Shown here: positions 1 through 58,336 of the stretch, piece after piece
Layout: each line of letters begins with the position of its first letter
Position numbering within the stretch: the stretch's first letter is position 1
NCBI RefSeq assembly: GCF_014696385.1
Contig: NZ_JACJQB010000022.1
Span: 1 to 58,336 of the forward strand
Length of the DNA: 58,336 nucleotides
Source of the DNA: Pseudanabaena mucicola FACHB-723
GTDB taxonomy: Bacteria; Cyanobacteriota; Cyanobacteriia; Pseudanabaenales; Pseudanabaenaceae
Reading direction: 5' to 3'
The notes under the pieces: generated by a model
The model's database searches: none
The model's input: the letters and a program-made list of their open reading frames with translations, nothing else
Told to the model about the DNA's origin: nothing
Made by a program: the position numbers and the translations under genes

Positions 1-61
1 TATTTTTTCCTAGACATTTTGTCATTTTGCTTTTTTTCTACTTTCTCCCCTGAGTTTTATT

Positions 62-634
62 TTGTTCTCTTCCTTAATATTTATTTTACAAATACCTTCT
101 AATAATGATCAAGCTCCTCATGAAATATTAGTGACAGGATTGATTCATAAAGAAGCATACTTTTTAGTCCCAGCGCTGCAATCAATATTTGATGGATATT
201 CCATCCAGCCGCTTTACAAAGACAGCGAATTACTACTTGAAAATATTTATCTCGAAATGTCTCAAGATCTATGTTCAAACGCTGATTTACAAGCTAACTT
301 TGTAATCGCTTGTTCGCGCATTAATCATTGTAGCGGACTAGATTTTAGTGGGATAGATAAACTCAAAGATAGCTGGATAAATGAATTTCAAAATGCTAAA
401 GATGAGAATAGAAAACATGAACTAATTTTTAGTTTGCTAACTATCCGAAAAGTGAAAAAAGAATATTGGGAGCAAGTGCAACCAAGAGATGAATGGAGTA
501 GAGATATTTCTGATTATAGAGATCAACTCTCACTAGAAATTGCTAGAGAATTCTATGCAAAACAAACTGATGATGAATCTGCGGCGAAATATCATATTCC
601 CTACTTTTTCAAAATGTTGCGTAAATTTGCTTGA
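62..634 (+). CDS. Hypothetical protein, possibly the remainder of a longer gene
   Basis: I do not recognise this 190-residue protein. The frame is closed upstream by a stop at 11-13, so translation cannot begin before about base 14. The only early start is TTG at 62; the first internal ATG would remove about a third of the protein. The first residues are hydrophobic, the rest is acidic and mainly helical in composition, with a WEQVQPRDEW segment about two thirds along. No nucleotide-binding or catalytic motif is visible. The stretch is AT-rich and has no HIP1 site, unlike its neighbours, and a second ORF remnant follows at once. This suggests decaying or acquired sequence. It could equally be a normal small unknown gene with a TTG start. 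Confidence 0.4.
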   Translation: MFSSLIFILQIPSNNDQAPHEILVTGLIHKEAYFLVPALQSIFDGYSIQPLYKDSELLLENIYLEMSQDLCSNADLQANFVIACSRINHCSGLDFSGIDKLKDSWINEFQNAKDENRKHELIFSLLTIRKVKKEYWEQVQPRDEWSRDISDYRDQLSLEIAREFYAKQTDDESAAKYHIPYFFKMLRKFA

Positions 635-677
635 TGGGTAGACCATAGGCTTTAAGAACTACCTAGCGACAGCAATC

Positions 678-785
678 ATGAGCAAGGCATTGGAAGAATA
701 TGCGCGTAGTTCAGAAGCGGCACAGAAGTATCTGAAAGGGAAGGAAATCAAAAAAAAGTTATCGCAGTTACCGAAAAGTTGGTGA
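678..785 (+). pseudogene. Short ORF remnant, 35 codons
   Basis: A 35-codon ORF starting MSKALEEYARSSEAAQ and ending QLPKSW. The frame stays open upstream to a stop at 639-641. The composition is that of a helical, lysine-rich protein C-terminus, which looks like the tail of a lost gene rather than random sequence. No clear ribosome binding site precedes it. I cannot assign a parent family. Confidence 0.2.
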
Positions 786-975
786 ATTTTGTAGTTGTCT
801 AACTTGATTGAATAAGTTTCGTTACATTACGTTGGCGCACCTTGTTCAACTTGACAGTCAAAAATACAGCGCTTGGCTCTATATTTAGCGTTTATTTTTC
901 ACAACCCTTAGAATTTACATCAAGCCCTTGATGTGTTCGGCTTATAGCATTATCGACTGACAAGTTTGAAAAAAC

Positions 976-1006
976 TTGCAAATTTTGCTAACAGTCATGT
1001 TATGAT
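976..1006 (+). promoter_or_regulatory. Likely promoter of tRNA-Pro
   Basis: An extended -10 box (TGT followed by TATGAT, 1001-1006) lies about 20 bases before the tRNA. A TTGCAA hexamer at 976-981 is a possible -35 box with a long spacer of 19. The extended -10 is the stronger part of the evidence. Confidence 0.45.
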
Positions 1007-1027
1007 AGGAAAGCATCAAAAATGCAA

Positions 1028-1101
1028 CGGGATGTAGCGCAGCTTGGTAGCGCACCACTTTGGGGTAGTGGGGGTCTTGGGTTCAAATCCCAACATTCCG
1101 A
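1028..1101 (+). tRNA. tRNA-Pro (anticodon TGG)
   Basis: The sequence folds as a standard cloverleaf. The 7-bp acceptor stem pairs CGGGATG with CATTCCG (one G-T pair), followed by discriminator A at 1101. The anticodon arm reads CCACT-TTGGGGT-AGTGG, giving anticodon TGG. The T arm has the expected GGTTCAAATCC loop. CCA is not encoded. A single tRNA unit, apparently transcribed alone. Confidence 0.95.
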
Positions 1102-1329
1102 TTAGTTATAGGGTCTACATCTTTTAGATATAGAGCCTTTTAATAAAAAATTCAATAAGCCGCTATCTTTCTTTTCTATTCAACTGAAGAGAGATTTTTT
1201 TTGCAACCATGGGCGCTTTACAAAATATAAGCTTGGGGTAATCGAATGGGCTTTCCTTTCTTGAATAGAGAACGCAAAGGTTTATAGCAAACCCAAACTT
1301 TATATTTTTCTATTGTGCTGTTTAGCTAA

Positions 1330-1401
1330 TCCAAGGTGTCGGAATCGAACCGACATATCAACGATTATGAGTCGTTTGCTTTACCAGTCAGCCAACCTTG
1401 G
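1330..1401 (-). tRNA. tRNA with CAT anticodon, most likely tRNA-Ile2 (lysidine type)
   Basis: On the minus strand the ends pair perfectly over 7 bp (CCAAGGT with ACCTTGG), with discriminator A at 1330. The anticodon loop is CTCATAA, anticodon CAT. CAT occurs in initiator Met, elongator Met and the isoleucine tRNA whose C34 is changed to lysidine by TilS. The D arm (GGCTGACTGGTAAAGC) resembles the plastid trnI-CAU gene, which also has GGCTGA-TGGTTAAAGC, more than either methionine tRNA. The Ile2 identity is therefore inferred from similarity. CCA is not encoded. Confidence 0.85.
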
Positions 1402-1421
1402 TCATATTGTGATTATAGACG

Positions 1422-1454
1422 TAAGTATTATATGCTATCAACAAGCCACCTTGT
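1422..1454 (-). promoter_or_regulatory. Candidate -10 boxes for the CAT tRNA
   Basis: Reading the minus strand, two TATAAT hexamers (1442-1437 and 1427-1422) lie 20-40 bases upstream of the tRNA. A TTGTTG hexamer (1454-1449) is nearby but is not ideally spaced from either. Either -10 box could serve the tRNA. The assignment is tentative. Confidence 0.35.
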
Positions 1455-1493
1455 AGATTGCCTGATAGCAATTATTAGCTAAATAAGTTTCTA

Positions 1494-2267
1494 ATGGCAA
1501 CACCTAAAGCAGAAAGATCTCCCCGCAGGAAAAAAAAGCCACCTAAAAAATTTAGGCTTGGCTACAGTTTATTAGTGCTATTAGCAATGTTATGTGTCGG
1601 TGCAACTGCGGGTATAGTTGCCTACAGTTTTGGCAAACAAGCACTTGAAGGTGTCAAGCCAGCTCCAGCAGGTGTAAAACTACCAAATCCCACACCGATC
1701 GCAAATCCTAATTCTTCCCCTAAAACATCTCCCAAACCATCACCAAGCAATCAACCCACCTCTAGTAATTCATTTCTGTTAGACGAGTCGCAAGCCATTG
1801 ACGCAATGAAATTGCGATCGCAGCAAGAGTTAGGCGGGTTGACCAGACCAGCTTTCGTTGCCAAGGCAAATATTAGCGATCGCAAGCGCATTGCTGCGAA
1901 AGTTGATCGCGCCTATGCATCCATGCGTGACCCCCTCGCCATTTCTGCTAATGCAGATGAAAGAATTGCGAATCGGATTGCAGCATTAAGGCAGAGGGTA
2001 TACAGCAGCAGTCAAGTTTATAACCGCAATTTTGAGCAACCAATTGCTAGCAATGACAGCAACGCATCTCTTACATCAGCAGCTTTATCAACGCCATCTA
2101 CATCAATGCAGATGACCCCTATGGTTAGTAGGTGGCAAGAACAAACTGAAGCTTCTCCGAATCAAGTCACAATTGAAGTATTAGAAATAGTGCCATCGTC
2201 ACCCAATGGAAGCTTCTTTATCGCTGAGCCACAACCCAGCAGACCTATAGAAACCAATCGACGCTAA
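1494..2267 (+). CDS. Membrane-anchored hypothetical protein
   Basis: A 257-residue protein of no family I can name. Residues 1-20 are strongly basic (RRKKKPPKK). One hydrophobic helix follows at about 22-45, then a Pro/Ser/Thr-rich linker (about 55-93). The linker leads to a domain with many Ala, Arg and Ile residues (about 95-175) and a low-complexity Ser/Thr/Pro tail. This is the architecture of a single-pass protein with a basic cytoplasmic end and its body outside or in the periplasm, on the positive-inside rule. It is read alone and converges on the LysM gene 21 bases away, with no strong hairpin between. Confidence 0.75.
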   Translation: MATPKAERSPRRKKKPPKKFRLGYSLLVLLAMLCVGATAGIVAYSFGKQALEGVKPAPAGVKLPNPTPIANPNSSPKTSPKPSPSNQPTSSNSFLLDESQAIDAMKLRSQQELGGLTRPAFVAKANISDRKRIAAKVDRAYASMRDPLAISANADERIANRIAALRQRVYSSSQVYNRNFEQPIASNDSNASLTSAALSTPSTSMQMTPMVSRWQEQTEASPNQVTIEVLEIVPSSPNGSFFIAEPQPSRPIETNRR

Positions 2268-2288
2268 TAGCAAAGGCAGAAAATAGTC

Positions 2289-3446
2289 TTATTTTGCTCT
2301 AAGTTGACGATTAGAACGAAAAGAAAATTTTTGTGCAGCTAGATTGCCAGATACAACAGCTTGTCTAGATAATTCACCACGTTCCTGAGATTTAGTCATG
2401 GCACTTGCGCCGCCAAAGGTTGCCCGAACAGCTAAATAGTTTTGAATAATTAATAACTCATAATCAGCAGAGCTTTGAGTAATTTGGGCAGGGGTTAAAC
2501 GCGATCGCGAAATTGCCTCAGCCACACAGGGCAGAACATGGCTAGGACGGTTGACGTGATGATCGAGCAGTAGCGCCACCGCAAATTCCGAGTTTAAGAT
2601 CTGTGACAAGGCAAATCCTTGCAAAGTTGGCGTGGGGGTAAAGTAAAAGCGATCTAAACGGGAAATGGCGTGGAGTACCTGCACTGATTGCACCAACGCA
2701 TCCATGCCTGCGATCGCAAATCGCAATGCCCATAGGGGCTGACGCATCAGATTTTTGTCGGCGGCATTAACCAGACGATTGCCATTGAGGGATAACCAAC
2801 CTGTAACCCCATCTAAAGAAGTGGCATCAAGCCCAAATTGACCAAAATAATATTGAAATTCCGACGGATAAAGCCTTTTTAAATTTGTCAACAAAGCAGG
2901 TAACTCTCCCTGTTGTCCTGCTGTTCCTAAAGTCCATTGAAAGATCCCAAAGCTCAAATACTGACTATCCCAAGTGTTAATCGCATCAAGGCTACCTTCA
3001 TTAGCGGATGTAACTAGCATCACTTTAATTTCCGAACTACTGAGTTGTAACTGTTGCAATAGCCCTGACCCATAGGCGATAAAGTCGCGTAGTTTAAAAA
3101 TACCTACCCGAAACAAGCCGAGATCTCTTGTTTTCGCAAATGCTTCCTGCTGACCTGTATTTGACAGCTTAGCAATCACATCGCTACCAACAGTTGTAAA
3201 AGAGATGGCAATTTTATTGGGTGGATAAACTCCTTGCAAGGTATTCCTCACCATCACCACTTCAGATTTAGGCGGATTAGGTAGATTTGCCGCGCTTGGA
3301 ATTAATAGTCTTTGTCCGATTTGCAAACTTGAAGGATTGGTAATGTTGTTGAGACGGGCAATTTCGCGCCAATCACCATTTGCACCCAAAAAACGTTTTG
3401 CGATCGCAGATAGTGTATCTCCAGCTTTAACAATATATTCCTGCAT
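2289..3446 (-). CDS. LysM domain protein with lysozyme-like C-terminal region
   Basis: The first 50 residues form one LysM module (YIVKAGDTLSAIAKRF at the start, GQRLLIP at the end), which binds peptidoglycan. A short linker leads to about 320 residues that include TSANEGSLDAINTWDSQYLS followed by FGIFQW. A Glu followed by a Ser-Phe-Gly-x-x-Gln segment is reminiscent of lysozyme-superfamily hydrolases, so cell-wall cleavage is plausible but inferred. I chose ATG at 3446 because the frame further upstream overlaps the SDR gene and the ATG leaves a 7-base gap after that gene's stop. The two genes are probably co-transcribed. There is no classical signal peptide before LysM, so export is unexplained. 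Confidence 0.8.
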   Translation of the reverse strand: MQEYIVKAGDTLSAIAKRFLGANGDWREIARLNNITNPSSLQIGQRLLIPSAANLPNPPKSEVVMVRNTLQGVYPPNKIAISFTTVGSDVIAKLSNTGQQEAFAKTRDLGLFRVGIFKLRDFIAYGSGLLQQLQLSSSEIKVMLVTSANEGSLDAINTWDSQYLSFGIFQWTLGTAGQQGELPALLTNLKRLYPSEFQYYFGQFGLDATSLDGVTGWLSLNGNRLVNAADKNLMRQPLWALRFAIAGMDALVQSVQVLHAISRLDRFYFTPTPTLQGFALSQILNSEFAVALLLDHHVNRPSHVLPCVAEAISRSRLTPAQITQSSADYELLIIQNYLAVRATFGGASAMTKSQERGELSRQAVVSGNLAAQKFSFRSNRQLRAK

Positions 3447-3453
3447 AGCTATC

Positions 3454-4131
3454 TCACAACTCGAACGCCTCAAACTCTAATGGCTTAAACAGCATATTAC
3501 GATCAACTGCTGAAAAGACTTTATTACTCGCCTTGTCAGAATTGATGCAATCGCAAACTAGTTTTGCGACATCAGCACGATGAATGATTCCTGCAACCGT
3601 AGGATCTTCCGTCAGCACAGCATTTCCTGTGGCAACTTCGGACTTCAATCCCCCAGGACGAATAATCGTGTAGGCTAAGCCACTGGCAACTAGATGTTGT
3701 TCAGCTTTTTCTTTTTCTTTGAGAATTGCGCCCAAGGTCTGCAATACCTGCGGAGCAATCGCCACCACACTATTGCCACTACCAATCGAAGACACCAAAA
3801 TAAATTTTTTGACTCCTGCCTTAACCGCAGCATCAATCAGATTTTTATTGCCTTCACAGTCGGCTCGTTCACTGCGATCGCTCGGTAATCCGCCCATAGT
3901 CGTAATCACTATATCGATTGCACTTTTCTGTAACATTGCCGCTTCAATATCTGCATAGTTCAAGGCATCTCCCAACAACACCTTTGCACCCAAAGCTTCT
4001 AGTTCAACGGTATAGGTAGGATTTCGCATGAGAACTGTGAGGCTTACAGATGGTGGCTCATGTTCTAGTAACAGTTTGGCAATCTCGCGCCCAACGCCAC
4101 GGCTCGCACCTGCTAAAAAAATATTTTGCAT
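3454..4131 (-). CDS. NAD(P)-binding atypical short-chain dehydrogenase (NmrA/SDR5-like)
   Basis: A 225-residue Rossmann protein. The dinucleotide motif GASRGVGREIA is at residues 8-18. Downstream are the DALNYADIEAA segment (typical of sugar-epimerase-like SDRs), a KFILVSSIGSG strand and YTIIRPGGL. The last includes a Tyr-x-x-x-Arg-Pro-Gly-Gly arrangement seen in atypical SDRs that bind NAD(P)H without a proven reaction. It overlaps no neighbour and is followed 7 bases later by the LysM gene, so the two likely form one transcript. Substrate unknown. Confidence 0.85.
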   Translation of the reverse strand: MQNIFLAGASRGVGREIAKLLLEHEPPSVSLTVLMRNPTYTVELEALGAKVLLGDALNYADIEAAMLQKSAIDIVITTMGGLPSDRSERADCEGNKNLIDAAVKAGVKKFILVSSIGSGNSVVAIAPQVLQTLGAILKEKEKAEQHLVASGLAYTIIRPGGLKSEVATGNAVLTEDPTVAGIIHRADVAKLVCDCINSDKASNKVFSAVDRNMLFKPLEFEAFEL

Positions 4132-4165
4132 AAACTCACATACATTATTTGACTTGCGTGGGCAT

Positions 4166-4214
4166 AAAAAGATAAATAGAGGGGGCGCAAAGCACCCCCT
4201 CTATTTATCTTTTT
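4166..4214. terminator. 20-bp perfect palindrome, terminator of map
   Basis: Arms 4166-4185 and 4195-4214 are exact reverse complements. A loop region CGCAAAGCA separates them; inside it GC-AAA-GC can pair two further bases. The A-tract on one arm gives a T-tract after the stem in both directions. It lies just beyond the map stop codon (minus strand) and before the SDR gene. Confidence 0.8.
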
Positions 4215-4223
4215 ATTATGTAA

Positions 4224-5069
4224 TTAAACTTTGCTGCGATCGGTAAAAATCTCGTAACCAGTCTCAGTAACCAACACAGTATGCTCAAACTGTGCCGAAA
4301 GTTGATTGTCAACGGTTACCGCTGTCCACTTATCAGCCAAGACCCTGACTCGCTTAGAACCAGCATTCAAAATAGGCTCAATCGCCAAGGTCATCCCGGG
4401 GCGAAAACGAACATTGGGCAACTGATGGGTACGGAAATTAAATACCGAAGGCTCTTCGTGCAGATTCCGACCTACCCCATGCCCAGTAAAATCTTCGACA
4501 ATCGCAAAACCATTTGACTTTACATGATCCTCGATTGCCCCAGCCAAATCGAGCATACAATTACCGGGCTTAACCTGCTCAATCCCCTTATACAGAGCTT
4601 CTTCGGCGACACGTATTAACTTAGCTGCCTTCTCACTCACATTACCCACCGCAATCGTGATGCAAGAATCACCGTGAAAACCGTTTTTAAAAGCACCAGT
4701 ATCAATCTTGACCACATCACCGAGCTTAATCACCTTTCTAGCATTAGGTATGCCATGTACTACTTCATTATTAATGCTAGAGCAAATACTGGCAGGAAAA
4801 CCACAATAACCCTTAAAGCTAGGGACAGCACCCATCTCACGAATTCTTTTTTCTGCATGGGCATCCAGATCTAGAGTGGTCATCCCCGGAGCAATAATCT
4901 CCGAAATTTCCTTGAGTACAGTGGCGACAATCCGCGACGATTCACGCATGTAGTCCAACTCACGCTGAGACTTAATTTCAATACCTTTTGTTTGCTTAGG
5001 AGTCGATTGCTTAGCAGGTTTTTTGCTTTCTGCGCTCGGTTTAGATCGCAGGGCACTGAGAATATTCAT
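4224..5069 (-). CDS. map: Methionine aminopeptidase, type I
   Basis: Removes the initiator methionine from new proteins. All type I residues are present in this 281-residue protein: His105 (VVHGIPN), the five metal ligands Asp123 (KIDTG), Asp134 (HGDS), His197 (GHGVG), Glu231 (IEP) and Glu262 (FEHT). The first 30 residues (Lys/Ser/Pro-rich) are an N-terminal extension before the catalytic fold, as in several cyanobacterial paralogues; cyanobacteria usually carry more than one map gene. It is transcribed away from pilT, with a promoter in the 155-base gap, and ends in a strong palindrome. Confidence 0.95.
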
Positions 5070-5224
5070 TAATTATTTGAGGGATAGTATTTACAAGGGC
5101 TAATATATTTTTAGCCTATTAAGTAACAGGATTGGTTATTTTTAGGTCAAATAGCAGAATTGACACAGCAAAAAGCTCCTCATCAAACTCAATCCCTAAC
5201 TACAGCAATTTTCGAGGTTCAACT

Positions 5225-6685
5225 ATGACGCAATCTGGGATACCTCCCTCACAGCCAAATTCCTCTGGTGGCGGTGTGCCACAAGCCCCCCGCACAAATC
5301 CTGCTGCACCGCCACCTGCCCAGCAACGTGTTGCACCTCCTCCTGCCAATCCGCAAGCTCCTCCAAACCCACAAGCCCAAGCTGCTGCACAGGCAAGGAC
5401 AATGAGTCCTGCCCAACAACAAGCCATGCAGCAAGCCAAAATGAAACAGGCACAAGAGGCACGGGCTGCCGCCGCCGCACGGCAAGCTCAATTATCAATT
5501 CCTACGGATACACAAATTACGAGTGTGCCACCACCACCAAATCCTCGCCCTCCTATCCGTCCAGGTCCGCCACCAAACTTGCCAGGGATTGGTGTTCCCG
5601 CAATTTTACAACGCAGTTCTGGTCAACCCACCCTTGCCCAAATTGTCAGAGATGCCCATGAGCAAGGATGCTCCGATATTCATGCGGGCGTGAATGAGCC
5701 AATTAGATTTCGTAGTCGAGGGTTGATGGTGACACAGGAGCAATATCCTGTGCCAGACAAACCAACCTTTGACACTTGGTTGACGGAAATTATGGATGAG
5801 AAACAAATCCAGCAATTTCGCGACACCCTAGAGTTTGACGGTGCAACTCAGTACGAATTTGCCCGTTGTCGAATCAATATTTTTGATTCGTTACGCGGAG
5901 CAGCGATGGTGTTGCGACTAATTCCCCTCAAGATTTTGTCGATCGATCAGCTTGGCTTACCAGAGGTATTCCGCGAACTTTGCTATACCCACAAAGGTTT
6001 GATTTTGGTCACTGGCCCAACAGGTTCAGGTAAATCGACAACCTTGGCAGCGATGGTGGACTTCATCAACTCGGAGATGCAGAAACACTTAATTTCCATC
6101 GAAGATCCGATTGAATTTGTCCACCAAAGTAAAAAAGCACTCATCAAACAACGGGAAGTTGGTATCCATACTCTCAAGTTTGATAATGCTCTTAAAGCAG
6201 CGCTGCGCGAAGATCCTGATATCATCCTAATTGGGGAAATGCGCGACAAGGAAACCGTGAATACGGCTCTCAAAGCGGCTCAAACTGGTCACTTGGTCTT
6301 TGGAACTCTACACACCAATAGCGCGGTTAAGACGATTGAACGTATTCTCAATCTCTATGAACCTGAACAGCAGGGGCCAATGCGGATTCAGGTTGCCGAG
6401 TCATTGGTGGGTGTTATCGCGCAGTCATTGGTGCGAACCACTGATGGTAAGCGAGCCGCAGTCCATGAAATCATGATCAACACTGATGCAGTTCGTGACT
6501 ATATCAAGCGTGGTGATGTAGATGAAATTGAGGCGATCATTCCTAAATGTACCTATGAGGGCATGGTCAATATGAATCAATCTCTCTATAAGCTCTATGA
6601 GGATGGTCGCATTACTGAAGAGACAGCAGTAGAGAACTCTCCTAAGCCCAATGAAATGGCACAAATGCTACGTGGTCGGATGTAA
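5225..6685 (+). CDS. pilT: PilT-type pilus retraction ATPase with long Pro/Gln-rich N-terminus
   Basis: Hexameric ATPase that disassembles type IV pili and drives twitching motility and phototaxis. Residues 1 to about 130 are a low-complexity Pro/Gln/Ala-rich extension. The PilT core follows: SDIHAGVNEPIRFR (about 150), Walker A GPTGSGKST (264-272), the Asp box, Walker B (LREDPDIILIGEMRD) and the His box (TGHLVFGTLHTNSA). I chose ATG at 5225; the frame is open 93 bases further up, but only from a TTG. Cyanobacteria have several PilT proteins. The extension and the location away from pilB/pilC suggest an accessory PilT2-like copy rather than the main retraction motor, which is an inference. 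Confidence 0.92.
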   Translation: MTQSGIPPSQPNSSGGGVPQAPRTNPAAPPPAQQRVAPPPANPQAPPNPQAQAAAQARTMSPAQQQAMQQAKMKQAQEARAAAAARQAQLSIPTDTQITSVPPPPNPRPPIRPGPPPNLPGIGVPAILQRSSGQPTLAQIVRDAHEQGCSDIHAGVNEPIRFRSRGLMVTQEQYPVPDKPTFDTWLTEIMDEKQIQQFRDTLEFDGATQYEFARCRINIFDSLRGAAMVLRLIPLKILSIDQLGLPEVFRELCYTHKGLILVTGPTGSGKSTTLAAMVDFINSEMQKHLISIEDPIEFVHQSKKALIKQREVGIHTLKFDNALKAALREDPDIILIGEMRDKETVNTALKAAQTGHLVFGTLHTNSAVKTIERILNLYEPEQQGPMRIQVAESLVGVIAQSLVRTTDGKRAAVHEIMINTDAVRDYIKRGDVDEIEAIIPKCTYEGMVNMNQSLYKLYEDGRITEETAVENSPKPNEMAQMLRGRM

Positions 6686-6707
6686 ATCAAGAAGTTGTAC
6701 TTCCTAA

Positions 6708-6754
6708 AATAAAAAATTGAGCCGTCCGCTACGCGGACGGCTCAATTTTTTATT
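6708..6754. terminator. 22-bp perfect palindrome, bidirectional terminator
   Basis: Arms 6708-6729 and 6733-6754 are exact reverse complements around a TAC loop closed by CCGC/GCGG. The outer arms are A-rich and T-rich, so either strand gives a stem followed by a U-run. It separates the convergent pilT and lipoprotein genes and contains the stop codon of the latter (6750-6752). Confidence 0.85.
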
Positions 6755-7784
6755 GAAAAATATTTAAAGAGCGCTGATTACGATAATAACTACGCCATTG
6801 CCACTTGCCCACAGCATCAACACTCGGCGTAAATACATGTACATCAATGGAATTTAAGCCAATTTCCTGAACTACTATTTCGGGATAACGATCGCCATTA
6901 AGAGACTGAATACCAAATAGTGCATAGCTACTCACACTGTCATTGATATAGGATAGCGCCCTTGTGTGAGTCAAGATTGGCTCAGCTACCCAGTCATTAT
7001 CAGCAGCACGACGCAACATCACTAACATGCTATATTCCTGTCGCTTGAGGGCGGGCAGAGATAAAAATTCTTGCCATGCCTGAGTATCAAAGCCAACGGG
7101 ACGAATCGCATTATCAAGGCGCAATCCTGCAATGATTTCGGGCTGATTATCGCTGTCGAGATCGGCACAGGTTAGCGATGCGATCGCAATTTGTGATGTT
7201 GACTCTTGATTTGCGCCTAACTTTACGAATAGATTGCGAGATTTAGCCAATACAAGGGGTTGAATTTTGCTAGGGCAGTTAAAAAAGTAATTGCGATCGC
7301 CACTGGGATCAATCTGATCACTCGCCACAATTGTTAAATTTGTTTGGCGCAATATTTCAGAATCAATAGACTTTGTAGATGGATTTCCAGATTGATCTTG
7401 ATTCTTTTCTGGAGGTGTTTGCACCTTAAAGCTAGCGATCGCACCAAAGGTTTCCGAACCTTTAACTTCACTGATGGCAAATGTTCCCAATGGCTTGCCA
7501 AATTGAGTTAATGTAAAATTACTTCCCGCAGGAATAGACTTCACAACTCGATCCAAGCTTCCCAATTGCTCGACTAAATCCGATGGCACAACACCTTCGA
7601 TAGTCTTGCCATCAGGGGATGATTGCAGTAATAGGAACACAGGAATAGCTTGACTACTTGCTGTTTCTTGATTAGGTTTGGATTGATTATCGCTATTACA
7701 AGCATTAACTGCGATCGCAATTATTAGTACAGAAGCTATGGAAAGAAAGCGCTGAAATTGTTTTGTGAATTGTCTAAATAGCAT
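6750..7784 (-). CDS. Hypothetical lipoprotein
   Basis: A 344-residue protein beginning with a basic patch, a hydrophobic stretch (FLSIASVLIIAIAV) and NAC, so Cys is a plausible lipidation site. The mature part is polar, with no known enzyme motif. A segment CADLDSDNQPEIIAGLRL, and NGDRYPEIVVQ later, look like the calcium-binding DxDxxxE loops of FG-GAP/VCBS repeats, so a beta-propeller-like fold is possible. I start at ATG 7784; the frame also has TTG at 7790. It stands alone and shares a terminator with pilT. Confidence 0.7.
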   Translation of the reverse strand: MLFRQFTKQFQRFLSIASVLIIAIAVNACNSDNQSKPNQETASSQAIPVFLLLQSSPDGKTIEGVVPSDLVEQLGSLDRVVKSIPAGSNFTLTQFGKPLGTFAISEVKGSETFGAIASFKVQTPPEKNQDQSGNPSTKSIDSEILRQTNLTIVASDQIDPSGDRNYFFNCPSKIQPLVLAKSRNLFVKLGANQESTSQIAIASLTCADLDSDNQPEIIAGLRLDNAIRPVGFDTQAWQEFLSLPALKRQEYSMLVMLRRAADNDWVAEPILTHTRALSYINDSVSSYALFGIQSLNGDRYPEIVVQEIGLNSIDVHVFTPSVDAVGKWQWRSYYRNQRSLNIFQ

Positions 7785-7891
7785 TATCAAGAGCAGGCTA
7801 GCAGGATCGTTCCCATCAATAAAGCTCTAAATCTCAAAATAGATACACGCCATAGGATGATTTGTTTTGAGATAAGTAGCTCAGCAGTTAA

Positions 7892-8335
7892 TTACTTTGA
7901 TTCCATAATTTCCGCTAATCTCTCAACAGCAAGTGTTAAACGTTCTTGAGGATCTGGCTTGGTTTCTACCGCTTCAGCATTAGCCTCTGCGATCGCTTCT
8001 TCACGTTTCGCTTTGCGTTTAATTGACTCAAAGGAACGGATCATCAAGAAAATCACAAAGGCAATTACCAAGAAATTAATTACAGCAGAAATAAACAAGC
8101 CGTACTTGATTCCCTGAACTTGGAGATTTGCCAAGTCTTCAACCCTAGCGGCTTTTAGGGCTGGGTTCAAAATTACAGGCGTAATGATATCTTCAATTAA
8201 AGAGGTCACAATCTTGCCAAAAGCACCACCAATAATCACGGCGACAGCGAGATCGATGACGTTGCCCTTCAAGATAAATTCCCGAAAGTCCTTCAGAAAA
8301 CCACCGGCCGCACGTTTGCCGTTTTGTAAAGCCAT
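7892..8335 (-). CDS. mscL: Large-conductance mechanosensitive channel MscL
   Basis: Pentameric safety valve opening when membrane tension rises on osmotic downshock. The 147-residue length is normal. The N-terminal helix and TM1 signature is intact: FLKDFREFILKGNVIDLAVA followed by VIIGGAFGKIV. The second membrane helix is FISAVINFLVIAFVIFLMI. A charged cytoplasmic C-terminal helix bundle (RKAKREEAIAEANAEAVE) ends the protein. Bases just beyond the stop (7871-7892, minus orientation) resemble the conserved tail of the palindrome family. Confidence 0.97.
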   Translation of the reverse strand: MALQNGKRAAGGFLKDFREFILKGNVIDLAVAVIIGGAFGKIVTSLIEDIITPVILNPALKAARVEDLANLQVQGIKYGLFISAVINFLVIAFVIFLMIRSFESIKRKAKREEAIAEANAEAVETKPDPQERLTLAVERLAEIMESK

Positions 8336-8421
8336 AGAGATACACTCCGCAATTTTAGAGTTATTTGATTGATCGCCATAATTCTACATTGCAAAGTGCT
8401 AGCCTCAAAGCCAAAAATCAG

Positions 8422-8456
8422 AGCGTGAGTCGCCCGCGAAGTAGGCAACTCACGCT
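8422..8456. repeat. Palindrome of the dispersed hairpin family (13-bp arms)
   Basis: Arms 8422-8434 and 8444-8456 pair with one mismatch around CGCGAAGTA. It lies beyond the stop codon of the 8485-8868 gene. The inner part (TCGCCCGCGAAGTAGG) and the following CTTCTGG match the element at 40966-41002, although the outer arms are different. See findings. Confidence 0.75.
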
Positions 8457-8460
8457 TCTG

Positions 8461-8492
8461 GGTTTTAAGGTTATTTATGCTGGACTACTTAA
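8461..8492 (+). repeat. Conserved tail of the hairpin family
   Basis: GGTTTTAAGG, then TTATTTATGC, then TGGACTACTTAA. Nearly the same run follows palindromes at 15891-15924 and 41005-41037 and occurs without an obvious palindrome at 23869-23898. Here it contains the stop codon of the adjacent minus-strand gene. Confidence 0.65.
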
Positions 8493-8868
8493 TATCAGTC
8501 AGTCTAGGAAATCTAGGCATGTCTAATTTTCTGTGGCGATTAGACTTTTCATTGGTATAGAGCAAGCTTTGAGACAGCTCCTCAATCAACTCTGGCGCAT
8601 CAATGGAGTTAGTTGCTAAATCTAAAAATAGGCTTTCAATTTTTTGCATCGATTCAATTACTTGATGCTTGATCTTCATGCGATCAGCCGCCGCCCAAAA
8701 GGATTTCGATTCCTCAAATGAGCATTCTGTCATCAAAGTTTCAATTTTACTCAACAGATGATTCAGATAAAAGCTCTCTTCTTCGTACTGTTCAGAATGG
8801 CTTTTAATCAACCTTGGTTGAAAATGATGGGCATAAATTGGTGGAGTAGGAAAGGCATCACCTTGCAT
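8485..8868 (-). CDS. Hypothetical protein, paralogue of the next gene
   Basis: A 127-residue, mostly helical, soluble protein with no family I recognise. Its middle part (LMTECSFEESKSFWAAADRM) aligns without gaps to LLTCNHEEVCAFWNSLNQL in the neighbour at 8991-9359, so the two arose by duplication. Conserved positions are the Cys before E-E and the Phe-Trp pair. The last three codons and the stop lie inside a dispersed repeat tail. It could be a protein-interaction module; nothing shows a catalytic role. Confidence 0.7.
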   Translation of the reverse strand: MQGDAFPTPPIYAHHFQPRLIKSHSEQYEEESFYLNHLLSKIETLMTECSFEESKSFWAAADRMKIKHQVIESMQKIESLFLDLATNSIDAPELIEELSQSLLYTNEKSNRHRKLDMPRFPRLTDIK

Positions 8869-8964
8869 ATATTCTTCCTATCAATAAGTTATGGTTTAAA
8901 TTTTTTTTGATAATGCCGATACTGCTATACAGCAATTCTCAATTCTCATACTGGTGATTTACAG

Positions 8965-8986
8965 ACAAGGGGCTTCAGCCCCTTGT
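8965..8986. terminator. Short perfect palindrome at the 3' end of the 8991-9359 gene
   Basis: ACAAGGGGC and GCCCCTTGT pair perfectly around a TTCA loop. It lies 4 bases beyond the stop codon on the minus strand. There is no long T-run, so terminator function is likely but weaker than for the A/T-flanked palindromes. Confidence 0.55.
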
Positions 8987-8990
8987 TCAG

Positions 8991-9359
8991 CTAGCTTAGT
9001 GTGTGTATCTTTGACGGTTCATCTAAATAATTAGATAGATGCATTTTGGGGTAGGGCAGATCAGCGAGAACTTCTAGAATTCGATCAAAGTCCCGTTGCT
9101 TCCGTCTAAAAGCTAGAAATTGCGGTACTTCCGATTGGCAGGGCGGATGCTGTAAACATTGACGCAACTGATTAAGTGAGTTCCAGAAAGCACACACCTC
9201 TTCGTGATTACAAGTCAGTAAGAATTCTTCCACTTCATCAAGTACCTGATCAAAGCGAGCGGCAATATGTGGTCGCAGAGAACCTCGTGAGGTTGCGGAT
9301 GGCGAATTGAGAAGTAATAGCTCAATATGCTGTGACGGCAAACGATTGGCAACTCTCAT
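8991..9359 (-). CDS. Hypothetical protein, paralogue of the previous gene
   Basis: A 122-residue soluble helical protein of unknown function. It shares with the 127-residue neighbour a block of about 28 residues: predicted helix, then Cys-x-x-Glu-Glu, then Phe-Trp. Both are read in the same direction, 122 bases apart, each with its own 3' palindrome, so they are probably separate transcripts. The region upstream is the long AT-rich gap 9360-10341, which must contain its promoter. Confidence 0.65.
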   Translation of the reverse strand: MRVANRLPSQHIELLLLNSPSATSRGSLRPHIAARFDQVLDEVEEFLLTCNHEEVCAFWNSLNQLRQCLQHPPCQSEVPQFLAFRRKQRDFDRILEVLADLPYPKMHLSNYLDEPSKIHTLS

Positions 9360-9870
9360 ATTTCAATGCCTCTACTCGAATTTGACTCATGGAATAGGAA
9401 GTGTGGGAGACATTGGAATTTAGATCCAATTTGGACAGACTTCGGCTGACAGCCAGCATAGTTGTCAAGGCAGATTTTGCACACAAGAAAAGATCAGAGT
9501 CTATGTCAGAAAATGCATGAAATTGAGTTTTTACTTACAAGCTCTGTCCTTGCAAGATTTGCATTTATATTTCATACAGATTCATGACATATTTATGGAC
9601 AAGTTAACCCCAAAATATCTTTTACAAACAACGAGCGTTTACATATATAAAACAAACATATAAGTTTTATAAAAAGTTCAAAAACATGTTGCAAATACAA
9701 AAATATGTGCTATTTATCTAACGTGAAAAACAAGAATATATTGATTGTAACTAATGACAATTGCTGTAATTAGTAATATTTCATCAGTAATGCGCTTGGT
9801 TTTCATGTATTGTTAAATCAGAGACCAAAATTCAGATAAATAGCAATATTAAGCACTATTTGTTTGAATT

Positions 9871-9899
9871 TTGAGAGTTATCATAACTTTCGATATTAT
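9871..9899 (+). promoter_or_regulatory. Sigma70-type promoter
   Basis: TTGAGA (9871-9876) and TATTAT (9894-9899) are separated by exactly 17 bases, which predicts a start near 9906. The transcript would begin just before the purine-rich AGAGGAG and the 22-codon ORF. Confidence 0.5.
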
Positions 9900-9950
9900 C
9901 CATCCGACCGAGACATGTTTTTTTTAGAGGAGTTAACGGAGCTAAGCTTT

Positions 9951-10019
9951 ATGAATAAACAACTGCGATCGCAAATACTGCCAGTACAGCGTTCCAATGT
10001 CTATGTAACTCATGGGTAG
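9951..10019 (+). CDS. Possible 22-residue peptide gene
   Basis: ATG to TAG encodes MNKQLRSQILPVQRSNVYVT plus HG. A GGAG ribosome site (9938-9941) sits 9 bases before the ATG, and the promoter at 9871-9899 precedes it. A HIP1 site lies inside the ORF. The TAG is directly followed by an in-frame ATG starting a 43-codon ORF (10020-10151) whose composition does not look like a normal protein. The peptide matches nothing I know. It could be a leader peptide, a small protein, or chance inside an sRNA. Confidence 0.3.
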   Translation: MNKQLRSQILPVQRSNVYVTHG

Positions 10020-10205
10020 ATGAGTTACGCCAGAAATAAAAAGGCAATTTCTTACTCTTGCGCGCATCACTTAACATTACTCAAAGAGTCGAGTCATACT
10101 TGTAGGTTTGAACTCAAGCATTTACGGCTATTAGACAGTTTTTAATTAGCTGTCCATAGTCCCTAATTTAATCTAACTGCACATGGAATGACCACATTCT
10201 CAAGT

Positions 10206-10226
10206 AATTTCTTACACCAAGAAATT
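10206..10226. promoter_or_regulatory. Dyad upstream of the NB-ARC gene, possible operator
   Basis: AATTTCTT and AAGAAATT form a perfect 8-bp dyad with a 5-base spacer. The half-site with its flank (AATTTCTTAC) recurs at 10046-10055. A dimeric regulator could bind here, 116 bases before the start codon. Function is inferred. Confidence 0.3.
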
Positions 10227-10341
10227 GCCAAATTCGTTTATCTATATTTTGCAATATAGCAGCTTGTAGATGAGAGTCGGAATTACTCCCATCATGATCG
10301 ATTGAATCCAGACATAAAATTTGATTTCAGGAATTATCCCG

Positions 10342-12030
10342 ATGACTATCATTTCCTTTGACGATGCGTCAAAAATTATTTACGCGGCAATGGGACGCAA
10401 GCGACTCAAAGATCTTGAGCAGAAAGTACTTCTCTATTCGTGGGAAGGCAAAACCTATGAAGAGATTGCCGAACTCTGTGGCTATGACCCTTCCTATGTG
10501 CGCGACGTTGGTTACCGTTTATGGAATTTACTCAGCACAACTTTTGGTGAGAAAATCACCAAGAAAAATTTGCAAGTTGTGATTAGTGCTAACGCCAAGC
10601 ATTTTCATTTGCCTGAGCCTGAGATTAACCATGAAGTCACTGATAGGGCTGTCGCCACACATAACGCCCGCGAAGTATTTAACTTCGTGAATGCGGGTGT
10701 TTCCTCTGAGCAAGGTTTCTGTGACTGGGGTAATGCAATTGATACTTCTGTATTTTATGGGCGCACTCAAGACTTGGAAATTGCCGAAAATTTGATTGTC
10801 CATAGTCACTGTCGGCTACTTAATGTGATTGGTATGGGCGGCATTGGTAAAACTACCTTTGTGGCAAAATTGGCTGAGCAGGTGCAACCAAATTTTCAGC
10901 GCATTATTTGGCGATCCCTCGCCCATACACCAAAGCTAGAAGTATTGCTTGCTGAATTAATCAGCTTTTTTACAAATCAAGCGATCGCAAATATTCCCCA
11001 AGATCTTGATCAGTTGTTTGGACTATTGATTCAATGCTTGAAGCAATGGAGATGCTTGATTGTTTTCGATGATGTCGAAGCAGTGTTAGGCAATGGTGAG
11101 ACTAGCCAGTATCTCGAAGGCTATGAAGGCTACGGCGAATTATTTCGTCAATTTGCCCAAATTCGTCATCAAAGTTGCTTGGTTTTAACTAGCCGAGAAC
11201 AACCTGCGGATGTGTTGCCAACCCAAATTGGCAATCCCATTGTTCAGTCTCTACGCTTAACTGGTTTAGGAGAATCTGCCCGTCAACTTTTTGGCAAAGA
11301 TTTGGAGAACAGCGATGAAGTTACTCAGCTTATCGAGTTTTATAGTGGCAACCCTCAGGCATTGTCCACTGTGGCAAACTTGATTCAGAACGGTTTTGAT
11401 GGAGATATCCAAGAGTTTTGTCTTCAAGATGCCATGGTCTTTGGCAATATCCGTAGCTTGATGACTCAGCAATATGTAAGGTTGTCGCCGCTAGAAAAGC
11501 AAATTATGTGCTGGATTGCCATTGAGCGCGGCGCAACTACCGCAACTCGTTTGTGGCACGACATTGTACCGATGATTTTGCGATCGCAAATTCTCGAAGC
11601 CACTATGTCTTTGCATGGGCGATCACTGATTGATAAGGATGGCATTACTTTTAAACAGCAGCCTCTGGTTATGGAATACATGACCTGTCATTTGGTTGAT
11701 ATGGCGTTTGCCGCGATTACCCAGCATCAGCCTGATTTCTTAATTAGCTATGCCCTTGTCCAACAACGCGCTGACGACTATACTCGCGCCGAACAAATCA
11801 GTCAAATTTTAGAACCACTAACGGAACGATTGGCTGCCCATTATGGCACTGCCGCAGCTTTACAAGATGCATTGAATCAACTATGGACAGCTTTGTGCGA
11901 TCGCAAAACTGCGATCGGGTATGCCCAGTCAAATATTCACCAGATTTGGAAAGCATCTCAAAGTGCCTACGACAAGAGCCTCAATCGATTTGATGAGCCA
12001 ATGGATCGAGATCCTCGTTTGACCATGTAA
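10342..12030 (+). CDS. NB-ARC (STAND) NTPase with N-terminal helix-turn-helix-like domain
   Basis: A 562-residue signal-transduction ATPase. Residues 1 to about 85 resemble the HTH-like domain found at the N-terminus of cyanobacterial NB-ARC/WD40 proteins (YSWEGKTYEEIAELCGYDPS). The NB-ARC core has Walker A GMGGIGKTT (164-172), Walker B LIVFDDV (about 238-245), the LVLTSREQ strand and a GNPQAL motif. A winged-helix region and a short helical tail follow. Members of this class usually end in WD40 or TPR repeats that sense a ligand. Here the protein stops soon after the winged helix, so sensor and partner are missing or separate. ATG 10342 follows AGGA. Regulator or defence role is inferred. 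Confidence 0.85.
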   Translation: MTIISFDDASKIIYAAMGRKRLKDLEQKVLLYSWEGKTYEEIAELCGYDPSYVRDVGYRLWNLLSTTFGEKITKKNLQVVISANAKHFHLPEPEINHEVTDRAVATHNAREVFNFVNAGVSSEQGFCDWGNAIDTSVFYGRTQDLEIAENLIVHSHCRLLNVIGMGGIGKTTFVAKLAEQVQPNFQRIIWRSLAHTPKLEVLLAELISFFTNQAIANIPQDLDQLFGLLIQCLKQWRCLIVFDDVEAVLGNGETSQYLEGYEGYGELFRQFAQIRHQSCLVLTSREQPADVLPTQIGNPIVQSLRLTGLGESARQLFGKDLENSDEVTQLIEFYSGNPQALSTVANLIQNGFDGDIQEFCLQDAMVFGNIRSLMTQQYVRLSPLEKQIMCWIAIERGATTATRLWHDIVPMILRSQILEATMSLHGRSLIDKDGITFKQQPLVMEYMTCHLVDMAFAAITQHQPDFLISYALVQQRADDYTRAEQISQILEPLTERLAAHYGTAAALQDALNQLWTALCDRKTAIGYAQSNIHQIWKASQSAYDKSLNRFDEPMDRDPRLTM

Positions 12031-12077
12031 ATATAAAAGCTTGGCGCACACTGCGTGTGCACCAAGCTTTTATATTT
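12029..12077. terminator. 23-bp palindrome, bidirectional terminator
   Basis: Arms 12029-12051 and 12055-12077 pair with one G-T type mismatch around a TGC loop. It overlaps the stop codons of both convergent genes (NB-ARC and aroK). Confidence 0.85.
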
Positions 12078-12630
12078 AATCTGACTCTTCTTGTTTGAGG
12101 CGATCGGGAGCAATCCTTGTCTCAATCATGGATAATAGTCGCTCACTTACCTCTGCGGCACTTTCATTCCCTGTAACCATGATCGAAATATCGGCTTGGG
12201 CATAGCGATCGCGGCGTTGATTATAAATCTCCGTAAGAGTTTGCAAAGGATCGGCAGTTTTTAGCAATGGGCGTACCTCCGAGGCTGTTTGAAGGCGAGA
12301 ATGCAAATTTTCGATCGGCACATCAATCCACACAACAATGCCATCATGTAAATGAGACCAATTGATCGATCGCATCACAGCGCCGCCACCTGTTGCCACT
12401 ACTAAACGGGTATAGGACGAAACCTGTGCGAGTACCTGTTGCTCTAGATCGCGAAAGGCTTCCTCGCCATCGTTGGCAAATATTTCAGGAATTGATTTCC
12501 CTGCACATTGCTCGATTAGTGGATCAGTATCTAAAAAGTTGTAGCCTAATTTTTGAGCCAAAAGCTTGCCGATAGTGCTTTTACCTGCACCCATCATCCC
12601 AATTAAAAATATATTCGTTCCGTTAAGCAT
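12076..12630 (-). CDS. aroK: Shikimate kinase
   Basis: Phosphorylates shikimate at O3 in the pathway to chorismate, aromatic amino acids and quinones. The P-loop is GMMGAGKST (residues 11-19). The shikimate-binding residues follow: Asp in FLDTDPLIE, Arg in EEAFRDLE, and the GGGAV loop. The lid region has RPLL, and YAQADI stands near the C-terminus. The 184-residue length is normal. It is a single gene with its stop inside the shared terminator palindrome. Confidence 0.96.
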   Translation of the reverse strand: MLNGTNIFLIGMMGAGKSTIGKLLAQKLGYNFLDTDPLIEQCAGKSIPEIFANDGEEAFRDLEQQVLAQVSSYTRLVVATGGGAVMRSINWSHLHDGIVVWIDVPIENLHSRLQTASEVRPLLKTADPLQTLTEIYNQRRDRYAQADISIMVTGNESAAEVSERLLSMIETRIAPDRLKQEESD

Positions 12631-12728
12631 TTAATTTGAATCTAAGTATCTTTGTTGAAAAGATCGCCTAAAATCTTTATTGGCAACCTATGCATAGACT
12701 GGGACAAATGAAACCCAAGCAGTTAGTC

Positions 12729-12745
12729 GCAGCGCAAAGCGCCGC
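12729..12745. repeat. Short hairpin core of the palindrome family
   Basis: GCAGCGC-AAA-GCGCCGC pairs over 7 bp with one mismatch. It is followed by TTTGGTTTTATGTCCT (12755-12770), which recurs after the palindrome at 16596-16622 (there TTCTGGTTTTATGTCCT). The arms here are short, as if decayed. Confidence 0.45.
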
Positions 12746-12818
12746 AACCCATCCTTTGGTTTTATGTCCTATATTCTGTTTAAGCATATTGCTATTTTGG
12801 TGATTAAAGTGAACGTGA

Positions 12819-14384
12819 ATGCTGAACTCTCCCACAGTCTTGTCTCGTAAAAAATTGCTATTAGGCTTAGGCATCATTGGCATAGTGGCGATCGCCAATG
12901 CCCTATTTTCCCTTGAACATGACTGGCATCTCTTGAGCATTACCACAATGATGGTGGGTGGCACACTATTGTTTGTTAATGTGCGCCAGAGTTTCGCCGC
13001 CGTGCTAGATAAACCCATAGTCATCGATCGCGCCTATTTATTTAAGCAATTGGACCAAGCGCAAATTGCGATCGCAAAAATTAGTGATCTGCTTAAACGC
13101 CAGTCCCTCAATGCTCAAGCCCAACAAATTAGCCATGACTTGCAAAAAAATCATTTTCGGATCGTTATTTTTGGCACAGGCTCGGCAGGCAAAACCTCAG
13201 TCATTAATGCTTTACTAGGGCGCAACGTTGGCAAAACTGGAGCAGCGATCGGCACCACTATCACTCGCCAAGAATATACTTACCAAGATTTGGAAGCGGC
13301 GGCGGTTATCCATCAAAACGCCAACAAAAACTCAGAGACCAAACTCAAACGGCAAATTTCTCTGCTCGATACTTCGGGCATCCAAGAAATGGGTGCAGTT
13401 GGTCAGCAAAGAGAGTTGGATGCTCTCAAAATATCGCGTAACTCCGATTTGATCATATTTGTGACCGCAGGAGATTTAACAAATAGTGAATACCGCGAGT
13501 TAGATTCCCTTGCGAATTTGGGTAAGCGGGTAATTTTGGCATTTAATAAAACTGACCTATATTTACCCTGCGATCGCGAACAGGTTCTAGCAAAATTAAA
13601 GGAACGCACCCAACAATTTACGACCACTCTTGCGCCCATCGATATCGTGGCGATATGCGCTCACCCCACACCGATCAAGGTGCGTCAATATGCTAATGCC
13701 GATAGTGCTGATAGCGCCACCTTGCAAGAATGGTGGGAAGATGTACCGCCCGACGTGAGCAGTCTAAAGGAAAGAATCGAATCGATTTTGTCCCATGAAT
13801 GGGAGGATTTGTTAATTCGCAATACACAATTACAGATTGAAAACCTGTGGCAAGAAATTAACGGCACAATCAATTTAGAACGTCGTCAAGATGCAGCAAC
13901 TTTGATTAATCGCTATCAACTAGTCGCCGCCACCACCGTATTTGCTAATCCAATTCCTGCCCTTGATCTATTAGCAGGTGCAGCGATCAATACGCAAATG
14001 TTGCTCGATCTTGCCAAAATTTATGACCGTCCCCTCAGTTTTAAACAAGCCCAACAGCTAGCAGTCACCCTCGCTCAACAACTCTTGCAACTTGGCTGTG
14101 TCGAAATTGCGACTTCTGCGATCGCATCTTGCTTTAAGGTCAATGCAATTACCTACGCACTCGGTGGCTCGGTGCAAGCGATCACGGCTGCCTATCTCAC
14201 CCACATTGGCGGTCTGAGCTTCATCGAATACCTAGAGCAACAACCCCAAACTGCAATTAGTGATAATCCCATTGCAATCAATTCCCTTCAGCAAATTTGC
14301 CAAAGAACATTTAAATCTCTGCAAGGCGAGCAGTTTTTCTTTAACTTTATCCACAGCGTTTCCCAACGTTTAGTCAGCACATAA
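12819..14384 (+). CDS. Membrane-associated Era-like GTPase with DUF697-type C-terminus
   Basis: A 521-residue protein. Two hydrophobic segments near the N-terminus (about 12-30 and 40-55) anchor it. The GTPase motifs are G1 GTGSAGKTS (119-127), a GTTIT G2, G3 DTSG (184-187) and G4 NKTD (243-246). The C-terminal part has long Ala/Leu-rich helices (VAATTVFANPIPALDLLAGA) as in the DUF697/YcjF family. That part probably contacts the membrane. Cyanobacteria carry several such proteins of unknown role; links to envelope stress or membrane remodelling are only suggestions. It converges on psb30 across a palindrome. Confidence 0.85.
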   Translation: MLNSPTVLSRKKLLLGLGIIGIVAIANALFSLEHDWHLLSITTMMVGGTLLFVNVRQSFAAVLDKPIVIDRAYLFKQLDQAQIAIAKISDLLKRQSLNAQAQQISHDLQKNHFRIVIFGTGSAGKTSVINALLGRNVGKTGAAIGTTITRQEYTYQDLEAAAVIHQNANKNSETKLKRQISLLDTSGIQEMGAVGQQRELDALKISRNSDLIIFVTAGDLTNSEYRELDSLANLGKRVILAFNKTDLYLPCDREQVLAKLKERTQQFTTTLAPIDIVAICAHPTPIKVRQYANADSADSATLQEWWEDVPPDVSSLKERIESILSHEWEDLLIRNTQLQIENLWQEINGTINLERRQDAATLINRYQLVAATTVFANPIPALDLLAGAAINTQMLLDLAKIYDRPLSFKQAQQLAVTLAQQLLQLGCVEIATSAIASCFKVNAITYALGGSVQAITAAYLTHIGGLSFIEYLEQQPQTAISDNPIAINSLQQICQRTFKSLQGEQFFFNFIHSVSQRLVST

Positions 14385-14396
14385 GAACAAAAAACC

Positions 14397-14431
14397 AAAA
14401 AAGGGGTGGCGCATTGCGCCACCCCTTTTTT
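14397..14431. terminator. 16-bp perfect palindrome, bidirectional terminator
   Basis: Arms 14397-14412 and 14416-14431 pair perfectly around ATT closed by GCGC/GCGC, with six A on one side and six T on the other. It separates the GTPase gene and psb30, which converge. Confidence 0.85.
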
Positions 14432-14454
14432 GATAAATAATTACAAATTGCCAA

Positions 14455-14586
14455 TTACAAATCGCCACTGTTGGCAGATAGCAAGAAAATGATGACGGGA
14501 CCAGAAATAACAATCAAGGCTAAGCAAGTCAATTGGAAAATTAGCTGAAAATTAATGCTGGAAAATAGGGATGTTACGAAGTCCAT
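14455..14586 (-). CDS. psb30: Photosystem II small subunit Psb30 (Ycf12)
   Basis: A 43-residue single-helix thylakoid protein, too short for usual ORF limits. The helix FQLTCLALIVISGPVIIFLL, ending SANSGDL, matches the Psb30/Ycf12 pattern of a Gln-Leu-Thr start, the invariant Ser-Gly-Pro in mid-helix and a Gly-x-Leu end. Psb30 sits at the periphery of photosystem II near cytochrome b559 and helps stabilise the complex. About 12 residues precede the helix, slightly more than in plastid Ycf12. It is transcribed alone, and the palindrome at 14397-14431 follows. Confidence 0.88.
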   Translation of the reverse strand: MDFVTSLFSSINFQLIFQLTCLALIVISGPVIIFLLSANSGDL

Positions 14587-14933
14587 AGCGGTTTCTTAAA
14601 TATGATTAATAAATCAAACAAAATTCTAGAGTTATTCTAGCAAGCATCGATACGCAAAAAAGCGTCTCTCTAAAATTTGCAGCTTGCGATCGCAAATCTC
14701 AGTAAAGCATTGACAAAAATAGCAACACCATTTTTAGCTTTTACGCCCTTCCAGTGAAGAATTAGCGTTGCGGTGCTTCGCACCGCAACGCTAATTCTTA
14801 GTTTTGTATGTATATTTCTTTAGTGGAAAGAGAGTAAGCCCCTTACAGGGGTTAGTTATTCACAGGTTTTAATGAAGAAGGGTTATCATTGGGAGTATAT
14901 TCAAAACATTCACAATTGGTAAGAGTTATACCT
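14587..14933. other. Divergent intergenic region with a palindrome but no gene
   Basis: It holds the promoters of psb30 (minus) and the TPR gene (plus), the 20-bp palindrome at 14757-14799 and a small imperfect hairpin near 14835-14853 (AAGCCCCTTACAGGGGTT). No ORF or RNA gene is apparent. Confidence 0.55.
14757..14799. repeat. 20-bp perfect palindrome in a divergent promoter region
   Basis: Arms 14757-14776 and 14780-14799 are exact reverse complements around TTC closed by GGTGC/GCACC. No gene ends here: psb30 and the TPR gene both start away from it. It therefore argues that at least some family members are mobile or structural rather than terminators. Confidence 0.8.
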
Positions 14934-15827
14934 GTGCGTTATCGAATTTGGTTGCTGTCACTACTTGCATCGGTTGGCTTTGGAGCCGCCCCCATATGCG
15001 CGCAAGCTCTCCTGCCCCATACCGCAGGGATTAATTTTGGGAATTTAGAAGAGCAAGCGTTTGGCTTGGCAAGGGAGGCGGCACAACTTGCTCAATTTGA
15101 GCAATATGATCTAGCTTTACCACGCGCTCGGCTAGCTGCCCAACTAGCACCCAAGGCATTTCAAACTCAGGGAATTCTCGGTAGTATCTACCTCCGCAAA
15201 GAGCAGTATTCAGAAGCGATCGCAGCTTTGAAAGTTGCCCATGATCTCAAAAAAGATGAGCCGAGTATTCTGTTTAGTCTGGGGGCTGCCTATCTCCGCA
15301 ACAAAAACTATCCCGAAGCCATCAGTAATCTCAAAAGTGGGTTAAGCATTGAGCCAAAAGCCCCCGCAGCCATGTTTGACTTGGGCAATGCTTACTTTTT
15401 GACCAAGCGCTATGATGAAGCCGTCAAGGTCTATAACGATGTACTAGCGCTCGACAATCAGTTTTGGGCAGCAACCAACAACATTGGTCTAGTGGAGTAT
15501 GAGCGGGGCAATGTCGATCAAGCGATCGCTAAATGGGAAGCATCCCTAAAACAGGCTGAAAAAATTGAATTTCTCGCCGCCGAGCCAACCCTAGCATTAG
15601 CCACTGCTTTTTATCGTAAAGGCGATCGCAATAAAGGGCTTGCACTGGCGGTTGAAGCCATGAAAATTGATCCACGCTATGGCAAAATCCCCTACTTAGT
15701 TGAAAATCTGTGGGGTGATCGTTTAGTTGCCGATGTCAAAAAAATCTTGGAACAACCTCAAGTAAAGAAAATCCTTGACGAAAGTGACTTAGCAACCCGT
15801 CAACTTCCCCGCACTCGTGGCAATTAA
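14934..15827 (+). CDS. Secreted or lipid-facing TPR protein
   Basis: About 297 residues. The GTG start at 14934 gives a clean signal peptide: a basic VRYR, a hydrophobic WLLSLLASVGFGAA and an AQA cleavage site. A longer frame from TTG 14889 would put 15 polar residues before it. At least five TPR units follow (for example ALPRARLAAQLAPKAFQTQG, EAIAALKVAHDLKKDEPSIL, EAVKVYNDVLALDNQFWAAT). TPR arrays are protein-binding scaffolds, so this is probably a periplasmic or lumenal assembly factor. The partner cannot be read from the sequence. Confidence 0.8.
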   Translation: MRYRIWLLSLLASVGFGAAPICAQALLPHTAGINFGNLEEQAFGLAREAAQLAQFEQYDLALPRARLAAQLAPKAFQTQGILGSIYLRKEQYSEAIAALKVAHDLKKDEPSILFSLGAAYLRNKNYPEAISNLKSGLSIEPKAPAAMFDLGNAYFLTKRYDEAVKVYNDVLALDNQFWAATNNIGLVEYERGNVDQAIAKWEASLKQAEKIEFLAAEPTLALATAFYRKGDRNKGLALAVEAMKIDPRYGKIPYLVENLWGDRLVADVKKILEQPQVKKILDESDLATRQLPRTRGN

Positions 15828-15849
15828 GTAACTGGGCGCAATTAAATAT

Positions 15850-15904
15850 AAAGCCCTAAAACCTGTGGCGCACGCTGCGCGTGTGTCACAGGTTTTAGGG
15901 CTTT
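15850..15904. terminator. 26-bp palindrome after the TPR gene
   Basis: Outer arms 15850-15867 and 15887-15904 are perfect. Inner arms GCGCACGC and GCGTGTGT add 8 pairs with two G-T wobbles around a TGC loop. It is the longest stem in the window. Confidence 0.8.
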
Positions 15905-15924
15905 AATTATGCTTAGCTACTTAA
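15891..15924 (+). repeat. Conserved tail of the hairpin family
   Basis: GGTTTTAGGGC, then TTTAATTATGC, then TTAGCTACTTAAA. It overlaps the right arm of the palindrome at 15850-15904 and corresponds to the tails at 8461-8492 and 41005-41037. Confidence 0.6.
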
Positions 15925-16010
15925 ATAATTTGCGATAATTTTAGGTAAACTCGCCTTCTAGAGTTAAGATCTTGGCAAGTGCTTGGCAAAGTCAGTGGGA
16001 AATAATCTCC

Positions 16011-16517
16011 ATGAACAATGATTTATCGCTATCAAGACTATTTTTGTTGAAATCAGTTTTTTTAATTGAGCCAATGACCAAGATTGATGAATTGGGAAAA
16101 TCTGAGCAGGGTGCGGCAAAGCGTAATGATTCTTTTCAAATTGCGACGAATTTACTACTCAGCTTCAAATATGCTGGTCAAGGCGTGAGCTATGCTTTTC
16201 GTACACAGCGTAATTTTCGGATTCATCTAATCATTGGTGCGATCGCATTATCTTTGAGTCTATTTTTTCAGATATCCGCAGTTGCTTTCGCGATTATTAG
16301 TTTAACAAGTGCCTTAGTTTTGGTACTAGAGTTGTTAAATACAGCCTTAGAGGCAGTTGTCGATTTAACAGTGGGGCGGGAATTTCATCAGTTAGCCAAA
16401 ATTGCCAAGGATTGTGCCGCAGGAGCAGTTTTAGTTGCAGCACTTGCTGCGTTGCTGATCGCATGCGTGTTACTATTGCCCCATATTTGGCAATACATTT
16501 GGCAATATTTTCTGTAA
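16011..16517 (+). CDS. dgkA: Diacylglycerol/undecaprenol kinase family membrane protein
   Basis: A small integral membrane kinase recycling diacylglycerol or undecaprenol. The hallmark ELLNTALEAVVD motif, with the catalytic Glu, is followed by LAKIAKDCAAGAVLVAAL. Three membrane helices are present, and the cytoplasmic start SFKYAGQGVSYAFRTQRNFR precedes the first. The frame opens at 15972. I prefer ATG 16011, but ATG 16074 (MTKIDEL) is also possible because the family core starts only at about 16135; residues before it are unconserved. Substrate class cannot be told from sequence. Confidence 0.88.
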   Translation: MNNDLSLSRLFLLKSVFLIEPMTKIDELGKSEQGAAKRNDSFQIATNLLLSFKYAGQGVSYAFRTQRNFRIHLIIGAIALSLSLFFQISAVAFAIISLTSALVLVLELLNTALEAVVDLTVGREFHQLAKIAKDCAAGAVLVAALAALLIACVLLLPHIWQYIWQYFL

Positions 16518-16595
16518 GGCTTTAATAACCTAAAGTCCATGTTAGGTAGGCTTATTAACTTTTAGGTAATATAGAAAAAAAGAGTTAGCTAAAGC

Positions 16596-16622
16596 GAGTG
16601 GCGGCGCGAAGCGCCACCACTC
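16596..16622. repeat. 12-bp palindrome of the hairpin family with conserved flank
   Basis: GAGTGGCGGCGC and GCGCCACCACTC pair with one G-T wobble around GAA. TTCTGGTTTTATGTCCT follows at 16626-16642, shared with 12755-12770. It lies 79 bases after dgkA and has no T-run, so termination is uncertain. Confidence 0.65.
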
Positions 16623-16746
16623 ATCTTCTGGTTTTATGTCCTCAGTAAAACTTGCTTTGCTATATGAGTTAATAATTAAGGCATTTTTTATTGCAGTCAG
16701 CAGCTAGGTTACACCTTCACAATTTTTCATCTCCTCGTTCCTATCC

Positions 16747-19700
16747 ATGCTGCTATCAATTTCTACTTTTTTTATCAGAAGACCTGTATTTGCGACGGTC
16801 TGCTCTGTTGTAATTACGCTATTGGGCGCGGTATGTATATTTCTCCTACCCGTCGCTCAGTATCCTGAAATTACGCCGCCCAAAGTCACCGTAACCGCTA
16901 ACTATATTGGCGCAAATGCTGAGGTAGTCGAGTCTACCGTTACCAATATTCTCGAAAGAGAACTCAATGGAATTGAAGGAGTACGTTATATCACTTCGAC
17001 TAGTTCTAATAATGGAACTAGTTCGGTGGATCTTGTTTTTGATCTTGATAAAAATAAAGACTTGGCAGCCGTTGATGTCCAAAACCGTGTATCAACAGTG
17101 GAGTCGCGCTTACCAGGACCAGTACAGCAAACGGGAGTCAGAGTTAGCAAGGAGTCATCAGGCTTTTTGTTTGCGATCGGTGTGTATGCCGAGAAAGGAG
17201 AGTATGACGATCTATATCTGAGCAACTACGCAGATCTATACATTGTTGATGCGATAAAAAAAGTCAATGGCGTTGGCAATGTGATTATCTTTGGGGAACG
17301 CAAATATGCAATGCGTATTTGGCTTGATCCCAATCGTCTATCAGCGCGAGGACTCACAGCGCAGGATGTGGCATCGGCAATTCAGCAGCAAAATCTACAG
17401 GTGGGTGTCGGACAAATTGGACAACAACCCAACCTGCCTGATCAGCAATATCAATTATCGGTTTCGGCAAATGGCAGACTTAAGAGCATTGACGAATTTG
17501 CAGAAATTGTAATTAGAAGTAGTAGTGATGGTTCGCCAATTAAGCTGCGAGATGTCGGGCGTGTGGAATTGGGAGCAGAAAACTATGGATCGTCCCTACG
17601 ATTTAATGGAACTAGGGGGATTGGGTTAGGGGTTTCGCAGTTACCCGATGCGAATGCCTTGGATGTTGCCAAAGCTGTAAAGAAGGTATTGCAGGAATTG
17701 AAGCCTAGCTTCCCTCCCGGTTTGAATTATGAGATTGCCTTTGATACCACTACTTTTATTGAGGCGGGAACGGAAGAAGTTATTGTTTCCTTGTTGATTG
17801 CGATCGCATTGGTGATTGTGATTATTTTCTTGTTCTTGCAAAACTGGCGCTCGACCCTGATTCCTGCGATCGCAATTCCTGTGTCGCTAGTGGGAACCTT
17901 CATTTTTATTAAACTGCTTGATTTTAATATCAATACTCTGACGCTGTTTGGGCTAACCCTCGCGTCGGGACTGGTTGTGGACGATGCGATCGTGGTGGTC
18001 GAAGACATCACCCGTCGGATTCAAGAAAAGGGTGAGTCACCAATCCAAGCTGCCATCGAATCGATGCAAGAACTGCAAGGCGCGATCATTGCTAGTTCGC
18101 TGGTATTGATTGCGGTATTTGTGCCAGTCGCCTTTTTCCCCGGAACCACAGGTCAGTTGTACAAACAATTCGCCTTGACGATTGCTTTTTCGATTACGGT
18201 ATCGACCTTTAATGCCCTGACGCTTTCGCCAACTTTGGCGGCTTTATTGCTAAGACAAAATCAAGAACATAAAAATTGGTTCTTTGATCGGGTGAACTGG
18301 GTGATTGATGGCACTCGCGATAAATATGCTTGGCTCGTGGGCAAGTCCACCAAGTTCAAGGGCTTTGTGATGATCGGCTTTGCGATCGCACTATTTATGA
18401 CCTACTGGGTTTATACGATTGTGCCCAGAGGCTTCTTACCACAGGAAGATCAGGGCTATTTCATTACGATTGTGCAAGCACCTGAAGGTGTTTCGCTCAA
18501 CTATACCGAAAAAGTGCTGGACAACATTGAGGGTATTCTGCGTCGTAAAGATGACAAGGGACAGCCCGCCTATCCTGAAATTGAAAATATTTTTGCGATT
18601 GCTGGCTTTAGCTTTAGTGGCAACACCCCCAACAACGGGATTGTCTTTACCACCCTAAAACCGTGGAAAGAGCGATCGCGATCGGCAACTGAACTAATTG
18701 GTGGATTTGCGCCACAACCCTTTGGGTTACTGCCTGAACTAATTTCGATCAAAGAAGCCTTTGTGGTTCCCTTCCCACCACCTGCGATTCAAGGCTTGAG
18801 TAACTATGGTGGCTTTGAGTTCCAACTTCAGGACAAGGTAAATCAAGGCTTCCCTGAAATCGAGAAAACCATGGGAGCGTTCTTGGGTAAAGCCAGTACC
18901 TATCCTGAACCGAGTCGTCCGATGTTGGCAGGATTGCGTCCGAACTTTAATGGCAATACGCCACAGTTAACTGTGGAGGTTGATCGAGTTAAGGCTAATG
19001 CGCTGCAAGTATCTTTGCAGGATATTTACAGTACATTGCAGACCTTACTCGGTTCGCAATATGTTAATGATTTCAACACCTTTGGGCGTACCTATCGGGT
19101 CTATATCCAAGCCGATGCTCAGTTCCGCGCTAATCCTGAGGATATCAATAAACTATATGTGCGCTCTAGTAACAATCAGATGATTCCCCTCAGTAATTTG
19201 GTAACCGTAACCCAAACCGTTGGACCTTCGATTATTAACCATTACAATCTGTTCCGTTCTGTGCAGATCACAGGCAACACTGCCCCCGGAGTTAGTTCTG
19301 GTCAAGCCATCGATGCGATTACTAAAATTGCTGACGAAGTCTTACCCAAAAGCTTTGGCTACGAATGGTCAGGCTTATCCCTTGAGGAAATTGGCTCTGG
19401 TAGTAGCGCCTTCTTTATTTTTGGTTTAGGGATTGTCTTTGTATTTCTGGTGCTGGCCGCGCAATACGAGAACTATATTGATCCGACGATCATTATGTTG
19501 ACTGTACCGTTAGCGGTGCTGGGAGCGCTGTTAGCAGTCATGCTACGTAGTTTGTTTAATCCTAGTTTTGCCAATGATGTCTACACCCAAATCGGTTTGG
19601 TGATGCTGATTGGCATGGCAAGTAAAAATGCAATTCTGATTGTGGAATTTGCTAACCAATTGCAAGAGCAGGGATTGAGTATTACCAAGGCGGCTGTTGA

Positions 19701-19941
19701 GGCGGCTCAGCAACGTTTGCGCCCGATTTTGATGACTGCATTCTCCACGATCATTGGTATCTTTCCCTTGGTGATTGCCACAGGAGCAGGAGCAGCAGCG
19801 CGGCAATCAATTGGTACGGCAGTAATGGGCGGGATGTGTGTTGCCACCTTACTGAGCTTGTTTATTGTGCCTGTGCTTTACATCGTGATCAAAAAAATTG
19901 AAGAGCGCATGAAGATCGGTGTGCATCATCTTAAGCCATAG
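16747..19941 (+). CDS. RND efflux pump inner-membrane transporter (HAE1/AcrB family)
   Basis: A 1064-residue proton-driven exporter of the AcrB/MexB class with twelve membrane helices and two large periplasmic loops. The proton-relay acids are intact in TM4 (GLVVDDAIVVVED), and the TM10 lysine is present (GMASKNAILIVEFANQ). The N-terminus FIRRPVFATVCSVVITLLG and the PVAQYPEITPP segment are diagnostic. HAE1 pumps need a periplasmic adaptor and an outer-membrane channel, but neither flanks the gene, so they must be encoded elsewhere. Substrates are unknown. A weak hairpin with a T-run follows. Confidence 0.95.
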   Translation: MLLSISTFFIRRPVFATVCSVVITLLGAVCIFLLPVAQYPEITPPKVTVTANYIGANAEVVESTVTNILERELNGIEGVRYITSTSSNNGTSSVDLVFDLDKNKDLAAVDVQNRVSTVESRLPGPVQQTGVRVSKESSGFLFAIGVYAEKGEYDDLYLSNYADLYIVDAIKKVNGVGNVIIFGERKYAMRIWLDPNRLSARGLTAQDVASAIQQQNLQVGVGQIGQQPNLPDQQYQLSVSANGRLKSIDEFAEIVIRSSSDGSPIKLRDVGRVELGAENYGSSLRFNGTRGIGLGVSQLPDANALDVAKAVKKVLQELKPSFPPGLNYEIAFDTTTFIEAGTEEVIVSLLIAIALVIVIIFLFLQNWRSTLIPAIAIPVSLVGTFIFIKLLDFNINTLTLFGLTLASGLVVDDAIVVVEDITRRIQEKGESPIQAAIESMQELQGAIIASSLVLIAVFVPVAFFPGTTGQLYKQFALTIAFSITVSTFNALTLSPTLAALLLRQNQEHKNWFFDRVNWVIDGTRDKYAWLVGKSTKFKGFVMIGFAIALFMTYWVYTIVPRGFLPQEDQGYFITIVQAPEGVSLNYTEKVLDNIEGILRRKDDKGQPAYPEIENIFAIAGFSFSGNTPNNGIVFTTLKPWKERSRSATELIGGFAPQPFGLLPELISIKEAFVVPFPPPAIQGLSNYGGFEFQLQDKVNQGFPEIEKTMGAFLGKASTYPEPSRPMLAGLRPNFNGNTPQLTVEVDRVKANALQVSLQDIYSTLQTLLGSQYVNDFNTFGRTYRVYIQADAQFRANPEDINKLYVRSSNNQMIPLSNLVTVTQTVGPSIINHYNLFRSVQITGNTAPGVSSGQAIDAITKIADEVLPKSFGYEWSGLSLEEIGSGSSAFFIFGLGIVFVFLVLAAQYENYIDPTIIMLTVPLAVLGALLAVMLRSLFNPSFANDVYTQIGLVMLIGMASKNAILIVEFANQLQEQGLSITKAAVEAAQQRLRPILMTAFSTIIGIFPLVIATGAGAAARQSIGTAVMGGMCVATLLSLFIVPVLYIVIKKIEERMKIGVHHLKP

Positions 19942-19950
19942 CGAATATGA

Positions 19951-19976
19951 GGGGGGCGCTTTACACTCCCCTTTTT
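19951..19976 (+). terminator. Terminator of the RND gene
   Basis: GGGGGGCG and CACTCCCC pair over about 8 bases with a wobble and a mismatch, followed by TTTTT. It is the least regular of the hairpins here. Confidence 0.55.
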
Positions 19977-20073
19977 AGTTACGATATTTTAGCTACTGTA
20001 TAATTATGTCGCGCCCGTTACATCAGGTGCGATATCGTTTTTTTATTCAAAGTTTTTTTATTCAAAAATCCCC

Positions 20074-21516
20074 ATGACCCTCCGCATTTACAACACACTC
20101 AGCCGACGCAAAGAAGAATTTATTCCCATCAACGCGGGGATGGTCAAGATGTATGTTTGTGGGGTAACTGTCTATGATTATTGCCATTTAGGTCATGCCA
20201 GAGCCTATGTGGTTTGGGATATGATTCGACGCTATTTAGGAACTAAATATCAAGTTCAGTTTGTACAAAATATTACTGATATTGATGACAAGATTTTGAA
20301 GCGGGCGCAGGAACGAAATACCACGATGCAGGCGATTGCTAATCAATTTATCGCCACCTACGATGAAGATATGGCAAGGCTAAATATTGCTCCAGCCAAT
20401 GTCTATCCCCGTGCTACGGAGTCAATTCCTGAAATTATTGACTTGATTCAGAAGTTAATTGATCAAGACTATGCCTATGCCTCTGGTGGGGATGTCTATT
20501 ACGCCGTGCAGAAATTTCCTAGCTATGGCAAGCTGTCGGGGCGCAAACTTGCAGATATGCAGGCGGGGGCAAGTGGAAGAGTTGATGAGCAAGAAGAACA
20601 GAAACGCTATCCCTTTGACTTTGCTCTTTGGAAGTCTGCAAAACCCAACGAACCTTTTTGGGAATCGCCTTGGGGGAATGGTCGCCCCGGATGGCATATT
20701 GAATGTTCGGCAATGGTGCGATCGCATTTAGGTGAAACCATTGATATCCATGCGGGTGGCGCAGATTTACAATTCCCTCACCATGAAAATGAAATCGCGC
20801 AGTCGGAGGCGGGCTATGGTAAAAACCTTGCTAAATATTGGATGCATAACGGTTTCGTGAATATCGATGGCGAGAAGATGTCAAAGTCATTAAACAATTT
20901 CAAAACGGTTCGTGATTTGTTTGGCTATTTTGACCCCATGGCAATCCGCCTATTCATTTTGCAAGCCCAATATCGCCAGCCGATTGACTTTACTGAAGAT
21001 GCGATTAATGCAGCGACTAAAGGATGGGAGACGATTCGCGATGGTATGTTATTTGCAGCGGATTTTGGCACAAAATTGGGTTGGCAAAATCTAGAGGTTG
21101 CCGATCGCAATTCTGTGGCAGATGCGATCGCAGGTTTTGAGGAGGCGATGGATGATGACTTTAATACTTCGGTGGCGATATCCCATGTGTTTGAACTCGC
21201 CAAAAAGTTACGCGCCGAGCGCAACTCGATTTCCCATGCTGGTAAAGCTGCGGCAAGTTCAGAGGTACTTTTGCGGGAGTGGAAAGCCCTGAGCTATATG
21301 ACTGAGGTTTTGGGCTTTGTTGCTGATATTTGCGATCGCAAAACTTCATCAGAAAGCATTAGTGAAGTAGAAATTGAGGCATTAATTCAGCAACGAATTG
21401 AGGCAAAGAAGGCAAAGAACTATCAAGAGGGCGATCGCATTCGTAATTATCTCAAAGACAAAGGAATTACTTTAGTAGATCAAAAAGATGGAACTACTCG
21501 CTGGCTGAAGGCATAA
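20074..21516 (+). CDS. cysS: Cysteinyl-tRNA synthetase
   Basis: Charges tRNA-Cys. This 480-residue class Ia synthetase has the HIGH-type HLGH (38-41), KMSKS (268-272) and the zinc ligands Cys29, Cys211, His236 and Glu240 that discriminate cysteine. The segment WHIECSAM carries the second cysteine. The C-terminal anticodon-binding domain is complete. ATG 20074 matches the family start. It is followed by a palindrome shared with the convergent methyltransferase gene. Confidence 0.97.
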   Translation: MTLRIYNTLSRRKEEFIPINAGMVKMYVCGVTVYDYCHLGHARAYVVWDMIRRYLGTKYQVQFVQNITDIDDKILKRAQERNTTMQAIANQFIATYDEDMARLNIAPANVYPRATESIPEIIDLIQKLIDQDYAYASGGDVYYAVQKFPSYGKLSGRKLADMQAGASGRVDEQEEQKRYPFDFALWKSAKPNEPFWESPWGNGRPGWHIECSAMVRSHLGETIDIHAGGADLQFPHHENEIAQSEAGYGKNLAKYWMHNGFVNIDGEKMSKSLNNFKTVRDLFGYFDPMAIRLFILQAQYRQPIDFTEDAINAATKGWETIRDGMLFAADFGTKLGWQNLEVADRNSVADAIAGFEEAMDDDFNTSVAISHVFELAKKLRAERNSISHAGKAAASSEVLLREWKALSYMTEVLGFVADICDRKTSSESISEVEIEALIQQRIEAKKAKNYQEGDRIRNYLKDKGITLVDQKDGTTRWLKA

Positions 21517-21524
21517 AACCTAAA

Positions 21525-21559
21525 AGCTGATAACACCCGTATTGCGAGCGTTATCAGCT
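21525..21559. terminator. Palindrome between cysS and the DNA methyltransferase
   Basis: Arms 21525-21534 and 21550-21559 (AGCTGATAAC / GTTATCAGCT) are perfect, with a 15-base GC-rich loop. It overlaps the stop codon of the minus-strand methyltransferase gene. Confidence 0.65.
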
Positions 21560-22826
21560 AAAGCTTTAAATGAGAACTAACTCCATATCGCTTGGCTGCC
21601 CTCAACATTTTTAGGTGAAGTCCACCGTCATCAATGAGCGAAATTGACTGCTCAGGCTTGGAGATTTGATTTCCTAAAACCTGCATAATTTGCACAGCAA
21701 CCGATCTCGCTAATAACGGAGGGACAGAATTACCTATTTGCCGAAATCCATGCCACTTGGTGCTATGGAATCGAAACCAGTCGGGATAGGAATGTAATCG
21801 CGCAGCTTCGCGGACGGTGATGCAACGTGGCGCATAGGGATGGATTGGACGCGGAGCCGTAAACCCTCCACGGGTGCTAGGTGTCCCTGCCCTTAAAGTA
21901 TTGGATATACCATGGGGATCGAGTTTTAAAAAGTGGCTCACCTTGTCAAGTTTGCCATGGGCCGTTGCGCGAAATCTCTCAATGGAAGCAGGGCTATGGG
22001 CAGTAGCCATACTAGAAGTTAGTAAATTGCGATCGGAGTCACGAGGATAGGAGAAGTCATGAAAATCGGTGCGTAAACCTCTTAAATAGGCACTGTAATC
22101 ACTCTTTGGTTCCGCAAACTCCACAATGCAAGCATCATGCTTGATTAATTCAGGATATTGATCAAGATCAGGTAAATCTGCGATCGCTTCATGAACAGTC
22201 GGACTATCGGGTAAATGGACAAATTCCTTCGGCACATTCTTGACTTTAGCTGGTTTTGTCTTAGCCGATGGATATTTAGGAAGTATTAGTTCTTGTTGAC
22301 AACCAATCAGAAAAAGTCGCTCACGATTTTGGGGAATGCCAAAATAGGAAGCATTGAGAACTTGATAGGGTCTCAGAATTTGATAACCGTTGTCTTCAAA
22401 ATTGGCAATAACATCATTGATAACCTGTTGGTGATCACCGATGGTTAGACCCTTCACGTTCTCCATTACAAAATATTTGGGATGCAGCTCAAGCACCAAA
22501 CGCATGAAATGCACGATTAACTCATTGCGCGGATCATCAATGGCGCGTTTACCGATTAATGAAAAACCTTGACAGGGTGGTCCCCCAAAGACAACATCAA
22601 TTTTGCGATCGCCTATTTGCGACTTGTGGCGAATGTCATCCCCTGAAATATCGATAATGCTGCGACAAATCACCTTCCACATCGGGAAGTTATATTCATG
22701 GGTGGCACAGTGAATCGGATCGATCTCCACGGCAGCAAGTACATCAAATCCAGCTTGCTCAAACCCCAGCGTCATCCCGCCCGCCCCTGCAAATAAATCC
22801 ACTGCGATCGGTCGTTGATTTCCCAT
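21558..22826 (-). CDS. DNA (cytosine-5) methyltransferase, apparently without a restriction enzyme
   Basis: A 422-residue m5C methyltransferase with the motifs in order: I (DLFAGAGGMTLGFEQAG), IV (GGPPCQGFS, catalytic Cys85), VI (MENVKG), VIII (QNRERLFLIG), a variable target-recognition region, IX (REAARLHSYPD) and X (QIGNSVPP). No endonuclease, Vsr or specificity gene is adjacent, so it looks like an orphan enzyme. Orphan cyanobacterial m5C enzymes such as the one encoded by Synechocystis slr0214 methylate CGATCG, the core of HIP1, which is very frequent here. That specificity is an inference for this protein. I start at ATG 22826; TTG 22835 is also in frame. Confidence 0.93.
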   Translation of the reverse strand: MGNQRPIAVDLFAGAGGMTLGFEQAGFDVLAAVEIDPIHCATHEYNFPMWKVICRSIIDISGDDIRHKSQIGDRKIDVVFGGPPCQGFSLIGKRAIDDPRNELIVHFMRLVLELHPKYFVMENVKGLTIGDHQQVINDVIANFEDNGYQILRPYQVLNASYFGIPQNRERLFLIGCQQELILPKYPSAKTKPAKVKNVPKEFVHLPDSPTVHEAIADLPDLDQYPELIKHDACIVEFAEPKSDYSAYLRGLRTDFHDFSYPRDSDRNLLTSSMATAHSPASIERFRATAHGKLDKVSHFLKLDPHGISNTLRAGTPSTRGGFTAPRPIHPYAPRCITVREAARLHSYPDWFRFHSTKWHGFRQIGNSVPPLLARSVAVQIMQVLGNQISKPEQSISLIDDGGLHLKMLRAAKRYGVSSHLKL

Positions 22827-22885
22827 AGTCCACAAAGCATCTAGATATCAGCACAGAAAGCCATTGTAATATAGCGGCAACCTGC

Positions 22886-22928
22886 TTAAACTTTAAAAGC
22901 CTTGCTTTGCAAGGCTTTTAAAGTTTAA
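22886..22928. terminator. 20-bp perfect palindrome at the end of the ABC operon
   Basis: Arms 22886-22905 and 22909-22928 are exact reverse complements around TTT closed by CTTGC/GCAAG. It abuts the stop codon of the last gene of the uptake operon (22930) on the minus strand. Confidence 0.8.
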
Positions 22929-22929
22929 G

Positions 22930-23856
22930 TTATTCATTCGTCCCTAAAGCTCCTGGCGAGCCAGTTAATGTCCTACGTGGTGAACAAGTTGCGATCGTGA
23001 TGATCAAGGTCATGATGTATGGAGCGGCATTAAATAGGTAATAGTAGGAAGTGACTCCCACAGCTTGTAATGCAGGACCAATTGCCTGTGCGCCTCCAAA
23101 CAATAATGATGCCCATAGGCAATGGACTGGCTGCCATCGTGCAAAAATTACAAGGGCAACCGCCATCAAACCTTGACCACTAGAGATTCTTTCTGACCAA
23201 AGCCCAGGATAATAAAGAGATAAACTTGCACCGCCAATTCCTGCTAAAAAACTGCCTGCCACAATGGCTCCAGTTCTGACACCAACTACAGAAATTCCCA
23301 TCGCTCTCGCGGCACTGGGGCTATCGCCTACGGCACGCACATATAGCCCCAAACGGGTAGAACTAAAAAACCACTGCATTAACGGTGCGATCGCAATACC
23401 AATTAATAACAAAGGACTAATCTTGAGTGCATCTTGCACCTGTGGATAGCTACTCCAATTGCCTAATTCAAATACAGGTAAGGGAATTGCTTTGGGCTGA
23501 ATAAATGACTTGCCAAAAAAGAACGCAATGCCACTACCAAAGATAATCATGGCAATCCCTACAGCAACATCACTTACCCTTGGGCGTTGTGACAACCATG
23601 CATGGATTAGACCTAAGCCAACACCTGCCATCCCTGCGGCAATAACGCCCAGCCAAGGTGATTTAGTCAAATATGAGACGGCATAGGCAGTCATCGCGCC
23701 TGTTAGCAAAGTTCCTTCCAGTCCCAGATTAATCTTGCCTGCTTTTTCGGTGAGACATTCACCCAAACTAACAAATAGAAATGGCGCGCTCCCTCGAAAT
23801 GTCCCTGCCAGAATTGCAAGAGGCACACTCATCCAGCCTAGTGAAGTATCTGTCAT
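22930..23856 (-). CDS. ABC transporter permease, BMP/NupQ type
   Basis: A 308-residue inner-membrane permease of the nucleoside/simple-sugar (BPD_transp_2) class, similar in layout to B. subtilis NupQ/YufQ. It has about eight to ten hydrophobic helices and the family stretches LTEKAGKINLGLEGTLLTGA and RAVGDSPSAARAMGIS, the latter being the cytoplasmic loop that contacts the ATPase. It lies 25 bases after the other permease and belongs to the same transcript with the lipoprotein gene upstream. Guanosine or other nucleosides are the expected cargo. Confidence 0.9.
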   Translation of the reverse strand: MTDTSLGWMSVPLAILAGTFRGSAPFLFVSLGECLTEKAGKINLGLEGTLLTGAMTAYAVSYLTKSPWLGVIAAGMAGVGLGLIHAWLSQRPRVSDVAVGIAMIIFGSGIAFFFGKSFIQPKAIPLPVFELGNWSSYPQVQDALKISPLLLIGIAIAPLMQWFFSSTRLGLYVRAVGDSPSAARAMGISVVGVRTGAIVAGSFLAGIGGASLSLYYPGLWSERISSGQGLMAVALVIFARWQPVHCLWASLLFGGAQAIGPALQAVGVTSYYYLFNAAPYIMTLIITIATCSPRRTLTGSPGALGTNE

Positions 23857-23868
23857 AGTTTTGAGTTA

Positions 23869-23898
23869 TTTTTAAGTTTACTTATACTGAACTACTTA
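23869..23898 (+). repeat. Tail of the hairpin family inside a permease gene end
   Basis: TTTTAAGTTTACTTATAC followed by TGAACTACTTA. It matches the tails at 8461, 15891 and 41005 but has no large palindrome before it. It supplies the last codons and the stop (23882-23884) of the minus-strand permease. Confidence 0.55.
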
Positions 23899-24973
23899 CC
23901 GAATTTTGAATTTCGACTTCAGGTTCACGATCCTTAAAAAAGTCTAGGCGACCATACAGTGACTCACTAAAGAGAATTGCTAAGAAGACAATTCCTTGGA
24001 AAAGTAAAACTGTGGCATCTGGTAAACCAAACGAACGCTGAAGGGCGCTACCACTGGCAAGAATGCCACCCATGAGTACAGCGACCAGTACAGCAACCAA
24101 TGGGTTTTGTCTGGCAATAAAGGCAACTAAAATACCGCTATAGCCATAATCGGAATTAAGAGAAGAATTCGCACTCCCATGCACTGCGGCAATTTCTACC
24201 ATGCCCGCTAAACCTGCACAGGAGCCACCCAAGAAGCTGATGATTAAGGTAAGTTTGCCCACGGGTAAGCCAGCTATTTTGGCAGCGCGGATATTGCCAC
24301 CAACAGTACGAACGGCAAATCCAAAAGTAGTACGCTTCATCAAAAAGTAGCCGATTGCACAGGCAACTAACCCATAAATCAAACCGTAATGGACGCGAGT
24401 ATTGGGAATATTCTGAAGCATGTTGATTGCTTCAAGGGGAAAACTAGAAGGCTTATTTAAACTTGCGGGATCGCGCATGGGCCCCTCGACAAGGGTGTTC
24501 AGCAATGCGATCGCAATATAGTTCATCAACAAGCTACTAATCGTTTCATTTACGCCACGATAATATCTAATTGCGCCCACAAAAGTAATCCATAGTCCGC
24601 CCGCTAGCAGACCGCCCATTGCCATCCCAATCTGTACCAGCATCGGTGGTAGTGCCGATATCGACAACCCAACTGCGATAGCACCTAGACCACCCACGAT
24701 TAATGCGCCTTCATTGCCAATAATAGTCAGTCCTAACATGGCAGGCAAGGCCGTACATAGGGATGTCAACATCAATGGTGCTGACCGAATTAAGGTTCCT
24801 TGCCAAGAAAAGCTATTGCCGAAAGCAGATTGATAAATCGTCCCGTAAATTGCGATCGGATTTTTTCCTTGTATAGCGCAGAAAATTCCAAATACAAATA
24901 ATGAGACAATCAATGCTGCGATCGGAATCACAATGTTTTCAGATCGAGAACGCCAATGATCGCGAAAACCCAT
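23882..24973 (-). CDS. ABC transporter permease, BMP/NupP type
   Basis: A permease of about 363 residues, partner of the gene at 22930 and similar to NupP/YufP. A basic start leads into the first helix (IVIPIAALIVSLFVFGIF). The coupling-loop stretch VRTVGGNIRAAKIAGLPVGK is the expected EAA-like site. The frame opens at 25000 with two extra ATGs; I prefer 24973 (MGFRDHW), which gives a short cytoplasmic start, but the longer form cannot be excluded. Its last codons come from a repeat tail, so the C-terminus may differ from close relatives. Confidence 0.87.
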   Translation of the reverse strand: MGFRDHWRSRSENIVIPIAALIVSLFVFGIFCAIQGKNPIAIYGTIYQSAFGNSFSWQGTLIRSAPLMLTSLCTALPAMLGLTIIGNEGALIVGGLGAIAVGLSISALPPMLVQIGMAMGGLLAGGLWITFVGAIRYYRGVNETISSLLMNYIAIALLNTLVEGPMRDPASLNKPSSFPLEAINMLQNIPNTRVHYGLIYGLVACAIGYFLMKRTTFGFAVRTVGGNIRAAKIAGLPVGKLTLIISFLGGSCAGLAGMVEIAAVHGSANSSLNSDYGYSGILVAFIARQNPLVAVLVAVLMGGILASGSALQRSFGLPDATVLLFQGIVFLAILFSESLYGRLDFFKDREPEVEIQNSVSSSV

Positions 24974-25053
24974 AGTTATATACCCATAGATATGCATCAA
25001 AATGAGAGAGTCTTGCGATCTTTTATTTACCGCAAGACTCCTAGAATCAATTG

Positions 25054-26244
25054 CTAGCCAATGCTACCAATTACTCCTTCAACCAACCAATTCATCTTTT
25101 CTAGATCAATATCTTTCTGTTTGAATTGTTTATCCTTCTCAATGACAACCTTACCAGTGTTATCCTTGATTTCGCCCGCATAGATGATCATGGAACCATC
25201 CATAAACTTCGCAATCACCTTCTCAGCTTCCTTCTTGGCTTCAGCACTAACAGCACTACCAAATTCAGAAATCTTACAGAAACCCTCCTTCAGTCCACCG
25301 CGCACTAAATGAGGAATACCACCATCAACAACGGACTTACCAGCTTTAAAATCCTCAACATACTTGGTATAGATATTTCCCCAATTCCATTCCGCACCTG
25401 TGAGATAGCCATTAGGTGCAAGTTTGGATTGATTGGTATGATAGCCAGTGCAGAATATCTTCCGTTTTTCAGCAGTTTCCATGACCACTTTCGGGCTGTC
25501 AACGTGACAAGTCAACACATCTACACCTTGGTCAATCATGCTATTCGAGGCTTCCGCTTCCTTAACAGGGATAGACCAATCACCCGTGAAGATGACTTGT
25601 ACAGTTGCCTTGGGGTTGACACTGCGAGCACCCAGGGTATAGCTATTGATATTCCGAAGTACCTGTGGAATCGGTTTCGCCGCTACAAATCCTAATTTGC
25701 CAGACTTAGTTGTCAAACCAGCTACTACACCTGCGACATATTGCGCTTCATCAATGTATCCGTAGTAGCTTCCCACATTCTTAGGATGCTTACCTTCCTC
25801 ATACATGCCACCACAATGGAAGAACTGCACTTTAGGATTTTCGGCGGCAATCTTGAGAATATGGGGATCAAAATATCCAAATGATGTTGGAAAAAGAACT
25901 GATACGCCATTCTGATTAATCATGCTGAGCATGGTTTCCTGAACTGTCGCAGTTTCCGCAACACTTGCTTCGTTAACTGTTTTGACATTCGGCAGTTTAG
26001 CAATTATTTCAGAACCTTCAAAATGAGCTTGACTATAGCCAAAATCATCCTTTGGTCCAACATAGATAAACCCAATATTTAATGCTGAATCTGTTGTTGT
26101 ACCCGTTGCACCTGTTGTACCTGTTGTGTTTGGTGTTGGTGTTTGCTCTGTACAACCCACCCAAAGTTGGGAAGTTGCACCGAAAGCTGCTGTTGCGATC
26201 GCACCTCTAATAAACTTACGACGGGGGATATAAATTGGACTCAT
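25054..26244 (-). CDS. BMP-family nucleoside-binding lipoprotein
   Basis: Substrate-binding protein of 396 residues. The N-terminus carries a twin-arginine-like RRKFIRG, a hydrophobic stretch and Cys31 in LWVGC, so it is exported and lipid-anchored. A Thr/Gly-rich linker (about 34-50) precedes the PBP1 fold. Family segments include IGFIYVGPKDDFGYSQAHF, and GYIDEAQYVAGVVAGL in the middle. BMP proteins bind purine nucleosides. The gene starts the operon with the two permeases, but no ATP-binding gene (NupO type) follows, so the ATPase must come from another locus. Confidence 0.92.
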   Translation of the reverse strand: MSPIYIPRRKFIRGAIATAAFGATSQLWVGCTEQTPTPNTTGTTGATGTTTDSALNIGFIYVGPKDDFGYSQAHFEGSEIIAKLPNVKTVNEASVAETATVQETMLSMINQNGVSVLFPTSFGYFDPHILKIAAENPKVQFFHCGGMYEEGKHPKNVGSYYGYIDEAQYVAGVVAGLTTKSGKLGFVAAKPIPQVLRNINSYTLGARSVNPKATVQVIFTGDWSIPVKEAEASNSMIDQGVDVLTCHVDSPKVVMETAEKRKIFCTGYHTNQSKLAPNGYLTGAEWNWGNIYTKYVEDFKAGKSVVDGGIPHLVRGGLKEGFCKISEFGSAVSAEAKKEAEKVIAKFMDGSMIIYAGEIKDNTGKVVIEKDKQFKQKDIDLEKMNWLVEGVIGSIG

Positions 26245-26551
26245 GCCTTCACACCTTAGAAAGATTGAATGTACCGCGAGTTAAATAAAACCAAGACGGA
26301 TTATTTACAGTATTTCTAGAATTTAGCAAATATCACAGATCATAAATGTATTAATACTAACCTGAACTACTAATAGCAATTCACGAAAACGTGACAACAC
26401 TTTTGGGAATTAATAAACAATCTCAGCAAAGAATTTTAGAATTAAAAATAGCTATGCTACTTTTAATTCTCGGATAGAGAGCAATGTCTTTGAAACACAA
26501 AAGGGCGTGCTTGGCACACCCTTTTATTGAGCAAAACTTTAGATTTCGTAA
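26245..26551. other. Region between the BMP operon and the porin gene
   Basis: It holds the BMP leader (minus strand), with AATTTAGCAAATA at 26320-26332 and a TAAGGTGTGAAGG segment next to the start codon, and the porin terminator at 26499-26525. No gene or RNA is evident. Confidence 0.55.
26499..26525. terminator. 12-bp palindrome, terminator of the porin gene
   Basis: AAAAGGGCGTGC and GCACACCCTTTT pair with one mismatch around TTG. On the minus strand it follows the porin stop and ends in a T-run. Confidence 0.75.
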
Positions 26552-28291
26552 TTAGAAGCTAAATACTGCTTGCAAGTTACCAATAAACACAGTTGGGTTA
26601 TCGGAGAAATTATTTGGACTAAAGATGAAGTAAGCAGAAGGCACTAGGGAAATATTCTTAGTGACAGGATACACGTAAGATGCTTCAAGATCGAGTTGAG
26701 TACCATCATTACCTCTACCAGAAGTAACTACGTTACTACTGTCTCCAAACTTGTAGGGAACAGCAAAGGAGATCATGCCAAGAGCGCCTTCTTTGAACAA
26801 GTCAGGGAAAGCAGCACCAACTTGGAAAGTGTACTGATTGACACTGGTGGAGCCACCAGCAGTCAGGTTGATGTTAGTAGTTCCATATCCATATCTACCA
26901 AACAGACCAAAGCCTTTAGTAACCAACCAATCAAAGTTAGCAGCGAAAACATCTGACTGTGCATTATTTATACCAGTCGCAACAGTCGCTATACCTTGAA
27001 ACGATGGAGTACCTCCAATGGTGGTTCCACCATTTCCAGCAATATTTCCACGACTGTAAATGAGTCGGAGCTTAAAGGCATCACTTGGTTTGAAACCAAT
27101 TTCTGCTGTTAAATTATTGGTTCCACCAAACAAGCCTCGATTTGGATTTGCTGCTGAAGAATCAGCCGCAGCGAAAAATTCGTTACTTTCTGCCAAGTAG
27201 CCAACTTTGAAGTCGAACATCTCGCCTAGAGGAGTCATGAATATTGCGCCAGCTCCGCGCTTTGCATCGGTCAACAACGAGTTGTTGATAGAAGCAAAAG
27301 TTGTATTCCAAGGATAAATGAATCTGTTTCCATCAAAATACTTATAGAAGTTGAGGCGAGGACCGACAACTAAACTAGCTTTTTCAAATACAGGGAATTG
27401 GTAAGATAACTCTCGTAGAACAAATACGTTGTTTGTCCCAGCTGGACCTGCTGATTGATTAGTAAATGTAGTAGCTGTCGTATTGAAGAAACCAGCTGAT
27501 CCGTAGGCATTGGAGTACGCTGAATTACCATTACCAACAGCGAGTTGAGTTACTAAACTATCCTTACCTGTAAATGAGGTATTCAGGGTCAGCCAAACCA
27601 AACCACTCATAGTTGTGTTTGGTGCATTTCCAACGGGAGTTCCTGTAGGATCTTTCTTTACATTTGCACCCGAACCAGCTGTTACATTGAAAAATGCCAA
27701 GCCGCTGAGTTTGGTGGTGGTGGAGAATTGTTGGGCTTCGAGCTTGGCAACCTTAGCATCGAGGGCATCAACACGACCACGAAGGGTTGCTAGTTCAGCA
27801 GCAAACTCTTCTTGTAGCTTTTGCAAGGTGGCGAGATCCTCTTGGCTGACCTTATCGGCTAGACCTGCGGAGATGATCTCGTTAATTTTGTCTAAACAAG
27901 CATTTAGACCAGCAGCAAACTCATAACGGCTAGTGGCTTGATTGCCGCGAAATGTACTGTCAGGATATCCAGCAATACAACCATAGCGCTCTACAAGGGA
28001 TTGCAAGGCTGTAAATGCCCAATCGGTAGGGCGAACGTCACTCAATTGAGAGACGGATGTGACATTTTGAGCCAATTTCGCAGAACTCTTTAGTTCTGCA
28101 TTAATTTGACTAATAGTTTTAGAATCTTTCAGTTTTACTTCTGATTCAGATAAAGATGGTTGCACCATCTCCACAGAAGATTGTGCAGACTGAGTTTGAA
28201 TATGAGCTTTTTCAGTCTCTGCGTTTACGCCTGTTGCTGTAGCAACTAGACCCAGCCCCAAAAGGACTGAGAGCTTACTAATTTTTTTCAT
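26552..28291 (-). CDS. SLH domain-containing OprB-type outer-membrane porin
   Basis: A 579-residue cyanobacterial porin. A signal peptide (MKKISKLSVLLGLGLVATAT) is followed by an acidic spacer and one S-layer-homology domain (VRPTDWAFTALQSLVERYGC, about 85-145). The SLH domain binds pyruvylated cell-wall polymer. A coiled coil (about 150-185) spans the periplasm, and the rest is a beta barrel rich in alternating Gly/Ser/aromatic strands that ends with Phe. Such proteins admit small ions, including iron, and are the main outer-membrane proteins of cyanobacteria. Its start region resembles the BMP gene leader. It ends in a palindrome. Confidence 0.93.
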   Translation of the reverse strand: MKKISKLSVLLGLGLVATATGVNAETEKAHIQTQSAQSSVEMVQPSLSESEVKLKDSKTISQINAELKSSAKLAQNVTSVSQLSDVRPTDWAFTALQSLVERYGCIAGYPDSTFRGNQATSRYEFAAGLNACLDKINEIISAGLADKVSQEDLATLQKLQEEFAAELATLRGRVDALDAKVAKLEAQQFSTTTKLSGLAFFNVTAGSGANVKKDPTGTPVGNAPNTTMSGLVWLTLNTSFTGKDSLVTQLAVGNGNSAYSNAYGSAGFFNTTATTFTNQSAGPAGTNNVFVLRELSYQFPVFEKASLVVGPRLNFYKYFDGNRFIYPWNTTFASINNSLLTDAKRGAGAIFMTPLGEMFDFKVGYLAESNEFFAAADSSAANPNRGLFGGTNNLTAEIGFKPSDAFKLRLIYSRGNIAGNGGTTIGGTPSFQGIATVATGINNAQSDVFAANFDWLVTKGFGLFGRYGYGTTNINLTAGGSTSVNQYTFQVGAAFPDLFKEGALGMISFAVPYKFGDSSNVVTSGRGNDGTQLDLEASYVYPVTKNISLVPSAYFIFSPNNFSDNPTVFIGNLQAVFSF

Positions 28292-28447
28292 CCTTTCACA
28301 CCATAGAAAAACAATTAAAATTTAGCAAATAAAATAATACTAATATCGCAATGGAAGACGAATATTAATATTTAGTCATAATGCTAAAAAACAATATTAC
28401 AGAAACTAACAAAATCACTAATAAGTAAATGTATTAGTAAATACAAT

Positions 28448-28804
28448 CTAGTCCCAATCATCATCCCAATCACTATCAAAGTCATCTTTATAGCGATTAC
28501 GATTCACAGAAATATTTTTTTTGAATGTTGATGTTTTAGCTTCTGTTTTTTTGACAAATAAATTCTTTTTGTCAGAAAAAACAGAAAGTTTCGGTATTGT
28601 TAGAGTTTGTAGATCAATTGAGGTTTGGCTCAGACTGGCGATGGTTGCGCCTAATCCTGCACTGAAAATTAACAATAAACCTAGAGGTAGTTTGATTGAT
28701 TCAAAACCGAATAGTCGCAAACTAACGGTAGTAATATTTTGGGATGCAAAAATTGCGATCGCAAGCGTCAATATCCAAAGAAAGACATACAGAAATAAAC
28801 GCAT
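28448..28804 (-). CDS. LapA-domain (DUF1049) membrane protein
   Basis: A 118-residue protein with two hydrophobic helices (about 3-22 and 38-60) separated by NITTVSLRLFGFESIKLPLG, which fits the LapA/DUF1049 pattern of an Asn-rich first helix end, a beta-like segment and a Pro before the second helix. The C-terminal half is polar and ends with a very acidic DDFDSDWDDDWD. LapA-family proteins help place lipopolysaccharide assembly factors in other bacteria, but cyanobacterial members are uncharacterised. It starts 34 bases after tgt and may share its transcript. Confidence 0.75.
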   Translation of the reverse strand: MRLFLYVFLWILTLAIAIFASQNITTVSLRLFGFESIKLPLGLLLIFSAGLGATIASLSQTSIDLQTLTIPKLSVFSDKKNLFVKKTEAKTSTFKKNISVNRNRYKDDFDSDWDDDWD

Positions 28805-28838
28805 TATCGGTAATCCTCAAGATATTTTCAGTTTGTGG

Positions 28839-29987
<1,149 letters not shown>

Positions 29988-30160
29988 TCAGCAATTGTAT
30001 CGCACTCCAGCCTCCCAATACAGCCTAAAACTCCCTCTCAATCAGCAAAACTCTTGTTTACGATTTTTGCTTTTAATTTGCTTTGAAACTGTACCCAGTT
30101 CGGTAAACTTATTAAGATATTGTAAAAAAGCAACTTTATATACTTCGGAGATAAATATTT

Positions 30161-31363
30161 ATGGCAAAGAAAAATATTGCAAGTTTGACTGCTGCGGAAT
30201 TGGCAGGCAAAAAAGTTTTAGTAAGAGTTGACTTTAACGTTCCTCAAGACGAAAACGGCAAGATCACTGACGATACACGGATTCGTGCTGCTTTGCCAAC
30301 CATTAAATACTTGACCGAAGCGGGCGCTCGTGTAATTCTCACTAGTCACTTTGGCAGACCCAAAGGCGTTACCGAGAGCCTGCGCCTTAATTCTGTGGCA
30401 GTACGTTTATCCGAATTGCTTGGCAAGCCTGTAGTGAAAACCGATGATTGCATTGGCGATGCCGTTGCCGCTCAAGTTAATGCCCTTGGCAATGGCGATG
30501 TTGCACTGCTAGAAAACGTGCGCTTCTATCCTGAAGAAGAAAAGAATGATCCTGAATTTGCGAAAAAACTTGCCTCTTTAGCTGATATCTATGTTAACGA
30601 TGCATTTGGCACAGCCCACCGCGCCCATGCTTCGACAGAAGGCGTAACTAAGTACATCAGCACCTCCGTTGCTGGGTTCTTGCTCGATAAAGAATTGCAA
30701 TACCTCAGTGGTGCGATCGACAATCCTAAGCGTCCTCTGGCAGCGATTGTTGGCGGTTCTAAGGTTTCGAGCAAAATTGGTGTAATCGAAACTTTACTCG
30801 ATAAGGTTGATGTGCTACTGCTCGGTGGCGGCATGATCTTCACATTCTACAAAGCTCGTGGCTTGAGTGTTGGCAACTCTTTGGTGGAAGAAGACAAACT
30901 AGACTTGGCTCGTGCCCTCGAAAAGAAAGCCGCGGAACGTGGTGTCAAGTTCCTGCTTCCTACAGATGTTGTCGTTGCTGACAATTTCAAGCCCGATGCT
31001 AATGCTCAAACCGTTAGTATCAACAATATTCCTGATGGCTGGATGGGGCTAGATATTGGACCTGACTCCGTGAAAGTATTCCAAGATGCGCTTGCAGATT
31101 GTAAGTCCGCAATTTGGAACGGCCCTATGGGTGTATTTGAGTTTGATAAGTTTGCAGTTGGCACTGAAGCGATCGCCCATACTTTGGCTGATCTCACTGG
31201 CAAAGGCACAATCACGATCATCGGTGGCGGCGACTCCGTTGCTGCGGTTGAGAAGGTTGGTGTTGCTGACAAGATGAGCCACATCTCTACTGGTGGTGGC
31301 GCAAGCTTGGAATTGCTCGAAGGTAAAGTCCTTCCTGGTATTGCTGCTTTGAACGAAGCATAA
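30161..31363 (+). CDS. pgk: Phosphoglycerate kinase
   Basis: Interconverts 1,3-bisphosphoglycerate and 3-phosphoglycerate in the Calvin cycle and glycolysis. The 400-residue protein has the substrate site VRVDFNVP, the HFGRPKG loop, AHASTEG, and the nucleotide loop [11 protein letters not shown] near the C-terminus. ATG 30161 fits the family start. It is monocistronic with its own terminator; gap2 of the same pathway is 8.5 kb away. Confidence 0.98.
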
Positions 31364-31373
31364 TATTTTCAGA

Positions 31374-31410
31374 AAAAAAGAGGGTAGCGCTAAGCGCTAC
31401 CCTCTTTTTT
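31374..31410. terminator. 17-bp perfect palindrome, bidirectional terminator
   Basis: Arms 31374-31390 and 31394-31410 pair perfectly around TAA closed by AGCGC/GCGCT, with six A before and six T after. It separates the convergent pgk and COP23 genes. Confidence 0.88.
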
Positions 31411-31418
31411 ATATTGTG

Positions 31419-32237
31419 TTAGCGAAAGTTATCAGGATTGAGTCTTCTACCGTTAGAGAAACCAGTATTAGCTAAATTTGCACCTGTACCACCATCGCTA
31501 GGATCGAGGAATGGCTTGAGGTACAAGTTACCGCTACGCACATTTGACACAGGGCGATTGGGCGATAATACTGAGCCAAGTACGCCATTAATGCTAGATA
31601 GATCAATGCCTAAACCAAGATCATTGGTAATGTCATTCAAACTGCGATCGCGACCGCGATAGGTATTAACTGCGGTAGTTTGTTGACCACTATCGGCAGT
31701 GGCAAGATTACCAAATACTTGATCACGAGTTGCGATCGGGTCTTGTCCATTGGGAACTGTGAGGACAATGCGACAGGATGGATTTTTGTCGGTGGTGGCA
31801 CAAATCACGTTATAGCCATTTTCGGTGCTGGTTCTCATTTCTAGCAGACCGTCAGGACGATATAACTCTAATCGGCGGCTAATTTCATTACAACGACGCT
31901 CAGGCGACCAACCATCTCCCATCAGGCTAGGAGCAGCCCATGGAAAATATTTTTGAGGTTGACTCTTGGGCTGATAGACGACGATAGGTCTGCCGTCTCG
32001 GACTTGACAGCTAAAACGCGCAGTTTTGTTGTCAGTAGGGTTTGCGGCTTTATCGTTGGGATTTGTATCAGGAATAGTCGATGGTGTGGCGCTAGGGGCT
32101 GGTGTGCTACTGGGTGTTGTCTCAACAGGAATAATTTGAGCAAAGAGCGGCATTGCTGCTAACGGTAAACTCAGGGTGATTACCGACAGACAACTTAGCG
32201 ATTTGAGCAAACGGGTGGCAAAATTGTGGTTATTCAT
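31419..32237 (-). CDS. COP23-domain secreted protein
   Basis: A 272-residue protein with a signal peptide (LLKSLSCLSVITLSLPLAA, AMPLFAQ cleavage region) and a Pro/Thr/Ser-rich linker. A COP23-type domain follows: TARFSCQVRDGRPIVVYQPK, WSPERRCNEISRRLE, GYNVICATTD and CRIVLTVPNGQDP, with four conserved cysteines. COP23 was found as a membrane-associated protein whose level oscillates with the circadian clock in Cyanothece; its function is unknown. I chose ATG 32237 because upstream codons are polar and precede the basic n-region. The last 100 residues are disordered and Asn/Gly-rich. Confidence 0.85.
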   Translation of the reverse strand: MNNHNFATRLLKSLSCLSVITLSLPLAAMPLFAQIIPVETTPSSTPAPSATPSTIPDTNPNDKAANPTDNKTARFSCQVRDGRPIVVYQPKSQPQKYFPWAAPSLMGDGWSPERRCNEISRRLELYRPDGLLEMRTSTENGYNVICATTDKNPSCRIVLTVPNGQDPIATRDQVFGNLATADSGQQTTAVNTYRGRDRSLNDITNDLGLGIDLSSINGVLGSVLSPNRPVSNVRSGNLYLKPFLDPSDGGTGANLANTGFSNGRRLNPDNFR

Positions 32238-32460
32238 AGGATTAGTGGTTGTGTGAGGATCGGTAAGCAAATCAACAGTCTCCCCCCAGATATGTTTGTT
32301 TACTTGTTATTTACTTTTCTATTTACCTTCGGAGACTCTTACGTAGTTATGCCTATTGTATTGAGTCTATTTTTGTCATCTAGATATTTATGTTTCTATG
32401 ACTGAGTTTATAAACAAGATGTTCCCGATAAATTAATCAGTTTTCGACTATTTTCTGCAA

Positions 32461-33285
32461 CTAAGTATCAACTTCAAGCTCTTCGATATCGTCGTCGTCC
32501 ACTGGTAAAGGCGATCGCAAAACTACCGTATTTTGCAACTTACCGATCCCCTCAATTTCGATGTAAATGCGATCGCCTTCCTGCATTGGTCCCACCCCTT
32601 CAGGTGTACCTGTAAGAATAATGTCTCCGGGTAATAGGGTCATAATCTGACTGATGTAGGAAACGAGGTAATCTGGGGCAAATACCATCTCTTCGATGGC
32701 GGCCGATTGAAAAGGTTTTTTAAATTCATTGACAAAGGTTTGGATCATTGCCGTGGGACTAATTTCTTGGACAATCCATGGACCTAAGGGACAGAATGTA
32801 TCGAAGCCTTTGCCTCTAGTCCATTGACTATCACTTCTTTGTAAGTCTCTAGCCGTCACATCATTGGCGATCGTATAGCCCCAGATGGCGGCAATTGCTT
32901 GTTTTGGCGTGAGATTAAAACAACGGGAGCCAATCACCAATGCTAATTCCCCCTCATATTCCACCCGCTTTGATTGCGGTGGTATCGCGATTTCGTCGTC
33001 AGGAGCAATGATGGTGGTAGTGGGCTTGAGAAATATAATTGGCTCTTTGGGGACTTCGCCGCCCATTTCGGCGGCGTGAGCTGAATAGTTTTTACCTACA
33101 GCGACAATCTTACTTGGCTCGCAGGGAGCTAGCAATTGATAGGTGTCTGGAGCGAGTAATTCCCCGTTCGGTTCTCCTCCTAGCCAAGGTGCTGCATTTA
33201 GTACCTGTACAGATTGATTTAACTCCAACAGTCCATAATGAACTTGTCCTTGGGAAGTTTTTACGCGAACGTAACGATCCGCCAT
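32461..33285 (-). CDS. Fumarylacetoacetate hydrolase family protein
   Basis: A 274-residue member of the FAH superfamily, which holds C-C hydrolases, decarboxylases and oxaloacetate-related enzymes. The metal site is visible: EYEGELALVIGSRC (Glu-x-Glu) followed by GYTIANDVTARDLQ (the Asp). The WTRGKGFDTFCPLGP and PGDIILTGTPEGVG loops are also typical. The substrate cannot be assigned, as the family covers several acyl-pyruvates. The C-terminus is acidic (DDDDIEELEVDT). The gene starts opposite a symporter gene. Confidence 0.9.
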   Translation of the reverse strand: MADRYVRVKTSQGQVHYGLLELNQSVQVLNAAPWLGGEPNGELLAPDTYQLLAPCEPSKIVAVGKNYSAHAAEMGGEVPKEPIIFLKPTTTIIAPDDEIAIPPQSKRVEYEGELALVIGSRCFNLTPKQAIAAIWGYTIANDVTARDLQRSDSQWTRGKGFDTFCPLGPWIVQEISPTAMIQTFVNEFKKPFQSAAIEEMVFAPDYLVSYISQIMTLLPGDIILTGTPEGVGPMQEGDRIYIEIEGIGKLQNTVVLRSPLPVDDDDIEELEVDT

Positions 33286-33378
33286 AGCATTTTTATCTGT
33301 TTAAACATCAAGAGGGACAACCCAGCAAACTTGATTATATCGTAATAGCCTTGATAAACCTTAAGACCAAAACCACAA

Positions 33379-33413
33379 AGCTTGTGCCGTCCACTTGGTA
33401 GACGGCACAAGCT
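33379..33413. repeat. 13-bp perfect palindrome in a divergent promoter region
   Basis: AGCTTGTGCCGTC (33379-33391) pairs perfectly with 33401-33413 around CACTTGGTA. Both neighbours start away from it, so termination is not expected. The left arm and core resemble the element at 40966-41002 (CAAAGCTTGT, CCACT). Confidence 0.75.
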
Positions 33414-33524
33414 AGTTCATACTGGACTTTCTTTTGGGGTTGCTTGGGTTAACTTAAGTCAATCATTAGCCACCATTGGACAGCAAATCTTTAATATTGC
33501 GATCGCAAACTAGCCAGTCATCAT

Positions 33525-34763
33525 ATGAATTTATCGACATTTATCCTTCTTTCGCTGGGTGTTGGCGTTATTTTTGGAACTATTCTCAATACCTCTTTCC
33601 CCTCAAGCATTGCCTTAATTGATCAAAATTTTTTAGCTCCAATTGGAGAGTCTTTTTTAAGGTTAATCCAGTTTGTCGTAGTGCCGATTGTCTTTTCTTC
33701 ATTAATTATGGGACTAACCAGACTGCAAGGGGCGGGGCAGGTGGGCAGATATACCGCCAAGCTAATGACTAGTTATGTGGTTACTAGTTCAATTGCGCTA
33801 TGTGTGGGTATGGGAACAGCCTATATTCTGCAACCAGGGAGCGGTGTTACAGGTTTCTCCAATGCAGAAAGTATTAGTATTACAGAAACTCCTTCCTTAA
33901 CATCTTGGCTAGTGAGCTTGATTCCTGTCAATCCATTAGAGGCGCTCAGTACAGGTAATTTATTGCAAATTATCTTTTCGGCAGTGTTATTGGGAATTGG
34001 TGTACAACTAGCTAAGGAGAAGGCAAGACCCTTTATAGATCTGATTGAGAGCATCTATCATATCAGCGAAAAAACGCTATCAATTATTTTGTATGTCGCT
34101 CCTTTAGGTGTTTTTGCGTTGATGAGTTCGGTAATTGCCACACAGGGTTTAGAACTAATCGCCAAGCTGTTTCTCTACGTTTTAGGATTGTTTATAGCTT
34201 CTTCGATCATGATTTGCTTAGACCTGCTAGCACTGTTCTTTCTCAAAGCTGATCCACTTAGATTTTTACGCAGTCTTTCCGAAGCAATCGCCCTAGCCTT
34301 TGGCACAGCTAGTTCCAATGCTGCTTTACCTGTGGTGTTGCAAAATATTCAAGAAAATTATGGTTTGCGCGAAGAAATTGCCAGTTTTGCGATTCCCCTT
34401 GGGACGGCGCTTAAACGTGATGGCGCGGCAATTTTACAGGGATTTAATGCTTTATTTGTTACTCAAATTTACCAAGTACCGCTCACGCCTTCACTACTAA
34501 CTGCGATCGCAGTTAGTAGTTTGCTAGTTTCTTTCAGTACACCAGGAGTGCCGGGTTCTGCGCTAATCACCATGGCAACAGTGCTATCAGCAGCAGGCTT
34601 ACCACTCGAAGCGATCGCCTTAGTTGCAGGCATCGATCGTCTGACCGATGGCTTTAAGACTGTCGTGAATATTATTGGAAATAGTGTTAATGCAATTATT
34701 CTCAGCCGTTGGGAAGCTGAAGTAATTCCTGTACCTGAAGTAGAAAAAATTTCTGCCGCATAA
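33525..34763 (+). CDS. Dicarboxylate/amino acid:cation symporter (DAACS family)
   Basis: A 412-residue secondary transporter of the GltP/GltT class that takes up glutamate, aspartate or C4-dicarboxylates with protons or sodium. Family features are an IVVPIVFSSLIMGL-like start, the serine-rich hairpin SEAIALAFGTASSNAALPVV, the TM7 region (ALKRDGAAILQGFNALF, the position of the NMDGT-like motif) and hairpin 2 (SFSTPGVPGSA). The NMDGT motif reads KRDGA, so ion coupling may differ from GltPh. It is a single gene, convergent with HcyBio. Confidence 0.92.
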   Translation: MNLSTFILLSLGVGVIFGTILNTSFPSSIALIDQNFLAPIGESFLRLIQFVVVPIVFSSLIMGLTRLQGAGQVGRYTAKLMTSYVVTSSIALCVGMGTAYILQPGSGVTGFSNAESISITETPSLTSWLVSLIPVNPLEALSTGNLLQIIFSAVLLGIGVQLAKEKARPFIDLIESIYHISEKTLSIILYVAPLGVFALMSSVIATQGLELIAKLFLYVLGLFIASSIMICLDLLALFFLKADPLRFLRSLSEAIALAFGTASSNAALPVVLQNIQENYGLREEIASFAIPLGTALKRDGAAILQGFNALFVTQIYQVPLTPSLLTAIAVSSLLVSFSTPGVPGSALITMATVLSAAGLPLEAIALVAGIDRLTDGFKTVVNIIGNSVNAIILSRWEAEVIPVPEVEKISAA

Positions 34764-34764
34764 G

Positions 34765-34799
34765 CCATCGAAAAATCTACAAAGCAGATTTTTCGATGG
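34765..34799. terminator. 14-bp perfect palindrome between convergent genes
   Basis: CCATCGAAAAATCT and AGATTTTTCGATGG pair perfectly around ACAAAGC. It lies 2 bases after the symporter stop, and 8 bases separate it from the HcyBio stop codon. Confidence 0.75.
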
Positions 34800-34806
34800 A
34801 AATTAT

Positions 34807-35973
34807 CTAGAATCCGCGCACATCCTGCGGTAAAAATGTGCGATCATCTGGCAACATCGCTACTGGCTCAGTTAAGGTAAATTGCGCCTTTAAGATCCAA
34901 TCCTTCAAGGTTTTCGCTGCTTCCTCAGATAAATGCAAGCTGGCTAAAGGCGCAGTGCGGACAGTTTGACCTGCGATCGCAATTTTGCCAGACTTGAGTT
35001 GGGCATAGGAAACTGAACCGAAAATGGGGCGTACCCGTCGGGGAATGGAGAAGTCAATTACTGGGGCAACTAGCTCTTCATCTAAAACCGCAGCTCTCGC
35101 AACTACTTCTTCATTGATGACAGGTAATGGCACTGCCACACCCATCATTAACGACGCACCATAGTTACGGAAATAGCAACCTCTCACCCACTCAGGAGTC
35201 ATTTGCTTCGCGTCGCCGATTAATGCAAGAGTCGCCGCAGGCCCAATAGGAGTACGATTTTCGAGTCGTTTTTGTAATGGGAAATGTTGAGTTCCCTCCC
35301 AAGCCACGTAACCAATACCACCGCCCATAAAAATTCTGGTGCCAATCCCAATCAATTGCAAGTCAGGATCATTCCATAATGGCGAAATTGCCCCAGGGTT
35401 AGAATAAACAGCATTGCCTAAGCGTGGTTGTAATGGACCAAGATAAGTATAGAGAGTCTCTTCGCCACCATTAACACCGACGATAAAGTTTTGGTAGAGA
35501 TTGCGGGGATTAAATAGATAGAATTGGTTGATAGATTCTTTGGTAATCGTCGTTTCAAAATTAGCGCGAGGGTAGCAGTCATTGGGGTGACCAATGGCTT
35601 TAAAAGGAACTGTCTTACCCGCGATCAAATCGGCAATGACATGACCGCCGCCGCGATATTGAGGAGCTTCATCACTGGGATCAGCTTCTTGGGTTGCCCC
35701 CAAATAAATATCTACGGCCCCAAATCCTGCATAGGCAGGCACACCATCAATCCAGCAAGTCCGAATTTTGATCGGAGGATCGGTATGTCCTAGGTTAATA
35801 ATTGCCCCTGACGACTCCATTGGCTCGAATGTCCCCGTAACGATCACATCTACTTGCTTAGCGGCTTGGGTAACACCAACATCAGCAACAAGAGCTTTGA
35901 GTTCGGTGGCAGTGAGGACTTTAGCCTTACCAGCTTTGATTTTGGCATTAATATCAGCGATCGTTTGAGGCAT
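34807..35973 (-). CDS. Homocysteine biosynthesis (HcyBio/DUF39, COG1900) protein
   Basis: A 388-residue DUF39 protein. In methanogens and some anaerobes DUF39 enzymes make homocysteine from aspartate semialdehyde and sulfide. Family marks include VTGTFEPMESSGAIINLGHT, KIRTCWIDGVPAYAG, HPNDCYPRA, IGIGTRIFMGGGIGYVAWEG and WVRGCYFRNYG, with Cys in the last three contexts as possible sulfur sites. Unlike many archaeal forms it has no CBS domains, and no ferredoxin-like NIL partner is next to it. Its role in a cyanobacterium with normal methionine synthesis is open. The gene ends at a palindrome. Confidence 0.88.
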   Translation of the reverse strand: MPQTIADINAKIKAGKAKVLTATELKALVADVGVTQAAKQVDVIVTGTFEPMESSGAIINLGHTDPPIKIRTCWIDGVPAYAGFGAVDIYLGATQEADPSDEAPQYRGGGHVIADLIAGKTVPFKAIGHPNDCYPRANFETTITKESINQFYLFNPRNLYQNFIVGVNGGEETLYTYLGPLQPRLGNAVYSNPGAISPLWNDPDLQLIGIGTRIFMGGGIGYVAWEGTQHFPLQKRLENRTPIGPAATLALIGDAKQMTPEWVRGCYFRNYGASLMMGVAVPLPVINEEVVARAAVLDEELVAPVIDFSIPRRVRPIFGSVSYAQLKSGKIAIAGQTVRTAPLASLHLSEEAAKTLKDWILKAQFTLTEPVAMLPDDRTFLPQDVRGF

Positions 35974-36021
35974 AGAATTTGGCTAGGTGGCAATTGTTTT
36001 AGAATATAGCGCTTTAATACC

Positions 36022-36054
36022 AAATAAAGAAATGGCTACGCCATTTCTTTATTT
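36022..36054. repeat. 15-bp perfect palindrome, TAC loop
   Basis: AAATAAAGAAATGGC (36022-36036) and its exact complement at 36040-36054, closed by GGC/GCC. It is part of the MITE-like cluster and could also terminate transcripts, having T-rich ends. Confidence 0.7.
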
Positions 36055-36080
36055 AAAAACCCATACTGGGTTTGGTTTTT

Positions 36081-36115
36081 AATTCACAAAAGTGTGGACT
36101 ACACTTTTGTGAATT
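36081..36115. repeat. 15-bp perfect palindrome, GGACT loop
   Basis: AATTCACAAAAGTGT (36081-36095) and its exact complement at 36101-36115. It is followed by GGTAT, giving the AATTGGTAT end typical of small cyanobacterial inverted-repeat elements. Confidence 0.7.
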
Positions 36116-36189
36116 GGTATAAGTTATCAGGAATTAAAGCTGTCACTTAGATATCCACAATTTAGAGAACTGGATGTTTTACATGTTGA

Positions 36190-36690
36190 TTATAATGTGG
36201 GCAATGACCATCCCTTATTGGATAAAGTACCTGCATGGATTCGGTCTAAAGCTCTTTTTCCACCCCATCGACTGACAATCTTGTCGTCATATTCGTCAGC
36301 AATTTCCATAACTGCCTTGACGGAAGATTCGAGTTCTTTCATGTCACAGGTTGAACCGACAATTGAATGTTCAAAAAGAATTTCGCTATCTGGGGAGATC
36401 CCAAAGGCTCCAAAGATCATCTTGGCATTTTCTTCGAGGAGATAGCGCATCAGATCTGGCTTTAATTCTGCTCCTGCCACCACATACGATCTTGTGTTAA
36501 TAATTGCATCGTCATCCTCCCAAGGAAAAATCAATACCTCTATCAATGCCGATCCGACAAATATCCCCAATCCCGGAGTATCTTGACGAGCGCAGGGATA
36601 TTTACCAAATATCTCTTGTATCCACGTTACTACTTTTTCATAGCAGGCTTCTTGAGCGCTAGTTTCAAATTTCAAGTTATTTGCCTCCAT
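36190..36690 (-). CDS. YbjN-like / type III secretion chaperone-fold protein
   Basis: A 166-residue soluble protein. Its compact alpha-beta layout (an N-terminal helix with VVTWIQEIFG, beta strands with VGSALIEVLIFPW, helix RYLLEENAKMIFGAFGI, a final long helix VKAVMEIADEYDDKIVSRWG) fits the YbjN/CesT-like fold that binds unfolded segments of other proteins. It has no catalytic residues. The likely role is a small chaperone or regulator, but partners are unknown. It is read away from thrC. Confidence 0.7.
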   Translation of the reverse strand: MEANNLKFETSAQEACYEKVVTWIQEIFGKYPCARQDTPGLGIFVGSALIEVLIFPWEDDDAIINTRSYVVAGAELKPDLMRYLLEENAKMIFGAFGISPDSEILFEHSIVGSTCDMKELESSVKAVMEIADEYDDKIVSRWGGKRALDRIHAGTLSNKGWSLPTL

Positions 36691-37064
36691 GGGTTAAGTA
36701 AAGACTGGTGATTTTGGCGATCAGGCGATCAATTCAGTGGCTGGGCTAATCAGACTATACCCATACGCAGTCACATTTTCATAGGGTAAATCGTCAAATT
36801 TATATTTTCATCGTCATGTACAGAAGATGAGTGGTAGCAAGAAGTACCGCCCTCTTCTTTTAAGTTTCAGGTCTTAACAAGATTGACTACAGCTATAAAT
36901 GATTGCTAGCCAATAATTTCAACACTTGAGTATATATCCGACTTTTTTAGTCTGGTATATTTGACGACCTTTAAAAGACCATGCTAGTCTTGGCGACAAC
37001 TTAAGAAAAATGCAAACAAAAAACCTTCGATAACCGACAAGGCAACCAAGAGGCACCCAAGACC
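36691..37064. other. Divergent region between the YbjN-like gene and thrC
   Basis: It carries both promoters. A TGG-TATATT sequence (36953-36961) about 100 bases before thrC is a possible extended -10 element. I see no known riboswitch fold, ORF or palindrome of the hairpin family here. Confidence 0.5.
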
Positions 37065-38372
37065 ATGACTGCAACGATTGTTTCTCCTTACACCAGCGAG
37101 CGTGTTGACACCTTCAGTAATCTCAAGTGCAAAGAGTGCGGTGCAGAGTATGAAGCCAAGGCGATGCATGTTTGCGAACTGTGCTTTGGTCCCCTTGAAG
37201 TTGCCTACAACTACGATGCGATCGCAGCGAAAGTCAGCCGTGAAACGATCCAAGCTGGCCCTCTCTCAATTTGGCGCTATCGTGACTTCTTGCCCGTCAA
37301 GACTGACAACTACATTGACGTATCCACTGGCATGACCCCCCTGATCAAGGCAAATCGCCTTGCCAAACGTCTCGGCATCAAAAATCTCTACATTAAAAAT
37401 GATGCGGTCAACATGCCTACTTTGAGCTTTAAGGATCGGGTAGTATCCGTCGCTCTCAGCCGCGCCCGCGAGCTTGGCTTTACCACCGTCGCCTGTGCTA
37501 GCACTGGTAACTTGGCAAACTCCACTGCCGCGATCGCTGCCCATGCAGGTTTAGAGTGTTGTGTCTTTATCCCCTCCGATCTCGAAGCAGGTAAAGTCCT
37601 CGGCACAACTATTTACAACCCCAAAGTATTTGCTGTCCATGGTAACTATGACCAAGTAAACCGTCTCTGCTCTGAAGTCGCCAATACTCACGGTTGGGGC
37701 TTTGTGAATATTAACTTGCGTCCTTACTATTCTGAAGGTTCTAAGACCCTTGGCTATGAAGTGATCGAGCAACTAGGCTGGAAGCTGCCTGATCACATCG
37801 TTGCACCTTTAGCTTCTGGTTCATTGTTCACCAAAATCTACAAAGGCTTTAATGAATTTGTGAAGGTGGGCTTAGTCGAAGATAAACCCGTTCGTTTTAG
37901 TGGTGCACAGGCAGAAGGTTGCTCACCCATCGCTTCGGCATTCAAAGAAGGTCGTGATTTTATTACACCTGTTAAGCCTAAGACCATTGCCAAGAGTATT
38001 GCGATCGGTAATCCTGCCGATGGTGTCTATGCGATCGACATTGCTCACAAGACTAACGGCAATATCGAATCAGTCAATGATGATGAAATCATCCAAGCTA
38101 TGAAGTTACTTGCTGAAACTGAAGGCATTTTTACAGAGACTGCTGGCGGAACGACAATTGCAGTTCTCAAGAAGTTGGTTGAAGCTGGCAAAATTGATCC
38201 TGAAGAAACTACCGTTGTCTACATCACAGGTAACGGATTAAAAACTCAAGAGGCAATTCAGGGTTATGTTGGTGAACCTTTCTTGATCGAGCCAAAGCTG
38301 GATAGTTTCGAGCGGGCGCTAGAGCGTTCACACACATTAGACAAACTAGAGTGGCAAACAGTTTCTGTTTAG
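37065..38372 (+). CDS. thrC: Threonine synthase
   Basis: PLP enzyme converting O-phosphohomoserine to threonine. The 435-residue protein begins with a zinc-ribbon-like pair of cysteine couples (Cys22/25 and Cys37/40), as in plant-type threonine synthases. The Schiff-base lysine is Lys123 in LSFKDR, and the phosphate-binding CASTGNLANS loop follows. ATG 37065 agrees with the family start. It stands alone and ends in a palindrome. Confidence 0.95.
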   Translation: MTATIVSPYTSERVDTFSNLKCKECGAEYEAKAMHVCELCFGPLEVAYNYDAIAAKVSRETIQAGPLSIWRYRDFLPVKTDNYIDVSTGMTPLIKANRLAKRLGIKNLYIKNDAVNMPTLSFKDRVVSVALSRARELGFTTVACASTGNLANSTAAIAAHAGLECCVFIPSDLEAGKVLGTTIYNPKVFAVHGNYDQVNRLCSEVANTHGWGFVNINLRPYYSEGSKTLGYEVIEQLGWKLPDHIVAPLASGSLFTKIYKGFNEFVKVGLVEDKPVRFSGAQAEGCSPIASAFKEGRDFITPVKPKTIAKSIAIGNPADGVYAIDIAHKTNGNIESVNDDEIIQAMKLLAETEGIFTETAGGTTIAVLKKLVEAGKIDPEETTVVYITGNGLKTQEAIQGYVGEPFLIEPKLDSFERALERSHTLDKLEWQTVSV

Positions 38373-38393
38373 TTTGATTTGATTATGTTCCTT

Positions 38394-38428
38394 AAAATAA
38401 GAGCAGCGCTACGCGCTGCTCTTATTTT
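38394..38428. terminator. 16-bp perfect palindrome, thrC terminator
   Basis: Arms 38394-38409 and 38413-38428 pair perfectly around TAC closed by GCGC/GCGC. The ends are AAAATAA and TTATTTT. It begins 22 bases beyond the thrC stop. Confidence 0.85.
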
Positions 38429-38471
38429 GTATGAAGTCTTGTAGCTCAGGTAAACGTTAAACTGCTTGTAT

Positions 38472-39389
38472 ATGGAAACTGAATTTAATCCTCTGACGAC
38501 TGCTCATATTGAACTTCAGATAGAAGAAGAATTTCCAGAGATTCGACTCGAAGCGGAAAAGTTTGAGTTGTGGTTTCAACCAGTTTATGAGTTATCAACG
38601 GGCAAAGTTTTACATAATGAGGTACTGTTTCGCTGGCGTGATGAGAAGGGAGATTTGCGTCAGCCGCAGGAATTGTTAATGGCTCTGCAAAATACACAGT
38701 TACTCAAGCAATTAGATAGAATTGTGGTGGAGAAATCGATTGCTATACTTTCTAAACAAGCCAGTGTAACTGTTTCTATTAATCTATCCAATGAGATTTT
38801 CGAGGATCATGATTTTTTGACTCAGCTACATAAATGGCTAATGGAATATCAAGTCAAGCCTCCAAGAATTAGCTTTGAGATCGAAGAGTCAATGCTGTCT
38901 CAAAATCAAGCATTGGTATTGCCATTTATGACAGAATTGCGAATGATGGGGTGTTCGGTGGTAATTGATAATTTTACAGGTAAATTTTTTCCACTATCAC
39001 AATTGCAAGAGTTACCAGTCAATATCATTAAACTCGATCGCAGCTTTGCACTAAAACCTTTAACTTTGGCACAAAAGCAGCTTGCTATGGCAATTTCATA
39101 TACAAGTAAGGTTTTTCAAAAGCAAACGGTGCTGAAGGGAATTGATGATAATTTATCGCTGAAGTTTGCTAATGATTTAGGAATTAAAGGTGTACAGGGA
39201 TATTCGTTAAGTAGACCGCAGAATAAGCCCAAAACCTTTGGTTTAGTTGGTTTAATTTTGGTAAGAATTATCGCTGTTTTGATCGTGTTGTATATTATCA
39301 AAAGTTTCTTGGGTATAAATTTTTTCCAAGATCGCCATGCTTGGGAAGTAATTATTGAATTTATTCAATCTCTGTTTGATGGCAAATAA
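38472..39389 (+). CDS. Degenerate EAL-domain protein with C-terminal membrane helix
   Basis: A 305-residue protein whose first 235 residues follow the cyclic-di-GMP phosphodiesterase (EAL) fold: FELWFQPVYEL, EVLFRWRD, VSINLS, KLDRSF, VQGYSLSRP. Key catalytic sites are altered. EAL reads EVL, the DDFGTG metal loop reads IDNFTG, losing the second Asp, and the late glutamate motif (EGVE-type) reads KGIDD. Loss of the second loop Asp makes hydrolysis unlikely, so it may bind c-di-GMP or proteins without cleaving. A hydrophobic helix (about 255-278) and a short tail anchor it at the membrane. ATG 38472 is preferred over TTG 38466. Confidence 0.85.
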   Translation: METEFNPLTTAHIELQIEEEFPEIRLEAEKFELWFQPVYELSTGKVLHNEVLFRWRDEKGDLRQPQELLMALQNTQLLKQLDRIVVEKSIAILSKQASVTVSINLSNEIFEDHDFLTQLHKWLMEYQVKPPRISFEIEESMLSQNQALVLPFMTELRMMGCSVVIDNFTGKFFPLSQLQELPVNIIKLDRSFALKPLTLAQKQLAMAISYTSKVFQKQTVLKGIDDNLSLKFANDLGIKGVQGYSLSRPQNKPKTFGLVGLILVRIIAVLIVLYIIKSFLGINFFQDRHAWEVIIEFIQSLFDGK

Positions 39390-39496
39390 TTACTGTAGGA
39401 TATTGACTCAATAGCATTGGGATAAATCACTCTACGAATGTTTTTTCACCTTAATTTCATTGTTTCAAGAGATCTAGTCAAAGGTTCCCCATATCT

Positions 39497-39622
39497 ATGA
39501 CTACCAAAGGCTTAAAGGAGAAAATAATGATTCAGTCAGAGATTTCACTCAAATTATTCATAATTATTCATGATCATGACAAGATTGATCGTTTAGATAC
39601 TCCCTTTCCAACGAAGAAATAG
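39497..39622 (+). CDS. Possible 41- or 31-residue protein
   Basis: From ATG 39497 the ORF has 41 codons. An in-frame ATG at 39527 preceded by AAAGGAG (39514-39520) would give 31 codons with a near-ideal ribosome site. The product (IMIQSEISLKLFIIIHDHDK, then IDRLDTPFPTKK) matches no family I know. The palindrome 12 bases after the stop is where this genome puts gene ends, which mildly supports a real gene. Confidence 0.3.
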   Translation: MTTKGLKEKIMIQSEISLKLFIIIHDHDKIDRLDTPFPTKK

Positions 39623-39633
39623 ACATATAAAAA

Positions 39634-39678
39634 TAAGAAATAGCGTTGCGGCACGAAGAGCCGCAACGCTATTTCTTA
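39634..39678. terminator. 19-bp perfect palindrome before gap2
   Basis: Arms 39634-39652 and 39660-39678 pair perfectly around ACGAAGA. It lies between the EAL gene (or the small ORF) and gap2, all on the plus strand. Confidence 0.75.
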
Positions 39679-39881
39679 CACTGAGAAAGTATTAGTATCA
39701 GCATGACGCTGATCATGTCTCAGTAAAAATATCCTCAAAATTAACGAAATTACTGGCAAGGCTACATTTTTGGAAAAGATCAAAAATTTGCCCAAAGAGC
39801 CAATAAATTAGGTACGGTTTTTCGGTATCATAGGCATCAGATTAAAGTAAAAAGTTAAATTTACATAAAGGGCGATAAAAA

Positions 39882-40895
39882 GTGACTATCAGGGTAGCGA
39901 TTAACGGATTTGGACGTATCGGACGCAACTTCCTCAGATGCTGGGCTGGGCGCACAGATACAAACATAGAACTAGTTGGACTTAACGATACATCCGATCC
40001 CCGTACCAACGCTCACTTGCTCAAGTACGACTCCATGCTGGGCAAATTTGCTGGCGAAGTTAGTGCTGATGACACCACCATTACTGTTAATGGTAAAACC
40101 ATCAAAACCGTCTCCGATCGCAATCCTGACAATTTGCCTTGGAAAGATTGGGGTATTGATCTAGTTATTGAATCTACTGGTGTATTCATTGATAAGGTGG
40201 GCGCTAGCAGACATATCAATGCTGGTGCAAAGAAAGTCTTAATTACAGCCCCTGGCAAAAATGAAGATGGTACGTTTGTTGTTGGTGTCAACGAAGACCA
40301 ATACAACCACGATATCCACAACATCATCAGTAACGCTAGCTGTACGACCAACTGCTTAGCCCCTGTTGCTAAAGTTCTCCTCGAAAACTTCGGTATTGTT
40401 AAGGGTGTGATGACCACCACCCACAGTTACACAGGTGACCAACGTTTGCTAGATGCTAGCCACCGTGATCTGCGTCGTGCTAGAGCAGCAGCTTTGAGCA
40501 TTGTCCCTACATCCACGGGTGCAGCTAAGGCAGTAGCTCTCGTATTGCCAGAACTCGCAGGTAAGCTCAATGGGATTGCATTGCGCGTACCAACTCCTAA
40601 CGTTTCTGTCGTTGACTTTGTCGTAGAAGTTGAAAAGAAAACTATTGCTCAAGAAGTTAACGAAGCTTTCCGTGCTGCTGCTGAAGGTTCAATGAAGGGA
40701 ATTTTAGAGTATAACGAATTGCCTTTGGTTTCCATTGACTACCGTGGTACTGATGCATCTTCAATTGTTGACTCATCCTTGACTATGGTCATGGGCGGCA
40801 ACATGGTTAAGGTTGTCGCATGGTATGACAACGAATGGGGCTATAGCCAACGTGTAGTTGACTTGGCTGAAATTGTTGCTAAGAACTGGAAGTAA
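39882..40895 (+). CDS. gap2: Glyceraldehyde-3-phosphate dehydrogenase, Calvin-cycle type
   Basis: Reduces 1,3-bisphosphoglycerate in carbon fixation. The 337-residue enzyme has [13 protein letters not shown] at the NAD(P) site, catalytic Cys154 (SNASCTTN) and His181. The segment [20 protein letters not shown] matches the cyanobacterial/chloroplast Gap2 group, which uses NADPH and NADH, rather than glycolytic Gap1. The start is GTG 39882; no better ATG lies nearby. It is monocistronic, with a strong terminator. Confidence 0.96.
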
Positions 40896-40901
40896 GAAAT
40901 C

Positions 40902-40940
40902 AAAAAGAGAGGGGAGTGCCAAGCGCTCCCCTCTCTTTTT
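40902..40940. terminator. 18-bp palindrome, gap2 terminator
   Basis: Arms 40902-40919 and 40923-40940 pair with one G-T wobble around CAA closed by GTGC/GCGC. They are flanked by AAAAA and TTTTT, 6 bases after the stop. Confidence 0.87.
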
Positions 40941-40965
40941 TGATATTTAGCGTAGCTAAAAGACA

Positions 40966-41002
40966 AAGCTTGTATCGCCCACTAAGCAGGTGACACAAGC
41001 TT
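40966..41002. repeat. 14-bp palindrome of the hairpin family
   Basis: AAGCTTGTATCGCC and GGTGACACAAGCTT pair with two mismatches around CACTAAGCA. It shares its core with 8422-8456 and its left arm with 33379-33413, and is followed by the conserved tail. It is a second hairpin after the gap2 terminator. Confidence 0.75.
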
Positions 41003-41004
41003 CT

Positions 41005-41037
41005 GGATTTTAAGTTTAATTATGCCGAACTCCTTAA
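41005..41037 (+). repeat. Conserved tail of the hairpin family
   Basis: GGATTTTAAGTTTAATTATG, then CCGAACTCCTTAA. It corresponds to tails at 8461-8492 and 15891-15924 and ends 20 bases before the cyclase start codon, so it lies in that gene's 5' leader. Confidence 0.65.
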
Positions 41038-41057
41038 TTTGCAAATAGCAATTTTAT

Positions 41058-42998
41058 ATGGCAATCAAAATGAAACTTCCTGTTCCTTTGGTAAATTTTG
41101 GGGATCTGTGTAAAAGTTTGTATAAACGTAATCATCAGCCAATTGTGGCTGGGGTGATTACTGTGGCATTTTCTTTGGGGATCGTTGGACTCAGGAACAG
41201 TGGTGTTTTAAAACAGCCTGAGCTATGGGTGTATGACAGCTTGATGCGATCGCAATTGCAGGAATCCGCCGACCCACGCATTGTTATTGTGGAAATTTCT
41301 GAGGCGGATATTCAAAAATTGCGCTGGCCCTTTAGTGATCGGCTATTCGCCAAGCTTATCAATCAACTTGCGATCGCAAAACCTGCGGTAATTGGTATTG
41401 ATAAATATTTAGATTTACCTGTGTTAGAGGGGCGTGAAGAACTAATCGAGGCAGTTAAAAATGCGGGTAATGTCGTTAATGCCAAATTTGTAGCGACGGT
41501 AGAGGGGCGTAGTGGGGTTGCACCTGCGAAGGATTTAGAGAAAATTAGTCTACATGGCTATGTCAATTTGCTGACCGACAAAGGGGCAATCGTGCGCCGC
41601 GCTTCGATCGTGGGCGATACTGGCTCCTTTGCCTTTGAAATTGCCAATTTTTATCTCCAAAAGATTCACAATACCCAAATAGAATTTAATCCCTCAGCGA
41701 TTCAATTTACAGCAGGTAAGCAAATCATTCCGCGATTGACGGCTGACTATGGCGCTTATCGGCAAGAGGATGATAGTGGCTATCAGATTATGATTCGCTA
41801 CCGTGGCAGACCGAGAGGATTTGAACATATTCAGGCGGATGATGTTATTAGTGGTTTAGTTGCCCCTGAACGTTTGCGCGATCGCATTGTTCTGATTGGC
41901 GTAACCGCAGAAAGCCTCAAGGATAGTTATCCAACACCTGTAACTGTTGATGGGGAAGTGATGTATGGGGTGGAAATCCATGCCAATATCGTCAGTCATT
42001 TGGTCAGCGCCACCTTAAATGATCAAAAATTTATTCAGGTATGGCACAACAATTGGGAAATGCTCTGGATTGTGGCTTGGACAATCATCGGTGGCACAAT
42101 GGCAGCCTTTATTCAAAACGCAGGTAAAAATCTGGGGTTGCTAGGCGTTGCTGTAGTGGGATTAGTGGGAGGTGGACTTTGGGCGTTTGGACAAGCGCTG
42201 TGGCTACCATTATTTCCGACATTGTTAGGTCTGATTACGGCAAATGTCCTTGTCACTGCCTATCAACTAGCAATCCAGCAATCGGAGCGGAAATTATTAG
42301 TGGGCTTATTTTCACGCCATGTGTCCAAGGAATTGGTTGATGTGATTTGGAAAAATCGCGAACAGTTTATGCAAGCAGGGAGAATTGCAGGTCAAGAAGT
42401 CTATGTGACTGTCCTATTTACGGACATGCGGAACTTTAGTACAGCCGCAGAAGCCCAATCCCCCAGAGAAACCTTAGATTGGCTGAATACTTATCTGGGT
42501 GCGATTGCCAATGAAGTAATTGCCCATGGTGGCATGATCGACAAATATATTGGGGATGCGGTCATGGCGGTTTTTGGCGTACCAATTCCGCATACCGAAG
42601 CATCTGAGCGTACCCACGATGCCCAAGCGGCAGTTACTGCTGCGATCGCAATTGCTCGCAAGCTATCGGCAATGAATGATACGTGGGTGGCACAGGGGCT
42701 ACCCCCCGTCGGTACTGGCATTGGTATTAACTCTGGTGTTGTGATTGCAGGAAGTTTGGGCAGCACTGAACGCCTTGAATATTCAGTTTTGGGCGATACC
42801 GTGAATGTGGCGGCAAGGTTAGAAAGCTTTAACAAAGAAGTTGATGGCGGACCAAATCATATCTTAATCAGTGAAGACACCCATCATCATTTAGATGAGC
42901 GTTTCCACACGGAATTTGTAGGAAAGTATGCGCTCAAGGGCAAAAAACATGAGACAGAAATTTATCGCGTTATCGGACACTGCTCAGTTGAATCGTGA
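41058..42998 (+). CDS. CHASE2-domain adenylate/guanylate cyclase (class III)
   Basis: A 646-residue receptor cyclase. A membrane helix near residues 28-46 leads to an extracytoplasmic CHASE2 sensor domain (about 50-320, with EISEADIQKLRWPFSDR at its start). Two or three helices (about 335-405) precede the cyclase domain. There the metal Asp lies in LFTDMRNFS (about 455), with DKYIGDAVMAVFG (about 494) and LGDTVNVAARLE (about 578). The lysine in DKYIGD is the adenine-selecting residue of adenylate cyclases; the partner position (Ser in EYSVLGD) is not the usual Asp or Thr, so ATP is favoured but not certain. A dispersed repeat occupies its leader. Confidence 0.92.
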   Translation: MAIKMKLPVPLVNFGDLCKSLYKRNHQPIVAGVITVAFSLGIVGLRNSGVLKQPELWVYDSLMRSQLQESADPRIVIVEISEADIQKLRWPFSDRLFAKLINQLAIAKPAVIGIDKYLDLPVLEGREELIEAVKNAGNVVNAKFVATVEGRSGVAPAKDLEKISLHGYVNLLTDKGAIVRRASIVGDTGSFAFEIANFYLQKIHNTQIEFNPSAIQFTAGKQIIPRLTADYGAYRQEDDSGYQIMIRYRGRPRGFEHIQADDVISGLVAPERLRDRIVLIGVTAESLKDSYPTPVTVDGEVMYGVEIHANIVSHLVSATLNDQKFIQVWHNNWEMLWIVAWTIIGGTMAAFIQNAGKNLGLLGVAVVGLVGGGLWAFGQALWLPLFPTLLGLITANVLVTAYQLAIQQSERKLLVGLFSRHVSKELVDVIWKNREQFMQAGRIAGQEVYVTVLFTDMRNFSTAAEAQSPRETLDWLNTYLGAIANEVIAHGGMIDKYIGDAVMAVFGVPIPHTEASERTHDAQAAVTAAIAIARKLSAMNDTWVAQGLPPVGTGIGINSGVVIAGSLGSTERLEYSVLGDTVNVAARLESFNKEVDGGPNHILISEDTHHHLDERFHTEFVGKYALKGKKHETEIYRVIGHCSVES

Positions 42999-43143
42999 GG
43001 GCATGAAAATCAAGCAATGATCGTAAATCCAGAATGGAAAGCGGTCGATCTAATTTGGTGTGCGAGATTCTAGCAAAATTTGCGATCGCACTTCTTCTAG
43101 TTTTGCAATCTAGACAACTTTGCTCACCTCAATGTTCATAAAA

Positions 43144-44466
43144 TTATTGCTCTATTATCAAATATCCCAAGCTCTCTAAATCGCAAATAGTATTTTGTAC
43201 CAAAGGTAATATCTCGACTATACTCTGCGATCGCAAAGTGAGCGGATTGACTGGTCTGATTTTTGCGTAATATTCGCTCAAAGTGCCAATAGTTTGCGGA
43301 GAATCGAGTAAGGGCAATAGACAAGCCGCCATAGAGCTATCAATGGTCACAATTGGCTTAACCAAAGATAAATGTTGACTCAGGTTAACTGTACGACATT
43401 GCATCACACAACTTTGCAAATCAGCGCTAAATCGTTGAGTCTGTAACTGCGGATGTAAGTAGACCCTTGCTGAATACCAGTCATCTTCATTCCCATCTTC
43501 AAAGGATGTCATCTGAGGTGATTGGCGGCTATGACCACACCAAAAATCTAATAGGCGATGGACTGGATTAATTAGCTCATACATCCGCAACTGATCTTCA
43601 ATACTTACATCGGGTAAACTCATTTCCCAAACTAACGGCAAGCTATCCGACTCTTTAAAAAGCTCCCTCAGATTCCAGTCTCGCCAGTTAACCATACTCA
43701 CAAATTCTAGTTCAGACTTTCTTAGTGCCGAAAATAAATCTGCGATTGCAAATCCCTTATCTCCTTGTAATAACTGATTTGTTAATATCTTCTCTTTGCC
43801 AGCTTCTCCCAAAAAACTAGCATCCCAAGTCTGTACTTTGAGATTAACATTATCTTTCAGGGCTTGCATCGTCTCAATTACTGCCTCTATTTCTAGATCT
43901 CCAATGTCCCCATCCATCACCCCCATTAACTTAAACACTTGCTGCGCCCGATAGAAGCTCTCTCTCTGTAAAGCACTATGCAAATTGGCGCGAATAATCC
44001 CATTAGGTTTGAGAACAGATTTCATTGCTGCTAGGGCAATCGCAGGGTCAGGCATCAGATATAAAGTCTCATCGCAGTTTATGTAGTCAAACTGATAGCC
44101 TAGATCAATCAAGTTCTCAATTGATACGCAATGAAATTCAGCATTGTCAAAACCATGATATTTCAGCCTTTGTTCCGCTAGCTTCACGGACTCTGACGAT
44201 ATATCCACCCCAATAATCTTGGCATTAGGATTAGACTCCGCCAAAATCAAAGACTTATATCCAGAGCCGCATCCCGCATCTAAAATCAACCTGCCTGTTG
44301 GATCAATGATTTTGCGATCGCGCCGATAAAAAGCAGTCACTAAATTATGGATATATAACTGATAAGCATTATCCTTGGGCGACTGCTCCAAAGGGATACG
44401 CGGATAGGGGCTACTATCAAACTGTTGACGGACTTTTTCTGTTATTAGAAATTGATCTAGGTTCAC
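43144..44466 (-). CDS. Class I SAM-dependent methyltransferase with C-terminal extension
   Basis: A 440-residue protein. Motif I is LILDAGCGSGYKSLILAE (about 60-77), then IIGVDISSESVKLAEQRL and a CVSIENLIDLG acidic loop. The Rossmann methyltransferase ends near residue 190. The second half has no motif that I recognise. The substrate is unknown. The start codon is GTG 44466, with no ATG nearby. It is transcribed alone, divergent from lnt. Confidence 0.8.
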   Translation of the reverse strand: MNLDQFLITEKVRQQFDSSPYPRIPLEQSPKDNAYQLYIHNLVTAFYRRDRKIIDPTGRLILDAGCGSGYKSLILAESNPNAKIIGVDISSESVKLAEQRLKYHGFDNAEFHCVSIENLIDLGYQFDYINCDETLYLMPDPAIALAAMKSVLKPNGIIRANLHSALQRESFYRAQQVFKLMGVMDGDIGDLEIEAVIETMQALKDNVNLKVQTWDASFLGEAGKEKILTNQLLQGDKGFAIADLFSALRKSELEFVSMVNWRDWNLRELFKESDSLPLVWEMSLPDVSIEDQLRMYELINPVHRLLDFWCGHSRQSPQMTSFEDGNEDDWYSARVYLHPQLQTQRFSADLQSCVMQCRTVNLSQHLSLVKPIVTIDSSMAACLLPLLDSPQTIGTLSEYYAKIRPVNPLTLRSQSIVEILPLVQNTICDLESLGYLIIEQ

Positions 44467-44599
44467 TAAAATTCTGCTTTTGTCATATTCATTGGCTACA
44501 TCATAATTGTAACTGTCTAGTATTTTAAAGAAGGTTCAAATAAGTTTTAGCTCAAACCTTTTATAGTGAGATAGACGGTCAAGCTCCAATCACCCTCCT

Positions 44600-46138
44600 A
44601 TGCACAATTTACGTAATCTCCTGTTTGCTGCCCTTGGGGGAGTGCTGATGGGACTGACTCCCGATCCCTTTAGTCAATGGTGGTTAGCATGGATTGCCCT
44701 AATTCCATTGTGGATGTTGGCGCAAAAGCTCAAGGTCAAAGCTGCGATCGTCATGGGATTTGTCTGGGGATGTTGCTATCACGGCATGGCTCTATTTTGG
44801 ATTACATCTGTGCACCCAATGGAATGGATGGGTGTACCTTGGTGGACAAGTTTCGGGATTGCCACTTTAGTTTGGGTATTGATTACAGCATGGGGAGCAG
44901 TGCTCTCGGGCTTGTGGGCAGGAGGCATGTCATTGCTGACACAGCAGTTAAATGTGACCAGTCGAATTGTGATTGCCTGTGCCATCTTTAGCGGGTTAGA
45001 GATTGTTTGGAGCTGGGGACCACTCTATTGGACAGCGCTAGGCTATACCCAGAGCCCTCACGATTTATTGCTATTGCAGATTAGCCGCATCTCTGGACAG
45101 CAAACGATGACATCGGCGATTGTGGTGATCAATGGACTGTTAGCGGAGATTTTATTGCATAAAACTTGGCGGGAGAGACGCGGTTTTACGATCGCAATTA
45201 TTGCTTTTATCGCCGCCATGGTCAGCTATGGCACATGGGAAATGAATCGCGATCGCATGACCAGCAGCAATGGTCAACCCATTAAAGCAGGAATCATTCA
45301 GGGTAACTTCCCTAATGCCTTAACTGTAAAGCCTAAAGGTTGGGAAATTGCCGTTAACAACTATACCAAGGGCTATGAGAAACTAGCACAATCGGGTGCA
45401 GAAATGATTGTCACGCCTGAAACCGCAATTTCTTTCCTCTATCCCAATTACGACCCACGAAGAGAACCCTTTGATCGCATTGTTGAGAAATATCGCGTTC
45501 CTGTCTGGCTCGGTGGCTTCGGTACAACGCGCAACCCTAACGCCGAAGACCCAAATAACTATACCAATAGCCTGTTTTTAATTGATGGTACTGATCGAAT
45601 TCTTGGGCAGTACGATAAAGTGCGCCTTGTTCCCATTGGTGAATATATTCCCTTCAAGCCAATTTTAGGAAGTTTAATTAAACGTCTATCACCATTGCGT
45701 GGTGAAGTTGATGCAGGTTCGAGTGAACAACTTGTTGATACTCCTTGGGGGCGCTTTATTGTGGGGATTTGCTATGAATCGGCATATCCAGCCACATTCC
45801 GTTTTCAAACCGCCGCAGGTGGAAGACTAATTCTCTCTGCTTCCAATAATGCTCACTTTGCGCCCTACATGTCCGCCCAACACCATGCTCAGGATGTGGC
45901 AAGAGCGATTGAAAGCGATCGCTGGGCAGTGAGGGCAACTAATACTGGTTATTCTGGCTTTGTCGATCCGAATGGGCGCACGGTTTGGCTCTCTGATGTG
46001 AATACCTATGAAACCCATCTAGAAACTGTTTATCTTCGTGATACCAAAACTCTATATGTGTTGTGGGGTGATTGGCTGACACCTTTGCTCTGTTTGGTCA
46101 GTATTGGTATTTATACTAGGCATCGCTTCTATTCTTGA
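44600..46138 (+). CDS. lnt: Apolipoprotein N-acyltransferase
   Basis: Adds the third acyl chain to lipoproteins in the inner membrane. The 512-residue protein has six or so N-terminal membrane helices, then a nitrilase domain with the Glu-Lys-Cys triad: Glu in VTPETAISF (about 274), Lys in QYDKVRLVPIGEYIPF (about 339) and Cys391 in GICYESAYP. A final membrane helix closes the fold. ATG 44600 gives the usual length. An ABC exporter gene follows after 95 bases on the same strand. Confidence 0.95.
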   Translation: MHNLRNLLFAALGGVLMGLTPDPFSQWWLAWIALIPLWMLAQKLKVKAAIVMGFVWGCCYHGMALFWITSVHPMEWMGVPWWTSFGIATLVWVLITAWGAVLSGLWAGGMSLLTQQLNVTSRIVIACAIFSGLEIVWSWGPLYWTALGYTQSPHDLLLLQISRISGQQTMTSAIVVINGLLAEILLHKTWRERRGFTIAIIAFIAAMVSYGTWEMNRDRMTSSNGQPIKAGIIQGNFPNALTVKPKGWEIAVNNYTKGYEKLAQSGAEMIVTPETAISFLYPNYDPRREPFDRIVEKYRVPVWLGGFGTTRNPNAEDPNNYTNSLFLIDGTDRILGQYDKVRLVPIGEYIPFKPILGSLIKRLSPLRGEVDAGSSEQLVDTPWGRFIVGICYESAYPATFRFQTAAGGRLILSASNNAHFAPYMSAQHHAQDVARAIESDRWAVRATNTGYSGFVDPNGRTVWLSDVNTYETHLETVYLRDTKTLYVLWGDWLTPLLCLVSIGIYTRHRFYS

Positions 46139-46233
46139 TTTTTGCCAACAATTTATCTGGGCTTTGATCAGCGCAAAGCGTTGTAAAATGCAAAACTAAT
46201 CCTTGGCGAATTTTAATCATTTGAGCTACAAGT

Positions 46234-47991
46234 TTGAAACAACGATCTTCAGGAAAATCTGCAAAGCGCTCCTCTTACTGGCAAATGCGAGATTACGTCT
46301 ATCCCCAGCGTTTTCTGATTGCTAAAGCTTTCTTATGTACATTGATATTTATTGGGACGATGCCTCTGCTTGCCGAGCTATTGGGGCGAGTCGCGCAGGC
46401 ACTAGGCAAAGGTGATGTGAATGGGATTATCCAAATCGCTATTTTCACAGTCGTTATGTTTGTCTTTCGGGGCTTGGGGCAGTACGGACAGGACTCAATG
46501 ATGGCAAAGGCGGCGCTGAATGCCGCGAGAGATTTGCGGGTGGATGTCTACTCTCATTTGCAGACCCTCGATCTCGACTATTTCGCCGAATCACGCACTG
46601 GTGACCTGTCCTATCGTCTTACCGAAGATATCGATCGCATTGGTGAAGTGATTGGCAAATTTTTTCATCAGTTCATTCCGTCAGTCCTGCAATTAATCTT
46701 TGTACTGGCGTACATGATCTATTTAAACTGGATTTTGACGCTGACGACCTTAGCAGTTGCGCCATTGATTGCTCTATTAATTGCTTGGTTTGGCAATCGC
46801 ATGTTAAACCTTAGCCGCCGCAGTCAAGATCAAGTTTCTAACCTTGCGGCTCTGCTATCAGAGATTTTTAGCGGCATTCGACTTGTGCGTGCCTTTGCCA
46901 CAGAATCTTACGAAGTCGAACGATTTAAACAGGAATCTGAGCAAAATAGCCGCCGTAAATATGCTGCTGATCGGGTAAGGGCTATTCAATACCCAGTAAT
47001 TGGTTTTTTAGAAGCTGCAGGGATTTGTTTCCTATTTCTGCTGGGTGGTTGGTTGATTTCTAACAATTGGCTCAAGCCCGAACAATTTGTTGCTTTTGGT
47101 GCGGGTGTCGCTCTATTAATTGACCCGATCGCCAATACTACAGGTAGCTATAACGAAATCAAACAGGCCGAAGCCTCTGTGGATCGGATTTTTGAAATTT
47201 TTGAAATTCAGCCGATTGTGACGGAAAAGCCGAATGCGATCGCACTTCCTGATGTGACAGGCAAAGTCGAATACATTAATGTTTGCTTCCATTATCAAAA
47301 TGATCGTCCTGTGCTCACGGATATCAATCTTGTCGCGCATCAAGGGGAAGCCATTGCCCTAGTTGGCTCTTCGGGGGCAGGTAAATCCACATTGATGAAT
47401 TTGCTCATGCGCTTTCACGATGTCAAGTCTGGCAAAATTCTGATTGATGGTTATGATATCCGTGATGTGCAGATTCAAAGTCTTCGCCGCCAATTAGCGC
47501 TTGTTCCTCAAGAAAATATCCTCTTTTCAGGAACTGTTGCCTCTAATATCGCCTTTGGACAGAAGGATTATGATACGAAAGCTGTAGAAAATGCAGCGCG
47601 TGTTGCCAATGCCCATGATTTTATTATGGAACTACCCCAAGGTTATGACACATGGGTGGGTGAGCGTGGCGTAAATCTTTCTGGTGGTCAGAGACAACGA
47701 ATTTCTATTGCTCGCGCGGTTCTGCACAATCCCAAAATCCTGATTCTGGATGAGGCAACATCGGCGCTAGATGCCGAGTCTGAGAGTCTTGTCCAAGAAG
47801 CTTTACAACGCTTGATGCAGGGACGGACGGTATTTATCATTGCCCACCGCTTAGCCACGATCAGAAATAGCGATCGCATTTTGGTACTTGACCAAGGTCA
47901 AATTGTGGAATCGGGAACCCATGATGAGTTGTTACAAAAAGGTGGGCGCTATTCCCAACTGCACGCTCGCCAATTTGACAGCATTGGTTAA
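46234..47991 (+). CDS. ABC exporter, fused permease-ATPase (MsbA-like)
   Basis: A 585-residue half-transporter that works as a dimer. Six membrane helices occupy about 30-320 and include DLDYFAESRTGDLSYRLTED, a coupling-helix region. The ATPase has Walker A VGSSGAGKST (about 377), the signature LSGGQRQR (about 484), Walker B ILILDEATSALD and a switch His in IIAHRL. Lipid or drug export is typical of this group; its place after lnt suggests envelope work, but that is only context. The start is uncertain: TTG 46234, or ATG 46285 (MRDYVYPQR) which lacks 17 basic residues. Confidence 0.92.
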   Translation: MKQRSSGKSAKRSSYWQMRDYVYPQRFLIAKAFLCTLIFIGTMPLLAELLGRVAQALGKGDVNGIIQIAIFTVVMFVFRGLGQYGQDSMMAKAALNAARDLRVDVYSHLQTLDLDYFAESRTGDLSYRLTEDIDRIGEVIGKFFHQFIPSVLQLIFVLAYMIYLNWILTLTTLAVAPLIALLIAWFGNRMLNLSRRSQDQVSNLAALLSEIFSGIRLVRAFATESYEVERFKQESEQNSRRKYAADRVRAIQYPVIGFLEAAGICFLFLLGGWLISNNWLKPEQFVAFGAGVALLIDPIANTTGSYNEIKQAEASVDRIFEIFEIQPIVTEKPNAIALPDVTGKVEYINVCFHYQNDRPVLTDINLVAHQGEAIALVGSSGAGKSTLMNLLMRFHDVKSGKILIDGYDIRDVQIQSLRRQLALVPQENILFSGTVASNIAFGQKDYDTKAVENAARVANAHDFIMELPQGYDTWVGERGVNLSGGQRQRISIARAVLHNPKILILDEATSALDAESESLVQEALQRLMQGRTVFIIAHRLATIRNSDRILVLDQGQIVESGTHDELLQKGGRYSQLHARQFDSIG

Positions 47992-48023
47992 AACAAATAA
48001 GACCAGTAAGACAAAAAATATAG

Positions 48024-49082
48024 ATGTTATCAAGTTCAGTCTCCTCGCCACCGTTTAATGTATTACTGCTTGTCCCCACAGGAATTAATGCTGCCATTGG
48101 CGGCTATGCAGGAGATGCATTACCAGTGGCAAGGACGATCGCCTCGGTTGCTGATTGCTTGATTACGCATCCTAATGTTTTAAATGGTGCGAGTTTATAT
48201 TGGTCGATGCCGAATGTGTTGTATACCGAAGGATTTGCGATCGACCAGATGGCAAAGGGGGAATGGGGTTTACGTCCTGTGCGCTCTAATCGAATTGGGG
48301 TGATTCTCGATCGCGGAATGGAGGTGGATTTAGAAGTACGTCACCGTCAAGCGATTGCCGCCGCACAGGCAACCCTAGGCTTGAATGTTAGCGATATTTT
48401 AGTGACAGATCAGCCGCTAGGGGTGGAATTGCGATCAGGAGAATCGGGTGCGACATGGGGAACAGTTGCCAATCTTGATAGTTTATTGAGAGCTGCTGAA
48501 AAATTAATTCAAGAAGCACAGGTAACTGCGATCGCAGTTGTTGCTAGGTTTCCCGATGATCCTGATAGTGAATCGTTACAGAACTATCGCCAAGGCAAAG
48601 GTGTCGATGCTCTGGCGGGTGCTGAAGCAGTAATTAGTCATGCGATTGTGCGTGAGTTTGCCATACCTTGCGCCCATGCTCCTGCCTTGCAACCATTACC
48701 CCTCGATCCGAGTGTGTCACCTCGTGCGGCGGCGGAGGAATTGGGCTATACATTTTTGCCCTGCGTGTTGGTGGGGTTGAGTCGTGCGCCACAGCTCATT
48801 ACCAAGCGAGATTTGTGTAGAACTAATGATCTGACGGCTGCGGATATTAATGTCATGATCACGCCCTATAGTGCTTGCGGTGGGGCAGGGCTACTAGCAT
48901 TGAATCAATTGCCCCATGTTCAGACAATTTTTGTTAGAGAAAATCAAACGGTTTTGGATGTCACCCCTGAAATACTTGGTTTAAATGGCATTCAAGTTAA
49001 TAATTATTGGGAAGCGATCGGAATTTTAGCAGCGATTAAATCTGGAATTAATCCCCAAAGTTTGAGGAATACTTTTTGTTAA
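48024..49082 (+). CDS. DUF3326 protein
   Basis: A 352-residue protein of the cyanobacterial/plant DUF3326 family. Recognisable stretches are LLVPTGINAAIGGYAGDALP at the start, THPNVLNGASLYW, and PCAHAPALQPLPLDPSVSPR in the middle. The last includes conserved Cys and His. No biochemical role has been established as far as I know. It follows the ABC exporter by 32 bases on the same strand and could be co-transcribed. Confidence 0.85.
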   Translation: MLSSSVSSPPFNVLLLVPTGINAAIGGYAGDALPVARTIASVADCLITHPNVLNGASLYWSMPNVLYTEGFAIDQMAKGEWGLRPVRSNRIGVILDRGMEVDLEVRHRQAIAAAQATLGLNVSDILVTDQPLGVELRSGESGATWGTVANLDSLLRAAEKLIQEAQVTAIAVVARFPDDPDSESLQNYRQGKGVDALAGAEAVISHAIVREFAIPCAHAPALQPLPLDPSVSPRAAAEELGYTFLPCVLVGLSRAPQLITKRDLCRTNDLTAADINVMITPYSACGGAGLLALNQLPHVQTIFVRENQTVLDVTPEILGLNGIQVNNYWEAIGILAAIKSGINPQSLRNTFC

Positions 49083-49124
49083 TGTCTTTACAATAATAAG
49101 AGTATTCCATGGAAAATATATGGT

Positions 49125-49574
49125 ATGACAATCAAATTGCTTTATGAATCAGATTTTTATCGTTGGACAGTTGATCAAGTTGAGCGTTTGCGCTTAGGCA
49201 AATTTGATGACTTAGATTTAGAAAATTTAGCAGAAGAGATTGAGTCTTTGGGTAATCAGCAAAGATCAGAATTAGAAAATCGATTAGGAATTTTATTAGG
49301 ACATCTACTCAAGTGGGATTTACAACCAAATTTACGTGGTAAGAGTTGGCGATCGACTATTCGTGAGCAAAGACGACAAATCCAAAGGCTAATCACAAAA
49401 AATCCTAGCCTAAAGTCTTATTTAGATGAGGCAATATCCGAAGGTTATGAGTCGGCTTTGGATCTCGTAGTGCGGGAAACACCTTTAGATTATAAAGACT
49501 TACCTGAGGTATGTCCCTATGCGATCACCCAGATTTTTGATAATAATTTTCCTATAGGCGTAGAAATAGGATGA
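49125..49574 (+). CDS. DUF29 protein
   Basis: A 149-residue helical protein with the DUF29 hallmarks: LYESDFYRWTVDQVERLR, then LDLENLAEEIESLGNQQRSE, then LLKWDLQP and SWRSTIREQR. DUF29 genes are abundant and variable in cyanobacteria, often near mobile or toxin-type genes, with no known function. Here it lies between DUF3326 and the ribosomal pair without obvious link to either. ATG 49125. Confidence 0.88.
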   Translation: MTIKLLYESDFYRWTVDQVERLRLGKFDDLDLENLAEEIESLGNQQRSELENRLGILLGHLLKWDLQPNLRGKSWRSTIREQRRQIQRLITKNPSLKSYLDEAISEGYESALDLVVRETPLDYKDLPEVCPYAITQIFDNNFPIGVEIG

Positions 49575-49626
49575 CTTTGTGTAACAATTGTAGATCGCAC
49601 TTTTAAGTAATCTCACAACTAAAAAA

Positions 49627-49821
49627 ATGGCTAAAAACAAAGGTGTCCGTCTTGTCGTTACGCTAGAGTGCACCGAATGTCGCACCAATGCTAATAAGCG
49701 CTCTCCTGGTGTGTCTCGTTATACGACCATGAAAAATCGTCGTAATACAACCGCAAGATTAGAACTCAAAAAGTTCTGCCCTCATTGCAACTCTCATACC
49801 GTTCACAAAGAAATCAAATAG
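49627..49821 (+). CDS. rpmG: 50S ribosomal protein L33
   Basis: A 64-residue zinc-binding form of L33, with CTECR (Cys-x-x-Cys) and CPHCN pairs. The sequence starts [20 protein letters not shown]. It lies 38 bases before rpsR; rpmG-rpsR is a conserved pair in cyanobacteria and plastids and is likely one transcript. Confidence 0.98.
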
Positions 49822-49859
49822 TCCCTTAACCTAATTATTAAAACCGCGTAATCCCAATT

Positions 49860-50087
49860 ATGGCAATGAACTCCTCTTTTTATCGTAAGCGCCTCTCTCC
49901 GATTGCGCCTGCTGCCAAAATCGACTATAAAGATGTCGAATTACTGCGTAAGTACATCACCGAACGTGGCAAAATTCTTCCCCGTCGCATCACAGGCTTA
50001 ACTGCAAAGCAGCAACGCGCCTTAACAACTGCGATTAAACAAGCTCGCGTTGTTGCCTTGCTTCCTTTCATCAACAAAGAAGGCTAA
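49860..50087 (+). CDS. rpsR: 30S ribosomal protein S18
   Basis: A 75-residue S18, with [19 protein letters not shown] and the basic helix ARVVALLPF. It is the second gene of the rpmG-rpsR pair, followed 8 bases later by a strong palindrome. Confidence 0.98.
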
Positions 50088-50095
50088 ACAATACT

Positions 50096-50130
50096 AAAAA
50101 AGAAAGGACGCGATGCGTCCTTTCTTTTTT
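50096..50130. terminator. 16-bp perfect palindrome, rpsR terminator
   Basis: Arms 50096-50111 and 50115-50130 pair perfectly around GAT closed by ACGC/GCGT, with six A and six T at the ends. Confidence 0.88.
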
Positions 50131-50140
50131 GTTTGTAGAG

Positions 50141-50167
50141 ATAGAGAGACGCAATGCGTCTCTCTAT
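50141..50167. terminator. 12-bp perfect palindrome at the deacetylase gene end
   Basis: ATAGAGAGACGC and its complement pair perfectly around AAT. It contains the stop codon of the minus-strand deacetylase gene (50164-50166). With the previous hairpin it makes a double stop between convergent genes, and both share the core GACGC-NAT-GCGTC. Confidence 0.8.
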
Positions 50168-51141
50168 TTTTTTAGGCATTGCTCAACCACAGCAACCACC
50201 GATTGCGAAAGACTATCAAAGTCATAGCCACCCTCTAGACCAAAAACAATTTTGGGGGTAATTTCTAGGCATAGTTGCGTAAAAGTCCCAAAATCCTCTG
50301 GTTTGAGGAAAATGCTCGCTAAGGGGTCATCGGCATTGGCATCGAAACCTGCACTGACAATTAAAAGATCAGGTTGAAAATCTTGTAAAAAGGGGATGAT
50401 TTGATTGGTGAAGACGGGTAAATATTCCGCAATGGCAGCACCCGATCGCATGGGAATATTCAAAATATTGCGATGTGCGCCTGTTTCATCGGGATGACCT
50501 GTCATTGGGTAAAATGGCGACTGGTGAGTGGATACATAGGCAATATCGTGACGCTCCCACACGGCTTCCTGTGTACCATTGCCGTGATGTACGTCCCAGT
50601 CGAGAATAGCTACGCGATCAAGGTTTTTGCGATCGCAAGCTGACATAGCGGCAATCGCAGCATTGCCAAAAATGCAAAAGCCCATGCCTGTATGGGCGCG
50701 AGCATGGTGTCCGGGGGGACGGGCTAGCACAAAGGCAGGGCGACCAGACTCTAGCACCAGATCGACTCCATCCAGCCATGCACTCACCGCCAAAAGTGCC
50801 ACATCATAGGTATTAACTGAGGCGATGGTATCACCGTCGATATAGCCACCGCCCATCATGGTCATGGCTTGTAAGCTGTCGATATAGGCTTTTGTATGAA
50901 AGCGCTGCACTTCTTGCAAAATATCGATGCCTGACTGCTTACGGCTATGGATATCGGTGGGTTCTTGCCAAATTAATTGCTCTGCGATCGCAGAATTTTT
51001 GAGGGCTTCAACGATTGCAGTTAGGCGACCTGCTTTTTCAGGATGATAAGTACCTGTGTCATGCTCTAAGAAAGCTTCAGAGTAAATAATTGGAAATTTG
51101 TAATTATTTTGGGCTGAAGTAATGGTGGGAGATGAAAACAT
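50164..51141 (-). CDS. Histone-deacetylase-family (class II-like) deacetylase
   Basis: A 325-residue zinc amidohydrolase of the arginase-deacetylase fold. Visible are HDTGTYHPEKAGRLTAIVEAL at the start, ARPPGHHARAHTGMGFCIFG with the His pair, and the metal site DWDVHHGNGTQ. Later come SAGFDANADDPLA with its Asp and GLEGGYDF. Bacterial members act on acetylated polyamines, lysines or small molecules; the substrate here is unknown. Cyanobacteria often have one such gene. It ends in a palindrome. Confidence 0.93.
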   Translation of the reverse strand: MFSSPTITSAQNNYKFPIIYSEAFLEHDTGTYHPEKAGRLTAIVEALKNSAIAEQLIWQEPTDIHSRKQSGIDILQEVQRFHTKAYIDSLQAMTMMGGGYIDGDTIASVNTYDVALLAVSAWLDGVDLVLESGRPAFVLARPPGHHARAHTGMGFCIFGNAAIAAMSACDRKNLDRVAILDWDVHHGNGTQEAVWERHDIAYVSTHQSPFYPMTGHPDETGAHRNILNIPMRSGAAIAEYLPVFTNQIIPFLQDFQPDLLIVSAGFDANADDPLASIFLKPEDFGTFTQLCLEITPKIVFGLEGGYDFDSLSQSVVAVVEQCLKK

Positions 51142-51314
51142 AGTTGTTATAACTTGGAATTGATTAATACTTAAATAAATACTGGGATGAATACTTGCTA
51201 TCCTTGGTATCTACCTAAAGACTAGCGTTATACTTTTAAAATTACAGCTTTGAACTACAGCTTCGACTGCAATCTTTTTGTAGTGCTGCAACAAATTTTA
51301 CTTGGGTCTATCCT

Positions 51315-51968
51315 GTGGTCGATTCTTTACAGTCAAAACAGCCGATTGATACAAAAATGCTAGCCGTCCCCCAAGAACTGGCATCAAAGATCCAAGAGAT
51401 TATCAGTCTCTACGATCAACACAACCAACAAAATATCGCCAATTCTTTAGACAATTTAATTTCTGAGATTAAAAGGGCTGTTAACCATCCTTTCATAAAT
51501 ATTGAAAATACGGAGCAATTGCCTGAAAGCATTACGGATTCAGAAGAAACGGAAATACACGATATTGGGGGGGATAATCAGGCAGATTTTCGGAAGCGGT
51601 GGGATGACATCTTCAATGTGCAGGTTTATATTGACACGGATATTTTTGGAGAGCTAGATCCGCGTCCACCTGCATTAGTGGAACTCGACAGCAGCGCCAA
51701 TGCTGACACCGTTATTCAGCATACGGATGCAACTGCCGCCTATGTCCAAACTTGGAAGGATCTCGCGCAGAGCATATCTTCTTATCCCGATGATTTATTC
51801 ACAAGGCTCTGGACAACTTCGGAAATTGCCAAAATTGTAGAATGTTCGCCCAGTAGTTTGCGACGGGCGCGGAGAACGGGGAGGTTACCAATTAAAGTTA
51901 AAGATTTAGTTCTTGATTGTATTGCCCATGATGGCAAGCGACGGCTTTGGTTTGTGCGTCCCGATTGA
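51315..51968 (+). CDS. Hypothetical protein with C-terminal helix-turn-helix-like region
   Basis: A 217-residue protein starting at GTG 51315. The first half is polar and acidic with a predicted helix (QEIISLYDQHNQQNIANSLD). The C-terminal 60 residues (LWTTSEIAKIVECSPSSLRR, then ARRTGRLP) look like a MerR/excisionase-type HTH followed by a short wing with KRRLWFV. It may bind DNA or be an assembly factor; I cannot name a family. It converges on the TPR-CHAT gene, only 7 bases between stops, with no palindrome there. Confidence 0.7.
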   Translation: MVDSLQSKQPIDTKMLAVPQELASKIQEIISLYDQHNQQNIANSLDNLISEIKRAVNHPFINIENTEQLPESITDSEETEIHDIGGDNQADFRKRWDDIFNVQVYIDTDIFGELDPRPPALVELDSSANADTVIQHTDATAAYVQTWKDLAQSISSYPDDLFTRLWTTSEIAKIVECSPSSLRRARRTGRLPIKVKDLVLDCIAHDGKRRLWFVRPD

Positions 51969-51975
51969 TTTGGGG

Positions 51976-54900
51976 CTACAGTCCATTGCCAATGATAATA
52001 AATGGCGACCAATAGTAAGGATGGCTAAAATCACGATTTTGGGGTGATTTAATCATTGCTCTTTGCGACTTTGCTAGAACTTCAGCCTTAGACAACTGCG
52101 GGTTAGGAAGAATATCATAAAAATTGTCCATTAAAGCCTGCGTGCCGCCATCAGAGACTTTCCAGAGCGATGCGATCGCCGCTTTTGCACCTGCATATTC
52201 CATTTGATAGCCAAAACCCATAATTTCAGTGCCATTGCCAAGTCTGCCGCCAACCCCTGTTTCGCAAGCGCTGAGGATGACCAGATCGACGTTTTGCAGT
52301 GACCATGTGGAGACATCACGGAGGGATACACGACTGCCATCGCCAAACATGACAAAGGAATCTTCGGGTTTACCATTGACAAAGGCGGCATGGGTGGCGA
52401 GATGGATGATGTTGTAATCCTTGAATTTAGAAACTGTAGAACTCGCACTAAAATTGCGATCAATAAATTTGGTCGTCTCAGGTAATTTAGCCACAAGATT
52501 GTTTACTTCTTGCCCCGCAAAGGGTAATCCCGCAAAGTCAAAGGTTTGTCCATTTACCTTAAAAACATATTTGCCAGAGGTAAATGCACCCGCCAGTACA
52601 CGGAGCTGATTATTGCGATCGCGATTGCTTAAATTGGTCAGGCTAGCGGCGGTAATTGTATTAATGGCATAGCGTTCTACGAGCCATTGTTGGCGATCAT
52701 GGAGGGCGGCTATTGGTAAGTAACGCAACTGTCCATCGGGGGCATAGATAATTGTTTGCACATTAGCTTTTTCTAAATCCGCCGCGATCGGCTCAATCAG
52801 CAATGTATAGAGTTGATGAGCTGAGTCTAATATATCGAGGGAACTAGGGTCACGTACATCGATGCGGAAAGTAATAATGGCTCGATTGAGTTCCTCTTTA
52901 GAAATTGCCACAGTGCGACGAATTGGCGCACCTTCAGCAGTAACCAAAATTAGCTCTAGGCGATCATCAAGGACTAGTGGGTAGAGAATTGCAGCTTTTT
53001 GCGATCGCAGTTGCAAATTCTTTTGTAGATCGCTAAATTGCTGGAGATTGACCTGATTGCGATCGCCCGTTTGATTGACTTGGGAAAGAATCGTTGTCAC
53101 CGCAGGACTTTGAATATAGTTGTCGATCTGTTTCGCCGCCCGTTCTTGCACCTCTCGCAATTCCTGTAGACGCTGAATTTGTTGCGGTGTGCGATTTTTC
53201 TGCGTGATTTTGAGGATTTCTAGTTGTTCTTTACCTGATTGAATGGAACGGGATTGAATTGCATTATAATCCGCCAAAAATCTTTGTTCAGCCGCAAGAA
53301 ACTCAATACCCTTAGCTGTTTCGTTATTACCGCGTACATTTTGCAGATAATCGTCTAATTCCTGCACCTTCAGCAAATCCAGTACCTGTTGTGCTTCGAG
53401 AATGCGGTTTTGCTTGAGCAATAGATCAGCCAGATCGCGATAGGTATCAGCAACAGTGCCCGTAAAGGTTTGTTGATCGGCAACAGATAGCGATCGCAAT
53501 TCTTTGCGAATCGATTCGCGCAGATTCACGGATTGCTTATAAAAGAGAATGGCTAACTCTGGTTGCTTCCATCGGGTGAATAAATCTCCCAAACTGCTGA
53601 GATCAATACTTTCACTGCGTCGTTCTCCTAACTGACGATGAATTGTCGCCGCCTGTTGGTAGATATTGAAGGCTTCAGGATAGCGATTGAGATTAGCGTA
53701 GACCGTGCCAAGATTACTCAAAGTTTTCGCTTCAGCCGAAAGATCGCCAATAGCAATCACAATTTCTAAGGCTTTCTGATAGTTTGCCAAAGCCTGTTCA
53801 TACTGTTTTAAAGACCGATAGACTTCACCAATATTGTTGTGGGTGATGCCCTGTGCAGGTAAGTCATTCAGTTCTTGATGAATCATGAGCGCTTGGTTGT
53901 AATAACTGAGGGCTTTTTGAGCATCACGTTTATCATCGTAAACTGAACCAATATTACTCAGAAAAATACTCTCTAGCTGCCGATCACCGAGCTGCCGAAT
54001 CTTAGGCAAAGCTCTGCCATAGAAGTCTAAGGCATTATCTAGTTGACCTAATTCCTTATAGACAGTCGCAATATTGTTGATAGTTGTTGCTTCTTGGCTA
54101 GTCAAATTCAGTTGTTGCGAAATTTCTAGAGAAGCTTTGTAGGCATTTAGAGCTTCTAAATATTTACTCTGACTGCGATAGACACCTGCCATATTATTGA
54201 AAATACTAGTTTCGATGCGACGTTCGCCTGTGGCTCTTACGATCTTTAGTGACTTGCGATAAAAGTCCAAGGCTTTCTCGAACTGTCCCATGCGGCGATA
54301 GGCAAACCCAATATTTAGTAAGACTCCTGCGGTTCCCTTTTGATTGTTATTTGCTTCATAAATAGCTAAAGCCTCTTGTAATCGTTCCAATCCTTGGCTA
54401 AATTGACCAATTTCCACTTGAATATTGCCAATATTATTGAGAATTGTTAATTCTCGTGCCTGATCTGAGATTAAGCGCACTCTTGTAAGGGCTTGCTCAT
54501 AGGTGGTAATTGCCTGTTGCCAATTATTAGCTCGATTGAAGGCAAAGGCAAGATTTTGCAAAATTAGCGCTTCATCAGATCTAACCCGACGATTTTCTTC
54601 AGCATCTTGTAGCTGAATTTCTCGAATAATCTTAAAAGCATTTTGATAGGAAGCAATCGCTAAATCGGTTTTCTGTAAATCTAGATAGACATTGCCAATG
54701 AAGTTGCCAGTTCTCGCCTCCGATAGCCGATCTCCTTCTTGCTGAAAAATTGCGATCGCTTTTTGAAATAATTGCAACCCCTGTTCCTTTTGACCATTCT
54801 GTAACTGTTGTCTTGCCTGAATTACTAGCTCAAAACCTTGTTTTAATGAGGGTTTTCCTTCGGCTAATCGTTCGGGCAGATGCACATTTTGCGTTGTGGC

Positions 54901-54996
54901 ATGGGGCAAAGGGATTGCAACCTTATTTTTTGCCTGAGCTGGGCTAGGTATGGCGATCGCCATGAGGAAAATTGCTAAGACGGAGCGATATAGCAT
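51976..54996 (-). CDS. Secreted TPR-CHAT protein (caspase-like)
   Basis: A 1006-residue protein. The signal peptide LAIFLMAIAIPSPAQA (cleavage near residue 22) is followed by about ten TPR units (residues about 45-510) with repeated N-N-I-G-x-V-Y helices. A coiled linker (about 530-640) leads to the C-terminal CHAT domain. The caspase-type dyad is complete: His869 in HLATHAAF and Cys911 in LSACETGVG. A KxxxxSxRAM end resembles other CHAT proteins. CHAT proteases act in cyanobacterial signalling and in some defence systems; the signal peptide places this one outside the cytoplasm. The target is unknown. Confidence 0.92.
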   Translation of the reverse strand: MLYRSVLAIFLMAIAIPSPAQAKNKVAIPLPHATTQNVHLPERLAEGKPSLKQGFELVIQARQQLQNGQKEQGLQLFQKAIAIFQQEGDRLSEARTGNFIGNVYLDLQKTDLAIASYQNAFKIIREIQLQDAEENRRVRSDEALILQNLAFAFNRANNWQQAITTYEQALTRVRLISDQARELTILNNIGNIQVEIGQFSQGLERLQEALAIYEANNNQKGTAGVLLNIGFAYRRMGQFEKALDFYRKSLKIVRATGERRIETSIFNNMAGVYRSQSKYLEALNAYKASLEISQQLNLTSQEATTINNIATVYKELGQLDNALDFYGRALPKIRQLGDRQLESIFLSNIGSVYDDKRDAQKALSYYNQALMIHQELNDLPAQGITHNNIGEVYRSLKQYEQALANYQKALEIVIAIGDLSAEAKTLSNLGTVYANLNRYPEAFNIYQQAATIHRQLGERRSESIDLSSLGDLFTRWKQPELAILFYKQSVNLRESIRKELRSLSVADQQTFTGTVADTYRDLADLLLKQNRILEAQQVLDLLKVQELDDYLQNVRGNNETAKGIEFLAAEQRFLADYNAIQSRSIQSGKEQLEILKITQKNRTPQQIQRLQELREVQERAAKQIDNYIQSPAVTTILSQVNQTGDRNQVNLQQFSDLQKNLQLRSQKAAILYPLVLDDRLELILVTAEGAPIRRTVAISKEELNRAIITFRIDVRDPSSLDILDSAHQLYTLLIEPIAADLEKANVQTIIYAPDGQLRYLPIAALHDRQQWLVERYAINTITAASLTNLSNRDRNNQLRVLAGAFTSGKYVFKVNGQTFDFAGLPFAGQEVNNLVAKLPETTKFIDRNFSASSTVSKFKDYNIIHLATHAAFVNGKPEDSFVMFGDGSRVSLRDVSTWSLQNVDLVILSACETGVGGRLGNGTEIMGFGYQMEYAGAKAAIASLWKVSDGGTQALMDNFYDILPNPQLSKAEVLAKSQRAMIKSPQNRDFSHPYYWSPFIIIGNGL

Positions 54997-55140
54997 AATT
55001 AGCTTTGGGGAGAAAGTGGATCAAATCAGAAATCGCGTATTTCTAGCTGGTATCCCAAGTAAAATCATAAATATACATTTTGCAGATATCTGCAAAACTT
55101 TGTAAAAGTTCTCACAGCATAGCCTAGGCAGTTTAAACCG

Positions 55141-56247
55141 ATGTATACAGTTTTAGAATCGATTGCGACTGCCAATCCTCCCCATAAGCTTACTCAGTCT
55201 CAAGCAGCAGACTTTATGCTCCACACTGAAAGTCTATCACCTGCGATTAGAAAAAGAATACCTGCAATTTATGCGAACTCAGGCATCGATTATCGCTATA
55301 GCTGCATTCCCGACTATGGCGGAGATTTGCAGAAATTTGAACTATATCCTCAAAATTGGGAACTGACCCCAGCCCCCACCAGCTTTAGGCGCAATCAAAT
55401 ATATACAAAATACGCACCCCAAATTGCCCTGCAAGCTGCCCAACTTGCGATCGCAAAGACAAATCTCAGCGTCAAGGAAATTACGCATTTGGTGGTCGTG
55501 AGTTGTACTGGTTTCACTGCGCCGGGGGTAGATATTCAACTCATTAAGCAACTAGGTTTAGAGCCGACGGTTTCACGGACGATGATCGGCTTTATGGGTT
55601 GCCATGCGGCTTTTAATGGGCTACAAACGGCTCATGCCATTTGTCAAGGCAATCACTGCGCTAAAGTTCTCTTGGTTTGTGTGGAATTATGTTCACTACA
55701 TTTTCAAGTTGCAGACACCCTAGAGAATACAATTATCAATGCTATTTTTTCCGATGGTTCCGCCGCCGCTATCCTGACTGCACAACCATTTTCACAGGCA
55801 GAAGGGAAACTCACTTACACGGCTGGATCAAGTCAGTTGATAGAGAATACAGAGGAAATGATGAACTGGACAATTGGGGATACTGGCTTTTTAATGGGAT
55901 TATCTCCAAAAGTCCCTGATGTAGTCGTAGAGCATGTCCCCAAGTATCTCCAGACCTTCTTAAGTCAATATCATCTTAAGCAGGAAGATCTAGATTTTTG
56001 GGCAATTCATCCAGGGGGAAGAAGAATTATTGAAAAGATTCAAACCGCTTGTGAGCTTAGCGATGCTATGGTCTCTGATTCCTATGAAGTTTTGCGCCGC
56101 TATGGGAATATGAGTTCACCAACAGTTCTCTTTATCCTCAAACAGATTCTTGAAAATCAGGCAACCAATCCTGCATTACATCATGGAATTGCCCTAGCAT
56201 TTGGACCAGGACTATCGATTGAAGGTTGTCTATTCCAAACAGTGTAA
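55141..56247 (+). CDS. Type III polyketide synthase (chalcone/stilbene synthase family)
   Basis: A 368-residue homodimeric ketosynthase that extends an acyl-CoA with malonyl-CoA. The Cys-His-Asn triad is intact: Cys154 (FMGCHAAFNG), His290 (WAIHPGG) and Asn323 (YGNMSSP). Other marks are VVVSCTGFTAPGVD and LAFGPGLSIEG. The product (alkylresorcinol, pyrone, phloroglucinol or similar) cannot be predicted safely. A methyltransferase gene follows after 75 bases, so a methylated product is likely. The FAD oxidoreductase gene that often completes such clusters is missing. Confidence 0.94.
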   Translation: MYTVLESIATANPPHKLTQSQAADFMLHTESLSPAIRKRIPAIYANSGIDYRYSCIPDYGGDLQKFELYPQNWELTPAPTSFRRNQIYTKYAPQIALQAAQLAIAKTNLSVKEITHLVVVSCTGFTAPGVDIQLIKQLGLEPTVSRTMIGFMGCHAAFNGLQTAHAICQGNHCAKVLLVCVELCSLHFQVADTLENTIINAIFSDGSAAAILTAQPFSQAEGKLTYTAGSSQLIENTEEMMNWTIGDTGFLMGLSPKVPDVVVEHVPKYLQTFLSQYHLKQEDLDFWAIHPGGRRIIEKIQTACELSDAMVSDSYEVLRRYGNMSSPTVLFILKQILENQATNPALHHGIALAFGPGLSIEGCLFQTV

Positions 56248-56322
56248 GTATTCTCAATCTTTTGTTGCACGCTATCTGATTTCCAAAAAGTTTAATTAGG
56301 AAAAGTTTAATTAGGAATATAT

Positions 56323-57057
56323 ATGCCTTCATTTCAAATTCGTACCGATCAAGATGAGTTGATGGATGATTTCTCAATTCAGGATGAACGCCTTACCGAT
56401 GCCCTTGAGCAACTGCGTCCGATCAATCAACTGCTCGGTGGTTATGCCACCACAATGGAGGTGCTTGCTCCTTTTTTGCGATCGCAAGCCCACACTCAAC
56501 AGCCAATCCGCATTCTTGATTTAGGGACAGGTATTGGTGATTTTCCTGAATATATTGTGCGGTGGGCAGCAGCTCAATCACCGCCGATCAATGTCGAAAT
56601 TGTGGCAATCGATGCCAATCCTGTCACCGTAGACTATGCCCGTCAAGCCTTGCAAAAACGATTGCCCGCAGAGTTTTATCGCAAAATCAAAGTCGAGGTT
56701 GCTGATGCCTTGGCACTTCCCTATGCCGACGATCAGTTTGATATTGCGATCGCAGCCATGTTTTTGCATCACTTTGCCCATGACAACGCAGTCCAAATTT
56801 TGCGATCGATGCAGCGTGTCTCCAAACAGGGAATTGTGGTGAATGACCTCCATCGTCATCCTCTCGCCTATTACGGCATCTATGCTCTGACCCGACTATT
56901 ACCTGCTGCCCCGATGGTACGCAATGATGCGCCACTCTCAGTTTTGCGTGGTTTCAAATCACCTGAATTGCAAAGTATTGCTACCGCCGCAGGTTTAACC
57001 AAGTTTTCGCTAAAGTGGCGCTATGCCTTTCGCTGGGTTTTACATAGCATTGTCTAA
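56323..57057 (+). CDS. SAM-dependent methyltransferase of the PKS cluster
   Basis: A 244-residue class I enzyme. Motif I is ILDLGTGIGDFPEYI (about 64-78), then an IDANPV acidic strand and DALALPYADDQFDIAIAAMF. A VVNDLHRHPLAYY segment follows, with His residues often seen in UbiE/phenol methyltransferases. It is located directly after the type III PKS and is probably co-transcribed, so it likely methylates the polyketide. O- or C-methylation is not clear. The gene ends 12 bases before a palindrome. Confidence 0.88.
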   Translation: MPSFQIRTDQDELMDDFSIQDERLTDALEQLRPINQLLGGYATTMEVLAPFLRSQAHTQQPIRILDLGTGIGDFPEYIVRWAAAQSPPINVEIVAIDANPVTVDYARQALQKRLPAEFYRKIKVEVADALALPYADDQFDIAIAAMFLHHFAHDNAVQILRSMQRVSKQGIVVNDLHRHPLAYYGIYALTRLLPAAPMVRNDAPLSVLRGFKSPELQSIATAAGLTKFSLKWRYAFRWVLHSIV

Positions 57058-57068
57058 CCTCTTGATTG

Positions 57069-57105
57069 TTGATGAAGCGCAACGCGGAGCGTTGCACTTC
57101 ATCAA
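57069..57105. terminator. 17-bp palindrome after the PKS cluster
   Basis: Arms 57069-57085 and 57089-57105 pair with one mismatch around GGA closed by GCAACGC/GCGTTGC. It ends the methyltransferase transcript and shows that the next gene does not begin upstream of about 57110. Confidence 0.75.
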
Positions 57106-57146
57106 TTGTTGTAAACTATGATGTATTTGAATTTAGGGTAAATATC

Positions 57147-58001
57147 GTGTCACAACGTACAGCAAGACAATGGATTATTAACGGTGTCTTGATCGTAGTT
57201 ACGCTCTCATTTTTGGGCGTATCAATTGCACCACTAATTGGCGGACTCTTCGCACCACCAACGCAACAACCAGCTAATAATTCTGCTCAAAATGCTTCAG
57301 AACAAGAACGTATCAAGATTCAAATCGAAGGTTTTGAGGCTGTACTAAAAAGCGATCCTAAAAATCAAACTGCATTAATTGGTCTAGTTAATCTCAGAAA
57401 CCAATTAGGAAATGTCAAAGAAACAATCGAGCCACTACAAACCCTCGCTGATACTTTCCCCGATCAGCCTGAATATCGGATGACCTTGGCACGTACCTAT
57501 ATTGAACTGAAAGATCCCCAAAATGCCTCGGCAGAATATCGCAAGATTCTGACCACCAAACCCGGTTTTCTTCCTGCCATTCAGAGCTTGGTTAGTATTG
57601 AGTTAACCGACAAACGACCTGAAGCGGCGATCGGGCTTTTGCAAGATACCCTCAAAACTGCGGAAACTGCTAATAAAATCCAAGCCGATAGCGTTGACAC
57701 CAACTCAGTACGTTGGATTCTCGGTGAAGTCTATCGTCAACAAAATCGTATTGACGACTCGATCGCCACCTATGACCAAATGATCAAAGACAACGCCAAG
57801 GATTTTCGTCCCTACGTTGGTAAAGCCCAACTAAGACAGATTCAAGGCAAAGATGATGAGGCAAAGAAACTATTTGATAAAGCCTTAGAGCTTGCTCCTG
57901 CTGAGTTTAAGGATGAAGTAAAGCGTCTATCGGCACTCTCACCTAAAGCCCAACCATTTGTTGATCCTGCTAAGCCACCTAGTGCCGCTCCGCAGCAATA
58001 A
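57147..58001 (+). CDS. Membrane-anchored TPR protein
   Basis: About 284 residues. I chose GTG 57147, preceded by AGGG, since the longer frame from 57066 would run through the terminator palindrome. A hydrophobic helix (about 12-34) anchors the protein, then an Ala/Gln-rich linker and about four TPR units (for example EPLQTLADTFPDQPEYRMTL, DSIATYDQMIKDNAKDFRPY). Such Ycf37- or CcmH-like TPR proteins assist assembly of thylakoid or envelope complexes, but the target is unknown. The protein ends in a Pro/Ala-rich tail, and a long palindrome follows. Confidence 0.8.
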   Translation: MSQRTARQWIINGVLIVVTLSFLGVSIAPLIGGLFAPPTQQPANNSAQNASEQERIKIQIEGFEAVLKSDPKNQTALIGLVNLRNQLGNVKETIEPLQTLADTFPDQPEYRMTLARTYIELKDPQNASAEYRKILTTKPGFLPAIQSLVSIELTDKRPEAAIGLLQDTLKTAETANKIQADSVDTNSVRWILGEVYRQQNRIDDSIATYDQMIKDNAKDFRPYVGKAQLRQIQGKDDEAKKLFDKALELAPAEFKDEVKRLSALSPKAQPFVDPAKPPSAAPQQ

Positions 58002-58014
58002 ACATCGCTTTTTT

Positions 58015-58065
58015 AAAACAGAGAATGAGTTGCGGTGCTTCGCGTCGCAACTCATTCTCTGTTTT
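58015..58065. terminator. 24-bp palindrome between the TPR gene and the insertion sequence
   Basis: Arms 58015-58038 and 58042-58065 pair with two G-T wobbles around TTC closed by GTGC/GCGT. The ends are AAAAC and GTTTT. It serves the TPR gene and possibly the converging transposase gene. Confidence 0.85.
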
Positions 58066-58084
58066 TTGGGGTTATAAACTGATG

Positions 58085-58336
58085 TTACGTGGAAGGAATA
58101 GCCAATTTTTGGAGAAGAGAGAAACTAGCCCTAAGGGCATTGAAGTAGAGTTTAGACTTGAGAGCAAAGTGATTGAGTTTAGTTTTAATCCGAAGGCGCT
58201 CTAGCTTAACAAAAGCAAAAAAGCAAGCAAAGATGTGATTTTTCTGAGTATGAGGAATCCCAGTGGGCGACTTAGCAAGAGCCAGATTAGATTTCAAAGA
58301 CTTGTGAAACTCTTCAACTTTCCATCGTTTTTGATA
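58085..58336 (-). CDS. IS4-type transposase, C-terminal part (cut by window edge)
   Basis: The last 83 residues of a DDE transposase on the minus strand; the frame runs open past 58336. The segment YQKRWKVEEFHKSLK at the window edge fits the Y-(2)-R-(3)-E-(6)-K signature of IS4-family enzymes, with the catalytic Glu included. Then KSPTGIPHTQKNHIFACFFA is followed by basic helices and stop TAA at 58085-58087. The rest of the element, its ends and possible target repeats lie outside. It may be intact or a fragment. Confidence 0.8.
   Translation of the reverse strand, partial: YQKRWKVEEFHKSLKSNLALAKSPTGIPHTQKNHIFACFFAFVKLERLRIKTKLNHFALKSKLYFNALRASFSLLQKLAIPST

Follow-up and report, generated by a model that had tools for sequence, protein, structure and literature searches.

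A type III polyketide synthase and methyltransferase gene pair in Pseudanabaena as a probable part of a dispersed three-gene phenolic-lipid pathway

The gene clusters that come closest to the locus analysed here combine a type III polyketide synthase (PKS), a methyltransferase (MT) and an oxidoreductase. The hidABC genes of hierridin-like clusters (Cyanobium sp. LEGE 06113), as far as they are described in the portions used of the two sources (PMC8086630, PMC10896814), encode the same three enzyme types as those found in Pseudanabaena, and one of the two reported orders, hidC>hidA>hidB, is also seen in the linked Pseudanabaena loci. The pkqABC genes (Mycobacterium smegmatis, Streptomyces sp. 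MNU77), the product of which is given as a quinone, share with the Pseudanabaena genes the PKS-MT-oxidoreductase order and a Trp at the ArsB-281 position; however, they are actinobacterial whereas the present genes are cyanobacterial, and they are likened here by description and not as orthologues (PMC9927152, in its relevant sections). A planctomycete MT-oxidoreductase-PKS operon carries the same three functions in another gene order, and the passages of that report that deal with it state that PKSs of this operon type yielded C15/C17 (pentadecyl- and heptadecyl-) resorcinols in C. glutamicum, and that methylated forms appeared once MT and oxidoreductase accompanied the PKS of Gimesia maris (PMC10896814). 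In Pseudanabaena galeata CCNP1313, a type III PKS (OA858_10790; 2,381,211-2,382,323) was called standalone in the section on this gene, its product being left unpredicted (PMC11356792). The main text of PMC8086630 does not contain the string "Pseudanaba", and no report on a dispersed version of these genes in Pseudanabaena was found among the open-licence papers searched.

Residues related to the mode of ring closure have been described for some of these enzymes. In the excerpts available for ArsB and ArsC, Trp281 of ArsB is reported to direct resorcinol formation and Gly284 of ArsC, with Met293 nearby, pyrone formation, a rule that rests on mutants of one enzyme pair (PMC6274091). The ArsB-281 residue was also used for PkqA and a Streptomyces enzyme, according to the corresponding part of PMC9927152, and the position of CHS Phe265 is reported in the part cited of PMC8086630 to be occupied by Met in HidC and by Cys in the PKS18 clade.

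The stretch of DNA analysed here (the window, 58,336 nucleotides) is an entire contig, C15, of a Pseudanabaena genome of 3.96 Mb in 94 contigs. It encodes a type III PKS with a putative HidC/PkqA-like role (55141..56247, plus strand, 368 aa) and a class I SAM-dependent MT with a putative HidA-like role (56323..57057, plus strand, 244 aa, motif LDLGTGIGD). Both open reading frames are intact and lie on the same strand, and the coordinates bear out the 75-base gap (56248-56322) given in the initial annotation, which contains a tandem pair of a 15-base repeat (56286..56315, without strand). The full Cys-His-Asn triad that had been ascribed to the synthase was also confirmed, since Cys154, His290 and Asn323 align with Cys175, His313 and Asn346 of PKS18. 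Together with this triad, two Chal_sti_synt domains (Pfam Chal_sti_synt_N/C at 107 and 87 bits, cut-off 27) place the protein in the chalcone/stilbene synthase superfamily as a type III PKS. FabH or another non-polyketide thiolase was discarded as an identity for this protein, given that the Chal_sti_synt domains score above their cut-off and the FabH models far under theirs, and the only other PKS match in the genome is a FabH-like protein of 25% identity; grouping with proteins that do not make polyketides was thus not observed. The glycopeptide synthase DpgA was likewise rejected (183.8 bits versus an NCBIfam cut-off of 425). For the MT, Pfam Methyltransf_25/11 matched above cut-off and the nearest NCBIfam model, PRK06202 (NF004851), remained under it (144.8 of 243 bits); the AlphaFold model is of low confidence (pLDDT 52.7) and no second MT copy was detected in this genome at E 1e-3. 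Pfam, PDB and NCBIfam comparisons are concordant on the families of both proteins.

The FAD oxidoreductase that is common in related clusters had been reported as absent, which holds for the window and fails for the genome, as a close homologue lies on contig C13 (G000:C13:21362-22483). This gene is an open frame whose product is 80% identical to the FAD protein of Pseudanabaena sp. FACHB-1998, in which the FAD gene stands directly beside PKS-MT (L017; MT stop at 9943-9945, FAD start at 9938, overlapping, or at 9950). A search with the FACHB-1998 protein retrieved this single close match from the window's genome, the next being 30% identical over part of the protein. The view of the pair as a two-gene cluster is therefore not sustained, as the third gene is present in the same genome and largely accompanies PKS and MT across genomes. 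Judging from sequence and from analogy with the systems mentioned above, the pair probably represents two of the three genes of a dispersed pathway, of the type known for hierridin (hidABC) and polyketide quinones (pkqABC), that would lead from an alkylresorcinol to a methylated alkyl-hydroquinone. The kind of enzyme is known, and the best reading is that the pathway would belong to the known three-gene phenolic-lipid type, with its genes separated yet retained nearly genus-wide.

The genus was surveyed in 26 Pseudanabaena genomes including the window's own, and hits on FabH-like proteins or on other FAD proteins were excluded from the counts. The PKS is present in 24 of the 26 (in 23 of the 25 other genomes, at 66-81% identity), and the remaining two, G014 and G022, match through a FabH-like protein alone. 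An MT match was obtained in 24 genomes, in 22 of them at full length; in G024 (a 76%-complete genome) it consists of two overlapping frames near a contig end and in G022 of residues 147-244 alone, while no match was found in G014 nor in G021 (82% complete). The FAD gene occurs in 25 of the 26 genomes with at least 74% identity, G014 having a 29% partial match alone, of a sort that most genus genomes also have. Among the 22 genomes with the three genes at full length, six are linked, with FAD at no more than 2.2 kb from MT (G004, G007, G011, G015, G017, G025), twelve keep PKS and MT adjacent with FAD elsewhere, three have all the genes apart (G002, G009, G013) and one was left unjudged because of contig ends (G006). 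Linkage labels were assigned by hand from coordinates, and in draft genomes "apart" rests on gene context; it is certain in G002, where the three genes are found at 0.05, 0.47 and 2.11 Mb of one scaffold, and in G005, where PKS-MT and FAD are at 2.38 and 4.48 Mb of a long replicon. Based on coordinates, G005 appears to be P. galeata CCNP1313 and its PKS (G005:C1:2381211-2382320) the OA858_10790 orthologue; whereas the gene is treated as standalone in the pertinent section of PMC11356792, an MT gene is seen here 200 bases downstream of it, and an FAD gene 2.1 Mb away. In several linked genomes small genes occur between MT and FAD (L074 7046-8059, also L077 and L079), one of them with a RelB-antitoxin match under cut-off.

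Values of dN/dS were 0.03-0.11 for PKS and 0.02-0.21 for MT (12 pairs with a value, 14 tried), and 0.04-0.11 for FAD (14 pairs), dS being saturated in some pairs. The three genes are thus under purifying selection, whether linked or apart, and the presence of the PKS in 23 of the 25 other genomes together with the low dN/dS shows that the pair is more than a chance finding.

The surroundings of the FAD gene are informative on how the genes came to be separated. In five of the six linked genomes (G017 being the exception) and in G022, FAD is followed by a convergent MFS transporter gene and by genes for a pentapeptide protein, TerC and GcvH, and the same block follows FAD in ten of the twelve FAD-apart genomes, including the window's own (L022), which indicates that in these ten FAD kept its downstream neighbours and PKS-MT is located elsewhere. 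The two FAD-apart exceptions are G001, where the contig ends, and G003; the block after FAD was missing in G003, in G017 and in the all-apart genomes G002, G009 and G013. When apart, PKS-MT lies downstream of an NAD-synthase gene in G012, G016, G019, G020 and G024 (the last one unscored) and beside a CHAT-TPR gene in the window. Linkage was mapped on a tree computed from the three joined proteins (28 rows, of which 25 were scored), a gene tree and not an independent species tree. Contig ends or low genome completeness left G006, G021 and G024 unscored, G022 was entered as linked despite having no PKS, and G014, which has none of the genes, is not among the rows. On this tree linked and apart states require four changes (bootstrap range 3-4; well supported branches force at least two), and the all-apart genomes form one clade (100/99). 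The three outgroup genomes, two of them on long branches, are contiguous, suggesting that contiguity of the three genes may be the older state.

Two genomes of the genus have lost all or part of the set. G014 is devoid of PKS, MT and FAD, with the MFS-pentapeptide-TerC-GcvH block intact and an aspartate/ornithine carbamoyltransferase gene at the place occupied by FAD in its relatives. Its TerC is closest (96-98%) to those of G012, G016, G018, G019 and G020, all of which have PKS-MT and FAD apart, so that PKS-MT and FAD likely disappeared from G014 by two separate losses. Loss is partial in G022, which has no PKS, retains an MT remnant and still has a conserved FAD gene (dN/dS 0.05-0.06) on a short branch, for which reason the loss of the PKS would seem recent.

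Beyond the genus, a phylum survey of 386 genomes (cut-offs E 1e-25 for PKS, 1e-12 for MT and FAD) detected PKS in 37, MT in 33, FAD in 30 and all three in 24 genomes, with overlaps of 31 for PKS-MT and 26 for PKS-FAD; the co-occurrence of PKS and MT has a Fisher p of 2e-37, uncorrected for relatedness. Seven genomes have PKS and MT with no FAD match at the cut-off, and all seven show a weaker FAD match (40-59 bits) directly before the PKS. Incomplete sets comprise MT without PKS (G022, G041), FAD without PKS (G022, G044, G178, G325), PKS and FAD without MT (G046, G060) and PKS alone (G026, G114, G231, G292). In two genomes, G054 (C38, C21) and G057 (C93, C339), the PKS adjoins FAD, the MT match lies on a separate contig and Phe replaces Trp243 (see below), which is possibly another dispersed or variant form.

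Contiguous PKS-MT-FAD loci are found outside the genus in six genomes (G313, G039, G407, G029, G035, G043), the first three with identities of 48-58% (PKS), 62-68% (MT) and 54-59% (FAD). In each of three quick gene trees, which include eight Pseudanabaena genomes and contain several long branches, these eight rows form one set with G313, G039 and G407 (SH-aLRT 89, 99, 99). Family f20, taken to be picocyanobacteria, has the order MT-FAD-PKS in the 11 loci whose neighbourhoods were read, and its PKS group and that of the window form separate branches, both apart from PKS18, in a quick tree with long branches. An f20 genome, G407, carries a Pseudanabaena-like PKS-MT-FAD cluster (L056, G407:C1:166820-169865; 48/62/54% identity), unlike the MT-FAD-PKS of the 11 family loci, which suggests acquisition by horizontal transfer. 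On plasmids, 158 records match the PKS; in the four loci read, from the best 15 of the 158, the three genes are together, in orders and orientations that differ (Deinococcus radiodurans, Psychrobacter, Paludisphaera and Methylobacterium). The D. radiodurans plasmid locus (L108, 3989-6948) comprises overlapping genes for a PKS with the Trp/Met residues, an MT and an FAD-dependent oxidoreductase, followed by a glycosyltransferase; its annotated FAD gene gave no match to the Pseudanabaena FAD query at E 1e-3.

This distribution bears on the possibility that the pair acts alone, PKS and MT making a methylated alkylresorcinol while the distant FAD protein has some other job. In its favour, the FAD gene is unlinked in the window's genome and persists without PKS in G022, and a two-gene operon that lacks the oxidoreductase exists in the planctomycete Stieleria maiorica, whose PKS makes alkylresorcinols, as stated in the passage of PMC10896814 concerned. 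Nevertheless, FAD is near PKS-MT in six genomes of the genus and six outside it, the three gene trees are congruent at the level of groups, FAD is missing together with PKS and MT in G014, and the loss in G022 looks recent, as judged from its short FAD branch and low dN/dS. An independent function of the pair is consequently unlikely, although it is the alternative that fares best, and a dispersed three-gene pathway remains the preferred reading.

With regard to the product, the initial annotation had proposed a methylated phenolic or pyrone. The sequences lend good support to a methylated aromatic polyketide, and the residues that align with the cyclisation-specificity positions narrow the choice. 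Trp243 and Met252 of the window PKS stand in the columns of Leu266 and Cys275 of PKS18, so that the Leu/Cys pattern of this pyrone synthase is not present. Met252 corresponds to the CHS Phe265 position through the Cys275 column of PKS18, and Trp243 to the ArsB-281 position, a column fixed by its distance of nine residues from Met252, which equals that between ArsC Gly284 and Met293 in the account consulted. Trp243 and Met252 occur together in the 24 PKS-bearing Pseudanabaena genomes, and Trp is found at position 243 in the six other cyanobacterial PKS-MT-FAD loci, in the 20 f20 rows aligned (11 neighbourhoods read) and in five of five planctomycete or plasmid-borne operons. The f20 genomes with a PKS are 22, of which G407 (Trp) and G292 (Leu, with neither MT nor FAD as neighbour) were counted apart from the 20 rows. 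Leu also occupies position 243 in L069, L070 and L071, where the surroundings of the PKS contain neither an MT nor an FAD match. The Trp/Met pair is not universal, because Phe is found at position 243 in G046, G054 and G057, each with an FAD neighbour, and Ile replaces Met252 in the Psychrobacter PKS; the PKSs of G026 and G060 lie outside this comparison. As Trp243/Met252 fit ArsB and HidC and not the Leu/Cys of PKS18, a phenolic product of the resorcinol type is the best reading.

Alkyl-pyrones are methylated by a partner MT in the Bacillus bpsA/bpsB system, and an equivalent scheme, in which the PKS would make long-chain alkyl-pyrones for the MT to methylate, has some points in its favour, as the pyrone synthase PKS18 is the second-best relative of solved structure and Cys184 aligns with its acyl-tunnel Cys205. 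It is disfavoured by Trp243/Met252 instead of Leu266/Cys275 and by the two cyanobacterial relatives that do have Leu/Cys (L069, L070), in which neither MT nor FAD was matched in the vicinity of the PKS, and is regarded as distinctly improbable.

The FAD protein itself was compared with known families, its AlphaFold model being of low confidence (pLDDT 39.1). Flavin-dependent halogenases carry the motif WxWxIP. Such halogenases head the PDB sequence matches of the FAD protein, yet it is very improbable that the protein is one and yields hierridin C-like chlorinated compounds, as this motif was missing in all 42 FAD sequences tested and the best NCBIfam models, both under cut-off, are the geranylgeranyl-reductase family and the monooxygenase QhpG.

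Under the preferred dispersed pathway, the chemical steps can be proposed by analogy. A long-chain fatty acyl group would be loaded on Cys154 of the PKS and extended with three malonyl units to a tetraketide, which, considering Trp243/Met252 and the characterised enzymes of the operon type, may be closed by C2-C7 aldol condensation to a 5-alkylresorcinol. The MT would then methylate this product, probably on oxygen and less likely on carbon, and the FAD enzyme encoded on contig C13 may hydroxylate the ring, as suggested by HidB and PkqC, to give a methylated alkyl-hydroquinone that could be oxidised to the quinone. As in hierridin-like clusters, the synthase has an MT neighbour; unlike them, a clustered oxidoreductase is not found here, and only 6 of 22 genus genomes have it clustered. 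Relative to the f20 genomes, which show the hidABC order, identity is low for MT (about 28-35%) and FAD (22-34%) and the PKS is on another branch; HidA, HidB and HidC are likened here by description. The same ranges cover the planctomycete counterparts, with the locus L018 (MT-FAD-PKS, Trp/Met) being 40/28/24% identical in PKS, MT and FAD, and given these low MT and FAD identities the chemistry may not be that of either group, in the atom methylated (O or C) as well as in the site of hydroxylation.

A reading based on gene neighbourhood leads to a two-gene cluster or a "standalone" synthase, and one step of the pathway would be missed. The genus offers a natural series that runs from genomes with contiguous genes, through those in which FAD or all three genes stand apart, to partial deletion and complete loss of the set. 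Since the pathway was mostly retained after the loss of clustering across this series, the tie between clustering and function becomes testable, and a role near core physiology rather than that of an occasional secondary metabolite is suggested. A more speculative and rather doubtful extension is that in Pseudanabaena a polyketide quinone made by the pathway supplements plastoquinone as an additional electron carrier of the membrane, for example under low oxygen or in darkness; if true, such a quasi-housekeeping role would explain the near genus-wide retention after the cluster fell apart.

Some features of the flanking DNA deserve mention. The terminator that had been placed after the MT gene was substantiated in part: there is a strong hairpin at 57069..57105 (plus strand; 17-base arms, 94% complementary, 3-base loop; folding z -4.8), but it has no T-run and was not called by the terminator scan, so it is not a canonical intrinsic terminator. 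The scan found 4 terminator-like sites versus a mean of 3.7 in shuffles, and a T-tailed hairpin is present on the same strand at 58018-58062, past the next gene (a TPR protein). The hairpin at 57069-57105 was also dismissed as a repeat family, with one copy in the window and its core in 3 of 117 loci, all at this very place; no RNA family reached the gathering threshold within 50000-58336.

Upstream of the PKS, a perfect 20-base palindrome (55078..55097, without strand; TTTTGCAGATATCTGCAAAA) ends 43 bases from the start of the gene. A common operator for PKS and FAD was considered and rejected, as the 18-base core is present as a single exact copy genome-wide, no version of the palindrome with up to 6 substitutions turned up in the 250-base upstream regions of 18 relatives' PKS genes, the L007 region being partly N, and the corresponding 250 bases in front of the FAD gene contain no palindrome of at least 12 bases. 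By eye, a stretch resembling GGCAGTTTAA immediately 5' of the PKS (window 55120-55142; L003-L017, L077-L079) is common to several Pseudanabaena loci, the remaining upstream region being different. At the end of the contig an open frame (58085-58336) runs off the sequence; it gives the impression of a transposase end and has no Pfam match. Finally, the gene for the CHAT-TPR protein (64-71% identical; window 51976-54996, L012 4667-7606, L017 11173-14202) adjoins the PKS here and in G002 and FAD in G017, and its position beside one or the other is possibly a remnant of an older common neighbourhood.
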